Positions 1 through 64,000 of a stretch of 64,000 nt of DNA are shown here, piece by piece. The notes below the pieces were generated by a model. The model saw only the letters and a program-made list of their open reading frames with translations. It had not been told where the DNA came from and made no database searches. The translations under genes and the position numbers were made by a program. Source of the DNA: Galdieria sulphuraria (lineage: Eukaryota > Rhodophyta > Bangiophyceae > Galdieriales > Galdieriaceae); contig NW_005178417.1 of the NCBI RefSeq assembly GCF_000341285.1, positions 27,854 to 91,853 of the forward strand, written 5' to 3'. Position 1 is the stretch's first letter; every line of letters begins with the position of its first letter.

Positions 1-1565
1 GACTTGGATAGAGCTATTATGACGCTAAAGATAGAAATTGAAGCGTTGAGAAAGGAGTCGGATGTGAATAGCAAGAAACGATTGGAACAAGCAGAGAAGG
101 AAATCGAAGAAAAGGAACGAAAGAGAGATGAACTCATTCGACAGGTAAGGAAAGATGAAGAAGAGCTAGGTCTGTTTTCCTTATATGTTATAGTGGGAAC
201 AAGACAAAAGAGCATTGAATGAAGCCAAAGAAGCCAAAGCAAGGTTGGAGGCACTTCGAAGGGAGTTGGATTTGGCACAAAGAGCTGGTAACTGGGAAAG
301 AGCAAGCGAACTGAAATATTCCGTTATTCCCAATGTGGAAAGTAAAATTCCAAAGGAAGGAGATGGACAGCTGTCTACTTTATTAGCAGAGGTATTTGAT
401 TTGTCATATACAAGTGAATTTCTATATTTCGTGATGGATGATAGGCTGTGACAGAAAAGGATGTTCTTAATGTTATATCCAAGTCTACCGGTATTCCTAT
501 TCAAAATTTGCTAGTTGGAGAAAAGGAAAAGCTGTTGAATATGGAAAATAAACTGAAAAGAAGAGTGGTTGGACAAGATGAAGCAGTACATGCAGTTGCC
601 TCGGCAGTTAGATTGGCTCGTGCCGGTTTCCATTCTCATGAACGACCTATCGGTATGTGGATACTTATGTTTTCAACGCTTTCTGTCGCATATTCATTGT
701 TCAAAAAATAGGTTCGTTTCTGTTTTTGGGACCAACAGGCGTCGGTAAAACAGAACTTTGTAAAGCTTTGGCGGAATTCTTGTTCGATGATCCGAATGCA
801 ATGATTCGTCTGGATATGTCAGAATACTCGGAAAGGCATTCTGTAGCTAGAATGATTGGAGCTCCTCCAGGTTATGTTGGATATGAAGAAGGAGGGCAAT
901 TAACAGAAGCTGTTCGAAGGCGACCTTATCAATTGATATTATTTGATGAGTTTGAAAAGGCTCACCGTGCTATTAGTAACATATTATTACAAGTGTTAGA
1001 CGATGGCCGCTTAACGGATGGACAAGGCCGTCGAGTAGATTTTCGAAATACGATTATTGTATTGACTTCCAACTTGGGTGCTCCTATCTTGGCATCCTTA
1101 CCAGAAGGAGTTGCATCGGTGGACGCCAAAGAAGAAGTTTTACAAGAAGTTCGTGCCTATTTTTCACCAGAGTTCCTTAATCGATTGGACGATATTATTT
1201 TATTCAATCGCCTCGATAGACAAGCGATGAGAGGAGTTGTAGATGTACAGTTGCGTAGATTAGAAAAGTTACTTAAAGAGAATGAGCTTTCATTGAATAT
1301 GGACAAGGACGCCGTGGATTGGTTAGCAGAAAGTGGTTATGATGCAGTATATGGAGCAAGGCCTTTGCGTCGCGTTATTCAACGTCAAATATTGGAACCT
1401 TTAGCCAAGATGATGTTGGAAGGTTCCATTCGAATGGGAGAAACTGTTCATATTCATGTGAATGGAGAACAACGCAATGCACTCGTTGTACAACCTAATC
1501 ACTCGCCATCCTCAACAACCCATAAGTATCCTTCTTCATCTTTGGAACAAGAGAATGAAGTTTAA
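1..1565 (+). CDS. clpB: ClpB/Hsp100 disaggregase, C-terminal part (5' end outside window)
   Basis: AAA+ protein disaggregase that works with Hsp70 to resolubilise aggregated protein. The visible exons are 1-144, 194-391, 445-652 and 712-1565, joined by 49, 53 and 59 nt introns that keep frame. The first two exons encode the coiled-coil middle domain that separates ClpB/Hsp101 from ClpC and ClpA. The third leads into the second nucleotide-binding domain with the motif VVGQDEAV, and the last holds Walker [22 protein letters not shown], a Walker B-like [11 protein letters not shown] (usually DEIEKAH), sensor TSNLG and the C-terminal D2-small domain with YGARPLRR. The first nucleotide-binding domain and any targeting peptide lie upstream of the window, so the compartment cannot be told. 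The stop codon overlaps that of the convergent neighbour. Confidence 0.93.
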
Positions 1566-3256
1566 TTCCAAACGTGTTCCTCTAAATGCGTTTGTAACAT
1601 GTGCCAATGAAAGTATTCAAAATAAATACCCCTCGGCTTTGTTGTATGAGTATTACAGTTGGATGGTTTTAAAGTGGCATGTAAACTACTGTCATGAATA
1701 GTACATAGATACTTGACCAACTGACGACATTGGTAAGCTAAATAATAACAACCCGCATTGCAAATCCACTGTCGACATAACAACGGAACTTGACAAGTAT
1801 TCGTCTGAGCAATGGATACGGGATGCGCACAAAACTCATAATTTTCTTTCCATTCAGCTTCTGATATAGTCCCTTCTCCTACCCATAAAGACAACCNTTT
1901 CTGAACTAGTCTCCTAACAAGTAAGTGATTGGACAAATCTTTATAGGTTGGACGTCGCTGTGGATGCCACCACTCTTCTTGAAAATATAAATCCGTTGGA
2001 GGTACAACTTGCAACGATCTCGGAACACAAGCATAGTGCTTGTTTCCATCTAACCAACCGTAGTCCAATAATACCAAATCGTAAAAATTATCCAAAGGAA
2101 GAGGATTATCCTTATTCTTTTCGAGAATATCGTAAGAAGAGGAATACTCTCGAATCGAATGTCTCATCCATTCGGTTCCGAGATAAAAGCGATGATTTCC
2201 TCGATATCGATAATATTCATTAGCAATATCGATTGCTTGTGAAACGTGATACATATTCATAACAACGGGTGAAGAAGTAGCCTCCATTTTACTACGAGCA
2301 ACAGCAAATGACAACGCTATTCGTGTTATATATCGCATATAGTCACAGGTGTAGGCCAATATTCGTATAAACACTCGAGGATCGGCTCCAACAACTGGCG
2401 GACAATTTGAAGAACGAATAGTGTTACAAAAGCTTAATAATATATGCCAGTCGACGAGAGCTAATAAACGTCGTTCCTTTACACTCAATCGTAGCCAAAA
2501 ATCAGCTGACCAAGGTTCGTAGCATTTCAACGCTGAAGGTGTAGGAAAACCCCTTTTCACAACTGAAGATATCAACCACTGATATTGCCATACAAGTTGT
2601 TCCCAAGTCAAACTTGGCATGGTATCTTTATGACTTTTGGAAGTAACAGGATGAGCCGCTTTTTGGACGATAAACTTATTGGGATGTAACACAAGTTTGA
2701 CCTCATATTGTTCATGACGTAAAGCTTCATAAAGTAATAAGCACTCCAAAGCATTCTTGGACGGTATATATTTAGCCAGCAACCAGGGCTGCTCTAGTGC
2801 CAAGGGACCTAAGCGGACGGCTTGTTGACAGAACAAATCTAACTCTTCTTGCGTCCACTGTAGTGCCAAAGGAGGTTGTTCAGGATCTTCACGCCATTCA
2901 CTTGCAGAATGGGTCATACAAGGTTTCACTGAAAATTCTTCAACTTGAAAAACTCGCTTCGTTACTGACAAGGGTGAGTTGGAGGAAGTGACGACGCCAT
3001 TGGACTGAAGCGTTTCCTTGGAACCTGATGAGTTGAGAGATTGTTGACTTTGTTGCCTATCTTCTAGTTGCTTTTGTTGCAATTCTTGTTCTAAAAGTGC
3101 TTCCAGTTCGTCGTCCTCATGATTGCCAACTAACGCTGTCCAGTATTCATCTAGTCCACGACTTCCTTCTTCATAGAATTCTTGCAATGTTCGTGAGTCC
3201 TCTTGTTCTTTTTGGCGACTTTCTTCTTCCAAAAGCCTTTCAAGATCCTCTTCCAT
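1562..3256 (-). CDS. Hypothetical protein with acidic coiled-coil N-terminus and SANT-like motif
   Basis: Single-exon gene of 564 residues starting at a good ATG. Residues 1-75 are rich in Glu, Gln and Leu and look coiled-coil. Around residues 134-180 the pattern WTQEELDLF ... [12 protein letters not shown] resembles a SANT/Myb helix-turn-helix, in which a tryptophan-led helix is followed by an IP-x-K-x-x-x-x-C segment. The rest (200-564) is tryptophan- and aromatic-rich and unfamiliar to me. A chromatin or transcription role would be a guess from the SANT-like stretch only. One base at 1897 is an n, giving an unknown residue near 453. The gene runs convergently into the ClpB gene and shares the TTAA at 1562-1565 with it. 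Confidence 0.65.
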
Positions 3257-3378
3257 CTTTTCTCACAGAAGGAAGCTTCCAATCATAAGAATAAGAACAA
3301 CAATGCATATCCATCATTCCAATCTAAAGACTCGTATTTATGAAACGCAACAAAGTTTTGTCATTTTATTATGAATAA

Positions 3379-3956
3379 TCAGTACAATATGTTATTGACT
3401 AGTGTCTTGAGATACATTATCAAGTCCCTGGACCACTGTAAAAGTGAGTATGAAACGTTAACTGGCAACGTAACCTCCGTCTCACCTTGTTTAAAGTCAG
3501 GATAAAGGGACACTGCAGTAATACTGCCGAAGACAAAAGAGTTTCTAAAAGCAGTTCTAGCTCCCCATACTCGCAGACTTTGAGACTCCATCAAAAGATA
3601 CCATAACAACAGAACCTTACCTTTTAAGGAGGGATAGAATATGACAGCGGCCGATAAACCGGTAATGAGAAAAGGGTAACTATGTTTTAGTGCGATACAA
3701 GATTGTTCAAGAAAGCCTCAAACGTTGATAAGATCGAACAAACGATTGGTTCACGTGTTACAAGGACCTACCTTTGGTGTGTTGAGTGATATTTTCGTCA
3801 AAACTTTTCAGTTGCTCCACTGTCAACAAGGAATGTGCCTATAAATAGGGTTCAATTTTGATCATTTTACTTGCACAATGTCCTAACTTTTCCAGTTTCG
3901 TACGCTTGGTTAAGTCGTTCTCTGCCTTGATGAACCAACGAGTAGAGGTTGGACAT
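3379..3956 (-). CDS. Small two-hydrophobic-segment protein, possible MICOS MIC26/MIC27 (apolipoprotein O-like) homologue
   Basis: Four exons reconstruct a 131-residue protein: 3888-3956, 3762-3838, 3621-3679 and 3379-3569. Frame is kept across all joins; the second donor (GTAACA at 3761) is my choice among alternatives. The protein has a polar N-terminal half, a hydrophobic segment (FYPFLITGLSAAVIFYPSL), a basic loop (KVWGARTAFR), a second hydrophobic segment (SFVFGSITAVSLYPDF) and a polar tail. Paired short membrane segments with a basic loop and repeated aromatic-Tyr-Pro signatures recall the apolipoprotein O family of mitochondrial cristae junctions (MIC26/MIC27). That link is inference from pattern and size; human members are about 200 residues. 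The ATG at 3956 is the first in frame after the upstream CAA/CAG repeat. Confidence 0.5.
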
Positions 3957-4008
3957 AATTTGAAAGATTCGATTACAATTGGTAAGCTGAAGAGAATGTA
4001 TTTGTTCT

Positions 4009-4031
4009 AACAACAACAACAGCAGCAGCAG
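4009..4031. repeat. Short CAA/CAG trinucleotide run
   Basis: About four CAA units followed by four CAG units lie just upstream of the MICOS-like gene. This is a simple repeat with no coding assignment; it makes a spurious poly-Leu reading frame on the minus strand. Confidence 0.8.
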
Positions 4032-4667
4032 AACTTGCTGCTTTGGAAATTTAATAAATTTTTTTATATTTTTTGTTTTCTGTATATAGTTTGATGACAA
4101 TATTGAAGATGGACAGTTTACGATGGAGACTGATAGGAAGCATCATAACCTGATTGGAATGCCCCATCTAAGGATACAGTTACAACTAAATACGACTATT
4201 CTTGATGGACTAGAAAGGATAGATGAGCAATAAAAATGTTTAGCAAAATCTTGTTTCCAAGCATACGGAGATAATGTTTTTGTGACTCTATCAAGAGTTC
4301 CCATAAGGGAAATTTCATCTGGTACATGATACTTGTGTTTCCATACAATATTTTTACATTGAAATTTCTGTAATAACGAGTCAAGCTAATTCAAATATCA
4401 AATCCATATTCTCAGTTGACGTCTATCTTAGCCTTTATTGAACCAAAATTGATAGTATAACTGAATACAGCAGCAACAGCTTCATGAACAAAGCAATGAA
4501 GAGGATGACCCTTTTGTAAGAGAGTCATTGGGAGTTATATGAACACCAAATACAAGCCAATGAGAGAGATATCGATAGTTGCAATGGAGAAACTAGCTTC
4601 TTTACAATGTCGGTGTCACTTCAGTATTACCATTATCAAACAAACACATCATTCTGAATAAAAACCT
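4032..4667. other. Intergenic, nothing recognised
   Basis: AT-rich spacer between the MICOS-like gene and the 3' end of the E2F gene. Only short frames occur, without domain similarity or convincing splice structure. It presumably holds the promoter of the former and the 3' UTR of the latter. Confidence 0.5.
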
Positions 4668-6058
4668 TCAAGCCTTTGATTTGACGGGAGTGGTTATGCA
4701 ATGAAATGTATCAAATTCACCACTGGACGAATCCCTTTGTTCATCATCCAGTAGTGATATTAGCAAGTCCTGAGAAAGTTCAACATTATCCAAATATGCT
4801 GCATTGTCCTCCATTGGAATGGAAGCTAAAGGAGTTTCAAGATGTCCATTAAAATACAAGTCAGTGAAAGGACGACTTCTATGCTCTCCTGAAAACATTT
4901 CTTCAGGATACTCTTGAATCGGACGGAAGCCAAGTTCTATTTCGGATATTTGGGTTCTGTGCCAGATGTTACTTTTGTAGTAGACGCTAGTCTCTTGCCA
5001 GAATATGGTATTGGTTGGATCGTCATTTAAGAATACTACTTCGATTTCAACTATGTCGCCTTCGTTTCTTGTAACACTGATATTATTCATATCAATTCCT
5101 GAAAGAACAACTGTAATGTAATCATCCTTATAATCACTCGAACAGCTGCGCAAAATTTCATATAAAGCATCATCTATTTCGCTCAATGAAACAGCATCTT
5201 GATATTTTTTTGTTTACATATGATATTCTGATAATAATATTACGAAACTTACTTGACAAGTATGCTGATTCTTCACCACCAAATTCTCCCTTATGATGTG
5301 AAAAACTTACCATGCTTGAGAAATCCATATTATTATCTGCAATTCGATGATCAATATGACGATACTCAACAAAATTCTTCTTTGGCTTACAGACACATCC
5401 TGAAAAATGTAGTTGCAATTACCCAAAAAGCATAGTATTTTTTGTACTCACCCATGGCATACAAAACACAAGTAATATCGTAAAGTCGCCTCTTCTTTGC
5501 ACCAAGTAAAATAGATGCTTTGTTCAGGTTAACCAAACCCTCCCGTCTTAGCATGTCTAGAAACTGCAAAGTAAGAATATAGAGCGAAGTTTTTGTTTTG
5601 GTGTGTTTCCCCAAATTCCTTCTCTTTCTCGCCATATTCTCACTAGAAGAACACAATGTGGACTCTTCTGCATCGTCATCGAGAAACATCTGATTTTTCC
5701 AGTTTGTTAGAGCCATAGCAGCTGACGCTCTCTGTGGAGGCCTTTGTCGACTACAGTTCCGACTTTCTGCAAGATCATTCTCCGCAAAGAGAGTTTTCTT
5801 GACAAGACTGCCCCTTCTTCTTGTCGTTATCATTGGAATGAGTTCCTGGTTATTGTCAGTCAAAGAAGAACCATTTATCAACAGAAGACTTACTGTATTG
5901 TCATTGACATACTGTCTGTTTCTTTTCAGGAGTGGAGTCGATGTTCCAAACATGCAATCCCTCTCAGGAAAAAGACAAAAACAATGAAATGAAACGAGTC
6001 TTCTATTCGTGTCATCAATGTCCAATGACAAATCGCATTTTTCTACATACGCATTCAT
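4668..6058 (-). CDS. E2F family transcription factor
   Basis: Sequence-specific activator or repressor of S-phase genes, normally binding TTTSGCGC with a DP partner. Exons 5452-6058, 5253-5399 and 4668-5197 give 427 residues in frame (introns 52 and 55 nt). The winged-helix DNA-binding domain is at about 152-225: TKTSLYILTLQFLDMLRREG, then NLNKASILLGAKKRRLYDITCVLYAMG, matching the E2F helix with the RRxYDI DNA-contact motif. A dimerisation-like region follows (SLSEIDDALYEIL ...). The C-terminus is acidic (DLLISLLDDEQ), as in retinoblastoma-binding tails, but a clear pocket-binding motif is not certain. The N-terminal 150 residues are basic and Ser-rich. A perfect TTTGGCGCCAAA palindrome touches the start codon, suggesting self-regulation. 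Confidence 0.9.
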
Positions 6059-6069
6059 TTGGCGCCAAA
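6058..6069. promoter_or_regulatory. Palindromic E2F-type site at the E2F gene start
   Basis: The 12-mer TTTGGCGCCAAA is its own reverse complement and contains the E2F consensus TTTGGCGC in both orientations. It overlaps the first base of the predicted E2F start codon. Occupancy by E2F is inference from the consensus. Confidence 0.6.
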
Positions 6070-6139
6070 ACGATTAGGCAAGAAAGCTTCCATAAATTCG
6101 ATAGAAAGTTAGGGTGAGATGGATCATTTTCGTTGAAAT

Positions 6140-7348
6140 TTATTCAGTAAGAAATTTATCAAGAAATTGTTGTACTTCATCGGGATTTCTTAAACGGTAC
6201 TTTGCACCTGTAGGTCTAGATATTTCTGTAACCACAATACCAATTCCATTTTCTACTTGAAGAACTTGAAAAGCATCTTCATCTGTTATATCGTCACCAA
6301 AATACAAAGGAAAAAAGGGAGAGTCACTACTTTCCGAATACCAACTGGCTTGTGACTTGTGCGTTTCGAGATTGTTTTGTAGGAAAATCTCTTCCATGTT
6401 TTCGAGAGGTGAAGAAGAAAGAGAAAGATCCTGATACTCTGCCAAAAATTGGGTCTCCTTAATCTTCTCATTTAGCGGCACTTTATCATTCCATGATTCC
6501 GAAATTCCCTTACTGAAGATATGCAGTAACCAACGCACCGCTTGTCCTTTATTCCAGTTGAGCAGGAGACGAATTTCGAATACTTTCCGTCCAAAAGTTT
6601 TCTCAAGTTGGTCTCGAAACGGTTCCACGATTCTATCAATTTCACTTTCCAAACGGTCCACTTCCATTTGAACATCTCCTGACTCCGAATCTCTTGAGAC
6701 TATATTCCTGTAGTGAATAGAAAGTGAAAAGGCGTTATCCTCCAATGTCACTCCCTTAAACTTGGGTAAAACTTCCGACATAATTCTCATTCGAACTTCT
6801 CTTAGAGTCGGCAAAAAAGATTCAGCCAACTTAGGATGGTACGATATATCTCCACCAACTTCGTCTGAAGGAACGCCAATGTCAAAACCATGACTACCAG
6901 CATATAACAAGCCACTAACACCTTGTAGGTCAACTAACTCCTTCAATTTCTTGCGAGAACGGCCAGATATTATTGCTACTGCATACTTTTCTGCCAAACG
7001 TCTCAAAGTTTCGTGCATTTCGGTTGTTAATGTAGCCATGTCTGGATTGGACACAATGTTTGCGAGAGTTCCGTCAAAATCAAGAAAAAATATTGGTCTG
7101 TAACCGTTAATCTTATTCTTTATCTCTTGTAATCTTTCTAAAGCGCTTGCCAACCTCAAAGCATCTGAAGCTGCTGGAGAAGACAGTTTTGACAAGGTTC
7201 TAAAACTGGAAGACGACGGTACGTGAATATTTCGAGACTGTTGGGGACTTGGAATATTCTTATTCAGAGTGGCTTTACCTCTAGAAGTTGAAAGTAAGCC
7301 AACTTCTTCTATGTTTCCCTTCCTTGGCGACCTGTTGCCACTACGCAT
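6140..7348 (-). CDS. Trehalose-6-phosphate phosphatase
   Basis: HAD-superfamily phosphatase that hydrolyses trehalose 6-phosphate to trehalose, the second step of trehalose synthesis and a likely part of osmotic and acid stress tolerance. Single exon, 402 residues. The catalytic motif FFLDFDGTL sits at about 88-96 (nucleophile and acid Asp at 90 and 92), motif II is ISGRSRKKL, the substrate-cap signature is AGSHGFDI, and motif III is FGDDITDEDAF at about 350-360. LLNWNKGQAVRWLL is also family-typical. It is a stand-alone TPP of plant or bacterial type, with no synthase domain. The N-terminal 80 residues are Ser/Arg/Lys-rich and may be a targeting or regulatory tail. It ends about 80 bp upstream of the E2F start on the same strand. 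Confidence 0.95.
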   Translation of the reverse strand: MRSGNRSPRKGNIEEVGLLSTSRGKATLNKNIPSPQQSRNIHVPSSSSFRTLSKLSSPAASDALRLASALERLQEIKNKINGYRPIFFLDFDGTLANIVSNPDMATLTTEMHETLRRLAEKYAVAIISGRSRKKLKELVDLQGVSGLLYAGSHGFDIGVPSDEVGGDISYHPKLAESFLPTLREVRMRIMSEVLPKFKGVTLEDNAFSLSIHYRNIVSRDSESGDVQMEVDRLESEIDRIVEPFRDQLEKTFGRKVFEIRLLLNWNKGQAVRWLLHIFSKGISESWNDKVPLNEKIKETQFLAEYQDLSLSSSPLENMEEIFLQNNLETHKSQASWYSESSDSPFFPLYFGDDITDEDAFQVLQVENGIGIVVTEISRPTGAKYRLRNPDEVQQFLDKFLTE

Positions 7349-7892
7349 CTTACAACGACACAGCCAAGGATAGAGTTGGATCCAATAACACCGAATGGGT
7401 GAATTAGAACATCACAAGGATTAGCTCAAATTTCTAGAAACCATGCAAATGGGAGAGGGACGTAATGAGAGAAGGGATGGTAAAGAAAGGCTGGCAATAG
7501 CATGCCTGTATCAATATTAATTTGGGCCGATATTTACCTCAAACTTGAACCCTTACGGCAACCGACGAGAGACACAACTAAGCACTTAATGTTTGGAACG
7601 CATCAAAAAGGTTGCTGTAATCGGGTCTTTTGTTCAAACAATGGTTTCCTATTATTCAATGATACCTGTTTTAGAAAGTTTGAAAGGTTTGTGTCCCGTG
7701 GTTTTCGAATAGAAAGCTGACAAACTTTATACGACTAGATCATTTGAAACAATTCAATATCCAAACTATATTCATTGAGATAAATATGACGATGAATAGA
7801 TGTTGTCATTCAACTGTAGACTAGAAAATGTAGATAAATGGCTACGAATATTGGTTCGATTGTTCTATATTTTCTAGGCTTTCATCAACAGT
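7349..7892. other. Intergenic, nothing recognised
   Basis: Spacer between two minus-strand genes. A 72-codon plus-strand frame at 7502-7720 shows no domain or compositional sign of being real. Confidence 0.5.
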
Positions 7893-9608
7893 CTATATGG
7901 AGCCGTTGATAGTAGTTGCGTTTGATTCTTCGTTGAGACTACCATCATTCTTTTCTATGATATCCTTATCCAATGCTTCCGATGCATTTCCATCCGAATA
8001 TTCATTCTCGTTCATGTACAGAGCATCAACCGATTCTGAAAAGAGGGAAATATCATCCACAAAATTTCTATAATACAATGAGACATGAAGTCTTCCATCG
8101 GAACCTACAGATTCTTGTAAAGGAACCCATAACTCCGTATTCTTTCCTTCAACCAGCGAAGAAATCATTACTTCAAAAGTTCCAATAGTACGATATCGCA
8201 TTCCATAACGATCCATTACTTCAAATAGAATGGAATCGTTTTCTGGATCTCGAACAAGCATTTCAAACTGTTGATTCCAAACAGGATCGCCCTTGCGTCC
8301 AAGTTCAGAAGTGTTTTTGTCACTTTTACTGCGAGTAGTATTGTCTGCAACTGTAATACGACAAAAAGGGTTGGAGAGACCCAAAGTCGTGGTTCCTACG
8401 AGACTAACTGCTCCATACAATAGAATATTTACTACACCGACATAGTCCTTCTTCTTCTTTGATAATTTCTTCAAAATAGATCTTTTAATATTCGAATCCG
8501 GCTGCAACTTGAAAACTATCAGACGATTGGGCAGTACCATACGCTTTGGAATTTCAACGGTTAATAGTCTTCGCAAAAAGACTCTCAAACCAGGAACTTC
8601 CATGATATCAACAATCTTGAATGGCTTGAGCACTAAACTCAACCTAGGTTGTCTGACAAGTGCTAAAGATATGTCTCCTATGAATGGTTTCTCTTGTGTT
8701 AGACGCAAATGAACTCGAAAAGTAGCATCGACATCCAGTCCACTAACTATCACTGGAATATGAAGACAAAATCGTCGAAAAGGTCCGATACGAACCAATA
8801 ACAATAGTTTTGCGTCACCGTCATATCTAAAATCGAACTCATATACAAGTTCAGTATCGGATCTGGTGGGAAGAGCTTCTACACCAAAAATTAGAGGTGA
8901 ACGTCCTCCCAATTCAAAACTTTCTACATCTATGGATTGCAACAGAGGTCTTCTTTCTTCTTCGAGTGCGTCTTGAATAACTTTTTGTAATATCTTCATT
9001 GCCTCGGGTTGCAGAATGTCATTGAACAACTTCCAACATCTTTTCAACGATGCATTGAGCCATTCGACAGTTTCTTTTTCTTGTTGAATTGTGGAAACAC
9101 GTGTAAAGCTATCATTACGGAATCGAGTTGTATTGTTATTCATTTGGATATTAGAATTGACTTTAGAAGACGTCTTGTTCTTGCCTACACGTGGAGTATG
9201 GAAGACAGAAATAAATATCGATAGGATGAAAGATACCCAATCATATAGTAACTGCGCAAACTTCACTACTAGAATTGTCAAACAAAAAGATAAAACAAGA
9301 ATACGAAATCCTTGAGGAAAGAAAGGCTGTTTTTTGGAATAGAGGGGGTCCAAAGGTTGTTCTTTCCATAGTCTGTCGAGTTCCCGTTGTAAAAAGAATA
9401 GCTTTGTTTGGAGATTATCGAATAAAAACTTTAGTTTCCTTTCCATGAAGTGATAGTTACTGGATAAACTCTTCGGAATAGCCAAGGAAAGTATCTGAAG
9501 TTGGTTTCCATTCGAACGCTTCGAAATTGGTTGTGTTTTCCAGTGTTTCTTAGATAAAGAATTGAAGTTCATCATTCTCCAAAGGTAACACATACATGAT
9601 ACCTTCAT
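7893..9608 (-). CDS. Extended synaptotagmin-like protein (membrane hairpin, SMP and C2 domains)
   Basis: Likely ER-plasma membrane tether and lipid-transfer protein. Single exon; the first in-frame ATG (9608) gives 571 residues, the longer frame starting only at GTG. A long hydrophobic stretch (about 98-136: FRILVLSFCLTILVVKF ... FILSIFISVF) would form the membrane hairpin. Residues about 180-370 match the SMP lipid-transfer module (VEWLNASLKRCWKLF ... FELGGRSPLIFGVEAL ... VPGLRVFLRRLL). A C2 domain follows at about 395-515 with GLSNPFCRITVADN and GDPVWNQQFEMLV. Only some of the usual calcium-binding Asp residues are visible. Only one C2 is present, against two to five in animal and plant relatives. 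The tail is acidic. Confidence 0.85.
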   Translation of the reverse strand: MKVSCMCYLWRMMNFNSLSKKHWKTQPISKRSNGNQLQILSLAIPKSLSSNYHFMERKLKFLFDNLQTKLFFLQRELDRLWKEQPLDPLYSKKQPFFPQGFRILVLSFCLTILVVKFAQLLYDWVSFILSIFISVFHTPRVGKNKTSSKVNSNIQMNNNTTRFRNDSFTRVSTIQQEKETVEWLNASLKRCWKLFNDILQPEAMKILQKVIQDALEEERRPLLQSIDVESFELGGRSPLIFGVEALPTRSDTELVYEFDFRYDGDAKLLLLVRIGPFRRFCLHIPVIVSGLDVDATFRVHLRLTQEKPFIGDISLALVRQPRLSLVLKPFKIVDIMEVPGLRVFLRRLLTVEIPKRMVLPNRLIVFKLQPDSNIKRSILKKLSKKKKDYVGVVNILLYGAVSLVGTTTLGLSNPFCRITVADNTTRSKSDKNTSELGRKGDPVWNQQFEMLVRDPENDSILFEVMDRYGMRYRTIGTFEVMISSLVEGKNTELWVPLQESVGSDGRLHVSLYYRNFVDDISLFSESVDALYMNENEYSDGNASEALDKDIIEKNDGSLNEESNATTINGSI

Positions 9609-9981
9609 ATTCTTACAAGAGTCCACGGAAGAAGGAAAACAAACAAGTTGCAGTATTGCTTAAGAAGGAGATGCGCAATGATCTGCATGACACATTCTTT
9701 TCAGACTGATTTGGATAACGGTCACTTTAGAAGATGATGTATTCAAATCTTTTGTTTGTTTGGAACAATACAACCACACTATAGATAGTTGATTACGTTA
9801 CTATCCTTTATATATAAGCTGCTATTAAGATTCAAAGCAGACTCTTCCACACATTCTTTGGAATGTATCTTCTTCAATAGCAATTTTCTATATGATTTCC
9901 TGCATTATTTAACTATACAAAAACATATTGAACAAAGATAAGATTTAGGCAATCTGAGCAGATTGCATTCTATTATTCACG
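9609..9981. promoter_or_regulatory. Divergent intergenic region, E-Syt-like and pebA
   Basis: Spacer of 373 bp between two divergent genes, so it should hold both promoters. A TATA-like TATATATAAG lies near 9810. No other motif stands out. Confidence 0.4.
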
Positions 9982-10976
9982 ATGTTTGTTTTGAACATTT
10001 TTTCAACGACTCACAAACAAAGAGGACTTAACCGTGCTTCTTGTCCTCCACTCGGCAACTACAGCAATAACCATACTTTAGCTTATAGAGTCAAGTGTAT
10101 TTCTGAAGAAACTCGGGATTCCAATTCTCTTGTCAGTTCCTTGAATAGAAAGTTGTGGAAAACCTCCGTTGCAGGAAGTGATATTCCTATGATTTATTCT
10201 CCTTTTTTAGAAGATATGCAGAATACTTTATTTGCTTCTTTTGAAACGGTTGAAGACTATCCTTTGTCAGAGTTTTTGGCAAGTGCTCAAAGCAGCAAGA
10301 AGGTAAGAAATCCACTTGGGGTCCGTTTCTGTAGTTGCTTCTAGCTGTTTACTATTAGCCAGCTCGAATAGAATCTTGGTGCTATCAGTGTCCAAAGTTT
10401 CGAAAAATACGTTTAACTTATTTGGATGCAGGAGTTGCTGCTCAAGTGTTTAATGCAGTATGGTATCCAATATCGAGTTTAGAACTTCCTATACTGGGGG
10501 TAGACTTTCTATCGTTTGGGGGCAAAAATGTCTTGTGTGTTATGGACTTTCAACCTTTGATGAATGATCAGTATTATCTTGATAAATATATACAGCCACT
10601 TCATCCCATTCGAGAAAGATATGCAGATCTTGCTGGAAGAATGTCGAGTCGTTTTTATGATGAAAATCGGTTTTTTTCAAAGGAGTTGTTGTTTGGTAGA
10701 TTTGATTCCACGAAACCTATCTACGAAAGACTGTTTCCTGCCTTTCGAGAATATTTAGACTTGTATATCACACTTGCAAAACAAACAGTTGAAGATGACA
10801 AGTCTCGATCAATCATTTGGCAATTACAATGTGAATATGATCGATATTCAGCAGAGAAGGATCCTGCTATGAGCTTGTTTCGATCTTACTTTGGAAGTAC
10901 TTGGGCACATCGCTTTGTTTATGAATTTCTGTTTGAAAACAGTCGTTATGAGAGCAGTCTAGATAATAAGACTTGA
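9982..10976 (+). CDS. pebA: 15,16-dihydrobiliverdin:ferredoxin oxidoreductase (PebA type bilin reductase)
   Basis: Reduces biliverdin IXalpha to 15,16-dihydrobiliverdin with ferredoxin, the first committed step of phycobilin synthesis in red algal plastids. Exons 9982-10302 and 10359-10976 (56 nt intron) give 312 residues. The fold signature of ferredoxin-dependent bilin reductases is clear: RIESWCYQCPKFRKIR, YLDAGVAAQVFNAVWYP, LPILGVDFLSFG, VMDFQPL, and a C-terminal DPAMSLFRSYFGSTWAHRF ... EFLF. The pairing of LGVDFLSFG with LCVMDFQPLMNDQYYLDKYI favours PebA over PebB, PcyA or HY2. The N-terminal 60 or so residues are Ser/Asn/Arg-rich and plausible as a plastid transit peptide. Confidence 0.9.
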
Positions 10977-11018
10977 ATATCTTATAAATAGTTTTATTGT
11001 TTACTGGTTGAGTATTTC

Positions 11019-11573
11019 TTAGTTATCCTCCTGCCTATTCCAATGATTATACAAATCATGTTCATTGTCTACATCACATTCTGATACTCGAGAATAGTTT
11101 ATACTCTTTGACTGTTCTTCTTTATGATAATCATGCTTGTTTTCTATTCCTAAACTAGTTTGCTCCTGTAGAAGCAACTCTTCACTAATTTCTGCCTCCT
11201 CGCACTCACAATTTGTAACACAACTCCCAAATAAACTAGAAACATAAGATACTCCGAGGTCTGTTGTTTTAGGAACATTTTTAGTGGTAGGTGAACAAGT
11301 AGAAGAAGAAAGGGAACAAGGCAAACCATCATAATAGTCCATCCTTTGGCTAGGCATGTCCAAATATTTTTCAGCAAAAGCTAAAAAGCTATATCCAGTT
11401 ACTGAATGCTGACTCCCAGTTGCATCTGAAAGGTTATTAAGAGACCCACTTTTTTCCAAATCCACAGGAGTCCCTTTTAGAGACAAAGAAAACGTATTAG
11501 GTGATAATACTGTAGAGAGGTATATATCGGAGTACTCTATATCTACTATTCCATTGGATATAATATCCTCCAT
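11019..11573 (-). CDS. Hypothetical Ser-rich acidic protein (5' end uncertain)
   Basis: Open frame from the first in-frame ATG at 11573 gives 184 residues; the frame stays open to 11627 without an ATG, so a 5' exon may exist. One possibility is an ATG near 11803 (MDRKKRRNHTSLS) splicing at a GTGAGT donor to the AG before 11607, which keeps frame but needs an unusually long intron of about 150 nt. The protein is rich in Ser, Thr, Glu and Asp, has a Cys cluster (SCVTNCECEE) and an acidic tail. No known domain is visible. Frame length and composition are the only evidence. Confidence 0.4.
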   Translation of the reverse strand: MEDIISNGIVDIEYSDIYLSTVLSPNTFSLSLKGTPVDLEKSGSLNNLSDATGSQHSVTGYSFLAFAEKYLDMPSQRMDYYDGLPCSLSSSTCSPTTKNVPKTTDLGVSYVSSLFGSCVTNCECEEAEISEELLLQEQTSLGIENKHDYHKEEQSKSINYSRVSECDVDNEHDLYNHWNRQEDN

Positions 11574-11908
11574 ATATACACTTTTTGTATTACAGACCCT
11601 CTTCACTTCCTCGAAAAAATATCCCAAAAGCAGCTCATCACATTTTTGACGAAAATGGAACGGAAATCACAACGTGTCTCGATCACAACACGTCATCTTC
11701 GTCACTCATTTTTTCTCATCCAAAAAGTGACCGGGACACGCTCTCCGTGGCTGCTACTCACCGAGAGACTTGTGTGATTCCTCCTCTTCTTCCGATCCAT
11801 TGCTTGAATACGGAATCAAACCTAATAAAGATCTAATGAATATCATTTGAATTCACAACTAAAATGTATTTACTTGGTAAAATACAAGACTCAGCTGACT
11901 CAACCCTA

Positions 11909-12475
11909 TCATAGAAACAATATCAGTATACAAAAGTAAATAAAAAAACACTCGCACTTGGCTCGTTTCTCTTTCGTTTTCAAATATCTTGGTAGCCTTC
12001 CAAACTTGCGCTTTCCTGCACTTGGCACAGAAATACTTTTGCTAAAACCGAAGTCCGTATCCCGTTCTCTCGTTACCTGTTCTTGTGCAGTTAATAATAC
12101 CGTGTTGTGACGTCGTTCCTTAAACTTTTCCACTTGTTCATCTAGTGAACGAAAACTCTCCTCCTTTTTCTTCTTTAACTGATCCAAAAACTCGATGTCT
12201 TCATCTTCTAAAACTACAGGTGCTTTTATGGAACCAGGTGTCTCTTCCCAGTCACTATTTTCGTCTTGTTCACGTTGTCTTCTCAACTGTTCATAAAAAG
12301 ACTTGTCTTCCTTTTCACTATTCTTGGAAAAATAGGGTGCCCTTTTTTGACTAGGAACTCTTTCATAGTGGTCACTTTGTTCTTTTCTGATAGAAGAAGA
12401 AGGGTTGGGAAACACTTGGTCTACTGAACGTGATATCGGAGCTTGGCGATGAGACCGACGACTATCCATTCTCAT
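11909..12475 (-). CDS. PSME3-interacting protein homologue (FAM192A/NIP30 domain)
   Basis: Nuclear protein related to PSME3IP1 (FAM192A, NIP30), which in animals binds the PA28-gamma proteasome activator. The first in-frame ATG (12475) gives 188 residues. The conserved block is at about 60-135: KSFYEQLRRQREQ, then LEDEDIEFLDQLKKKKEES, and DEQVEKFKERRHN, matching the family pattern of SLYERLQEQ, LDEDETNFLDEV and a basic ELKEYRNN helix. The N-terminus is Ser/Arg-rich. The last dozen residues are hydrophobic (FFIYFCILILF), unlike the family's Lys/Arg-rich tail, so a missed intron near 11950 is likely and the true C-terminus is uncertain. Confidence 0.75.
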   Translation of the reverse strand: MRMDSRRSHRQAPISRSVDQVFPNPSSSIRKEQSDHYERVPSQKRAPYFSKNSEKEDKSFYEQLRRQREQDENSDWEETPGSIKAPVVLEDEDIEFLDQLKKKKEESFRSLDEQVEKFKERRHNTVLLTAQEQVTRERDTDFGFSKSISVPSAGKRKFGRLPRYLKTKEKRAKCECFFIYFCILILFL

Positions 12476-12825
12476 TCCTTCGTAATATAATAAACACAAA
12501 TATCGAAAGATGATTTATAAAGCTATTTGTTTTGGAATAAGAAAAAAAGGAGTATAGCGAACTTTACGTTTAAAATTTTCAGACACTTTACAAATAAAAC
12601 CGTCGAATGTAACGAAGAAAACCTTCTATGCCAGATTCCACTTTGCTGTAGAAATCGGGATAGCGAACTTTCTCGTCTATATTATTACTATTGGCGCTCT
12701 CAGGAGTTCTAAACAAACTGCAGTATATCGTTTAGAGAACGAGACAGCGCCAAAACATAACCGTTCAGTGGAACCAACTCCATCAACAACATGGTTAGTT
12801 TTATTCAACAAATGTGAAAATACAT
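12476..12825. other. Intergenic, nothing recognised
   Basis: Spacer between two minus-strand genes, presumably the promoter of the PSME3IP1-like gene plus the 3' UTR region of the GH30 gene. Only short overlapping frames are present. Confidence 0.45.
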
Positions 12826-14196
12826 TTAAGATACTACAATAGTGGTAACTGAGTTGTTTGCCATCGACAAAGATAATCGTCGTTGCAACGGCCATCGTTG
12901 ATAAAATCCAATTCTTTCCATATTCTCATGTGAACTCGTTCGATAAACGGAAATTTGTGCAAAACTTTCTCTATCAAAATCCTTGAAACAAAGATGATAT
13001 GTGTTCGACTGTCTCTGTACATGAACTAAAACAATTTTGGCTTCATCTGGTGACCGAAATGCCACGGTCGTATCATCATCTATATCAATCTGCTGAAAGC
13101 CTGGACGAATAAACTTGCTAAACTGTAACATGATATAAAACTTCTTTTGAATAGTGAAAGAATCATTTCCAGTCGGTTGATTAAGATTACAAACTAAAAA
13201 CCCCCAATGAGGAGCAGAAGAATCCTCCACAGCTTGCCAATATATCCAAGCATTTGCATGAAGCTCCTTCAAATCAGAGATTATTGTCTGTGCAAGACTT
13301 ATGCCAGAACCATCATTATCTCCATATTCTGAAACCCATAACAATTTACGTCTTTTGGAACACATATCCAACAGATTCCTACGTCCCTTTGCATTGTAAG
13401 TGTGCGTATTGATACGATTCAGTTGTGATAGCGTTTGTGACGAATAACTATTCACAAGCCTTTTAGCCTCTTCTACACTGTAAGTATCTGGCGCGGCAAT
13501 ACAATAGCCCAAGTTCCATTTTCGAATCTGATGATAGAGACTGTCTATTACTTTCTCTTGCAAACGACAGTCAAAATAGCAACCTTCTTGTCTTCCTCCA
13601 AGTTTCCACCAACTAGACAGAGGTTCATTGAATGGTTCTATACTTTCACATTGGATATGACAACTATTCTCTATTAGTTGAGTACTTCTACACAGATATT
13701 CTGCAAAATTGTCCACTTGGTTCTCGACCAAGTTGTTTTCCGATGACATTCTTGCTCCTGTTACACTACCACTCTTCGTCATAAAATAGGGAGGGGAATT
13801 GGAAAATACTTCCAACTTGTCAACTCCTCTTTTCACAGCTGCTTGAAGAAACCACAACTGGCCGGCATCTTGTTCAAGTGAAAGAGAACTAACTTGATTG
13901 GCACTTGTATATAGACCAGGGATACAAGCTCTCGGTTCAAGTGTCACACGAATATTGGGATTCTCTCCTCCACCGATATTATAACGAACAATATTCAAAC
14001 CCAAACCTTGTTGGACGTCAAAGAGAAGGTCTGCAATTTGTTCCTTGTATTCTGTAGGTCCCTTGCCAACCACATTAGCAAACCAAGCCAGAGAAGTTCC
14101 CCAACCTTCAAAAGTACCTACAACTGATGCTTGTCTGGAAATTTCCAAGTCTTTCAAAGGCTCGCTAAATAGCTTGGATATAAGTTCTATCATCAT
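12826..14196 (-). CDS. Glycoside hydrolase family 30, endo-beta-1,6-galactanase-like
   Basis: Retaining (beta/alpha)8 glycosidase. The first in-frame ATG at 14196 gives 456 residues in one exon. Family marks are EGWGTSLAWFANVVG near the N-terminus, LGLNIVRYNIGGG, FSNSPPYFM, the acid/base motif IEPFNEP (Glu near 190), INTHTY and the nucleophile motif LLWVSEYGDNDGSG (Glu near 289), then WIYWQAVED. This arrangement is that of the GH30 branch containing fungal and bacterial endo-beta-1,6-galactanases. A C-terminal beta-sandwich part follows. No signal peptide is visible, so either the enzyme is intracellular or a 5' exon is missed. The exact sugar is not decided by the sequence. Confidence 0.85.
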   Translation of the reverse strand: MMIELISKLFSEPLKDLEISRQASVVGTFEGWGTSLAWFANVVGKGPTEYKEQIADLLFDVQQGLGLNIVRYNIGGGENPNIRVTLEPRACIPGLYTSANQVSSLSLEQDAGQLWFLQAAVKRGVDKLEVFSNSPPYFMTKSGSVTGARMSSENNLVENQVDNFAEYLCRSTQLIENSCHIQCESIEPFNEPLSSWWKLGGRQEGCYFDCRLQEKVIDSLYHQIRKWNLGYCIAAPDTYSVEEAKRLVNSYSSQTLSQLNRINTHTYNAKGRRNLLDMCSKRRKLLWVSEYGDNDGSGISLAQTIISDLKELHANAWIYWQAVEDSSAPHWGFLVCNLNQPTGNDSFTIQKKFYIMLQFSKFIRPGFQQIDIDDDTTVAFRSPDEAKIVLVHVQRQSNTYHLCFKDFDRESFAQISVYRTSSHENMERIGFYQRWPLQRRLSLSMANNSVTTIVVS

Positions 14197-14251
14197 CAAT
14201 GCCAATCCTCAAACCAATTTCATTTTCTTAAAGAATTCTTTTTTCTACGCA

Positions 14252-14263
14252 AATTGGCGCCAT
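14252..14263. promoter_or_regulatory. GGCGCC-centred element at thiolase start
   Basis: AATTGGCGCCAT abuts the thiolase start codon in the 67 bp GH30/thiolase divergent spacer. The identical 12-mer occurs at the start of the gamma-tubulin complex gene. It is weaker as an E2F match (ATTGGCGC) than the site at 6058. Confidence 0.35.
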
Positions 14264-15571
14264 ATGAAAACACTAGATATACCAAAAGGACGTAGTGCTG
14301 TCATAGTCAGCGCTGTGAGAACCCCAATAGGTGCTATGGGAGGTGTGCTTTCTAGCGTGCCTGCAACACAACTAGGTGCTATAGCCATAAAAGGTAACGG
14401 ATTTGAAGAGCAATTTTGTGATATCTGAAAGCGTTCGTAGGAGCTTTAGAAGCAGCAAAAGTTGAAGCATCCTTGGTTGAATATTGTTATATGGGAAATG
14501 TTTGCCATGCTGGTTTAGGCCAGGCACCTGCACGTCAAGCAGCTTTGGAAGCAGGGCTGTCTCCTTCTTGTTGTTGTATGACGTTGAACAAAGTGTGTGC
14601 TTCAGGTTCTCGTGCCATCGCGTTAGCAGTACAAGACATATGGCTGGGAATTGCAGATGTTGTTGTGGCTGGTGGCTTTGAAAATATGTCAATGATTCCT
14701 TATTATCTGCCAAAAGGTATTTCTCTTTGTAACCTTTGCCCATTCACCTGAATCTCTGTTTCTTTATGTAGCGCGTTTTGGGTATCGTATGGGAAATGGG
14801 GAGCTTGTAGATGGTATGATCAAAGACGGACTATGGGATCCATATGGGGATAAGCATATGGGTAATTTTGCAGAACTCTGTGCAAAGACCTACAACTTTA
14901 CTCGCGAAGACCAAGACCATTTTGCCATCTCTAGTTATAAGAGAGCTCATGAGGCCAATGAAAGTGGATTCGTGAAAGACGAGATTATAGGAGTTCCAAT
15001 TGAAGATAAGAGGAAGGGAACGCAGTTTGTGCTCGATGACGAAGAGTATACCAAAGTTCAGTACGATAAAGTTCCCAGTTTACGTCCGGTCTTCCAAAAT
15101 GATGGAACCGTAACAGCTGCTAACGCCTCATCTATTAGTGATGGAGCTGCAGCTGTTGTAGTGATGTCAGAAGAAAAGGCGAATGAGTTGGGAGTTAAGA
15201 TAATTGCTAGAATTTTGGGTTTTGGTGATGCTGAGCGTCCTCCAGAAGAGTTTACTGTCGCACCGTCGCTGGCGATTCCCAAGGCCTTGAAACATGCAGG
15301 CGGTATCCGTATAGAGGACGTTGACTTGTTTGAGATCAATGAGGCTTTTTCGGTTGTAGCATTAGCAAATATGAAGATATTAGGCCTGGACCCTGCCAAA
15401 GTGAATGTATTTGGAGGTGCTGTAGCTTTAGGACACCCACTCGGCTGCAGTGGTGCTCGAATAGTTGTAACTTTGTTAAATGCACTAAAGCATCGAAAAG
15501 GAAAGATTGGTGTTTCGGCTATTTGTAATGGTGGTGGTGGTGCTTCTGCTTTGGTTTTTCAAATGGAATAA
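14264..15571 (+). CDS. Acetyl-CoA C-acetyltransferase (thiolase)
   Basis: Condenses two acetyl-CoA to acetoacetyl-CoA, or runs in reverse. Exons 14264-14393, 14432-14716 and 14772-15571 (introns 38 and 55 nt) give 404 residues. Visible marks are IVSAVRTPIGAMGG at the start, the nucleophile segment TLNKVCASGSRA (catalytic Cys), the biosynthetic-type segment RFGYRMGNGELVDGMI, the conserved NEAF, GHPLGCSGAR (catalytic His) and the C-terminal ICNGGGGASALV (second Cys). No transit peptide is visible, and the last residues (FQME) are not a peroxisomal signal, so a cytosolic location is likely but unproven. The first intron, 38 nt, is among the shortest here. Confidence 0.95.
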
Positions 15572-15628
15572 AATAGATTTTTCATTTCGAAGACGACTCG
15601 TTGCGAATAATCCTAAGAAATATTCAAT

Positions 15629-16159
15629 ATGGTGGTACGTAACAAATTGGCTCACTTTGGAAATATGTTTAGTTTTTTGAAAAGTTACCCTTGTCTTTAT
15701 TGAAAGCTGCACAAGGTCAGCCAGTGGTTAGTTCTGTTGAGAAGTTACCTTTGTCTTTTACTAACTTATCTACCCCAAGTTGGTTGAACTGAAGAGTGGC
15801 GACACGTACAATGGTCACTTGGTGAATATTGACTCATGGATGAACTTGAACTTGAGAGAAGTAGTATGGACTTCACGAGAAGGTGATCGCTTTTGGAAAA
15901 TTGCCGAAATTTATGTACGAGGAAATACTGTCAAGTAGGTACTTTTTCGTCAACAACCTGTTCTGTTTTTGACAAGGAAAAAGGTATTTGAGAGTTCCTG
16001 AAGAAATTGTGGATACCTTGACTGATCAACAAAGTCAAACTACTGATAAATCTTCCTCTTTTCCAAAGAATAGGAGACCTGGTTCAAGAGGTAACAAAGT
16101 TTTTAGAAGAAAGCTACTAAACAATTCTGCTCTTAGGAAAACGACGTTGGGGTTCATAA
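15629..16159 (+). CDS. LSM4: U6 snRNA-associated Sm-like protein LSm4
   Basis: Ring subunit of the Lsm2-8 (U6 snRNP) and Lsm1-7 (mRNA decay) complexes. Five small exons reconstruct 114 residues: 15629-15634, 15673-15726, 15780-15934, 15984-16090 and 16137-16159. The Sm1 motif reads [20 protein letters not shown] and continues with [19 protein letters not shown]; the Sm2 motif is [19 protein letters not shown]. The tail is short and basic ([14 protein letters not shown]), lacking the long RG repeats of animal LSm4. The first coding exon has only two codons (Met-Val) followed by a 38 nt intron. It lies convergent with PRP38, another spliceosome gene, 76 bp away. Confidence 0.9.
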
Positions 16160-16235
16160 CTTGAAACGAAAATGAATAACGGTTGAAGCTTTCTTGTATG
16201 AAAATAAATAGATATGAAAAAACGGGATGTTTTCA

Positions 16236-17072
16236 TCACTTGAGTGGTTGCAAACCAAGTTCTTTGCGAAGTCGATTCCACTCTGCTAAAGACCTAGCTT
16301 CTTCCGAAGATTCTTCCAACTTGCGTTGTATTTCTTGCTCCATAAGATTACGACCCTTGGTGCGGTTACTCGCCTGAACCAGTAGGTCTCTGAAACGCAA
16401 AGACCGATAAACTTTTGGCTCTGTCGGTTGCCGGCTTTCTTCCCGTGGTTCGTTTTCTGAGTATAACCTTTGCTTCTCTATAGCTGGGTCGGTTTGTTGC
16501 AATTCTTCTTCCAGTTCTTGTTCCAGTTTACTCTTCCTTGGTGCAAGCAGTCTATCTTCCATGAGGACGTTTCGATTGGGCAATCGAGGCAATTTTATAT
16601 CACATACGTCTTCTTTTTGAAGCAGTTCGTCAATACATTCGTCAACGTGAATGAGTTCATATTTATTTTCTCTCCTAATTCGAAGTTTTCTAAAGTCTTC
16701 ATACAGTGGTTCCAACCAACGGTACACGTCCGTTCCGTTTCCCACAAGTCTCCAATAGAAAGCTGCCAAAGCAGTTAGATATTTGAATTTCTTTTGTTGC
16801 AAATATTGGTGAATGATTTCCTTATCAGGACTTAGTTGTAAAAGTTTCAAGATGAGACAGATAAAGGGTGTGGGTTTCTTCAGTGGACCGTACAACCCAC
16901 CCACATAAGTTAGTTCTGCAGCCTTATCTACCAATGTTTCTGCAGTCAAACCAAAGCATTCTGCTTTCCAATAAGCGCATTGGTATATTTTTTCTCTTGT
17001 TATTTTATCTATCAAGAACTGTGGATCGAAACCGTGTGCATGAATAGCCAACGGATCCGTACGATTGGCCAT
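16236..17072 (-). CDS. PRP38: Pre-mRNA-splicing factor PRP38
   Basis: Component of the U4/U6.U5 tri-snRNP and precatalytic spliceosome. The start is placed at the ATG of MANRTDPLAIHAHG (17072), where homology begins, giving 278 residues; the frame extends 50 codons upstream but that part is unrelated. The PRP38 domain covers most of the protein: QFLIDKITREKIYQCAYWK, ECFGLTAETLVDKA, LTYVGGLYGPLKKPTPFICL and LEPLYEDFRKLR, then VDECIDELL, DIKLPRLPNR. A charged Glu/Gln tail ends with an Arg-rich stretch. Its start faces the RPL3 start across a 148 bp divergent promoter. Confidence 0.93.
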   Translation of the reverse strand: MANRTDPLAIHAHGFDPQFLIDKITREKIYQCAYWKAECFGLTAETLVDKAAELTYVGGLYGPLKKPTPFICLILKLLQLSPDKEIIHQYLQQKKFKYLTALAAFYWRLVGNGTDVYRWLEPLYEDFRKLRIRRENKYELIHVDECIDELLQKEDVCDIKLPRLPNRNVLMEDRLLAPRKSKLEQELEEELQQTDPAIEKQRLYSENEPREESRQPTEPKVYRSLRFRDLLVQASNRTKGRNLMEQEIQRKLEESSEEARSLAEWNRLRKELGLQPLK

Positions 17073-17220
17073 ATCACCCAAAAGAGAAACAATTTCATAT
17101 GAAAAAAGGGAAAACGCATTTGCGTCGTCGTCGATTGAAGGGAGTGCAAAAGTCCCTTTGGCATTCCATAGTCCGTACAACTTGTAGTTTATAGCACAGT
17201 ATTCTGATAGAGAGTAGGTC

Positions 17221-18440
17221 ATGTCGCACAGAAAATTTGAGAGACCAAGACACGGATCTTTGGGTTTCCTTCCGAGAAAGAGGGCTAGGAGACAACGTGG
17301 ACGGATAAAGGCATTTCCAAAAGATGACTCATCAAAGCCTTGCCACCTGACTGGGTTTCTAAGTTATAAAGCTGGGATGACCCATGTTGTTCGTGATGTA
17401 GATAAGCCTGGCAGCAAACTTCACAAAAAGGAAGTGGTTGAAGCTGTTACTATTCTTGAAGCACCTCCTATGGTCGTCGTCGGTATCGTTGGATATATTG
17501 AAACTCCAAGGGGACTTCGATCCTTGAAAACAGTATGGGCAGAACACTTGAGCGATGAGTGCAAACGTCGTTTTTACAAGAATTGGTATAAGAGTAAAAA
17601 GAAGGCTTTCACTAAATATGCAAAGGTCAAATACGAGCAAGGTGGAGAAGCCATCAAGAGAGATTTGGAGAAAATGAAGAAATATTGTTCAGTTATTCGT
17701 GTTCTCGTGCATACACAAATGAGAAAATTGAATATCGGACAAAAGAAAGCACATATTGCAGAAATTCAAGTTAATGGTGAGTAAAATGAACCCTTGTCGA
17801 TCAGGAATAGTTTTTGAAAAGTGTTCAAGGTGGAACGGTGGCAGAAAAGGTAGACTTTGCGACAGGGTTGTTTGAGAAGACTGTTTCAGTTGACCAAGTC
17901 TTCTCCAAGGACGAAATGATTGACGCTATTGGAGTTACAAAGGGCAAAGGTTTTGAAGGAGTTATTCATCGTTGGGGAGTTACGAGACTTCCTAGAAAGA
18001 CGCATCGTGGTTTGCGCAAAGTGGCTTGTATTGGTGCATGGCATCCTGCACGAATTCAGTTCTCAGTTCCTAGAGCAGGACAAAATGGATATCATCATCG
18101 AACACAGATGAATCTGAAGATATACCGCATAGCAAAAGGAAACAACTTGAAAAGTGGGAGTACTGAGTTTGATTTGACCGAAAAGGCGATTACTCCGATA
18201 GGCGGATTCCCTCATTATGGTATAGTGAATGAAGACTTTCTAATGGTTAGGGGTTCTGTTTTAGGACCAAGAAAGCGCGTTATTACTCTGCGAAAGTCGT
18301 TGTATACACAGACTAGTCGATATGCTCAAGAAGAAATCAATCTCAAGTTTATCGATACTTCAAGCAAATTTGGACATGGACGATTCCAAACTCATCAAGA
18401 GAAACAGCGCTTTTTAGGTAGTTTGAAACCTCGCGTATGA
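17221..18440 (+). CDS. RPL3: 60S ribosomal protein L3 (uL3)
   Basis: Core large-subunit protein near the peptidyl transferase centre. Exons 17221-17776 and 17830-18440 (53 nt intron, phase 1) give 388 residues, close to the usual 390 to 403. Diagnostic stretches are [36 protein letters not shown], the W-finger region [44 protein letters not shown] and [10 protein letters not shown]. The histidine hydroxylated in other eukaryotes is within the WHP/YHH region and is present. The start is the conserved MSHRKF. Confidence 0.97.
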
Positions 18441-18638
18441 CGCATAAAGGAAAGACTGCTCAGTTTCGACACAAGTGTTTCTATTTATTTACTAGCAACA
18501 CAATAGCCGATACAGCTACTGTGTAAAAGAAACAAACAAACAGAGAAACCAAATAAGGAGCCGACTGAAGCATATTTCCAGACTCCTTAGCAGAACCAAC
18601 ATACTACACAACACAAACCAGCAACACAACTCATTCTC

Positions 18639-19076
18639 TTAGTATGCGTGTTCATGTTCTATGACTTTATCCAAATATTTCTGTAGAAAAGCGTTTCCCA
18701 CTAGAGAAGCGTATTCTCGAGCAACTTCCAAGGATAGAAACATTTTCTTCTCCGTATGCGTCATATAATAGAAATAGTCTTTGTTCTCTTCATAATAGTT
18801 TCTAAAGAATTTTGGGTCGTGCAGCTTTGACTTTTCTTTCAGGCTCTCTTTGAACATGAGTGCTCTCAAGTCGTCTGCGTCCACCATAGTCACTAGGCTG
18901 CCCTCGACGTCCAGACGAATGCCGTTCAGTCGAAGAGCGTAACCGTCTGCTGATATTTTTATACCTTTATTCTGTTCTTTTTGACTAGGCATTCTGCAAC
19001 CACCAACAATGCGTGCACCTGACAATTGACAAATGGGAAGATAATTATAAAAAGTTTTGGGCAAAGGAAAATCCAT
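18639..19076 (-). CDS. Hypothetical protein
   Basis: The first in-frame ATG at 19076 gives 145 residues; the frame is open to 19103 and a 5' exon is possible. The protein is mixed charged and helical, with ARIVGGCRMPSQ near the start, a Lys-rich linker and an aromatic segment NYYEENKDYFYYMTHTEKK. It ends in VIEHEHAY. I recognise no family. It is convergent with RPL3. Confidence 0.45.
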   Translation of the reverse strand: MDFPLPKTFYNYLPICQLSGARIVGGCRMPSQKEQNKGIKISADGYALRLNGIRLDVEGSLVTMVDADDLRALMFKESLKEKSKLHDPKFFRNYYEENKDYFYYMTHTEKKMFLSLEVAREYASLVGNAFLQKYLDKVIEHEHAY

Positions 19077-19199
19077 GTGAGCTTCGAGTAAGTTCGAATC
19101 CAATCGAATTTAGCTTCTGGAGAAAAGTTACTTCTGGGGACGATGATAATGAGGGTGCGTGTAGAAATAATTAAGAACAACTTTATTTATTTTCACACT

Positions 19200-19577
19200 T
19201 CACCGTTCTTCTCTATACTTGAGCAGAACGCTTCTGGTCGAGAACGTGAATATTTCACCGTATTCAATATATTTTCCTACCTTGTTGCGTTGCATGCAAA
19301 GTCTCAACTCCTGTTCTAGTCGAGAGCAGTCGTCTTGGCCACTTGTCATACATTGCCAAAGAGGAAGACAGTCGCATTCTTTAGAATATTCCTCTTCTCC
19401 TTGCACTTGGTTGTTTGTCTGTGTCACGGGTGTACTTGTTGAGAAAGAGAGAATCTTCCCCAGTCGGATATCCTCCCGTGGCAGCTTACTATATTGCATA
19501 CCACAGAGAACAACAGTTGTACCCAGAACTAAAACTCCCGAAGGATAAACCAAAAGTTTACTTAAAGAGGGCGCCAT
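19200..19577 (-). CDS. Small CHCH-like cysteine-motif protein with N-terminal hydrophobic segment
   Basis: Single exon, 125 residues. A hydrophobic stretch at about 8-27 (LLVYPSGVLVLGTTVVLCG) could be a membrane anchor or mitochondrial presequence. Residues about 67-96 carry the cysteine block CDCLPLWQCMTSGQDDCSRLEQELRLCM, with a clear Cys-x9-Cys in its second helix, as in CHCH proteins imported into the mitochondrial intermembrane space by Mia40 (for example the mS37/MRP10 group). The first Cys pair has non-standard spacing, so membership is tentative. The start codon sits inside a GGCGCC element. Confidence 0.5.
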   Translation of the reverse strand: MAPSLSKLLVYPSGVLVLGTTVVLCGMQYSKLPREDIRLGKILSFSTSTPVTQTNNQVQGEEEYSKECDCLPLWQCMTSGQDDCSRLEQELRLCMQRNKVGKYIEYGEIFTFSTRSVLLKYREER

Positions 19578-20491
19578 ACAATCATTTATCTTTCAAAATA
19601 GGGAAACGCTCCACCCTTTCCCCATGAGCATCTATTCTATTTATTACTTGTCAACATGATAGCGGTTTTCACTATTTGTCTTTACACAAGTTTGGAAGTG
19701 CCATAAGTATCATAGATAGTTTGGAAACTATAAATAAAGAAATACTAAGATTTCCCTCGACTGCTGCTTAATCTTTTATACACTACTGCCAACAGTTCAA
19801 AGCAGTTTCGAAACCCTCATCTTTTAACCGTATAGTTTGAAAATAATTGCCTTGGCCTGTCTCAGTTTTGTTTCAGTCTGTTTGAACTTGTAGGTAAGAA
19901 TGAAAACTTTTTGGAATTTCCTATTCTCCTATACAATAGAAACTAAGTTGTCACAAGATTATCCCAACATATAATAACAAAGTCAATTGAGGATAGTTAC
20001 CAGGCTGCAAAATATGAGAGACACCCAGATATAATGTTTTCCAAACTCGACAAGTTGTAGTTTTCTAAATTCTTGCAGGACAAAGAAATACATACAATAG
20101 TGAACGATATCGAACCATTACACCATCACAATATGAGTTTGATGCATCAACCCTATTCCTGGAAATCTTGGGTGTTTGCAACATCTCATTGTAATATGAA
20201 ATTCTAGTTTTTATCTTTTTAACAATAAAAGCCAATGAAATCTTGTACTAGGCTAGGCAACCAACTACAATGTGTTTGGACATAATATTCTCTTCAGTTG
20301 GAGAGTTTTTTTGCCATGTGCTCCATTCATTTTACTCCACAACTTCACATTTTGTTCAACAAGAGCAATGGAATTATCTTCCACTGAGCTGCAACTTGAG
20401 TTTTTGTTCTTGTTGCATCTCTCCATCGAGGAACTAATAAACCTTGTCTTCTTCCATACTAGCCCATTTCCCCTCTTTCCTTTATGGGCGA
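19578..20491. promoter_or_regulatory. Long divergent spacer, mostly unexplained
   Basis: About 900 bp between the CHCH-like gene and the SufE-MnmA gene. It should hold both promoters and perhaps an upstream exon of the fusion gene (short frames near 20272-20440). Otherwise AT-rich with nothing recognised. Confidence 0.4.
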
Positions 20492-22649
<2,158 letters not shown>

Positions 22650-22658
22650 TAGGGAATT

Positions 22659-23522
22659 TCACTTTGGAAGATATGTTTTGAAAGAAGCACAGTCTGTATA
22701 GGCTTTTGCAAATTTTTTGCCATCTTCAGTGAGAGGTTCTCCAAAATGTAACTGAGTTCTCGAATAGAGGAAGCTAGTAATAAATGTCATACGAATAGTT
22801 TCGAGTAGTTTGGTTGCAACTTGTTTTCTTCGAAAGGGCCTGGATATCCAAATGCGACGAATACCACATTCTATGAAACCAGCTGTGTTGAATTCTGAAC
22901 CAACCGGTTCAACTAGCACCATGCCTGCAGCGTTACAAGACTCTCTGGAAATGTAAACATACATTTGGATCTTATCATTCTGTAGACAAGTGTTATCTTT
23001 TCCCAGTTCCTCTTCAGAAAGTGAGAGTAATAAGTTCACAATTTTGACACTATTGCTTGTGCATAACGAGGCATTCAAATATCCCCGCCAAACCAAGCCA
23101 TCTTCATATTCTTTGATATAGGATATGGAACTGTCCTTGATGGGCCAACGAACCTTGTGATAATACCGTTCCTCGTGAACTTTTTTGTGAAGTTTTTCAT
23201 CTGATTCATCTCCTTTTGTATAAAAGAAACCACATTGGCGGCATTTCGTTGCTTTGGTGGCACCCTTCTGGCCCACGTCCAAGTACAACTGGTCGTAAGA
23301 TGAAGTAGATTGTTTCTTAATCTTCTTCAAACTCGGCAAAGAATTGCAAGGCTTTTGTTTCCACCACTTTTCAACTTGAGTGCAAGAGACTTCATCAAAG
23401 TTGATAGATAAAGGTGACTTGTTTCGTTTCCCAAATGTTCGAAAATTCCCCATTTTCATGTTTGAAATTTTGCAACAAGATTTCATCAAAAAGAATGGCT
23501 TGATGTGATGCTCTCTTAACAT
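22659..23522 (-). CDS. ECO1: Sister-chromatid cohesion acetyltransferase (ESCO/Eco1)
   Basis: Acetylates SMC3 to establish cohesion in S phase. Single exon, 287 residues. A C2H2-type finger of the ESCO pattern lies at about 78-115 (QLYLDVGQKGATKATKCRQC, then FYTKGDESDEKLHKKVH). The GNAT-fold C-terminus has the family signature CGIRRIWISRPFRRKQVATK (acetyl-CoA loop), then LLETIRMTF, QLHFGEPLTEDGKKFAKAY and a final FKTY. The N-terminus is basic. It ends 10 bp from the stop of the SufE-MnmA gene and shares a short divergent promoter of about 130 bp with cactin. Confidence 0.92.
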   Translation of the reverse strand: MLREHHIKPFFLMKSCCKISNMKMGNFRTFGKRNKSPLSINFDEVSCTQVEKWWKQKPCNSLPSLKKIKKQSTSSYDQLYLDVGQKGATKATKCRQCGFFYTKGDESDEKLHKKVHEERYYHKVRWPIKDSSISYIKEYEDGLVWRGYLNASLCTSNSVKIVNLLLSLSEEELGKDNTCLQNDKIQMYVYISRESCNAAGMVLVEPVGSEFNTAGFIECGIRRIWISRPFRRKQVATKLLETIRMTFITSFLYSRTQLHFGEPLTEDGKKFAKAYTDCASFKTYLPK

Positions 23523-23649
23523 GATTGTTTTGTTCTTTCATATCTTTATCAAAATTGGATAACGCAGCTTCTTCCTCTTAATTATTTTCAAACTCTTTCT
23601 CTTGAAACGACAATATGTCTTTAATATCCCTAAGACATTGAACAATAAA

Positions 23650-25275
23650 ATGGTTTCTATTCCCTCCCATTTTCGTTGGGAGATTTGTCAAACCATGATG
23701 AGTAAAAGTACTACTCAACAGGATACCTTTGTTTGGAAAAAAAAGGAAGAGAAGCATCGACAACGTGGAGAAACGAAAATTCAGCCAGAAGAAGATGATA
23801 GGCTTCGTCAGTGGGAACTAAGACAGGAGTTAGAAAGGGCTAAGAGAAGAAGAATGCTAAGGGAACAAGGGAAAGTGTTGCAAGACAAGGCAAAGGAACT
23901 ATCGTCGAGCAAGTCTGCGAAAGAAGATAACGAGGATTGGGAACTTCTTGAAGAAATATTTCACGCCGAGCAGAACTTGAAGAAGCAGGAAATAAGGTTG
24001 AGTGAAAGTCGACCTCAGCTCGTTGACCTTTTAGCACAGAATTTGAGGCTTGACCTGGATCCCAAGTTCGTTTTATTGAACCCGCCTTATGCATTATTGG
24101 AGAAACTTCCAGTAGAGCGTTTGAAATCGTTGAGAGACGAACTTGAAGACGAAAAAAGTTTTGCCATTGCTTTGGCAACGCCCACAGCTAAAGGCAAACG
24201 TCGGAATAGTGTTTTTGACTTGCTGCCGTTTTCGCCTACTGACTACTGGTCTGATATCTTGTCAGTTCTTGATTTGGTTAAAACCAGACTGGAGCAACAG
24301 GTCACTCGAGAGCCGAGTTCAAACAACAATGGTGACTCTTTTCAAGTCATACAGGAGGCGTGTGCTTTTCTCGAAGAGAAAACTGTCGAAGAGTTGGAAG
24401 AGATGAAGTTGGCTATCGAAAAGGAGCTAAGCGAGGGTACGGCAGTTGACACGGAGTATTGGGAATTTCTTCTTCAAAATATTGATATATTCAAATCGAA
24501 ATTTTATTTGCGCAAGAAGCATATTCAACTTTTACGGCAAAAAGTTAGTCTCGTTGACCGAATTCTAGTCAGTAGAGAGCGTCCAAATGATGTCAGATGT
24601 GATGTAACGAGTGACTTGTCTTCCAATCAATTGCACAAACTAAAAGAGAGTATTGAAGAAGTCATCAAGAAGCTCCAAGCAAATCCCAACGATCCAACTA
24701 TTCATGATATGGACGAAGTTTTTATTGCACAGTTGAAACGGCTAGACAATGCAAATATATCCAACCATTCAATTGATAATGGAGATATAAAGAAGGAAGA
24801 GATGCTTTTGGAACGAGAACGAGCAAAAGGATTGGAGGAAGATGAAGAAATCTTTATGGATGAAGTAGAATTGAAAGGGAGTGCTTCTTCGAGATACACA
24901 TCAGAGGATGCAAGCAAACCACGAAAGCCTAAATATTTCAATAGAGTACTTGCAGGATATGAATGGAACAAGTACAATCAGACCCATTATGATCATGATA
25001 ATCCTCCACCGAAGACAGTGCAAGGCTACAAGTTCAATATTTTTTATCCCAACTTGGCTGATCCATCCAAAGCCCCAACTTATGTTGTTGAGAAGACAGA
25101 TAATCCTGATATTTGTATCATTCGGTTTTCTGCTGGGCCACCTTATCAGGATATTGCATTCAAGATCGTAAATCGTGAATGGGAACGATCCCATAGGAAG
25201 GGTTTTAAATGTTGCTTCGAAAGAGGTATTTTACATTTGTGGTTCAATTTCAAAAAGTATCGTTATCGTAGATAA
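23650..25275 (+). CDS. Cactin
   Basis: Nuclear spliceosome-associated protein. Single exon; the first in-frame ATG (23650) gives 541 residues, and a second ATG pair at 23698 is an alternative start closer to the conserved DTFVWKKK. The cactin middle domain runs from about 130 to 270 (LDPKFVLLNPPYALLEKLP, then ELEELKxxI-like helices). The highly conserved C-terminal domain includes KPKYFNRVLAGYEWNKYNQT, HYDHDNPPPKTVQGYKFNIF, FSAGPPYQDIAFKIVNREW and the invariant ending WFNFKKYRYRR. Highly charged linkers separate them. With PRP38, LSM4 and BUD31 this is one of four splicing genes in the window. Confidence 0.95.
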   Translation: MVSIPSHFRWEICQTMMSKSTTQQDTFVWKKKEEKHRQRGETKIQPEEDDRLRQWELRQELERAKRRRMLREQGKVLQDKAKELSSSKSAKEDNEDWELLEEIFHAEQNLKKQEIRLSESRPQLVDLLAQNLRLDLDPKFVLLNPPYALLEKLPVERLKSLRDELEDEKSFAIALATPTAKGKRRNSVFDLLPFSPTDYWSDILSVLDLVKTRLEQQVTREPSSNNNGDSFQVIQEACAFLEEKTVEELEEMKLAIEKELSEGTAVDTEYWEFLLQNIDIFKSKFYLRKKHIQLLRQKVSLVDRILVSRERPNDVRCDVTSDLSSNQLHKLKESIEEVIKKLQANPNDPTIHDMDEVFIAQLKRLDNANISNHSIDNGDIKKEEMLLERERAKGLEEDEEIFMDEVELKGSASSRYTSEDASKPRKPKYFNRVLAGYEWNKYNQTHYDHDNPPPKTVQGYKFNIFYPNLADPSKAPTYVVEKTDNPDICIIRFSAGPPYQDIAFKIVNREWERSHRKGFKCCFERGILHLWFNFKKYRYRR

Positions 25276-25479
25276 TCGAAAAGGTCGTTGTATCTTATCT
25301 CGAATGGCCTCACTGAAAGAAGTTGGAGACAGTCGTTTCTTGTAGTTGTATAGATTGCTTCTAAAAGCTCTTTAGTATTGAGACAGGAGCATGGACATCT
25401 TTCTTTCGTTCGGTGTTCACTTTGTGGAAGGTTTCGGATGCAGGTTGCAAATCTTGTTGATATCAGTCGCCAAAAAGCC

Positions 25480-27118
25480 TCATTCTTGGTAGTAATACTC
25501 AGAATAGTTACACCTAAGTAGTAATTGTCGCATATTTTCTACTAGTAAAGGATCGATGTCACTTTCATTTCTTTTAAAGCTCAGAACAGTACACAACATG
25601 TTGCAGGACTTTTGATAAGCTTGGAGGATTGCAAGCTCCTGTTTTTGAATGTCTCTATATGTTCTTCTCTGAGGTGGTAGTCTGCGACAGTATTTCACAA
25701 ACTGTGTGATTTTTTGAAGAGCCATTAAAATGACATCATGTATAGGCTTTTCTTTTTGTCGACAAAACAAGTAGGAACTGCAAATGGTATGGTGTTCGTT
25801 TAAGAGATGATGAAACTGGTTCAAGTTGAATGCTGACGATAATTTTTGTCGTGTCTTTTGAAACCACATAAACTGGCCTTTTTGTAGAAAGTCTAAGAGC
25901 ACATTGAGGAAATGTTGCATCTCAAATGCTGTACGCATTTCCAATCGACTGACCAACTTCCTTCGCATCCTTCCCAAAATGAATGCACTGATCTTTATGA
26001 GCTGGGAAAACCGCAACATTTTTTCAAAGGTTTCATAATTACACGTTCCTAAAAGATGACAGGAATTCATATGTTGCAAAAGTTTGTTAGAATTAGTGCT
26101 GCTGTTGAAGGAACCATCGTCTAGTCCTCCAAATATTGCGTGGTGTAGAGAATCTAAACTTTCCAAAACGTTGCGCGATTCAAGAATGGTATGCATATTG
26201 TGTTGCTGAAATTCTAGAAGAGTTGTCGTTGACCAGTTGATGATTGTTTCACGCCATTTATAGGAAAATAAAATCAGGCTATTGAAAGACATATGAAAGG
26301 TTGTAGTTTCATTGAATAGCTCATGCAATGGTTTTCCTTTGGGATCAAGCAATTTAGGTTTAGTTAAAGCACATAAAATCATATATTCATTCAATACGGC
26401 ATCCATTCGAGAAGATATGGCTTCAAATATTTTCAAATCCCTGAGAGTATAACATTCCCTTCCAGAGCCGATGATATACGAACTCACTGAAGATAAACTT
26501 CTACTCAATAGACCATCAACAATTTCCGAAACAGGAACTAGACAATCCAAGAAGATTTTCAAGAACACTTGAGACTTGGGATCATTCAGTCCATATACGG
26601 AAGCCTCCATTATGAGATGACTATAAAGAAAGTTCAAAAGACGGATGGACTCTGAAATATTGAATTGTTTTCCAAGTTCTATAGTTAGACAGTATGATTG
26701 AAGAGTGTGGAATACATCGTTGATATATTGCATCTGTGATTGAAGACGAAATATTTGGCGAAGGTAACATTCACGACCAGGACGGGGTCTCAACATCTTC
26801 TCTTCGTATTCTCTACAAAGTTGTAAAGTAGGCACGATTACATGCCACAACGAGTTTCCTAGAGCCTAAATCCTATTTAGAATTCAATAAAGTTGGAAAG
26901 ATTCCAAAACCAACTTGCAACACTGATGAGTTTGTTGACCTAGTTAATTCCACAAACTTTTGAAGCCTTCCAATTATGTTCATTGACAGTCGAATTTCAT
27001 TTAAAAAAATATAGCTAGGGTTGATTGTTAACTGTTGAGAGCTCAAAGAGGTCTCGAGTTTGGAGTAAGTTTTCAAAAGACCTTGTGCTACCAAACCTTC
27101 TTCAGTTTCGAAAATCAT
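25480..27118 (-). CDS. Gamma-tubulin complex component (GCP/Spc97-98 family)
   Basis: Subunit of the microtubule-nucleating gamma-tubulin complex. Exons 26915-27118 and 25480-26865 (49 nt intron with GTTGGT donor) give 529 residues. N-terminal GRIP1-like helices (SVLQALGNSLWHVIVPTLQ) are followed by bundles with DPKSQVFLKIFLDCLVP. The C-terminal GRIP2 region has IKISAFILGRMRRKLVSRLE, MQHFLNVLLDFLQKGQFMWF and LNEHHTICSSYLFCRQ, matching the family's EMQHF and HxxFLxxxxxxCLL pattern. It is short for the family (human GCP4 is 667 residues), so it is probably a GCP4-6-like or reduced member. It shares a short promoter with MND1. Confidence 0.85.
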
Positions 27119-27128
27119 GGCGCCAATT
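27117..27128. promoter_or_regulatory. GGCGCC-centred element in the GCP/MND1 divergent promoter
   Basis: On the minus strand this reads AATTGGCGCCAT, with its last two bases being the start of the GCP initiator ATG. MND1 begins 38 bp away on the other strand. It is identical to the 12-mer at the thiolase start. Confidence 0.35.
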
Positions 27129-27165
27129 CTTCAAATTTGAAACTTGGCATTTTCTATTGTTAAGA

Positions 27166-27966
27166 ATGTCAAAGAAGAAAGGCCTCTCTTTTGACGATAA
27201 AAGGACCCGTATGCTAGAAATTTTTACAGAATCAGTGAGTAGAATCTCATAAGAATTGTTATGACTCATATTTGTGTAGAAAACATTTTTTACCCTGAAG
27301 GAACTGGAGAAAGTAGCCCCGAAGCAAAAGGGAATAGGTAAGTACAGACTTACTGAAAAAAGTTCGAAGGTTGATGAGTCCAGTGTTGCCTTCTGTAAAG
27401 GAAGTTCTTCAAAGCCTCGTGGATGACGATGTGGTATCCAGTGATAAGTGTGGAACACAAACAGTCTACTGGTGTCTTCCAAGCCAGGCTGTACAAAAGG
27501 TGAGTTTTCGACTATTTTTGAAAGCCGAAACTCTCAAAGTTTTTAGAAACGCTGTAGAATAGCTTCTCTTACTGAACATCTACAAGCAAAATACGCATTA
27601 AGACAACAGCTTTTTCAAAGGCGCGACGAGCTCCGCAACTCTCATCAAGACACGGTATGCCTTACTAGTGCAATACCTATTCTCACCCACTATTGTGATT
27701 AGGAAGAGAGGACACACTTCATTGAGCAAATCAATGAGTTGGAATCTAAGCTAAAGCTTATTCAAGAACAACTGGATATCTATAAAGAATCAGATCCCGA
27801 AGTGCTTGCTGAGATTCGAAATGTTTCTCATATAGCCTGGGAAGCAACAAATCGTTGGACAGATAATATTTTCTCGATAAGAAGTTGGGTAACCTCAAAG
27901 TTCGGCTTACCGAGCTCAGAGTTTGACAAAAACTTTGGACTATCAGAAGATTTCGACTATATTTGA
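27166..27966 (+). CDS. MND1: Meiotic nuclear division protein 1
   Basis: Partner of HOP2; the heterodimer helps Dmc1 and Rad51 in meiotic homologous pairing. Exons 27166-27234, 27280-27337, 27384-27499, 27547-27654 and 27703-27966 (introns 45 to 48 nt) give 204 residues, the normal family length. The start MSKKKGLSFDDKRTRMLEIF is nearly universal. A winged helix follows (KELEKVAPKQKGI, SVKEVLQSLVDDD, YWCLPSQA), then a coiled coil with LTEHLQAKYALRQQL and the C-terminal capping signature NRWTDNIFSIRSWVTSKFG. All introns fall at reading-frame-preserving sites and no domain is missing, so the gene looks functional. Confidence 0.95.
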
Positions 27967-28039
27967 GTCGGAATGCGAATAATGACGAGTTCCGCATTTT
28001 CTACATCATTATCATTTGCAACTCTGCCAAATCAAGTCT

Positions 28040-30594
28040 TTAATCCGACAATTTGCTAAGTTTGGTTTCTAAAGCTTCCAGATCATGCTCTAACTGTTGT
28101 ACAGCCTCGTTTGTCAATTCAAGTTCCTTGCACTTTTCTATTATCTTCTTTGTGTGTAATTTCGACGAATAACAAGAAACGGTGTCACCAGAATCGATGC
28201 AAAGTATGTTTAAACGAAAAGTAGCCTTCAACATTTTTTCCAACGATTTCTCATCATTCCACCACACTCGTCCACTTAAACACCTTATCTAAGTGCACAA
28301 ACAACAAAATGTAAAAAAATTCTCCAATAAAGATTGATTGAATTTACCTGTTTCTGCAAATCTGCAATCTCCTGCTCAAAATAACCAGCTGCGTGATGCA
28401 AGTTTGCAGATGCTTCCCATACATTAGGATCTGAAGATACCATACTCGAAATTCTTCCCACAAGTTTCAACACTCTCTTGCACATTCTCAATAACAATTC
28501 ATTTCCATTCTCTTGAACCATTTCAGAGATGACATTTTCAACCAAAGTGACAAGTTGCTCTGAATATATTCCATCCCGACCGCGAAGTTCCACTAAAGCT
28601 TCTAACGCATTTAAGGAATGGCCCAATTCTCCTTCCACTACAAGAGACACCATTAACAAGTTTTCCCATATCTTCCAAGATTCTCGTTTGTGCTTTACAG
28701 CTTGTGACAAAGCAAAGAGAGCTTCCTTCTTCTTCTTCAACTGAACATAAACTGAAGCTAAATTATTCCAAGCTTCCCCGTTATCAGGCTCCTGTTGGAC
28801 AACTCTAGTAAACGCATTCGCTGCAAAATTAAGATCTCCTTTGTTTTGTGCACAGTAACCGAGAAGAAACCAAATATCCGGATAAAGAGCATTAACTGCT
28901 AGTGCTTCTAAAAATGAGTCAATTGCTAACTCCCACTGATGATTCTTCACATATAGCTTTCCCAAAGAACGCATGGCACGAGCAAATCTCCGATTGCTAA
29001 TATTCCATGATTCCCTATAATGTTTTTCATCACGTGTCAAATCTCCCAGAATACAATAAAGCCTAGCTTTGGATATTATATCCAGCTCTTGACTGAGCCT
29101 TTCATCTATTAACGACATGGCTCTCGAGACATGACCTATGAGACAACAACATTCAATCAACTCTTCCCAGCGTTGTAATTTTTCAAATATTTCCATTGCA
29201 TTCTTTACAAGTCCCATTTTTCCTAAAAACACAGCAAACATCTTTTGAAGTTCTACTTGGGGAGGAAACGGTAATAAAAATATATATTGCAGTCGTTCTG
29301 AAGCATCTGGTTCTTGATTTTGAGTGTAAAGCTCTGAAATGACTTCCCATTGCTTCAAAACTCGTTCCTGATATCTTCCCTTGTCTTCCTCCATAATGTT
29401 TCGAATGATCAATACTGTGCTTCTTATACTACTGTTCTTACATGAAGAATCGGTTATCAACCTTTGGATAGTTGACAGGACGAATTCATCCGACAAACTA
29501 TCTCCTTTGGGTCTACTTTGCATCGATAAATACGCACTCATAATAAGAAGTACTTGTTCTATATCACTTAGTGGAAGACTTCCACTGTCCTCAGAATCAA
29601 AAATAATGCCTCCAAGTGCATCTGAATCTACTAAAGGAATATTTGGTGGCACGAGAATAGCCGAATCACGAGACTTGTCTTTTGCTATTGGAAGAACTTC
29701 TTGAGAAAAACGGGACTCATGTGAAATCCAAAGCTGTGCTAGAGAACGTTCTTGATATTTCATTCTTCTTCCAAGCTTTCCGGTACTCTTTAGCGAAAAA
29801 CCTATACAATCCATACTTAAAGCCAAAACATTTTTTGCGAGTGAGTACTTTTCATGAGAACAAAGAAAAAGAAATATCTCTAACAGAAACATACAACGAA
29901 GACTTTCGTCAAGAAAATCTTGTTTCCAAGTCAGCAAAGATGCTGACTCTAAGTTGGAATCAACCTTTTCAAAGACTTGGTCAGCAATGTGACTTGTTTC
30001 TAGTCCCAATTGTTCTAGGTCTATATATAGAGAAATTAAATTATGAGCGTGTTTCTCCAACGTTGGACTCTTTCCACTCAGAATGGTTTGATATACTCTT
30101 AAAGTTCGAAAAGCCCACCAACCGAGAAACTTTTCAAGAATTAGAACCAATCAAGAGAATACAACAACAATACCTACTTTAAATTCTAGAAATAACTCGT
30201 AGTTTTCAACAAGTAAAACATAGGGAACTAGTAGTAGTCCAGGAAATTGAACTGAACGATTACAAAATTCACCGTCGATATCCAACTCGGAGCAGTTAAC
30301 GTTCCTTGCTAGAGAAATCAAAGGAAAGTTTTCCATAGCGTCTAAATGAACATAAGGTCCTGTGTAATTCTGTTGCACAAATAGGAAAATACAAGCAACT
30401 GCTCCTTGCAAGATTCTTTGTTTTCGGTTGACTGCGGAAGCTTCTTGAAGCCACTCAAGAAAGCTGTTGTTAATCTTGAGCTGTTCTGAGGACAGTAATT
30501 CAAGACATTGACAGAAGTCGTGTGTATTTACTTTATCCAAAAGGTTATCACAACAGTCAAAATCGGTTTCACTCGCAATCCTAACATCGACCAT
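28040..30594 (-). CDS. Tetratricopeptide repeat protein TTC27/Emw1 homologue
   Basis: Conserved eukaryotic TPR protein of poorly known role (yeast Emw1 is linked to cell-wall integrity). Exons 30178-30594, 28348-30129 and 28040-28288 (48 and 59 nt introns) give 815 residues, close to the 840 or so of human TTC27. The family core is clear: EKHYRESWNISNRRFARAMR, then SLGKLYVKNHQWELAIDSF, YPDIWFLLGYCAQ, EPDNGEAWNNLASVYVQLKK, ESWKIWENLL and the YIFLLPFPPQVELQKMFAV segment. TPR units lie at about 520-640. The N-terminal third is helical and has FLGWWAFRTLRVYQTIL. Confidence 0.9.
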
Positions 30595-30728
30595 TCTTTT
30601 CTAATGCATTACCGCCGAAATGACAAATTGCTTTTGTTAAAGTTGGATCTTCAGCTCACTTCCTTGTTGGAAGACAAGAAGAACTCACTCATTCCTTCCG
30701 TTTTAGAATAGAGACACAAAAACAACTA

Positions 30729-31446
30729 CTATCCGTTACAAACAACGTCTATCAGATCGTCATTTTCTAGTTCAAGGCTCTCAGCTGTACTGTCAGAACT
30801 CACTACACGCCCGTCAAAATACAGCACAGTGTTCGACTCTGAAAGACCCCATCTTTTACAGCACGCCATAAGCAACGTCCTCATAGTGGTACTCTATGGG
30901 TGATATAGACAATTTATCGAAAGAAATAAAAAACCCACCAACCCTGCGAATGCAAAAAACTTCTTTCAAACTTGCTGACTGCAATTTTACAATAATGTTG
31001 TCCAGGTTTTCACTATTGGTTGAAGCCAACTGCACAGAGTTATCTAAAGGGTCACAAGGAGCTGCGTCAACTTCGTCTAGAAGTTTAAAACGACGTCTAT
31101 TTTCTTCAAGCTTCAAAAGGAGCCCCTCAAACTCGTGAAACTTCTTAGTTCTATCGAGGGCGTCTTCCGAACAATTGTCTTGAAGTTTTTTAGAATCTTC
31201 CTTTAAGCCACCACGAGGCCTCCTGTTGGGCTTATCCTGTAATATCGAAGGATTCGTTCTTTTCCCTTTTCCAACTCTGCCAAACTTCACTTCTTCTATT
31301 CCTGAAGATGAGGAGGAAGAGGAGGAAGGAGTAGACGGTACAACTACAAATAAGGTAAACCATGTTATTTAAAACCTTCATCTAAGATTCTCACCATCGT
31401 CAAACTTGCGGGGCAGAAAAAATATGTCATCTTCATGAGACTCCAT
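30729..31446 (-). CDS. Rad60/NIP45/Esc2-type protein with C-terminal SUMO-like domain
   Basis: Probable genome-maintenance adaptor with a SUMO-mimic domain. Exons 31395-31446, 30943-31343 and 30729-30893 (51 and 49 nt introns, the latter with a GTTGGT donor) give 205 residues. The N-terminus is acidic then Ser-rich with a basic patch (GRVGKGKRTNPS ... NRRPRGG). The last 75 residues fit a ubiquitin fold of SUMO type: IIVKLQSASLKEVFCIRRST, TMRTLLMACCKRWGL, NTVLYFDGRVVSSDSTAESL and ELENDDLIDVV, with no C-terminal diglycine. Rad60, Esc2 and NFATC2IP have such non-processed domains. Without the last splice the frame would stop early, which hides the domain. Confidence 0.8.
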
Positions 31447-31517
31447 CGCTCAATTGCAGAATCCAGAGGTTCATCTGCTCATCAATTTGACCAATTATCT
31501 TTTGACAATCGGCGAAA

Positions 31518-31528
31518 TTGGCGCGAAA
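31518..31528 (-). promoter_or_regulatory. E2F consensus site in the Rad60-like/LIN54 divergent promoter
   Basis: Minus-strand TTTCGCGCCAA contains a full TTTSGCGC consensus. It lies about 70 bp upstream of the Rad60-like ATG and about 185 bp upstream of the LIN54-like ATG, inside their 266 bp shared spacer. Confidence 0.55.
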
Positions 31529-31712
31529 GGGCAAACTAGAAATTTCCCTCCAAAAGTTGTGCAAAACTTCATAGGTGTATAGCTTTTTCCTGTAGCTCAT
31601 TGTTGAATCTTCATTACTGCTCCACATTATTTCTATATATACTTGGTTTCATGGAACGTTTTGTTAAGGGTATCATTTTAGGAAAAATTTAAAGAAATCA
31701 GTGACTTTTCTT

Positions 31713-33200
31713 ATGGAGCCAATATCTAAGGACGACGTGTATGGAGGTTTCTCTACAGTTGAAAACTGCGACAGTTCAATGCAGTGCGATAATAGCTTAC
31801 TTTTTGGAGGTAACAAGTTCAAGAATTTGGAGCTTTTATGCAACTAACAATAACTTGACTAGACTTGCAACTTTCACCTATAACTTCTTCCGTCAAACCA
31901 TCCCCAGCAAAGTCCAATGTGGTTGATAGCAGTATCACCTCTGAGTCTTTCTTCCCTTTAGCTTTACAGTGTTCCTGGTTTAATTCTCCGGATGATGAGT
32001 TGGATGAGGATACTATAGGGAACAAATATATCTTGGATCCTGGCTTAACCCCAGAAAGGTATTGAAAGTCTTAAGCATTAGCCTAATATTTAACGTTATT
32101 TCCTTAAAGGCCTAATAGAGATACATTTTTTTCTATTAACAGCGTTACTCCAATACATCAAATGACTTTTGGCTCTCCTTTCTCTAAGCATGCCCATGTA
32201 CAAAGCTTTTCATATAGATCTTTCTCTATAAGTGGCAGCAATGAACTGGAATCAGCTCGAGCCAAATTGAATCAAATTTTTGAAGAAACTCCAACAGATG
32301 ACAATTATGACGAAACAATCGAAGAAACGTTTTCCTCTTTGCGTAAGAGCAATTCAAGTCCGAATGAATTGAGAGCTTTTGATTTTTCAAAACTTCATAC
32401 AGATGAGAGGCACTTCTTGAAACGCAATATCACCTTGAGATGGAAGAGAAAACAGGCTTTGGAAGCCTCAGAAGGCAACAAATCCTTGAGAGAGACAGAA
32501 CACAAGCAAACCTGTGTGGAATCTCGACGAACAACAAGTTCCACAGAGTCGACCGAGCGAGACAATCCGTGCAACGTGCAATTCAAAGACGAACTAGATC
32601 TCTTTGATAGCAGTACACCAGATCTTGAGTCAAGTTCCTCTTCTATTCTCGAAGATGCGTCAGGTTCAACTCCATTTTTGATTGAAAACAGCACATCTTA
32701 CAATTACCGGAGAACGAGACAGCCGTTGCTTACTCTCAACAACAAATTGAACGTTGGAAGCAATCCGTGCAACTGCAAAAGAAGTCAGTGCCTTAAATTA
32801 TACTGTGAATGTTTCGCTTCGGGCTCTTACTGCACAAGCAAGTGCAAGTGTAACGGCTGCAAAAATAATGGAGATAATGCTAATCATGTCAAAACTGCAA
32901 GGGAACGTACTCTTGAACGCAATCCTCGTGCTTTCTCTCCAAAAATATCGGAATCTACTGCTGCTGTTACGGTATGTTTCAAGTGTTCTTATTGGATATT
33001 CCAGTTGAACCTTTCAATAGGAAGAAGGGCAGGTGTTGCGCGTTGCAGCCCATCACCGAGGCTGTAACTGCAAAAGGTCCAACTGTAGAAAGAAATACTG
33101 TGAATGCTTCCAAGCGGGAGTTCCTTGCGGTGATAATTGCAAGTGCGTTGACTGCAAAAACCAAAGTTCTCTTAGTTTGCTGAAAAACACAGCCATGTAA
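31713..33200 (+). CDS. Tesmin/TSO1-like CXC protein (LIN54-type)
   Basis: DNA-binding subunit type of DREAM/MuvB complexes, which act with E2F and retinoblastoma proteins at CHR elements. Exons 31713-31809, 31863-32058, 32110-32971 and 33021-33200 (introns 53, 51 and 49 nt) give 444 residues. The first CXC motif is at about 314-355 ([34 protein letters not shown]). The linker has [10 protein letters not shown], the family's RNPxAFxPKI. The second CXC motif starts near 396 ([33 protein letters not shown]). The N-terminal 300 residues are Ser/Glu/Thr-rich and low in order. Both CXC motifs keep all expected cysteines and the DNA-contact Tyr. Confidence 0.93.
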
Positions 33201-33256
33201 ATGAATATGTTTTGGGATGTCACTTGTAACAAAAGTACGCAATTTCTTCAAATAAA

Positions 33257-34630
33257 ATGAAGATTCAAATAGACCAATTGACTTCTTCAACTCAAAGCCT
33301 TGAAGACTCGGACTATGTTGGTGCTGTCGTAGTCTTCTTGTGCACAATAACTTTAGTTATTTGGCAACCTGGGGGCATGGGAATTGGCTGGAGTGCTCTA
33401 GGTGGTGCAGCTCTGGCTCTGTTTACGGGAGTTACTGTTCCCAAAAATATTGTTACCATTTTCTCCATCATATGGGACGCAACACTTACCTTTGTATCGT
33501 TGATAGTTATATCTTTATTGTTGGATGAGTGTGGGTTCTTTCACTGGACTGCGATTCTACTAGCAAAAGCAGCTCGTGGGAAGGTCGTAATCCTATTTCC
33601 GTTGTTAATATTGCTAGGAGCTTTTGTATCTGCTTTTTTTGCCAATGACGGCACTGCACTGATACTTACTCCGATAGTTCTTAAAATTCTCAACTCTCTT
33701 AATATGGAATATTCCGAGAGAAGAGCTTTCATAATGTCTGTTGGTTTCATTGCCGATACTTCTAGCCTTCCTTTGATGATATCCAATCTAGTTAATATTG
33801 TTAGTTCAAGTTACTTTTCGCTATCATTTGGTACTTATGCAAAAGTGATGATTTTTGTGGATATTATTTCTGTATTGGCTTCATTAATAGCTCTATGGGT
33901 ATACTTCTTCCGTGACTTGCCAAAATCATATGATGCAGACATTCTCCCTTCGCCTTTAGCAGTAGTTGTTGATAGGGTTGTTTTCTATTTGGTATTCCCC
34001 GTTTTATTCTTGTTATTAATAGCAGACTTTGTTACAACATTGTATGGTGTTCCCGTTGGGGCAATTACTGCATTTGGTGCAGTAATACTATTATTAGCTG
34101 CCCTTAGAGTGTACAACAAATTTCAAGGACGTGTTATTCCAGTCCTAAAAGTATTAAGAAATGCACCATGGCATGTAGTTCTTTTCAGTATTGGAATGTA
34201 TTTAGTGGTTTATGGATTACGAAACGCAGGTGTGACGTATCAGATTTCGCGCTTTCTTTCCATTTTATCATCACATGGAATAATTGTATCCAGTTTAGGG
34301 ACAGGTTTCTTATCTGCAATAGTTTCTGCAATCATGAACAACCTTCCCAGTGTACTCATTGTGGCAATATCCATTCAACAGAGCAATCAAGCCAATGTTC
34401 ATCCTACAAGTTATCGCGGAATGATTTATGCCAACGTTGTAGGATGTGACCTGGGTCCAAAGTTCACACCTATTGGGAGCTTAGCAACTCTTTTATGGCT
34501 GCACGTGTTGGCACAAAATGATTTATATATATCTTGGTGGGACTATTGTCGTGTTGGATTTGTACTGACTATTCCCGTATTGACCGTTACGTTGGTTTCT
34601 CTTGGAGGGTGGTTGTTAGTTATCAAATAA
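33257..34630 (+). CDS. arsB: Arsenite efflux pump ArsB, bacterial type
   Basis: Twelve-segment membrane transporter of the ArsB/NhaD superfamily, exporting As(III) and Sb(III). Single exon, 457 residues, 57 bp after the LIN54-like stop. Nearly every bacterial ArsB signature is present: VIWQPGGMGIGWSALGGAAL near the N-terminus, ISLLLDECGFFHWTAI, FFANDGTALILTPIV, MSVGFIADTSSLPLMISNLV, FSIGMYLVVYGLRNA, AIMNNLPSVL and NVVGCDLGPKFTPIGSLATL. Two ANDG/MNNL half-repeat motifs define the transport core. Galdieria is known to carry ArsB genes gained from bacteria; the lack of introns among intron-rich neighbours agrees with transfer. It has an extra N-terminal 20 residues. Confidence 0.95.
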   Translation: MKIQIDQLTSSTQSLEDSDYVGAVVVFLCTITLVIWQPGGMGIGWSALGGAALALFTGVTVPKNIVTIFSIIWDATLTFVSLIVISLLLDECGFFHWTAILLAKAARGKVVILFPLLILLGAFVSAFFANDGTALILTPIVLKILNSLNMEYSERRAFIMSVGFIADTSSLPLMISNLVNIVSSSYFSLSFGTYAKVMIFVDIISVLASLIALWVYFFRDLPKSYDADILPSPLAVVVDRVVFYLVFPVLFLLLIADFVTTLYGVPVGAITAFGAVILLLAALRVYNKFQGRVIPVLKVLRNAPWHVVLFSIGMYLVVYGLRNAGVTYQISRFLSILSSHGIIVSSLGTGFLSAIVSAIMNNLPSVLIVAISIQQSNQANVHPTSYRGMIYANVVGCDLGPKFTPIGSLATLLWLHVLAQNDLYISWWDYCRVGFVLTIPVLTVTLVSLGGWLLVIK

Positions 34631-34892
34631 CAATAGTTTGGAACGGAGCATTCGAAGTAGCAAGTTTTCTCATATTTCAAATGTATTTGATATTGACTGG
34701 GAGGATCCTGCTTTGTTCGTTGTCTCATTGTTGGAGTGTATTTTTTTACTTGGTACAACTTGAATTTTTCTATACGTGAAAAAATGAAAAAGAACTAGAC
34801 TAGTATTTGTATATTTTTATATACGACAATAAAAAGACGTGATTATGGCTTTTAGTCATTGAAGATTCCTCATAGGATGACTCTTGGACTAG
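34631..34892. other. ArsB downstream region
   Basis: AT-rich 3' region of ArsB with no gene recognised, ending at a homopolymer of ten A then seven T (34893-34909). Confidence 0.4.
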
Positions 34893-35233
34893 AAAAAAAA
34901 AATTTTTTTCGTCCAACTTTTTTGGTTTGGCTGTTTATATTTACTTGCCCAAAACGTAATAGTTGAATGTGTACGAAGGCCAACGTATCTCACAAGCTCT
35001 CTCGAACAGCGTCGTCCCACGTTTCACCACTGCAGTTCGTTTTACGTTGCTCCTTTATCAGGCCTCACGCGATCTCGAACATCTAATGATAAAGTAGATT
35101 TAGCCTTCGCTGAGTCTACTTTACCAGAGCAACAGCCAACGGAGGGCGCGTTCTCCACGAGAGCCAATGAGAATTGAACCTCAGAATCACATCCTCCTCA
35201 TTACGCGTCGCTCCCACTTGGGCCACAGCTACC
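34893..35233 (-). ncRNA. Candidate Pol III-transcribed structured RNA with tRNA-like A and B boxes
   Basis: This stretch is clearly richer in GC than its surroundings and has no coding frame. On the minus strand a box A-like TGGCCCAAGTGG (35214-35225) and a box B-like GGTTCAATTC (35171-35180) are spaced as in tRNA genes. Downstream, two abutting helices can form: 35126-35133 with 35046-35053 (8 bp) and 35115-35125 with 35088-35098 (11 bp, one wobble). A run of ten T on the minus strand (34893-34902) could end transcription. I could not match SRP, RNase P, MRP or U6 RNA signatures. It may instead be a decayed tRNA next to unrelated hairpins. Confidence 0.35.
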
Positions 35234-36356
35234 CGTTACAGCAGCCAGCGAAAGAAGGAGCAGTTTTTCTTTATTTGTAATTATGTAAACCGATGTCTTC
35301 AGAGTCATAACAAGTTATTATCAAACACCTGTGATATGCGCTGAGTACTTCATAGCAATGGATGCTGTGATTACTTTACCATTCCATGTCCAAGGAGTAT
35401 GAGTTCTAGAGTGACTTAAATGCCGTAATTCTTGACGTCAATTCCTGAATCATTTCACGAATTGCCGTATATTGCGCGGCCCAAGGAGACCCTCTTTCGA
35501 GTTGATACACTTTATTTTACTCGCTATGCTTTTCTTTGGTTTCACAATGGAGCATAATGGAAAGATATCTCAATGCCAGAATATAATCTTACTAAAGGTC
35601 ATCACTCCATTGATACTATTCTATGGATAAACGGCTGTGTTATATAACACATTCTTGCGAACGAAATGATTTTCAAAAGAAAGAATGAATTTTTAAAGAA
35701 ACAGATAGCAGAATTTCCTTAGAATTCGAATTGCTTGAAGTAATATTCGTCAAAGACAAGACAACCATTTTATTACAAACAGTCATGTCAAATCACTATA
35801 CTAAAAACTAGTTTGTCTGCCATAGAACGGGTTGATGATCCTTCAGTTTCCCTTAGTATGAATCAAAATGCTTATTGACTGGCTTCATAATGTCAAAACA
35901 TCGCAATGTTGCTTTATTCTTCCATATCAACTCAGCATGGTACTCCTTCTTCAAGGGACGAAATTATCTTAGACACAAGGACGAATAATATCTTCATTCA
36001 ATATCTACGAAAGTCTAAGAGAATAACATGAACAATTCAAAGGTCGACCACTGTTCAAACAGTTTACTTTATCTTGGAGTTGAACACCAAACTAGTTCAA
36101 CATATATTCCTCTCAAAAGAGAAAAGATGCTGTATCTCTTCATAAATAGAGTAGCCTTTGCTTCGTTACTAAAAGACTTTCATCGTGTCAAAGTCATTTA
36201 TTGAGGGTTGAAATGAATTCCTAGCTACCACATATCTTCTAAAGAACAAAAATTTTTGGTTCAACGGACATCCCATCGAATTGTCATGAATTGCTAATTG
36301 TTGGTGGCTTAAACGGCATTGAGCACCAGTTTAAAGTCATTGCTCCTTTGCCGTTT
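35234..36356. other. Long intergenic region upstream of the SWI/SNF gene
   Basis: About 1.1 kb without a recognisable gene. It should hold the promoter and 5' UTR of the SWI/SNF ATPase gene; a short upstream exon for that gene cannot be excluded. No repeat or RNA was identified. Confidence 0.4.
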
Positions 36357-39300
36357 ATGAGTGGTGAAAAAACGAAAGAAAAGCTGTCAATCCAACAAGT
36401 TGATGGGAATATTTTATTAAGGAAGGAGGACTTTCTTGATGAAGACATATTATTTGACTCACGCGGAAACTTTGAGCTACCCTCTTTCGACGCACTAGAT
36501 GAACAGCTGGAAACTTTTTTCAACTCAGGGACCCTTAATAAGACCAAGAAAGAGTTGAACAGACAAAATTATGAAGAAAAGGAGCTTTCTTTGGAACTTG
36601 AAGTGGACCGCAACCATTCCAGTGCAAGTCATTTTGAGAATTCTTCCGGTGAATTTTATGCTTGGAAAACAAATTCTGCAGTAGAAAATACCAATGATAA
36701 AGGGGACCTTACAAAGCCGCAAAAAGTTTTCTCTAATACGAAGAGTACCGTATCGAAGTCTTGCGTAGTTGAGAAAAATGCCCCACCTTTAGAGGCACAG
36801 TCACACGTGACGCTTGACAGTGACACCAGCAGAAAAAAGACCATACCGTTGAATCATAGAAATGAGATGTCAGATTATGGTTATTATTCGAAAAACTCCG
36901 ACCCAACTGGGAACTCTGTGTTTTTGGAAAACAGACCCAAGACGGATGAAAGGAATGAGCTTTACTATTCAGACTTGTATCACCCCAAACGGAAACGTGA
37001 GTTTATTGGTGAGAAACTATCGTCACACTCTGGTATATCCAAAGAAACCTCAAATTTACGAACCAGTCAGACAATGAAACTCGAGAGGAACTCAAGCTTA
37101 TCAGATGGGACTACTATGCATAGCAATTTGAACAACTTGAAGAGACAAAAATGGATATTGCCTCAGGATTTTGAAACTTCTTCTTTGCAACAACCGGATA
37201 GGAAGTTAGTAGAAGCGCAAAAAGACCTTTTTCGTCAAGAATTCAGTTCGATGCCTCTTAAAGTATCTCTTCAAGGAAGCACCTCAAACGTTGATGTGAA
37301 AGCAGAAAATTCTCTACCGTTACAAATTGTAGACTCCGTAATGCCTGTAGGTCATTTGTCTCAAACTTCCAAGTGCAATGATGTAAATAAGAATGATGTT
37401 AAATATCTCAACGAAAGTATGCAGAGACAAATTGACGATACGAAGAGGCATTCAGTTAATAGGAGTTCGATTTTAACCTCCAGACTTCATCGTTTCCCTT
37501 TGAAGCCCAAGATATTGTTTGGAGTTATCGAATTGTTGAAGTGCCAAAGAAAAAGGAATTTACCTTCCGAAGAGACGAAGTATTTCATCTTAATGAAACT
37601 TCTCAAAGCTCATACTGTTCCATACCCTAATAGTATTTTGACCTTTAGACATCTCTTTGCGCTCCGTGTACAGTATCGAATATTTTACGAAATGAAGAGA
37701 GGTGGAAGACTTCCAGAAGATACTCTAAATGCTTCACGTGCGTTGACAATTGGTAGCGGTTCCATTCCGCAAGTTGAGAAGATGAACAACAAGAGCAAGC
37801 CTCCAGAAAGGAATTTTACGAGACAGCAAGTTTTTGTTCAGTCTCTGCCTTTTCCTGCTGAAAAGCTTTCTTCTGATCTCAATATAACGCCGCTCGATAG
37901 CTCCTTTTTGAGAAAAGAAGCGGATAGATTGGTAACGACTCTCTCCAGAAGATTCGCCAACAAGTTAGCGACGGAAATTTCCAGTTTCAAGTGTAACGAA
38001 GATGCTTCTGTGGAAGATTCCAAGCGTTGGGGTGCACAAAAAAGGACTTTGCGCATACAATATTCAAAGGCAAATCTCGTTGTCTTACAACGAAAACTAC
38101 GTCGACGAGTTTTAGAAGAGAGGAGAATGGCTGAGGAACAAGGCAAGTTAGGTTCCAAATCTAGACTTCGATCATTTCGTGCTCTTATGAAGGAAGCTGA
38201 GAAGATGGAACGCTTTATGTTGAAAGAAATGGAAGCTCAGGAACGAGAGAAACGGAAGAATTTTGTGTCTTTCCTTTCATCTCTAATGAGTCATATAAAC
38301 AATTTTCGACAGTATCATAAAGAATATGTTCATCGGTTGAGGAGATCAGTTGCTCGCTCAGTTTTGCGTTATCATGAAGACAAGGCTCGTGCAGTTGAAA
38401 GGGCTGAGAAGGAAGCCGAACGTCGTCGAATCATTGCCTTGAAAGAAAACGATGAAGAAGGCTATGTAAACCTCCTTCGTCAGACAAAGAACGAAAGGTT
38501 ACTGCAGGTTCTTAATCAGACAGATGAATATTTAAGGCACTTGGGCGCAGTAGTTAAGCAGCAAAGGGATGGAACTTTGAATGATGGTCAGCATTATCTT
38601 GAGAAGGAAGAAACAAACAAAACAGACGTCCTTAGTAGAGAAAACTGTCAAACATATTATGAAATTGCTCATGCCATTAAAGAGCCAATAACTGAGTTAC
38701 CTACTATTCTTCAAGGAGGTACTTTGAAGCAATACCAAATTCAAGGGCTTCAATGGCTGGTTTCATTATATGTCAATCATCTGAATGGCATTTTAGCAGA
38801 TGAAATGGGATTGGGAAAGACTATTCAAGCTATTGCACTATTGGCATATTTGGTTGAGAAAAAGAACAATAGTGGTCCGTTCCTTATAGTTGTTCCACTT
38901 TCGACGCTAAGTAATTGGGAACTGGAATTCGAGAAATGGGCTCCTTCTCTTCATGTCGTTGTATTCAAAGGTGACCGCAAACAGAGAAAGTCACTCTATG
39001 ACACTGTTATACAACCACTAAACTTTAATGTTTGTTTAACAACATTTGAGTTTGTATCAAGGGGAAAGAACTTGCTTGGAAAGGTAGAATGGAATTATTT
39101 GATTGTTGATGAAGGTCATCGAATGAAAAACCATGAGAGTAGAATAACGGCAATCTTGAGTCAACAGTTTAAGAGTCGTAGTAGACTTTTGATGACAGGA
39201 ACTCCCTTACAGAACTCGTTGTCAGAGTTGTGGTCGTTACTGAACTTTGTTCTGCCAAATATTTTTTCGAGCAGTGAAACTTTTGAAAGTTGGTTTGCTG

Positions 39301-40865
39301 CTCCATTTGCTTCTATACCTGGAGAAAAGGCAGACTTATCGGAGGAAGAAACGTTGCTTATTATTCGACGGCTTCATCAAGTTCTTCGACCCTTTTTGTT
39401 GAGACGTCTCAAGAGTGATGTTCTTCGTATGGGTGATCAGCTGCCAACTAAGCAGGAACATGTCATCCTTTGTGAGATTTCCGCTTGGCAGAAAATGGTT
39501 TATCGTCGGATACTTAGGGGACAAAAGGTTGTATTTACTGGCCTTTCAGGAAGAAGAAGACATGATTTTTTATCAAACCCTGCAATGCAGTTGCGGAAAA
39601 TGGCTAATCATCCATATCTCTTTTACGAAGATTATTCGGAGGAGTTGATGTTAGGAAATAGAGATTCGGAGGAGCTTTTCAGGGCTTCAGGAAAGTTTTA
39701 TATGTTTGACATGTTATTACAAAAATTTCTTCGAACAGGACATCGCGTGTTGGTTTTTAATCAAATGACAAGAGTGATTGACTTACAAGAGCGACTTTTA
39801 CGTTTCAGAGGCATAAACTTTCTAAGACTTGATGGTTCAACAAAGTCTGAAATGCGTCGTAATATTGTTGAAGAGTTTAATCGTAGTGATACTATTTACC
39901 ATGTATTACTGCTTACCACTCGAGCAGGTGGTTTAGGTGTTAATTTACAGAGCGCAGATACTGTGATTATTTTTGATTCAGATTGGAATCCTCAAATGGA
40001 CTTGCAAGCACAGGACCGTGCACATCGCATTGGTCAAGATAAGGAAGTTCTTGTTTTACGAATTGTTGCTGCGAATACTATCGAAGAACGTATACTTGAG
40101 CGGGCTTCATATAAGAAGGATATGGAACAGAAAGTCATTCGAGCTGGAATGTTCAATGAAACCTCCAAGGATTCTGATCGTCAAGCATTATTGCGAGAGC
40201 TTTTGAAAGATGATGAAGAACGATCTAGTGAAGGACATGAAAGTCGAGTTCCGGATCTGGAGACCATTAATGCTATGATTTCGAGGTCGGACAATGAAAT
40301 GGAAATATTTCAACAAGTTGATGAAGAGAGACAAATCGAATTGAATAGTCGATCTCCTTTGATGGAACCGAATGAAATTCCTTCATGGGTGATTGGAGAC
40401 GTGAATGAAGAGGACGACGAAGACTTGGGCGAATGGAGTCTTTCAAAGTCCGACTATTTGCCAAAGGAATCTGAGTCTTCATATAGTTTTCATTCCGTTT
40501 CTAGTGACGATGAGATTTCCTATCAAGCAAGTGAATGGGAAGTTCATTCAGCACATAGAAGCAAGCGAGATTCATATGAATTTCATCAAGTCTCTTCAGA
40601 ATGGTGTGAAAGCAATGCAAAGTTGAGGAATGCACAATCCGACAATGTTTCTGGTACCACGTGTTTATTGGAACCTGATGAAACCTGTAATGAAAATGTT
40701 GTAGGAAGAGATGATAGAGAGTCTGACTATAGTGATAGTTATCAAAAATCGATTTCAGAGAGAGCCTCGATAAGCATAGAAGGTTTAAATGGAAGTCTTT
40801 GTTTTACAGATGATGAAACTTATTCAGGCTGGTTTGAGGAAGCAGAACTTGGACAAGAGACATAA
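36357..40865 (+). CDS. SWI/SNF-family chromatin-remodelling ATPase (SNF2/BRM/STH1 group)
   Basis: ATP-driven nucleosome remodeller. Single exon; the first in-frame ATG gives 1502 residues. The N-terminal 450 residues are low-complexity. An HSA-type charged helix block lies at about 590-690 (KEYVHRLRRSVARSVLRYHE). The DEXH half starts near 785: YQIQGLQWLVSLYVNHLNGI, LADEMGLGKTIQ (about 813-824), VDEGHRMKN (about 916) and LLMTGTPLQNSLSELWSLLN. The helicase C half at about 1110-1250 includes LVFNQMTRVIDLQERLL, LLTTRAGGLGVNLQ and AQDRAHRIGQ. Post-ATPase residues contain an SnAC-like segment. No bromodomain follows; the tail is acidic and Ser-rich. HSA plus this ATPase type places it with SNF2/BRM rather than ISWI, CHD or INO80. 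Confidence 0.93.
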   Translation: MSGEKTKEKLSIQQVDGNILLRKEDFLDEDILFDSRGNFELPSFDALDEQLETFFNSGTLNKTKKELNRQNYEEKELSLELEVDRNHSSASHFENSSGEFYAWKTNSAVENTNDKGDLTKPQKVFSNTKSTVSKSCVVEKNAPPLEAQSHVTLDSDTSRKKTIPLNHRNEMSDYGYYSKNSDPTGNSVFLENRPKTDERNELYYSDLYHPKRKREFIGEKLSSHSGISKETSNLRTSQTMKLERNSSLSDGTTMHSNLNNLKRQKWILPQDFETSSLQQPDRKLVEAQKDLFRQEFSSMPLKVSLQGSTSNVDVKAENSLPLQIVDSVMPVGHLSQTSKCNDVNKNDVKYLNESMQRQIDDTKRHSVNRSSILTSRLHRFPLKPKILFGVIELLKCQRKRNLPSEETKYFILMKLLKAHTVPYPNSILTFRHLFALRVQYRIFYEMKRGGRLPEDTLNASRALTIGSGSIPQVEKMNNKSKPPERNFTRQQVFVQSLPFPAEKLSSDLNITPLDSSFLRKEADRLVTTLSRRFANKLATEISSFKCNEDASVEDSKRWGAQKRTLRIQYSKANLVVLQRKLRRRVLEERRMAEEQGKLGSKSRLRSFRALMKEAEKMERFMLKEMEAQEREKRKNFVSFLSSLMSHINNFRQYHKEYVHRLRRSVARSVLRYHEDKARAVERAEKEAERRRIIALKENDEEGYVNLLRQTKNERLLQVLNQTDEYLRHLGAVVKQQRDGTLNDGQHYLEKEETNKTDVLSRENCQTYYEIAHAIKEPITELPTILQGGTLKQYQIQGLQWLVSLYVNHLNGILADEMGLGKTIQAIALLAYLVEKKNNSGPFLIVVPLSTLSNWELEFEKWAPSLHVVVFKGDRKQRKSLYDTVIQPLNFNVCLTTFEFVSRGKNLLGKVEWNYLIVDEGHRMKNHESRITAILSQQFKSRSRLLMTGTPLQNSLSELWSLLNFVLPNIFSSSETFESWFAAPFASIPGEKADLSEEETLLIIRRLHQVLRPFLLRRLKSDVLRMGDQLPTKQEHVILCEISAWQKMVYRRILRGQKVVFTGLSGRRRHDFLSNPAMQLRKMANHPYLFYEDYSEELMLGNRDSEELFRASGKFYMFDMLLQKFLRTGHRVLVFNQMTRVIDLQERLLRFRGINFLRLDGSTKSEMRRNIVEEFNRSDTIYHVLLLTTRAGGLGVNLQSADTVIIFDSDWNPQMDLQAQDRAHRIGQDKEVLVLRIVAANTIEERILERASYKKDMEQKVIRAGMFNETSKDSDRQALLRELLKDDEERSSEGHESRVPDLETINAMISRSDNEMEIFQQVDEERQIELNSRSPLMEPNEIPSWVIGDVNEEDDEDLGEWSLSKSDYLPKESESSYSFHSVSSDDEISYQASEWEVHSAHRSKRDSYEFHQVSSEWCESNAKLRNAQSDNVSGTTCLLEPDETCNENVVGRDDRESDYSDSYQKSISERASISIEGLNGSLCFTDDETYSGWFEEAELGQET

Positions 40866-41041
40866 AACGAAGAGAATTATTTATTTTGTTTTGGAGCTTT
40901 GTGTTAAACAAGAGTTGTTAACTCGGTGTGAAATACTTTTATGTATTTTTTTTGGGAAAACATGAACCAAATGCCATTGTGAATGGATAGAAAAGCAACG
41001 TAGTTTCAGATAGAAAGAAACAGCTCTAATGATTGGAGTTT

Positions 41042-42300
41042 TTATCGAGAAGACATAAAGTCCTTTATTGTATCTTCAAGAAGAGGATTTACAACTTCAG
41101 GTGCTTCATCGTGAGGACAATGACCCACTTTAGGAAGTGTGATAAATCGTCTGACACACGGAAATTGTTTCAGATTCCTAACAAACGAATGCTTGAGAAC
41201 ATAATTCTTTAACAGTATTGGTTTCAAACTTACATTCCCAAAGTCACTGGCTCCCAAGGATCGTTCTCACCCCAAAGAATAGCCACTGGCAATCTTAACT
41301 TATCTAGAAGCTACAAGTTTTTTAGTAAAAGGAATAGCTCAGACACGGAAATCATACTTCCTCAGGAGTGGCTCCTTCACTGTAGTTGGTAAACTATGTG
41401 TTCGTTTGAGCAAACAACAACTTTATACAAAAACAGAGAATACCTCAACAAAAACTTCCTGAGCACCTGGCTCCTTGGAAGGTTTCCACAACATTTTCAC
41501 CAACGACTCACTTACTCTGCTTTTGTCGTAGTAAGCTTGCTCCAATATTCTACGAATAACTGTTTCTCTGGTCAAGAGTTTAAAAAATACTGTACTAACA
41601 GGTTGGAAGCGTAGAAGAGCTGCAATACAAGTTGCAAACAAAGCTTTCAGTCCTCTACGCTTCTTTTTAGAAAGTAAACGAAGAGATGGATTCAACGCAA
41701 CGAGTCCAATATAGTTTTCCGGAGATTCTACAGCAGCTTGCATTGCTACAATACAACCGATAGAGTTGGCGATAAGAATAACAGGTTTCTGAACAACTTC
41801 CTTTACAAAAGCGTTTACCTGTGCTGCCCATTCTTCAAAGGTATAGGCAACAGAAGTACGAACTGGACTTGGTTTGTCACTTGCGCCAAAACCTAACAGG
41901 TCTACTGCATAGACAGACCCGAATACTTTGCTTAAATAAGGAATATTGTGTTTCCAGTGTCCACAGGTTGCGCCAAAACCATGAACACATACAATAGCTA
42001 ACTTGTCACTAGTCTCAGAGTTTTGAGAACTAAATATATAACTAGTACGAAAACCTTTATACTGGAAATATTTCAAAGCCAAGTCGCTCTCCAACAAAGT
42101 CTTGTCGACTTGGGATGAATCTGCTTGTATCGACTGTCTTACGCTAAGTTGAACAAAAGAAACAACAAAGAACACTATCCCACCAGATAAATCCTCTTCA
42201 ACGATTTTATATTTCTTGTAAACTTTCTATTGACGGAGAAACTCCTGAACCAGTTTCTTCGCAAAACACAATCACAGCTAGTCAAGAAGGCGCAATTCAT
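41042..42300 (-). CDS. Alpha/beta hydrolase, plastid-type (pheophytinase/dephytylase-like)
   Basis: Serine hydrolase of unknown substrate. Five exons keep frame for 351 residues: 42184-42300, 41444-42133, 41358-41393, 41234-41310 and 41042-41177. The first exon supplies the only usable ATG and a basic, Ser-rich start (FLTSCDCVLRRNWFRSFSVN) resembling a transit peptide. Core motifs are VHGFGATCGHWKHNIPYL (oxyanion HG), YAVDLLGFGASDKP, the nucleophile elbow ANSIGC, the acid WGENDPWEP and the His in PKVGHCPHDEAP. This layout is shared with plant chlorophyll-related hydrolases (PPH, CLD1) and many cyanobacterial relatives, so a pigment or lipid role in the plastid is a guess. It starts 58 bp from the divergent BUD31 gene. 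Confidence 0.85.
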
Positions 42301-42358
42301 TCTTAGAAACTTTATGATTTTGGATTTGGAGATTTGTTGTTAGAGGAATATTCACTCC

Positions 42359-43039
42359 ATGTCGTGGCGGCACAGAATACGACAGAAAAAGTTACCAAAA
42401 GGTTTTGAGTTGATAGAAACGCAACTAGAAAAGTTCGAAGACGAAATGCGTGAAATTATGAATGATACTATGGAGGACAAGATGAGAAACGAACTCACGT
42501 GGAAGGTTCATAAACTTCACTGGAAGAAGAACCGTTTTATCTTTAATTTATACTATAAAGAGAAAGCTATATCAAAGGAGCTTTTTGACTTTCTTGTGAA
42601 GGAGAAAGTGGTTGACGCCAATTTGATCTCCAAGTGGCGAAAGCCTGGATATGAGAATTTATGTTCGCTTGCGGTCATTTCCAAAACCAACACCAATTTT
42701 AGAACCGCTGGAGTTTGTAGAGTACCTTTAAAGGACAGACATGGACAAATAACGCCGAATGTTCTTACAGGTTGCATTTCTTGTGCTTCAGGAGACGGTG
42801 GACCCATCTGGTGGGACGATCCTATTCCAGATAATCTTTTAAGGAAGCTTAGAGAGTTAGGTCAGTTACCACCTGAAGAAGGCACAGTTGATGAAGCCGA
42901 GGAAAAGCAGAGCGATGAAGAAAAGGCTGAAACAGAAGAGGGGCAGTTGACAGATAAGACTTTTGAAGAAGAAAAAGGCGAAACACGAGAAGAGACAACT
43001 CAAGATAGTGAAAGAACGAAGAGAAGAAAGAAGGAGTAA
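42359..43039 (+). CDS. BUD31: BUD31/G10 spliceosome protein with altered zinc-binding cysteines
   Basis: Component of the activated spliceosome (NTC-related). Single exon, 226 residues against 144 to 157 in most eukaryotes. The G10 fold is clear: LPKGFELIETQLEKFEDEMR, WKVHKLHWKKNRFIFNLYYK, KAISKELFDFLVKE, LISKWRKPGYENLC and TNFRTAGVCRVP. Human BUD31 has a dense set of cysteines after this point (for example CCLRC, CICRVP, CTHCGCRGC) that bind three zinc ions; here several are replaced (NLCSLAV, AGVCRVP, TGCISCASG). An acidic Glu/Lys/Thr-rich tail of about 70 residues is extra. Its stop lies 9 bp from that of the convergent SKA1-like gene. Confidence 0.9.
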   Translation: MSWRHRIRQKKLPKGFELIETQLEKFEDEMREIMNDTMEDKMRNELTWKVHKLHWKKNRFIFNLYYKEKAISKELFDFLVKEKVVDANLISKWRKPGYENLCSLAVISKTNTNFRTAGVCRVPLKDRHGQITPNVLTGCISCASGDGGPIWWDDPIPDNLLRKLRELGQLPPEEGTVDEAEEKQSDEEKAETEEGQLTDKTFEEEKGETREETTQDSERTKRRKKE

Positions 43040-43048
43040 ACTACTTTT

Positions 43049-43870
43049 TCAAGTTTTATTTTTCTTCCTGGTTAGAATCCAACCCTCCATAGTGAAACTA
43101 ATGACTGCTAAACCCCTAAGTACGTCAAGAATTTCTTTTTTGTCTTCTCCGATATGTTTAAGTATTTGAGTAGTTGGTATAGGCTCTCCACCTTTTGACA
43201 CTATTATTTTCCACACTTTTTCATAATGAAGGTTAAGTTCTTCTAATGATGCCTTTGTGCGAAGATTTCGTGGAAGTCGTTGAAAGGCGCTTTTTGCTAT
43301 GGGAGCGAATGGATACTCTTTTTCTATTTTCTTTTCTTGATATTGTTCTTCTTTGACGCTGTTTTTAAGGTATTCTTGTTTCTTTCCTTCATTGTCGACA
43401 AAAACAAAGGCATCAGCTTTCATTGTTTCCAGTTCCAAGTTGCTGTTGATGTCAGTATTATCTTCCAACGCATCAGCAGATGCATAAAGTTGAAAATATT
43501 TTCTCAAGTTTTGGTTCCACGCCTCCCAGTTTCTGTTTGCAGTCTCCCAGTTGGGAGAACTTTGTTGCTGCTGTACAAGTTGCTTGAATGCACGGTCCAA
43601 GATATTATTTGTGTCTCCAATAAGTTTCTTGTGAATATATTCTTGCAACTGATGCTTTTCCTTGATCATGTTCTCGAAGCTTATTAACAAATCTAAGAAT
43701 TCTCTGTGAAGCTTTTTTATCCTTGCAGAGATAGAGATTGGATTGATAGATATTGATTCTGTACTTTTGTAAATTTTGTCAAATTCCGTTTTAAACCTGG
43801 TGGTTATTAAGTCAAGGTCTTGTTCTATTTGTGCAAGTTGTTCGTCAAGTTCAACAACAGCCTTTGACAT
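43049..43870 (-). CDS. SKA1-like kinetochore protein (tentative)
   Basis: Predicted single-exon protein of 273 residues from the first in-frame ATG (43870). The N-terminal 110 residues are coiled coil (VELDEQLAQIEQDLDLI ... KEKHQLQEYIHKKL). The C-terminal 85 residues (YPFAPIAKSAFQRLPRNLRT, KASLEELNLHYEKVW, ILDVLRGLAVISF) resemble the SKA1 microtubule-binding winged helix, where an F-x-x-I-x-x-x-E-F-x-x-L-P-x-x-x-R-x-R pattern is followed by helices and an LRxxxRI segment. The match is partial: the RGGG-TRY end of animal SKA1 is not seen. A TTTGGCGCC site 20 bp upstream of the ATG fits a cell-cycle gene. Other coiled-coil kinetochore proteins are possible. Confidence 0.55.
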   Translation of the reverse strand: MSKAVVELDEQLAQIEQDLDLITTRFKTEFDKIYKSTESISINPISISARIKKLHREFLDLLISFENMIKEKHQLQEYIHKKLIGDTNNILDRAFKQLVQQQQSSPNWETANRNWEAWNQNLRKYFQLYASADALEDNTDINSNLELETMKADAFVFVDNEGKKQEYLKNSVKEEQYQEKKIEKEYPFAPIAKSAFQRLPRNLRTKASLEELNLHYEKVWKIIVSKGGEPIPTTQILKHIGEDKKEILDVLRGLAVISFTMEGWILTRKKNKT

Positions 43871-43890
43871 CGTGTTTGAATTGGTTTCAA

Positions 43891-43899
43891 GGCGCCAAA
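43891..43899 (-). promoter_or_regulatory. E2F consensus site upstream of the SKA1-like gene
   Basis: Minus-strand TTTGGCGCC, a full TTTSGCGC match, lies about 20 bp upstream of the SKA1-like ATG in a 78 bp spacer that also precedes a small plus-strand frame. Confidence 0.5.
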
Positions 43900-43948
43900 T
43901 GTAGTTTGGGAATGAATTTTCTTGTTTGTTACAAATAAATACCAAATG

Positions 43949-44137
43949 GTCTCAAGTTCTGTTGTTTCCTACCAAGGAGACTCTTTAGAACTTTTAGGGA
44001 AAGTTGAGAATTTTCCACAAAGCCATACAAGTTCATTAGAATCAGTGAGTGCAGTTGTGGAGAACACGGATATTTCTTTCGCTCTAGTCAACTTCAACTC
44101 GATAACTGTTAGGAGAGCCATTCTTTCACAAGAATAA
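43949..44137 (+). CDS. Small hypothetical ORF, divergent from the SKA1-like gene
   Basis: ATG at 43949 opens a 62-residue frame (starts MVSSSVVSYQGDSLELLGKV). The pattern of a short beta-strand segment ending in LLGKVE recalls the first strand pair of small OB-fold proteins such as RPA3, but the rest does not settle it. A GTGAGT donor inside the frame (44043) could make it an exon of something longer. Its position 78 bp from an E2F-like promoter is the only contextual support. Confidence 0.25.
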   Translation, partial: VSSSVVSYQGDSLELLGKVENFPQSHTSSLESVSAVVENTDISFALVNFNSITVRRAILSQE

Positions 44138-44303
44138 TCTCACTAGTGCAAACTTATACCTCTTGGTACATGACCTCATCATGGGATTGGAAGCTTTGGT
44201 TAAAACGATGTCCTTTATACAATTAGAAACCCTCCCATAAAGGTCAACGGCAACAAAATAGCCAAAAGTAAAAAACCAAGCCATAAAGGCCTTTTCTAGA
44301 CAA

Positions 44304-44847
44304 TCACGCAAACATAATCATGTAATCCAATTCCGCTTCTCCACTAGAAGAATAAGCTTCCGTGTTGTAGAAAAATATATCCTGTCTATCGTTTCTAATT
44401 ATAGCAAAGGTATCCGAGTGATCCGCTCCGTCAACTAAAAAACGTTTGTCCCTAACAATAGGATTGGTGACTCTTCTTGGAGGAGAAAAGGAAACCGCAT
44501 AAAAGTCATTGTACTGAACCCAAGGAAAACAATTGCACTCCTCTTCGGAAACACAACAGTCTACCTTTCCTGATAAGTCTTTCGTGAACAAAGTTGAACT
44601 ACAACAATATACTTTGAATATTTTTCAATAACAAAGGATGGGTTGCTACTACGAACCTTGTTGACCTTGGGGGTACCATCTTGTTTTGTGGGCGTTGTGG
44701 TCTTGGTTTCAAAACAGCTACTTGAGAGTTGAAACTTTTTTCTTTCCCTCCGGTCATATCAAAAGTTAAGTTTGCAGCAAAACGACTATTACTGTCAGAA
44801 TAACGGAGAGAACTATTACAACTGCTTCTACAACAAATGACTGTCAC
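44304..44847 (-). CDS. Hypothetical protein, two exons
   Basis: Exons 44657-44847 and 44304-44598 join in frame across a 58 nt GT-AG intron to give 161 residues from ATG 44847. The N-terminal half is Ser/Arg/Pro-rich with Cys clusters (ICCRSSCNSSLR; KPRPQRPQNK). The second half has DCCVSEEECNCFPWVQYNDF and ends in a mixed-polarity segment. I recognise no family. The frame-keeping splice is the main support. Confidence 0.4.
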
Positions 44848-45191
44848 TCAAAAGTACGACGTTCAGTTCACTCAAGTCAGTACTGTTAGTATACTTCCTC
44901 CTCTTTTTTCGAGTTTCTCCAGGAAAACTCACTTGGTTTTCCTGTCTACTGGCTTCCTAAACAGACCATAACTTTCCAAGTCATTCAAAAACCTCGCCGG
45001 CCTCGACGAAACTCCCTCAAAAGAAGGTTCTTATTCTAACAGAGAAATGAAATTCACGTCCTCCATCCATTTTGTGTGTCCATTGGACTGGCATAATAGT
45101 AGTACAAAAGTCTTTGTCGTTGAGGTTTTCAACATTCCATAATACAAACTGAAGCCTTTTTTTAAAGAAATACGTAAATTTTTCTCTCTTT
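44848..45191. other. Intergenic, nothing recognised
   Basis: Spacer of 344 bp between the hypothetical gene start and the bystin stop, both on the minus strand. No gene or RNA signature seen. Confidence 0.45.
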
Positions 45192-46514
45192 CTATAAATT
45201 CATGACATCTCTATTATTCACGTTGTCTAAGCTACTTACTGATGCAGAAAGTATCGATTTGATTTCCGGGGTTACGCCTGGATGTGATTGTCTGGTCACC
45301 AAGGTTCTTAGTTGTTTTCTTTGTTCTACAGTAAGAGTCTCATGATAGAAGCGTACAAAAACAAGAAGTGCATGGTGCCATAACACTGGCATGCTTTGAC
45401 TTTTTTCTGACTGTTTAGAAAGAAAAAATTGATAGACACTGTCGATAACTTTCGACGGAAGGGCATATTTCTTCTCAAGAAGAATGCGAATGAATATCAC
45501 CACAGCTGGTGAATACAAAAATGAAGAAAGTTTCAATAGACAAGAGGCTGAATGCAATACAGGTATGGATGACTTGAGGAGAATCGAGCCAAGTATAGTA
45601 GCTTCACGTGCTGTACATTCTCCACTTTCACAAAGAGGAAAAATAATACCCTTGAAGAAAGCTTCTGGTTTGAATAAAGCTTTCTTCAATGCCTGATAAA
45701 AGTGAAAATTTAGTTTCTTTCGCTTCATTATCTCTTCATGGACACGAGGCAATAAAATCCAAGAACAGAAACGTTGCGCCTCGTTGCTTTTTAAATTGGC
45801 AATAAATAATTTCGTCATAACATAAACAGAAGCCGTGCTCCATTCACTTGGTCTTGTGTAACTCAAAAGCTGATACCAACTTGCAACAGAAGGCAACATT
45901 TTCACAGCCTTTGGTAACTTTCCAGAGTGATAATGTTTCAATACATCGCCTACTTTGCAATAGAGTTCACGAACGTTGGGAGGAACTGCACTGCTATGGC
46001 TCAAACTCTGATTCTCTCCTCTCTTCGAAGCTTCAAATTCTTCCATTCTTTGCAAGATAAGTGAAGCTAACGTCGGTCCTTCTGTGGAGAAACTTTCATC
46101 CTTCTTTAAATAATTCTCCGACTCGAACAGTTGCAGACAACGTTCTTCTTCCTCCGTCAAACCATAATCTTCACCACCTACGACGCTCCTGCTCCCTAAG
46201 CTCCTCATATCTTCTTCTTCCTCTTCGTCTGATGAGGCGCTATCCAGAGCACTCCCAATAGATGAAATTCCCTCGACGAATGGTTGCTTCTTAGATTTTC
46301 TTTCTTCATCAGCTATCTCGTAACGCTGCTGAAACGCAACGAGTTGGGCTTCAGGCTCCAATCCCCCTTCTTCCGATCTTTCTTCTAATCTCCTGCGCTT
46401 CTTAGACTGCTTTCGTTTCACTCCTGCAGCAACATTATCTGGCAAAAGCTCTTCAACCAATGACTTGTCATGGATGCCTTTCCTGGTTACTGACGTCGCC
46501 TTCATGTGATTCAT
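45192..46514 (-). CDS. BYSL: Bystin (Enp1), 40S ribosome assembly factor
   Basis: Nucleolar factor for pre-40S maturation and export. Single exon, 440 residues, near the usual 437 to 483. The N-terminal 110 residues are basic then strongly acidic (SSDEEEEEDMRSLGSRS). The bystin domain follows from about 150: PTLASLILQRMEEFEASK, PPNVRELYCKVGDVLKHYHS, GKLPKAVKMLPSVASWYQLL, TRPSEWSTASVYVMTKLFIA, RVHEEIMKRKKLNFHFYQAL, KKALFKPEAFFKGIIFPLCE, CTAREATILGSILLKSSIPV and KYALPSKVIDSVYQFF. The last 30 residues are divergent. The ATG used starts MNHMKATSV; the second Met is an equally good start. Confidence 0.96.
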   Translation of the reverse strand: MNHMKATSVTRKGIHDKSLVEELLPDNVAAGVKRKQSKKRRRLEERSEEGGLEPEAQLVAFQQRYEIADEERKSKKQPFVEGISSIGSALDSASSDEEEEEDMRSLGSRSVVGGEDYGLTEEEERCLQLFESENYLKKDESFSTEGPTLASLILQRMEEFEASKRGENQSLSHSSAVPPNVRELYCKVGDVLKHYHSGKLPKAVKMLPSVASWYQLLSYTRPSEWSTASVYVMTKLFIANLKSNEAQRFCSWILLPRVHEEIMKRKKLNFHFYQALKKALFKPEAFFKGIIFPLCESGECTAREATILGSILLKSSIPVLHSASCLLKLSSFLYSPAVVIFIRILLEKKYALPSKVIDSVYQFFLSKQSEKSQSMPVLWHHALLVFVRFYHETLTVEQRKQLRTLVTRQSHPGVTPEIKSILSASVSSLDNVNNRDVMNL

Positions 46515-46750
46515 CCAATGATCGACGGCAAATCCATAAATGAAATTGTTATTTCATGAAGACTTGAAGAAAAAGCTTGGAAAACAAACAGACTTGAGCC
46601 ATCTAACAATTATCATTTGTTCTGAACAGTTTTCTTATTTATGAACTAAAATTCATATCAATAAACTTAAAAAGTCATTTATACCGAAAATATTTGTGGA
46701 GAGAACGTTAACTTTTAACGTCAAGAAACAATCAAATGTTTAAACGGCCT

Positions 46751-47559
46751 TTAAGTTTCCTTTAAACGCTGAATATTATTGAAAGCACGATCCCTAATAG
46801 TAGGATCACTTGAGTTCAACAAAGGCTCAAGCAATTCAAGAGCCCTCTTATCTCCCAACTCTCCCAACGCTCCTATTGCAGTCGATATAACCAGATCATC
46901 TTGAGAACAAAGTGCTTCAGCTAAAAATTCAAATGAGCGAGGATGTTTCAACTCTCCAATACCAGCAACGATACTTAATCTCACTATCCAATCGGAAGTT
47001 TTCTCATACAAGGCCACAAGCTCATCAAAGACTTCTGGAACTTGCAAGCTAAATAAAACATCTGCTGCAGCACCAATCAGAGTGGCCTCTTTCTCTTCCT
47101 GTAATACTTCACGAATCTTGTCAAAGGTTCTTCTTGGATTCTCCATTCCCACGGAGGATAGCTGCGATATTGCCGAATACCTTACATTGAGACTTTCATC
47201 CTTTGCTAAACTCAGAAGTATTTCCAAGCGTTCCTGACTCGGCAATTTTCGACAATGAGTCACAGCCTAAAAGAAACGAGTCAAACAATCGACTCGTGAG
47301 AAAAGTAGTGCAATCTTAGCAATACCTTTGCTCTGTCATCAGAGTTGTCTGATTGCGCCATTCTTCTGATAGAATCTGCTATCTCTGTTTGTTTGGTTTC
47401 TCTTCCACAACTCGTAACGTATAGATTTCTAATTCTGTACCTTGTACTCGAGCTACGAGAGACTGTGTCAGCAATTTTACTATTCTGGATAGGGCATATC
47501 AAACATTTCCTTTTACAAGTTGCCCTGAGAATAACAGAACAAGAAGCTGCAAAGGCCAT
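46751..47559 (-). CDS. Plastid-targeted HEAT-repeat protein (cyanobacterial type)
   Basis: Exons 47326-47559 and 46751-47266 (59 nt intron) give 249 residues from the first in-frame ATG. The first 60 residues are Ser/Arg/Cys-rich without acidic residues (MAFAASCSVILRATCKRKC), a good plastid transit peptide. The rest is four to five HEAT or PBS-lyase-type repeats: SLNVRYSAISQLSSVG, ATLIGAAADVLFSLQV, DWIVRLSIVAGIGELKHPRS, LVISTAIGALGELGDKRAL and PTIRDRAFNNIQRL. This resembles cyanobacterial HEAT proteins related to phycobilin lyases and NblB. Whether it acts on phycobilisomes is unknown; the bilin-lyase signature residues cannot be judged by eye. PebA elsewhere in the window makes a phycobilin link attractive. 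Confidence 0.8.
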
Positions 47560-48069
47560 AATCAAACTGCGAGGGTTGGCGAGATCTTTTGCAGCCAACA
47601 AAATTTTGATATTTTGACCTTCAATAGATTACTTTGCTGTTCATTAGAATACTAAGACTTTACCTGTCTTGAGGTAAACCTTTTTTCAAGTAACTTGTTT
47701 AAGTGGTAAAAGGCCTTGTTTGTATTTGTCAAGTAGCACGGTATTCGAGTTCCAGGGTTTTGGTCAATCTTATAGGAACAAACGCTGTTGTGTTCACAAC
47801 ACTTTTGACTATGAGTGTTTGAAAAGTCTCTCAGTATCTAACTTATTTGAGTGTGTCTCATAAAAATTGAAAACTTCAAGTGCTTGTAGAGGACAGTCTA
47901 CTTAGGATCTCTAATGAACCGTACTTTTCTAAAAGACGCATAAAAATAGTCAATCATTCCATTTATTTCAGTCTTGTTGCTGCTTCAGCAAATAAATATC
48001 AAGACGTAAATATTCAAAAGTCAAAGACAAAGAATACTTCGTGTGCAAATAAGATTCATAGAATGAAAT
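47560..48069. other. Intergenic, nothing recognised
   Basis: Spacer of about 500 bp; only a short plus-strand frame (47880-48119) overlapping the next gene's 3' end. Probably the promoter of the HEAT-repeat gene. Confidence 0.45.
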
Positions 48070-49757
48070 TCAGCTTATTGTGCAGCAACAAGCGTCATTG
48101 TGCTGATTTCTCTCCATAGTGAAACTAACCGGAATTGCAGTAGGAGATACAGCTATCGTATTATTGTCGTGTCCTTCTTCAGTGGTCGAAAATTTAGTTT
48201 CCGAAAATTGAGTGGTTAAAGTAACCTCGTGTCCATTCACCGAATAGGGTACCTCTAGTTCCGTTCTCGTAACGTTGTCAGCTTCCGATAAATGAGGATC
48301 CAAAACAGTTCGTGCAGCTACATTTAATGAAGAAGGATCTTCCTTCTCGGACACTGCAGAAGACTCTTCTGACTGTTCCAAGATAGTCTTGTCCAAACTT
48401 TCCTGTTCAGCGACTCTCTTTATCTCCGATGAGACTGGATAAGAGACTATATTTGGTTCCTTGATTGAGCGTTCATCGTTACTTTTATAAAAACGTGTTG
48501 GCAAGCTACTTGTACTGTGTTCATCAATAGTAGGACTTCGAGGTCTACCTCTGTGGAGTAACAAACGAGAAATATTTTCGGATTTCAACTGCAGAGATTT
48601 CAACTTGCCACGAACATGACTTTTTAAGGTACTATGTAACTGGCTTGGGCTAACTTCATCTCGAGTTTTGTCAGCAAAAGATAATTGTTGAATCATGGAA
48701 ACAGGACAAGAGTGTTCTTCAAAAATCTTATCTTCCGAAAATTTGTCATTTGAGAAGTTCTGCTCTACATCATTTCCCATAGTCAGATTCGTGTCGCTCT
48801 TGTATCGTAATGGAAATTCCTTATCCATGCGGAAAAATTCTCCAAATGCACTATCAGACTTTGCATGTTTCAAGTCTTCAATAGCTGTCTTTTCTTCCAC
48901 ATTTCCTCCCATATCAGAAATACTTCTCTCTTCGCTACAATTTCTAACGGCTTCAGCACATTTCATCTTTCTCTGTAATCCTGTATCACACTTTGTTATG
49001 TCTCTTACATGAATACAAGGGTCACAGTTAGCCGAGAAAGAATGAAAGTCTGGAATATCTGCAGTCCCATTCGAATCAATTTCCTTCGTTCTCGTTGGTG
49101 TGACTGGGGAAGTATTCAACAAAATATCTGCAGTTGGCAATAAGGCAATGTGTTGGGATACATTTGCTGCAAAGTTTAAACTGCCATTGGTGCTTTCTTC
49201 GTCTTGTCTTTCTTCGCTCAGCAGTTTGACAAAGGATACTTCATGTGCTATCTGCCCATCTATCCACAGAAAGTGTCTCCTGCATAAATATATATAGTTG
49301 TTAAATAAAAAGCTGTAGAAACAAAAAGTGTTCAAGTGACCACACACTCTGCCTCTTCTCCTCCCAGCAGCGTGTACTGCCATACAAGGTCTATTGGAAT
49401 CCTTGGGGTCCCTCTCAAGAATTGCAGCCTTCTTCTTCCCTATAGTTTCATAATCTTTAAGAAGTTCACCCGAAAATTGTTGTTCTGGCTCTTCCAAAAT
49501 CCAAGTCAAGTGTTTCGCGCAAAGGAAAACGGTTTGGCGAAGGATATTACTAAAAAACGAAAACTTTGCATTTTCTGTACAACAACCCCAAGTAGCACTT
49601 GAAGCTTGACACTTAAGTAGGCTTTGTTGCTCTAAAATATCGACATAGACCTTTCTTTCTGAAATCATAGAACCTACAACGGCTAACTGGCAAAAAATTG
49701 CTATGGAGGGATCAATGCACACTTTTTCCACCCAAAATTGTGAGAACTGAGGGTGCG
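48070..49757 (-). CDS. Hypothetical protein with paired Cys/His motifs (5' exon not resolved)
   Basis: The main frame (stop at 48070) is open without an ATG to about 49731 and can start after a CCTCAG acceptor near 49757, so at least one 5' exon is missing; an ATG frame at 49811-50011 is a candidate but its donor is unclear. Two similar units occur early: Cys-x8-Cys ... FLCAKHLTWI, and Cys-x13-Cys ... YLCRRHFLWI, with about 20 residues before the final C-x2-H in each. This resembles zinc-binding units of the KANSL2/INO80D or DUF5763 kind. The remaining 400 residues are Ser/Glu-rich and unstructured. A nuclear role is inference. Confidence 0.5.
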
Positions 49758-50011
49758 CATGTCACTTGAGCAGCAATCAATGCATATCTGCTGTTGACTG
49801 AAATCATTCCTCAGAGAGTGGATGGATACCAGTAAAAGATATCAAATGTGTCTGTTTTTCCTAAAGTTAACGAAAAAGAAAAGCTGTGCAACTCTGACTT
49901 TTTGTTCTCTGGCTCAAGTACAAACCTGCTCTCTCTATACTTATCTATGGACTGTTTTCTACAGCTCATAACTTTTAGAGAAGATTGAAAATTCCAGTGG
50001 ACATTTGGCAT

Positions 50012-51334
50012 CGATACGACACCTGTTGCGTGAACAATAAAGTTGCCTTAGACAATCCTGAAACAACAAAGACACAGAAGCTTAGTGCACTGACTTTCAT
50101 ATGGTTTCTTTTGGAGCATTAGAATAACGTAGTTTACTTGGAGAGTTTTGTTCAGGAAGCGTTCTTGTTTGTTTCAAACCTCAAGTTTTGTAGCCCCTCT
50201 GATAAAAAGACTGATGGTCTATGCTTTTCAAATAGTGTGACCCGTTACTTGTGCACAAAATAGAACGCAGATAGATTGAAAGTAGCTAAGTTTGTATCTT
50301 CTATACTTGCCTTCCTCGTTAGTCGAACTACACAATTTTTCCCTGTATGACGCTTGTCTTTTTCATCCCGACAAAAGTACAGCTTATAATTGTGTCCTGT
50401 TTACCTCAGAGACAGTTGCACCTCAAGTTGCTCTGTCGTCCAAGTTCTAATAGCAGTTTACATCGGAAACGAACTGTTGCATACTATTTGTTGTTTCAGT
50501 GAAATTTTTGCGCTACTACATTTTTTTTTGATAACACTGTGGCAAACCATTCAACGTTTCAATTCTGAGAGTTCTCGTTTTTCTAGTGAATAGCAAGACC
50601 CTTGTAAGTGACCAACAAAACTCTCCCTGCCTTGTAAAGAAGCACCCGTTGATAACATAGTTTGCTTCATGGTGTTGAAGAACAGAATTTTATCTCGTTG
50701 CAGAGTTTCTATTGAGCAGTTACCTCTATCTTTGTCAAATGGCCAAAGTATTTTCAGCCTTGGCACAAGATTGTTCTAGCTGATTTGGCTGTATGTGAAT
50801 ACTTGAGAAAAGGTACGTTAACATCGTACGTTAGTTGACGAATTCTCTTGCAAAGAGAATCAGCCGAATGTTAAATACTTTGTATTGCTTGTTGTTTTGC
50901 TATGAGTTTTCAGGATTCCTCGTTTTTGAAAAGATTTTGTTGCAACAAAGGACAGCTTACGATTGGGAAGGATAGACTCTAGGGTGGATCAGCCACATTC
51001 ATTAAAGAAAAGTTTGTCAAGATGGAGAAATGTGCTCAATGTTTTATTCGTGGAGGATGGAGAAGAAAGTGTAAAGAAATGTATAAATTTGGACACTGCT
51101 TCACTCGTGTAAATGAATATTCGACCAACGAAGCACATTCATCGAGCTTTTGACTTTCCCTGTAAAAATTTGGAAATGAATTCTTTTTAGATATGACACG
51201 GAAACTAAATCAATCTAAGTAGAGTGACAGTACTAAATGCAATGAGATAATGAGTCACCTTGGCTATAAAATGTTTTAAAAGAATGCTGATTTAATTTAC
51301 TTTTTGAGTGGTAAAATCCCTTATCATTTTGATT
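50012..51334. other. Gene-poor stretch upstream of tRNA-Ser
   Basis: About 1.3 kb of AT-rich DNA with only short random frames on either strand. No transposon, repeat array or RNA signature was recognised. Confidence 0.45.
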
Positions 51335-51416
51335 GTGGACGTGGCCGAGCGGTTAAGGCGACAGACTAGAAATCTGTTTCGGTTTCCGAGCGCAGGTTCG
51401 AATCCTGCCGTCCACG
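51335..51416 (+). tRNA. tRNA-Ser (anticodon AGA)
   Basis: An 82 nt class II tRNA. The acceptor stem pairs GTGGACG (51335-51341) with CGTCCAC (51409-51415), discriminator G. Box A TGGCCGAGCGGTTAAGG gives the D arm. The anticodon arm ACAGA/TCTGT encloses loop CTAGAAA with anticodon AGA at 51368-51370. The long variable arm and T arm GCAGGTTCGAATCCTGC are standard for serine. CCA is not encoded and there is no intron. A TTTT terminator follows at about 51418. Confidence 0.97.
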
Positions 51417-52639
51417 TCTTTTGTCCCTTTCGATTTAAGAGGACTTCATTTCACTGTGGTCCCGAAACTATTCTGTCGGGTTTCCAAGAATATGGACAAG
51501 TGAAATGGGCCGATAAAGAATACTTTTCAATAAATTTTCACCGTCACTTTGCTTTTTTATTTTATTCGCTACACTAGGTTGAAATGTACTCGAGCAGTCA
51601 GTAACTGTATAAGTTCAATCAAAACAAAAACACTCGAAACAATAAGAAGGTTGCGTATCCTTGTATATATTAGTAGTTAGCTAACAGCTATGTAGTGGCT
51701 ATGTAGTTTGGACGATATTTATTGCATTTTGTTTTTTCGTGAAGATATGTACATGTATTATGTCCAAGATAGAGGGAACTTCCTTCAATGTCGAGTATTT
51801 CCGGTTTCATGGTTTAAGAAAAAGTCTTGCGGTGTCTCTTGGAAGACAATGCTATTCCTTCTATGAACATATTATTGATACAACGAGATGAGTGGCAATA
51901 AATAACCCAAGGTAGCCCAGTAATTCCTTGTTTGGTCAAAAAGAAGGGCTTGGACGACAAAACAATAGAAGAACAAGCCTTGGTAGATATTACATTTTAA
52001 ACTCCAAGAAAAGTGAGATAGAAATACTTTACTTATATATATTTGGAAAGACTGAGGCTACAGGAAGGAAAGATATTTCCAGAGCGCTAAGAACAGTTTG
52101 AATATTTTGAAAATTATACAAAAAGAATAGGAACCAAATTTGTTTTTTTTGTATGTCTTGTCGATTGCAATTTATTTAATGTGTTGCTTCATCCACATCA
52201 CCTCAACGTTTGATTTGTTTATATTTTTGCTGCTTTTCTTTTTAATTGTAGCTAAGCATCTATAGTTGAAGAAATTTCAAACTGAAGCAGTTTCTATGAA
52301 AGAATGAAGAATAGACCCAGCATTTCGCAACTTCTTTTATTCTTTTAGGTTACAAAGCGAGAAGATAAAGAGTTTTCATTTCAGAAACTATTGAACCTGA
52401 AAACATACACTTCTCAAGAAGTATTTTGTAATATGTCATTTCGTCATCATGAGCTGAAATTGAAATGTATTTGCTTCTGCTTGTTGCTCTTTTGTAAAGT
52501 TTCTTTGTCAAAGAAGTTTAAGGCACCTTTGAATTTTCTATTCTCAAAACATGGGGAGTTGAAAGGATGCCAATGACATTTCTTTACGAATGAAAGAGGC
52601 ATATCTCTCCGTCCGAAACAATTAGATATTGTTGGAGAA
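51417..52639. other. Gene-poor stretch downstream of tRNA-Ser
   Basis: About 1.2 kb, AT-rich, no gene recognised. The last part is the promoter of the RETICULATA-like gene. A 61-codon frame at 52391-52576 has no family similarity that I can see. Confidence 0.45.
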
Positions 52640-53907
52640 ATGGACTGCCCTGTCGTTTCAAAGTCTGTAGAAATATTTTTTGTTCAAACTCTTTCTTCAG
52701 CTTTCAACAAGAGCTTTGAGAAATACTTCAAGAGCTGTTTTAGGAACATCGCAGATTCGAAGCGTATAAAGGGTTTTGCTTATCCAAGCCGAGGTATGTT
52801 GGTCAAAATGTGCAACGTTCAACCAAACGAAGGGAAAAAGGACTTGTCGTCACGAGCTCCCGATCAAACTAGAAAGTTAGATTCTTCTCAAAATGCGAAT
52901 TCTGCTTATGGTTCCTGTGGAGGCAATAACAATTTTGGAAGTCGTCACTTTTCACAAGGCTCCGAGGGAGATCCAAGCAACGATGTCGAATTTCCCCTTC
53001 CAGTTGCCAAACTCTTCCAGAAATACAATCTCACATCGTCAGCGTTCCCTGAAGATCTTGTACTATTGCTAAAGAGCGATGCATTATCCCCATTGCAGTT
53101 GGAAAAGATTGCTTTGATAGGAACTAACTCTCTGTATTGCTTCCTGTGCAAAGTCATACCTGGGCTGTGGCCTCGACTTATAGGGAACCCTCGTTTTGAG
53201 TTTTCATTGTTTGCAGAAGTTTTGATTGGTGTGACGACCAAAACTTTGTCGGAAATCCGAAAGAGAGGAAAAAGTTTCCAAAAAGAGTTTGACTTTTATT
53301 TGAGCGACATTTCTTTGGAGATAATTGGCGACATAGCATTGGTTTGGCTTCTATCTCCTGTGTTTACATTTCAAGGCCCTGCTCCACGTAAGTTTTCAAT
53401 CGTTTGTTTTTGTGTTAATATGAAGCGTCATAGAGATAAAACAATTTGCTCTTCCAAAGCATTTCTTAGAACGCGGCTCATACAGTTGGTTGCAACGATT
53501 GTTAGCGTTCTCTTCGAAATCTTTTCAGTTTGCATTGGTAGGGTTTTGTGCATCGGTCATAGGTCATGGAATAACTACTGGACTGGTTGAAATGCGGAGG
53601 CGGAAGAATCCTGCAAGTATCTCTGATGTGCATCTAGCACCAGTCTTATCCAATTCTACACAGTGGGGATTGTTTATGGGTATTTCTAGTAACTCGAGGT
53701 AGGATTGAAAAATTGTCTTTCGTTCAAATGGATAATGTCTTTTGAAGGTATCAGTTAGTAAATGGAATTGAAGCACAAGTTATAGATCGGCTATTTGAAA
53801 GAACTTCTCTTTTGGCTTCTGTTTGCTGTTTTCTTTTAAGATGCATCAATTCTTATGTTGGAGGACTCCACTGGATTCAATGGGCTAGGCACTCAGGTAT
53901 TCAATAG
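52640..53907 (+). CDS. RETICULATA-related plastid envelope protein (DUF3411)
   Basis: Plant members are inner-envelope proteins needed for leaf and plastid development. Exons 52640-53387, 53470-53698 and 53748-53907 (82 and 49 nt introns) give 378 residues. The N-terminus is basic and Ser-rich, suitable as a transit peptide, followed by a low-complexity Asn/Ser/Gly stretch. The DUF3411 core runs from about 165: LFAEVLIGVTTKTLSEIRKR, FQKEFDFYLSDISLEIIGDI, SKSFQFALVGFCASVIGHGI, LAPVLSNSTQWGLFMGISSN, YQLVNGIEAQVIDRLF and GGLHWIQWARHSGI. Four hydrophobic segments are expected. It converges with GPN3, the stops being about 21 bp apart. Confidence 0.88.
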
Positions 53908-53928
53908 AGAAACTTGAAAACTTTCGAA

Positions 53929-54850
53929 TTATGGAAGAATATCACTATCACGAACTTCAGCATCTTCTCCATACTGAATAGCTTGGTCAATCTGGCTAAA
54001 AACAAACGATATGCTTTCCGGTTCTTGGATATTGAGAGGAATAAATTGCGTCAAAGAGTAATCTTCGATGAGTTGCGAAAGTGCCTATGTAAAAGGCTAG
54101 TAATCAATAAAGCCTCTAAAAGTACTTGAGCAAACCTGGTTCAAACGATAAAACTTTTGGGGGACAGTGACATATAAAGCTTCCAAAAGTTGTGTCATAT
54201 CCGGACAAATAAAATTGTCATCCTCTTCGTCCGGAAAGTTGTCTGAAGTATCACCCTTTACTAAATCCATCTTAGTAAGAATGTTCACATGTGGTATCTC
54301 TAGTTGCAACATGGTGGATAATGCTGACAAACAACCTCCCAGATATTTGTTGGGATCGCATAAAACTTGGGAGTCCAGTAAATAAACTCCGCAAAGTTGA
54401 AAACCCAGCTGCTTCAAGGCTACGGTAAAGTCTCTCATAAAAGAATAGTGCGTATACAATTCGATCTGGCCAGGACAATCAAATATCACATAATCATCTT
54501 CCAAAAGGCCACAGAGAATCTCTTCAAGCCATTCAAAGTTTTCTAATAAATATTCCATGCAATAAACAAGGGCACCGTTCGGACCCAAGGTAAGTTCTTC
54601 TTCTACATGCTCAACAGAAATGAGCTCCCTTATATCAGCGTAAGCAGAATAGCTATAGTTTTCGGCCGCCTAAACAAAAAGAACAAAAAATGATAAGGTC
54701 TTGTGGTTTGTAAAAGAAAAAACTACTTACAGGATCTAGATTGACAACAATAACATTTCGTGCACTATCGAGAGCGCGCTGCTGAAGAGTAAAACAGTAC
54801 GTGCTTTTGCCACACCCAGCTGGGCCCATAACTACTTGTCCAAAAAGCAT
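53929..54850 (-). CDS. GPN3: GPN-loop GTPase 3
   Basis: Small GTPase of the GPN family, needed with GPN1 for RNA polymerase II assembly and nuclear import. Exons 54731-54850, 54136-54669 and 53929-54084 (61 and 51 nt introns) give 269 residues. Marks are the P-loop [37 protein letters not shown], the GPN loop [31 protein letters not shown], the NKxD-equivalent LTKMDL, and a C-terminus [14 protein letters not shown] ... [11 protein letters not shown]. The QxVMGPAG start and the ending identify GPN3 rather than GPN1 or GPN2. Confidence 0.94.
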
Positions 54851-55731
54851 GTTGCGAGTTGACTAAAAACAAAGGGTTTCGCTGCTTTCACCTTTCGAAG
54901 CTCAACCACGGCTTCTCTATCCACTCCAATAATTTTTGCTGTAAAGAAATCAATCTCTACAATTCTTTTTTTAAACCTTTTGAGAGAGCTTTGACAGGAT
55001 TACGAGTTTGTCACCTTGGAGCTCTATGAACTCTTCTCAACATGCGCACAACCGTGACTAAAATAAAGACCGACAACACCCAACTACTTGTATTCCTAGT
55101 GATTTTCTTGTATATGGTCCGCTTCTGAAATATTTTAACTGTTTTCAACTGTAACAAAAGTACAACCCATGTGTTACTGTGAAGTGGCCTAGTTTAAGTG
55201 ATAGTTTGTTTTTTGGGTATTCATATTCTAATCTTCTGACTATATGCCTTGGAGTTTGAGATTCTCTTCAAAGCTTCAAAATATTCTCTTCCGGTTGACA
55301 AAGTTTATTGACAAATAGAAGTTTGTTTACTGAGCTGAAAAGTTGGGCTCCTAATCAATCATTGAACATGATAATCAACTGATTCAAAAATTTCTGCTTT
55401 ACGAGAGCTCGTTTCTCAAAAGAGAAAAACAAAGCCTAGTTGGTCCTCAAGTTACCAATGATTATGTTTCTAAATAGTCTGACCCCAGTTTAGCATACCT
55501 CTTTAAAAAATTTTAAGAACAATTTTAACAGAGCCTGAGTATTGAAAATGCAGCTCTCTAAGATCCCCTTTTTATTCTTGTGGATGCCAGGCTTTCCATT
55601 TGCAAAGGTATGAAACAAAAAAATCTGCCATGAAAGAAAAACTTAAAAAAACAAACTCTCTCAAAAGTTTACAACAAAGCAAATCAACAAACACACTCTC
55701 AGAACAAACAATAAATGCTATCTTTAACGCT
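54851..55731. other. Intergenic, nothing recognised
   Basis: About 880 bp. The half next to 54850 is the GPN3 promoter; the rest leads to the 3' end of the phosphoesterase gene. Short frames at 55572-55800 on both strands overlap that gene's end and have no similarity. Confidence 0.45.
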
Positions 55732-56976
55732 CTATTTGCCAAAGAATTCATGCAAGACCTTAACTTGACGATCGTCACTGGTGTATCCCAGATAATCTAA
55801 ACCATAGGAGGCCTCAATAGTCTTTAGCAAGTTGTAATGATTATATTTTCCATAAGTCACAATATGATATGGGTTTTCTCTGGATATTACAATCAGTGGA
55901 ACCTTTCCACCTCCATAATAGCCATCAATGAGGAAGGAATGATCCGCAAAAGAAAAATTAGTGGAATAAATGTAGGCTGTATCTGGTCCTCCTTCAGTAA
56001 AGACATTTAACTCTTCATTATAATTGGCTTCATCCCAAGTGACAATTATGACCGAGTTCCCTGTCCAACTAGGAGAGTTTACAATTTTGGGAATCCACTC
56101 TCGAAGAAATTCATCTCCTTTTTTCCATAAATTATTGATATTGACACAATTCTTAGAAGTATTTTTGGTATTATAGCAATATGCCAGTTTCTTAGGAGTG
56201 TTGGGATATTCAGTTACTGCTGGACACACATCGGAGCCTCCATGCATATCGTGACAGATGTCAGGGGAAATAAAAACGTATTCTGGAACATTGCAGGAAT
56301 ACAAATCTTGTTCTAGCTCTTCTAAAGGTGGAATATTTGCAGCTCTTACTGGATCTTGGAAAATTTGAGGATAAAATAAGAACGGCACATGCTCTTGAAG
56401 CCAAACAAAGCTACTATTTTGAGGATATGAAGAGCTGCCTTTGTAGCCTGCATAAGGAATAGATTGTGCATAGTTCTTCCAGCCAAGTCCTTTCTCTTCC
56501 AATTTGTCTGCAATACAAGTATGGTCAAAGACTTGCTTTGTTGAATCATTATGACTCCACCAGTTGCTTCCAGAAGTAAGAGCAATATAATTAGGCAGGC
56601 TAGTATGAGTAATTCCATAATATTCTGCTGCGAAACCAAAATGTTGTATCAGCAAATTGATAAATGGCATATTTTCATTTCCAAGTATCACGTCATTTCC
56701 GCTGTTTTCCATCATGAAGATGAACACATGATCGAATGGCCTGACACCTTCCTTACCATGAATATAAGAGAGGTTCTTTTTAGGACATTGAAAGCTACTT
56801 GCAGAGAATATTCCCATCTTTTGTAAAACTTCCGTTCCATTCTCAATAGGAGCTTTTGAGGGTGCCGGGGATAGTACAGTGGTTTGCTGTGTTGAATTGA
56901 AGCTGCCGAATGCATTTTGGTAAAAATTCACTTGAAAAAGAAGTAAGACAGCCAATATTGATGTAAATGATTTCAT
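55732..56976 (-). CDS. Secreted phosphoesterase / acid phosphatase (PF04185 type)
   Basis: Predicted extracellular phosphomonoesterase of the alkaline-phosphatase superfamily branch that includes acid phosphatase A and phospholipase C-like enzymes. Single exon, 414 residues. A signal peptide is clear at 1-24 (MKSFTSILAVLLLFQVNFYQ). A Ser/Pro/Thr linker precedes the catalytic domain with FDHVFIFMMENSGND (metal and nucleophile region), ITHTSLPNYIALTSGS, VFISPDICHDMHGG, VIIVTWDEANYNEE (metal ligands) and VPLIVIS. Seven or so N-glycosylation sequons suit secretion. Use in phosphate scavenging from acid hot-spring water is inference. No introns are present. Confidence 0.85.
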   Translation of the reverse strand: MKSFTSILAVLLLFQVNFYQNAFGSFNSTQQTTVLSPAPSKAPIENGTEVLQKMGIFSASSFQCPKKNLSYIHGKEGVRPFDHVFIFMMENSGNDVILGNENMPFINLLIQHFGFAAEYYGITHTSLPNYIALTSGSNWWSHNDSTKQVFDHTCIADKLEEKGLGWKNYAQSIPYAGYKGSSSYPQNSSFVWLQEHVPFLFYPQIFQDPVRAANIPPLEELEQDLYSCNVPEYVFISPDICHDMHGGSDVCPAVTEYPNTPKKLAYCYNTKNTSKNCVNINNLWKKGDEFLREWIPKIVNSPSWTGNSVIIVTWDEANYNEELNVFTEGGPDTAYIYSTNFSFADHSFLIDGYYGGGKVPLIVISRENPYHIVTYGKYNHYNLLKTIEASYGLDYLGYTSDDRQVKVLHEFFGK

Positions 56977-57654
56977 AGCAAATATCTACAACTCATTAGT
57001 AATTTACACATTACATTTCCCTGCTTTAAGGGCTGAGCAAGCTATGAATTTGGTCTACTGAATATTCAGAGATGCGATTCTGATAAAAGTTGTCTGACAT
57101 TGATTCAAAGGTACCCTTGGAAAATTGACATTGAGTGTCTTTCCAAAGAGCCAGTCCTCTTAACGGCTGTATCATATATTCTCTTTAGCAAACATCCGTC
57201 AATACTTGCATAATATTCTAGGCATTTTGCCTCAGAGAGGGCTACCGCAAGAAAGACCGTATATTTTTAAGAATCCTTTACCCTTCCTCAAGCTTATTTC
57301 AACAAAAAGACAAAAATGATGAAAGTCTGTTCCATTAGTCATTGTAGAGATGCTGCTCATCAATGAGACAACGTGGTTATTGGACATACAAGGTTCGTTT
57401 TATTCTAATACAAATTCTAACAACACATCGACTTTTTTTTAACAAGTTAAAAAGTTTGATAGTGAATTCTAACCAAAGCTCAGTTTGCTGCCTTGAACAC
57501 AAACTTGTTGCTGCAGCTGTGGTTATCAATTCATTTCAGGCTCTTTTCAAGAGTTCATGTAATACAAGGTTAAGAACCCACTTCCTTCACAAAATGTAGA
57601 ACTTTCAATATTTCGCGGCTAACAACTTAGCATTCAATAAAGAATAAGACATTC
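56977..57654. other. Intergenic, nothing recognised
   Basis: Spacer of about 680 bp upstream of the phosphoesterase gene and downstream of the broken NTPase copy. AT-rich with no recognised feature. Confidence 0.45.
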
Positions 57655-59778
57655 CTAAATATTCTTGAAACGAGATGAAACTATTTCTTGTAGTGTTGAA
57701 ATGCCAATATTTCTCGAATGCGGATTATCCACAGACTTGAAAGCGTTACTTACATTCAATAAAATATCTTTGGCAATAAAGTTTTCCACGTCGGCTTCAG
57801 AAAGAATAACCAATTCACAGTTGTGAGGAATCAAGAAATCTCCAACACCATCGCCAGATGAATAACAACGACAAGAATGATTCACGTCCTCAGATACATT
57901 TGTAGCCAACTTGGTACTCATAATAATCAACATACAATGCCATGTAGGATGACTAGTCAATACTTGATCATGCACTGGTTTCAAAAACTTGTGAGCTTCT
58001 TCCAAAATTTCATTCCATAGAATACCATTACGACTCCATCGGCCTTTACAAGCAATACTCACAATCATCAAGTTCTTCTCATTCGTTCTTCCATGCAACT
58101 TGAATAATATATCTGGAATATGGGATGTTGAATGAAATGGAATATATATCTTTTCAAATTCTAACATTTCTTCCACTATCCTTTCCCATTCATCATTGCT
58201 TCCAAATGTCATTCTCTCTGTTCCTGATACAGTTCTGGTATAATGTATAGATTTCATATAATAAGCAGCAGATTCGGAAGAAAATTGCAAACTCATTTCA
58301 TTCCAAACACGAGACAATTGACCAAGAGTAGAAAACATTGAGCTGTTTGTAGGATGCCGACAAAAATGTAAATAAAACAGTGTAGCAATAAGACCTTCCA
58401 AAATTCGACATTTCGACTCATAAAAGAATTCAACAGATTGAGACTTGAGAGTTTGTAAAAGTAACCATTCTAAACGATCATCCTTTAAGCCTTGGTCAAT
58501 ATATTCAATCAGTAACTTGGGAATCAACACTTCGTAGCGTTCGTTGCGGTCTGGTTCTATAACCAAACGACGATAGAGACACATATCTGTAACTAGATCA
58601 AACAAAAACACATCAGAATTTGAGCTTATTTGCACAGTTTCATCAAAATCAAATCGAATACGATACAAAGATAATAACGTAAGCATTCTTAACAAGCGCT
58701 TACGCTGCTCACTGAGACTTATCAGACGAGGTAAGAATGGCGCAACACAATAATTTGTTACTGAAAGATCATTCATTATGATCAAGAAGGTTTCCTTAGA
58801 TAATAAGAAATTGTTGTTGGATGATTTATACAGCAAAAGGTAACTGATTGCTCGAACAAGTAAACCAGGAACACCACCAGTCAATTCCAACAACAATTCT
58901 GCAAGTTCACTAGTTGAGAAGTCTTCGTGACAAAGAATTTCTGAAAACTTTGGGCTCCCAGTGAATAAAAAGGAAGAACTTTTCTCCAAATGTTCCACGA
59001 TACTATGGTTCTCAAGCGGCGCAAGAGGAATAAACACTAACTGAACCCTTGAGACTGAAGCTACGTAATTGTATATATTTGAATGCCCTCACTATTCCCA
59101 ACAACAATAAAAAACAAGTCGGGTTCTTCGCACAACTCACGAACAATACCGAGAAAGCCGTTGGACAATCCAAACACACCACTGTCAATCTGATCCAGCT
59201 CGAAAGAAAATTGCCAAAGCATCAAACACACCAAGTTCATCAAAAGCTACCAAAAGAAATTGATCGGAAGGAATGCCAAAAGTCTTCCGTAGCTCCGGAA
59301 TTAGAAAGCTTGGATAGGGAGGAATGTGTCTGTAGGCTTCGTCAGGCTTCATAAACGGTAGACCCATCTGATTACAAGCTGATCGGTACAATAAATAGTA
59401 GACTGCCCACTTTAGGTTGCGTTTTTCTTCGATGGGTCGAGTTGGCTTCATCTCCCTTAAATCCACATAAAGCAACGAAGCCCTTTTTAATTTCTCCAAG
59501 AAACCTCTTCGGTTGGCCTTCTCAGACTCACAAACGTAATCGAGACCTATCAGTGCACTTTCACCCATATTATTCACCAGTTCCAAGTAACTTTGTACGA
59601 ATTTTGTCTTCCCACTTCCGAAGAGGTGAGGACCAAAGGGTATGACTGGTTTGAAAGGGCGACCAAGTTTACGGAGAGTGTATAGCTGAAATAACTGCAG
59701 TGTTACTACGCCAACATCATTTTCTCGGTGTACTACAACCACGTCATATAAGGTTTCTGGTTCAAATTCACTAGACAT
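57655..59778 (-). pseudogene. Broken tandem copy of the large P-loop NTPase gene
   Basis: Paralogue of the intact gene at 60336-62450, aligned over its full length. From ATG 59778 it encodes an N-terminus with Walker A GSGKTKF, the conserved ASLLYVDLRE, SACNQMGLPFMK and Walker B FLLVAFDELGVFD. The frame then breaks near 59210 by one extra base relative to the paralogue. A second break near 59055 (two extra bases or one missing) follows the sequence DLFFIVVGNSEG. A long third frame (57655-59037) holds the rest, including the GGVPGLL motif and the C-terminal IPDILFKL ... IACKGRW block. No intron fits either break. It is probably a recently inactivated copy, though two sequencing errors would look the same. 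Confidence 0.75.
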
Positions 59779-60335
59779 ATCGTACGCTGTGAAGTAAACT
59801 ATGCGACAGTAAAATACAACAATGATCAATCAATCTTCTTTAATAGTTTCCAATGCTCAAACTCTTGATTGAGACGAAAGTCTTTTGAAGCTTTGAACAA
59901 GTCTTGATAAGAACATGATTTGCCTTTTAGATAAAAAAGTATCTTTCTCATTTTTTTTGTAATAAAGAGTAGATATTGGTTTGTGTGCAATTGTGTATAA
60001 AAACAACTTCTCTGAGCTATTAGAAAATAGACCAGCTGAGGAACTTTCAACTTAAGGCGAACCATAAATAAAGTATTTGACGAATACAAGACCTTGTATA
60101 AAACCCATTTATCAACACTTTGGGACACTCTCCTGAGAAGTAACAAGAAGCAAACAAGACCTGTCAAACTGTGACAGTGACTTTTGCAACAATAGGCTTA
60201 TTTTGATTTTAGTGGTTAGTACCATATTAAGACAATAATCCTCAGAGTGAAAGCAAATAAGCTGTAACCAAATTTCAAACATACAAAAAAAAGTTTACTT
60301 GCTCTTCAAAACAAAGGGAAAGACTGAGTTAGAAT
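59779..60335. other. Spacer between the two NTPase copies
   Basis: 557 bp between the tandem copies; it should be the promoter of the broken copy and the 3' end of the intact one. A 113-codon minus-strand frame here (59826-60167) is rich in Leu, Phe and Lys and has no counterpart beside the other copy. Confidence 0.4.
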
Positions 60336-62450
60336 CTATTGCCAACTTAAGAAACTGTTACGGATTCTACCAAGTAAATCTAATCCAAAATCCCAAAAAG
60401 TAGGATTACGAGAAACATGAAATGCTCTTTCAAGTCCACTCAATATTTCTTCGTCAATCAGCATTTGGACATCTCTTTCACAAAGAATAACAAGTTCACA
60501 ATTATCAGGTACTTTGAAAGAATCATTTCCAATAAACATTCCACTGGAGTAACAACGACTCTGACTACCCAACTCATTAGAAACATTCAATGATAACTTT
60601 GTACTAACGATAATAAGCATACAATGATGATAATCCATTGCACTGGATAAGACTTGATCATAAACAGGATCTAAAAATTTCTTGGCTTCATCTATAATAT
60701 CTGACCAGCCAATTCCTTCCGACCTCCAACGTCCTTTACATGCAACTCCAACAGTAAGAACTTTGGGTTCCACAGGAGATTGTAATTTGAATATAATATC
60801 AGGACTATAAGAAGTAGCGTCCAAAAGAATGTAAATAGTCTCTAAATAAAGTGTCTCTCGAATAATGTTATTCCATTCAGCATTGGCAAAAGTTCTTCGA
60901 CTCTTGTTCGATTCACTTCTTGTTTCTCTAGAACTAACAACAGACTTCATATAGTGAATAGGTGATATTGTACTGATTGGAAGTTTCATTTGTTTCCATA
61001 TCGGAGACAACTGACACAACAAATCCCTCAACTCATTTCGATTCTTTGAAGACAACATCAAAACTAGTCGTAAAGCAACAATTCCTTCAAATACACGACA
61101 CTTTGAATAGAAGAAACAATCTACTGGTTCGACATCAAGTGATCCAAGAAGTATCTTTTCCAAAGAAGAGATAGAAGGGTCGTTCTTGAAGATTACAACA
61201 AATACTTTCGGAATCAGGACTTGAAAAGTATTCTCGTCAATAGGATATCGATATAATCCCATCTCAGTGACGGCATCATATAAAAAGGACTCCGAGGTCA
61301 ATCTATCATCTACTTTAGACGGTATACGATAAAGAGCCATCATCAAAAGTAAATCAAAAACACTTCTTCTATCTTCGTCCAAAATCAATATTCGTTCCAC
61401 AAATGGTTCAGCACAAATTCTTCGGAAATCATAGTCATTCATACAAGTCAAACATTCTTCTTTCGATATAAAAGGCTGATTTCTTGCTACTATATAATTC
61501 AAAAGCATATTTACTGCACGAGTCAACAAACCAGGAACTCCACCTGTACATTCCAATAATGAGTCTGCCAATTCATTTACTGAAAATGAAGAACTACATA
61601 AGACATTACAAACCGGAACTTGAGTAGGTGTCTTTAGAAGACTCTTTTCAAGGAACTCAACGATACTGGAAGCGTCCAAAGGTGATAAAGAAATAAAATG
61701 TAGTATGACTTTTGATACAGAAGAGACATAATTCTTAATACTTAAACCCTTGCTCTTCCCAACAACAATAAAAAACAAGTCGGGTTCTTTGCACAATTGA
61801 CTAATGATACCGAAAAAGTCATTGTAAGGTCGAACCACACCTTTGTCATTCTTCTCCAGTTCAAACAAAGTTCCCTTTGTATCAAACACACCAACTTCGT
61901 CAATTGCCAACAAAAGAAATTGATCGGAAGGAATGCCCAAAATCGAACGAAGCTCTCCAACTAAAAAACAGGGACAGGGAGGAATGTGTCTATAGACTTC
62001 ATCAGCCTTCATAAACGGTAGACCCATCTGATTACAAGCTGATCCGAACAATAAATAGTAGACTGCCCACTCCAGGTTGCGAAAAAACTCTATCGGGACT
62101 GTGGGCTCCAACCCCCTCAAATCCACATAAAGCAATGAAGCCCTCTTCAAATTCTCCAAAAAGGCTCTCCTCAAAGGGTCCGAAGCAAACGTCGACAGAA
62201 AAGTTTCACCAAACCTTTGCACCAACTCCAAATAGGTTCGGGCAAAGGTCGTTTTGCCCGAGCCAAAGAGATGGGGGGCAAATGGTATGGTCAAGCGATA
62301 GTTGCAACTACTCGTTACACCCCTGAGTTGTTCTCTGTTGCTATGAAGATCATACAGTTCTTCTGTCACTCGAAAAACATCTCTTTCACGATCTACCACA
62401 ACAGACTTAAACTTGTCCACAGCTTCCCACTTTTCATCCAAACTCGCCAT
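60336..62450 (-). CDS. Large P-loop NTPase of unknown function, intact tandem copy
   Basis: Single exon, 704 residues from the first in-frame ATG. Walker A HLFGSGKTTF is at about 60-69 and Walker B FLLLAIDEVGVFD at 178-190. DLFFIVVGKSKG near 224 has the hydrophobic-strand look of sensor 1. A GGVPGLLTRAV motif at 303-313 resembles the GGxPRxL segment of STAND and RHS/Crinkler-type NTPases. The middle (350-500) is helical. The C-terminal domain has SPDIIFKL (550-555) and VLTVGVACKGRW (564-575), spaced like a PD-(D/E)xK nuclease fold, but the acidic residue before the Lys is replaced (ACK). I know no named family for the whole. Archaeal-type ATPase families are expanded in Galdieria; membership there is untested. 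Confidence 0.7.
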   Translation of the reverse strand: MASLDEKWEAVDKFKSVVVDRERDVFRVTEELYDLHSNREQLRGVTSSCNYRLTIPFAPHLFGSGKTTFARTYLELVQRFGETFLSTFASDPLRRAFLENLKRASLLYVDLRGLEPTVPIEFFRNLEWAVYYLLFGSACNQMGLPFMKADEVYRHIPPCPCFLVGELRSILGIPSDQFLLLAIDEVGVFDTKGTLFELEKNDKGVVRPYNDFFGIISQLCKEPDLFFIVVGKSKGLSIKNYVSSVSKVILHFISLSPLDASSIVEFLEKSLLKTPTQVPVCNVLCSSSFSVNELADSLLECTGGVPGLLTRAVNMLLNYIVARNQPFISKEECLTCMNDYDFRRICAEPFVERILILDEDRRSVFDLLLMMALYRIPSKVDDRLTSESFLYDAVTEMGLYRYPIDENTFQVLIPKVFVVIFKNDPSISSLEKILLGSLDVEPVDCFFYSKCRVFEGIVALRLVLMLSSKNRNELRDLLCQLSPIWKQMKLPISTISPIHYMKSVVSSRETRSESNKSRRTFANAEWNNIIRETLYLETIYILLDATSYSPDIIFKLQSPVEPKVLTVGVACKGRWRSEGIGWSDIIDEAKKFLDPVYDQVLSSAMDYHHCMLIIVSTKLSLNVSNELGSQSRCYSSGMFIGNDSFKVPDNCELVILCERDVQMLIDEEILSGLERAFHVSRNPTFWDFGLDLLGRIRNSFLSWQ

Positions 62451-64000
62451 CGCCAAAGAGAAATTAAACAACCTTCTGTTTATTTCGGAGTACAAATATA
62501 AATAAACGAACGATTGACTGTTTGTCGGTCACAACAACAACAAGGAAAACAGTAAAGGATACCAATCCAACTTCTTCTCTTTATCAACTGATGACTATGT
62601 CATACCCTTTATGGCTTGGACTGAGATGACTACAACTATGGCAAGAACGATCAATATGGCTTTTTCAACTATCGATATTCTTATTCTCGTATGCTAATAT
62701 AATGGCAACTCTCATAGGGTACAAGAAGGATTAGAAGGAAGCCAATGTTTATTTCACAAGTTTTTTATGCTCTTTGAGAGTATAAAGCTATTGAACATGG
62801 CCCATTCTCACATAGATAAGAAAGTTTCTTTCAGAATTTTCGAGAGTAGTCATGAGAGTTCCGAGTGATATAGATTGTTCATGAAGAATTTGTTCCATAG
62901 ACGTCTCTCTCTAGATTTTCTGTATTTTATGGAACAGTTTTCACGTCACTTTTGCTTCATTTCGAAACACGGAACTAGAGTATGAACCAAGTCATTCTCT
63001 TCTGTAGTCTATTCAAAAGCTCCAGTTGAAATATATTATTTAGTAGAAATGCAGAAACCCGCAAGCACAGCACTGCTTTATTCTCAGCAATCATCAAATT
63101 CCTTTCTTACGATATCATGACAAGTAGCAGCTTATCACTAAAGCTACAAAAGTTGATGATAGCAAAAGACAAACCAAAACAAATGTGCAAAGAAGGATCC
63201 AAAATATCTCGTGGTTTTATCAAATCTCAGAAACAACATTGACTCACACAAGTGTATCATCAATACTCAATTTCTGTAAGAGTCAATAACTCCTGTTTCT
63301 TTCTCCTCTGAAAATAGTGGCATTTGATACTGTGAATTCTGTTAAGAGGAGAAAAGATATTTTCAAGAAAAATTCAATTCAATCGAATTGAGTCTATTCT
63401 AGCGACTCTCTTCTCGTATCTTGTCATTGCATATCATTTGAATCATAGTTGAATTCCTTCTCCTCAATAGTCGACTATACATTTGAGGTGTTTTTGAAGG
63501 TAAACATGACTGTTTAGGTTTAAAGGCTTTTGTTGCATCCTCTTGTACGATAAACTTTGTAAAAACCACAACTTTTAAAGATATACAAGAAAGCAAACTA
63601 TAAAAAGTACAAAGCTGCTTTAGGAACGAGATAACTCCAAGAGGGCTATTATCTCTTCCAATATAAAAAGAGGTAAAACTTTTAAAAGCTCTGCAAATTC
63701 AAAGAACGATTTGTTCAGCTGCAGTTGAGTCCTACTATTTTTCTTCCATTCTCAACCATCAGCTCATTGAATAAGTGAGTCACTATACAAAAGTTCCTTG
63801 CGTTAAGCACTTGGAAGAAGACTCTTGCGAAATATAACCTGATGGGTACACTAGTAGAGGCTTCCTTTTGGATATTGGTAACGAGAATCAAAGACAACCC
63901 AACGTTTCGTTTAAAAAACGGGTCTATCAATAGAAGAAATGTTCATTTCTACTAGGGACAAGTCAAACTTGAAAAAGAAGAGAAACGCCTTTTTATCCAA
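62451..64000. other. Gene-poor end of the window
   Basis: About 1.55 kb with only short frames; the longest (63399-63596, minus) is basic and unremarkable. Contains the promoter of the intact NTPase gene near 62451-62600. No telomere-like repeat, transposon or RNA gene was recognised. Confidence 0.45.

Follow-up and report, generated by a model that had tools for sequence, protein, structure and literature searches.

Positions 60336-62450 on the minus strand of the window, the 64,000-nucleotide stretch analyzed here from the genome of the thermoacidophilic red alga Galdieria sulphuraria, hold an open reading frame of 704 codons from ATG to stop; the frame extends upstream of the ATG and counts 719 residues from a TTG. 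The right end of the window is the end of contig C59 (91,853 bases), and the gene lies 1,550 bases (1.55 kb) from it; by-eye inspection of the final 1.1 kb reveals no obvious telomere repeat. The gene is accompanied by a broken tandem paralogue, with which it shares 45-47% identity; the two copies represent two lines of one family, A and B. The features discussed below are:

60336..62450, minus strand: whole open reading frame, 704 amino acids, line A of the family (ATG to stop)
62250..62270, minus strand: Walker A, LFGSGKT, residues 61-67 (sequence; residues 63-67 kept in 87 of 87 proteins)
61932..62054, minus strand: cassette 1, residues 133-173, between beta2 and Walker B, four types I-IV, the window copy being a diverged type I (alignment)
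61896..61916, minus strand: Walker B, residues 179-185 (sequence and family conservation)
61836..61886, minus strand: cassette 2, residues 189-205, right after Walker B, two types DTK and DES, the window copy being DTK (alignment)
61524..61544, minus strand: GGVPGLL lid motif, residues 303-309 (sequence)
61185..61376, minus strand: predicted winged-helix domain, residues 359-422 (model secondary structure; structural alignment to 2qen)
60456..60875, minus strand: predicted restriction-endonuclease-like core, residues 526-665 (structure prediction and fold search)
60798..60803, minus strand: PD of the putative active site, residues 550-551 (sequence and family alignment)
60735..60743, minus strand: ACK, residues 570-572, the Lys conserved, Ala in place of the acid (sequence and family alignment)
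60687..60689, minus strand: Glu588, candidate relocated catalytic acid (85 of 87 proteins, two gaps; putative role)
57658..59778, minus strand: tandem line-B paralogue, broken by three TGA, one TAG and a frame change near residue 190-238

The motifs on which an earlier note had based its description of the gene (Walker A FGSGKT, Walker B LLAIDE, GGVPGLL and PD...ACK) are all present, and conserved in an alignment of 87 family proteins. These were selected from 121 by a length of 660-740 amino acids, a filter that excludes shorter models, some of which are without a P-loop (P0028, P0121). GSGKT is kept in all 87 proteins, D184, P550, E652 and D660 in 86, and E185, D551, K572 and E588 in 85 (two gaps at E588). 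Elsewhere in the window, the minus strand carries a 414-residue open reading frame at 55732-56976, which, judged from its sequence, presumably resembles a secreted phosphoesterase.

A count of paralogues, which the earlier note had proposed as a check, yields at least 68 family matches in a protein search of the same genome, a lower bound since 63 of 167 candidates were scored. Because of these matches, and of the purifying selection among line-A frames described below, the reading frame is not a product of chance; it is a genuine gene. Thirty-one of the rows cover at least 630 residues, 20 without and 11 with an internal stop. Judged by sequence, the gene belongs to the already named Galdieria 'archaeal (STAND) ATPase' family, whose origin is disputed; its protein is 94% identical across 100% to a family member of that name (P0003). 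Such a subtelomeric family was reportedly described by Schonknecht in 2013. The NTPase is therefore neither unnamed nor undescribed, as had been supposed, but corresponds to the Galdieria 'archaeal ATPase' family in the available portions of PMC6629376 and PMC9812998. The accessible text of PMC6629376 puts the number of 'archaeal STAND ATPases' in strain 074W at 211, divided among three orthogroups, states that their function is not known and that they are without matches outside the species, and doubts both their transfer from archaea and their link to temperature; its Appendix 2 mentions, as its author's unpublished data, that copies adjoin every telomere. PMC9812998, in the part available, describes archaeal-derived ATPases as strongly duplicated within subtelomeres.

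The range of the family appears to be narrow. A search of 5.8 billion proteins, with 7,994 candidates scored, gave 137 matches at E <= 0.01, 120 of them listed and 17 unlisted; all of the 120 listed come from G. sulphuraria, G. partita or G. phlegrea. When eight sequences were combined into an N-terminal profile and 7,999 candidates were scored with it (a length limit leaves out proteins longer than about 690 amino acids), 84 matches reached E <= 1: 83 from Galdieria and one fragment labelled Pseudomonas syringae. The latter (P0143) is a partial protein of 265 amino acids on a 795-base contig, 73% identical to a G. partita member, and is probably contamination by, or mislabelling of, Galdieria-like sequence. 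Scans of genome contigs and viral contigs confirmed no relative. Within the limited sensitivity of these searches, the matches listed include no convincing relative outside Galdieria and, except for the probable contaminant, no prokaryotic or archaeal homologue by sequence. A green lichen alga is credited, in the accessible part of PMC6652019, with 26 archaeal ATPase-like proteins, which are placed in one tree with 12 Galdieria proteins.

Dozens of family copies sit close to contig ends. The layout analysis comprised 60 of the 68 rows; of the other eight, three (233-235 residues) are continuations of rows next to them and five are pieces of 55-56 residues. A further 7 rows (contig size not available), 5 rows (contigs shorter than 30 kb) and 2 rows (inside C1) were set aside. 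On long contigs with known size, 46 of 48 rows lie at most 60 kb from an end. In all 46 remaining rows, transcription runs from the nearest contig end toward the interior; the rows are spread over 34 ends on 26 contigs and so do not amount to 46 independent observations. Two copies are interior to a 466-kb contig (C1:182713-184704 and C1:190052-191899) which may reflect the fusion or misjoining of a chromosome end. The tandem duplication recognized earlier on C59, a line-B paralogue next to the line-A gene, recurs in the same order on other contigs, with A nearer the contig end (C51, C5, C13, C11 and C25 are further examples). According to names and contigs, gene numbers of G. partita members are adjacent within a contig, which suggests that A/B tandems exist in this species as well. 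One copy, L041 on contig C77, is a hybrid: its best match is line B, yet it is 59% identical to the window's line-A gene and shares long identical runs with several A genes.

For the N-terminal part, a STAND/Cdc6-like NTPase followed by a winged helix is predicted, in line with the proposal in the earlier note of an NTPase with a helical middle before the tail. The predicted structure has the NTPase and winged-helix fold of the ATPase_2 type, its alignment to 2qen covers model residues 11-423, and Cdc6/Orc1, ORC and TnsC are among its best structural matches; the best VIA match is an archaeal ATPase. ATPase_2 is also the sole Pfam signal at E <= 1 for the 704-residue frame (E 0.0026; 18 bits, under the gathering score of 33.2), and 19 of 37 members tested match it weakly (best 2.5e-4). 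Another sub-threshold ATPase_2 match (L051; 30.2 bits, E 2.1e-6), stronger than that of the 704-residue gene, lies at C59:27064-27615, some 240 bases before the window begins; it may represent an intron-split true ATPase_2 gene.

The C-terminal domain is likely, according to the structural model, a restriction-endonuclease-like core. The secondary structure of the full model has the alpha-beta-beta-beta-alpha-beta order of the PD-(D/E)XK topology; in a short C-terminal model, the first strand of the core is not formed. The 12 best rows of the fold search (Foldseek) are all restriction-endonuclease-like enzymes, each row weak by itself, and Bse634I, SgrAI and Avs3 are among the weak C-terminal matches. 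The tail suspected in the earlier note thus gains from its predicted topology and from PD and K at the expected places, whereas the individual structural matches are weak. PD-(x18)-ACK is conserved, and the acid found two positions before the Lys in PD-(D/E)XK nucleases is absent: 84 of the 87 aligned proteins have Ala at position 570, and by this feature the protein is not a standard PD-(D/E)XK enzyme. The proposal that the fold is therefore inactive is not forced, since Glu588, 16 residues past the Lys, is conserved. By its position in the sequence, Glu588 could take over for the missing catalytic acid. In the Cfr10I/Bse634I group, the catalytic acid is relocated to the next helix.

The segments flanking Walker B have been swapped among loci, also across the two lines; ectopic gene conversion is the simplest explanation, and the family is a recombining one. 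In the alignment of 87 proteins, four main kinds can be distinguished in residues ~128-180 and two in residues 187-207, independent of the remaining gene; the fine limits 133-173 and 189-205 derive from per-residue identity, and a shorter stretch at residues 106-123 is also variable. The comparison is based on 24 open frames of at least 560 amino acids (16 A, 8 B) out of 50 loci, of which five A (564-630 amino acids) and two B (597 and 634) are shorter than the full protein. A-A pairs with unlike cassette-1 types share 41% amino acid identity in residues 128-176 and 92-95% past residue 207. For A-B pairs of the same cassette-1 type, the identity is 94% in 128-176 (fourfold sites 88%) and 35-50% past residue 300 (fourfold sites 22-42%); when only frames of 660 amino acids or more are used and L041 is left out (10 pairs), it is 93% (fourfold 85%) versus 35-50% (fourfold 23-40%). 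For cassette 2, A-B pairs are 95% identical within a type and 30% between types. Exchange spans more than the cassettes, as indicated by the A-B identity of 64-67% in residues 15-105 and of 85-87% around 208-240 regardless of type. The longest identical A-B run of a pair falls in codons 100-250 in 102 of 128 pairs (94 of 112 without L041). The longest overall (172 nt, codons 55-112) involves L041, as does the second (170 nt, codons 124-180, L013 on C76 versus L041); without L041, the best are two runs of 113 nt, at codons 167-204 and at codons 196-233, and one of 98 nt at codons 124-156, where both copies are of type II.

Cassette types were labelled by short sequence patterns picked after viewing the alignment, for 80 of 87 proteins in cassette 1 and 78 of 87 in cassette 2; the window gene carried no cassette-1 label in the tree test. 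On a quick backbone tree (residues 213-704; 29 of 84 inner branches weakly supported), the cassette-1 type changes 44 times, compared with 42.5 +/- 2.3 in 200 shuffles, and the species 4 times. On the cassette-1 tree (81 rows, 52 columns; 34 of 64 inner branches open), there are 3 changes of type, the fewest possible with four types, 18 of the A/B line and 7 of the species. Types I-IV are each found on line A and on line B, in G. sulphuraria and in G. partita; G. phlegrea is less clear-cut: one copy groups with type II, one sits beside type III, and two copies pattern-labelled type I sit beside type IV with long branches. The cassette types probably predate the split of G. sulphuraria and G. 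partita, the alternative being exchange between the two species, and each backbone line is homogenized within a species. Because all four types survive in both species though exchange runs through the segment, the pattern suggests selection for keeping them; a possible alternative is that they persist neutrally over dozens of loci.

The backbones of line A evolve under purifying selection. Pooled dN/dS of their regions is 0.24-0.34, the median for residues 208-704 is 0.28 over 120 pairs, and the 11 frames of at least 660 amino acids have the same median (range 0.16-0.37, 55 pairs). The line-A cassettes have values of 0.44 and 0.52, and regions 301-520 of line B 0.79-0.91, on few changes. The line-A value of 0.28, along with the conserved Walker, PD and K residues, argues that the protein is used.

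We favour, with a probability of roughly 0.42, the view that these genes constitute a nucleotide-switched, nucleic-acid-directed conflict or defence family at chromosome ends, with combinatorial recognition cassettes and a restriction-endonuclease-like tail. In the predicted NTPase, the second strand precedes cassette 1 and the Walker B strand follows it, with cassette 2 just past Walker B. In AAA+ proteins, connections at these positions carry substrate- or DNA-contacting loops, and by this analogy the cassettes may be recognition surfaces. A bound ligand would then trigger nucleotide exchange or assembly of the NTPase, by which the C-terminal domain would be released or positioned on nucleic acid; selection would keep the cassette set diverse, as in defence, self/non-self or conflict systems. 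More tentatively, this unicellular alga may keep a chromosome-end repertoire of STAND-type NTPase-nucleases whose ancient trans-species cassettes (4 x 2), recombined between the two lines through ectopic gene conversion, provide combinatorial intracellular recognition for defence or mating-type/self. The independent movement of two segments flanking Walker B is absent from the literature searched; the likely nuclease-like tail is absent from it too.

The most serious competitor, which we nevertheless regard as doubtful, is a selfish or passenger subtelomeric family, spread and homogenized by chromosome-end recombination, whose cassette types are leftover polymorphism without a recognition role. 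It would account for the location at contig ends and the many broken copies (11 of the 31 long rows), conversion would explain the homogeneity, no cassette has a dN/dS above 1, and the high values in line B point the same way, on few changes; but the constrained line-A backbone with its conserved residues implies a protein in use, and four types survive in two species despite exchange through the segment. A role in chromosome-end maintenance seems rather unlikely. The protein would then act in cis on subtelomeres as a DNA-loading NTPase like Orc/Cdc6 or TnsC, with an endonuclease-fold DNA-binding tail that possibly does not cut, which is consistent with the structural matches to Cdc6/Orc1, ORC and TnsC, with the missing catalytic acid and with the unpublished telomere data mentioned in the accessible Appendix 2 of PMC6629376; this explanation leaves the exchanged cassettes and the apparent restriction to Galdieria among the matches listed unaccounted for.

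In the literature, the family is proposed to be an ATPase for heat adaptation that came from archaea and was amplified by dosage; we consider this improbable. The name given in the genome papers and records, as far as their available text goes, the weak ATPase_2 matches and the best VIA match agree with this proposal. Against it, no archaeal homologue by sequence occurs among the matches listed, at limited sensitivity, the accessible text of PMC6629376 questions both transfer and temperature link, and dosage predicts uniform copies, not retained cassette types. The algal class of Galdieria is now presented, by the title of PMC13353863, as genetically tractable. Given a nuclease-like tail and exchangeable segments, one can hypothesize, and test, that the 'heat-adaptation ATPase' is a recombining system of recognition or conflict, for which residues D551, K572 and E588 and the cassettes are precise targets.

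Among known systems, the archaeal Walker ATPases 2qen (P. abyssi) and 2fna (Sso1545), which we take to be Pfam ATPase_2 members, differ in that the Galdieria gene scores under the Pfam cut-off (18 versus 33.2 bits) and limited-sensitivity searches found no sequence homologue of its family in archaea. Avs/NLR STAND immune proteins (Avs3, 8dgc) also join a STAND NTPase to a restriction-endonuclease-like domain, but come from a different domain of life. In Avs, this domain is of the Cap4 type, the domain order is the reverse of that of the Galdieria protein, and there is a repeat sensor region, which the latter lacks. With the named Galdieria family, the gene shares names, contigs and chromosome-end location; the published accounts, in their available parts, are without the restriction-endonuclease-like tail, the A/B tandem and the cassette exchange. 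CR (Crinkler-RHS-type) proteins are described in the accessible text of PMC5289972 as NTPase, HTH and REase, an order that the Galdieria protein shares by prediction, its last domain being likely. The resemblance to RHS and Crinkler proteins put forward earlier thus finds support in the predicted layout but not in Pfam, where no RHSP or Crinkler model matched any of 37 members at E <= 1, with HMMER filters that drop most weak matches. In addition, trypanosome RHS genes are, according to the available part of PMC6967402, subtelomeric and mixed with pseudogenes, like the Galdieria family. Given the lack of matches to the RHSP and Crinkler models, we would say that the Galdieria protein works like a CR protein rather than that it is one.
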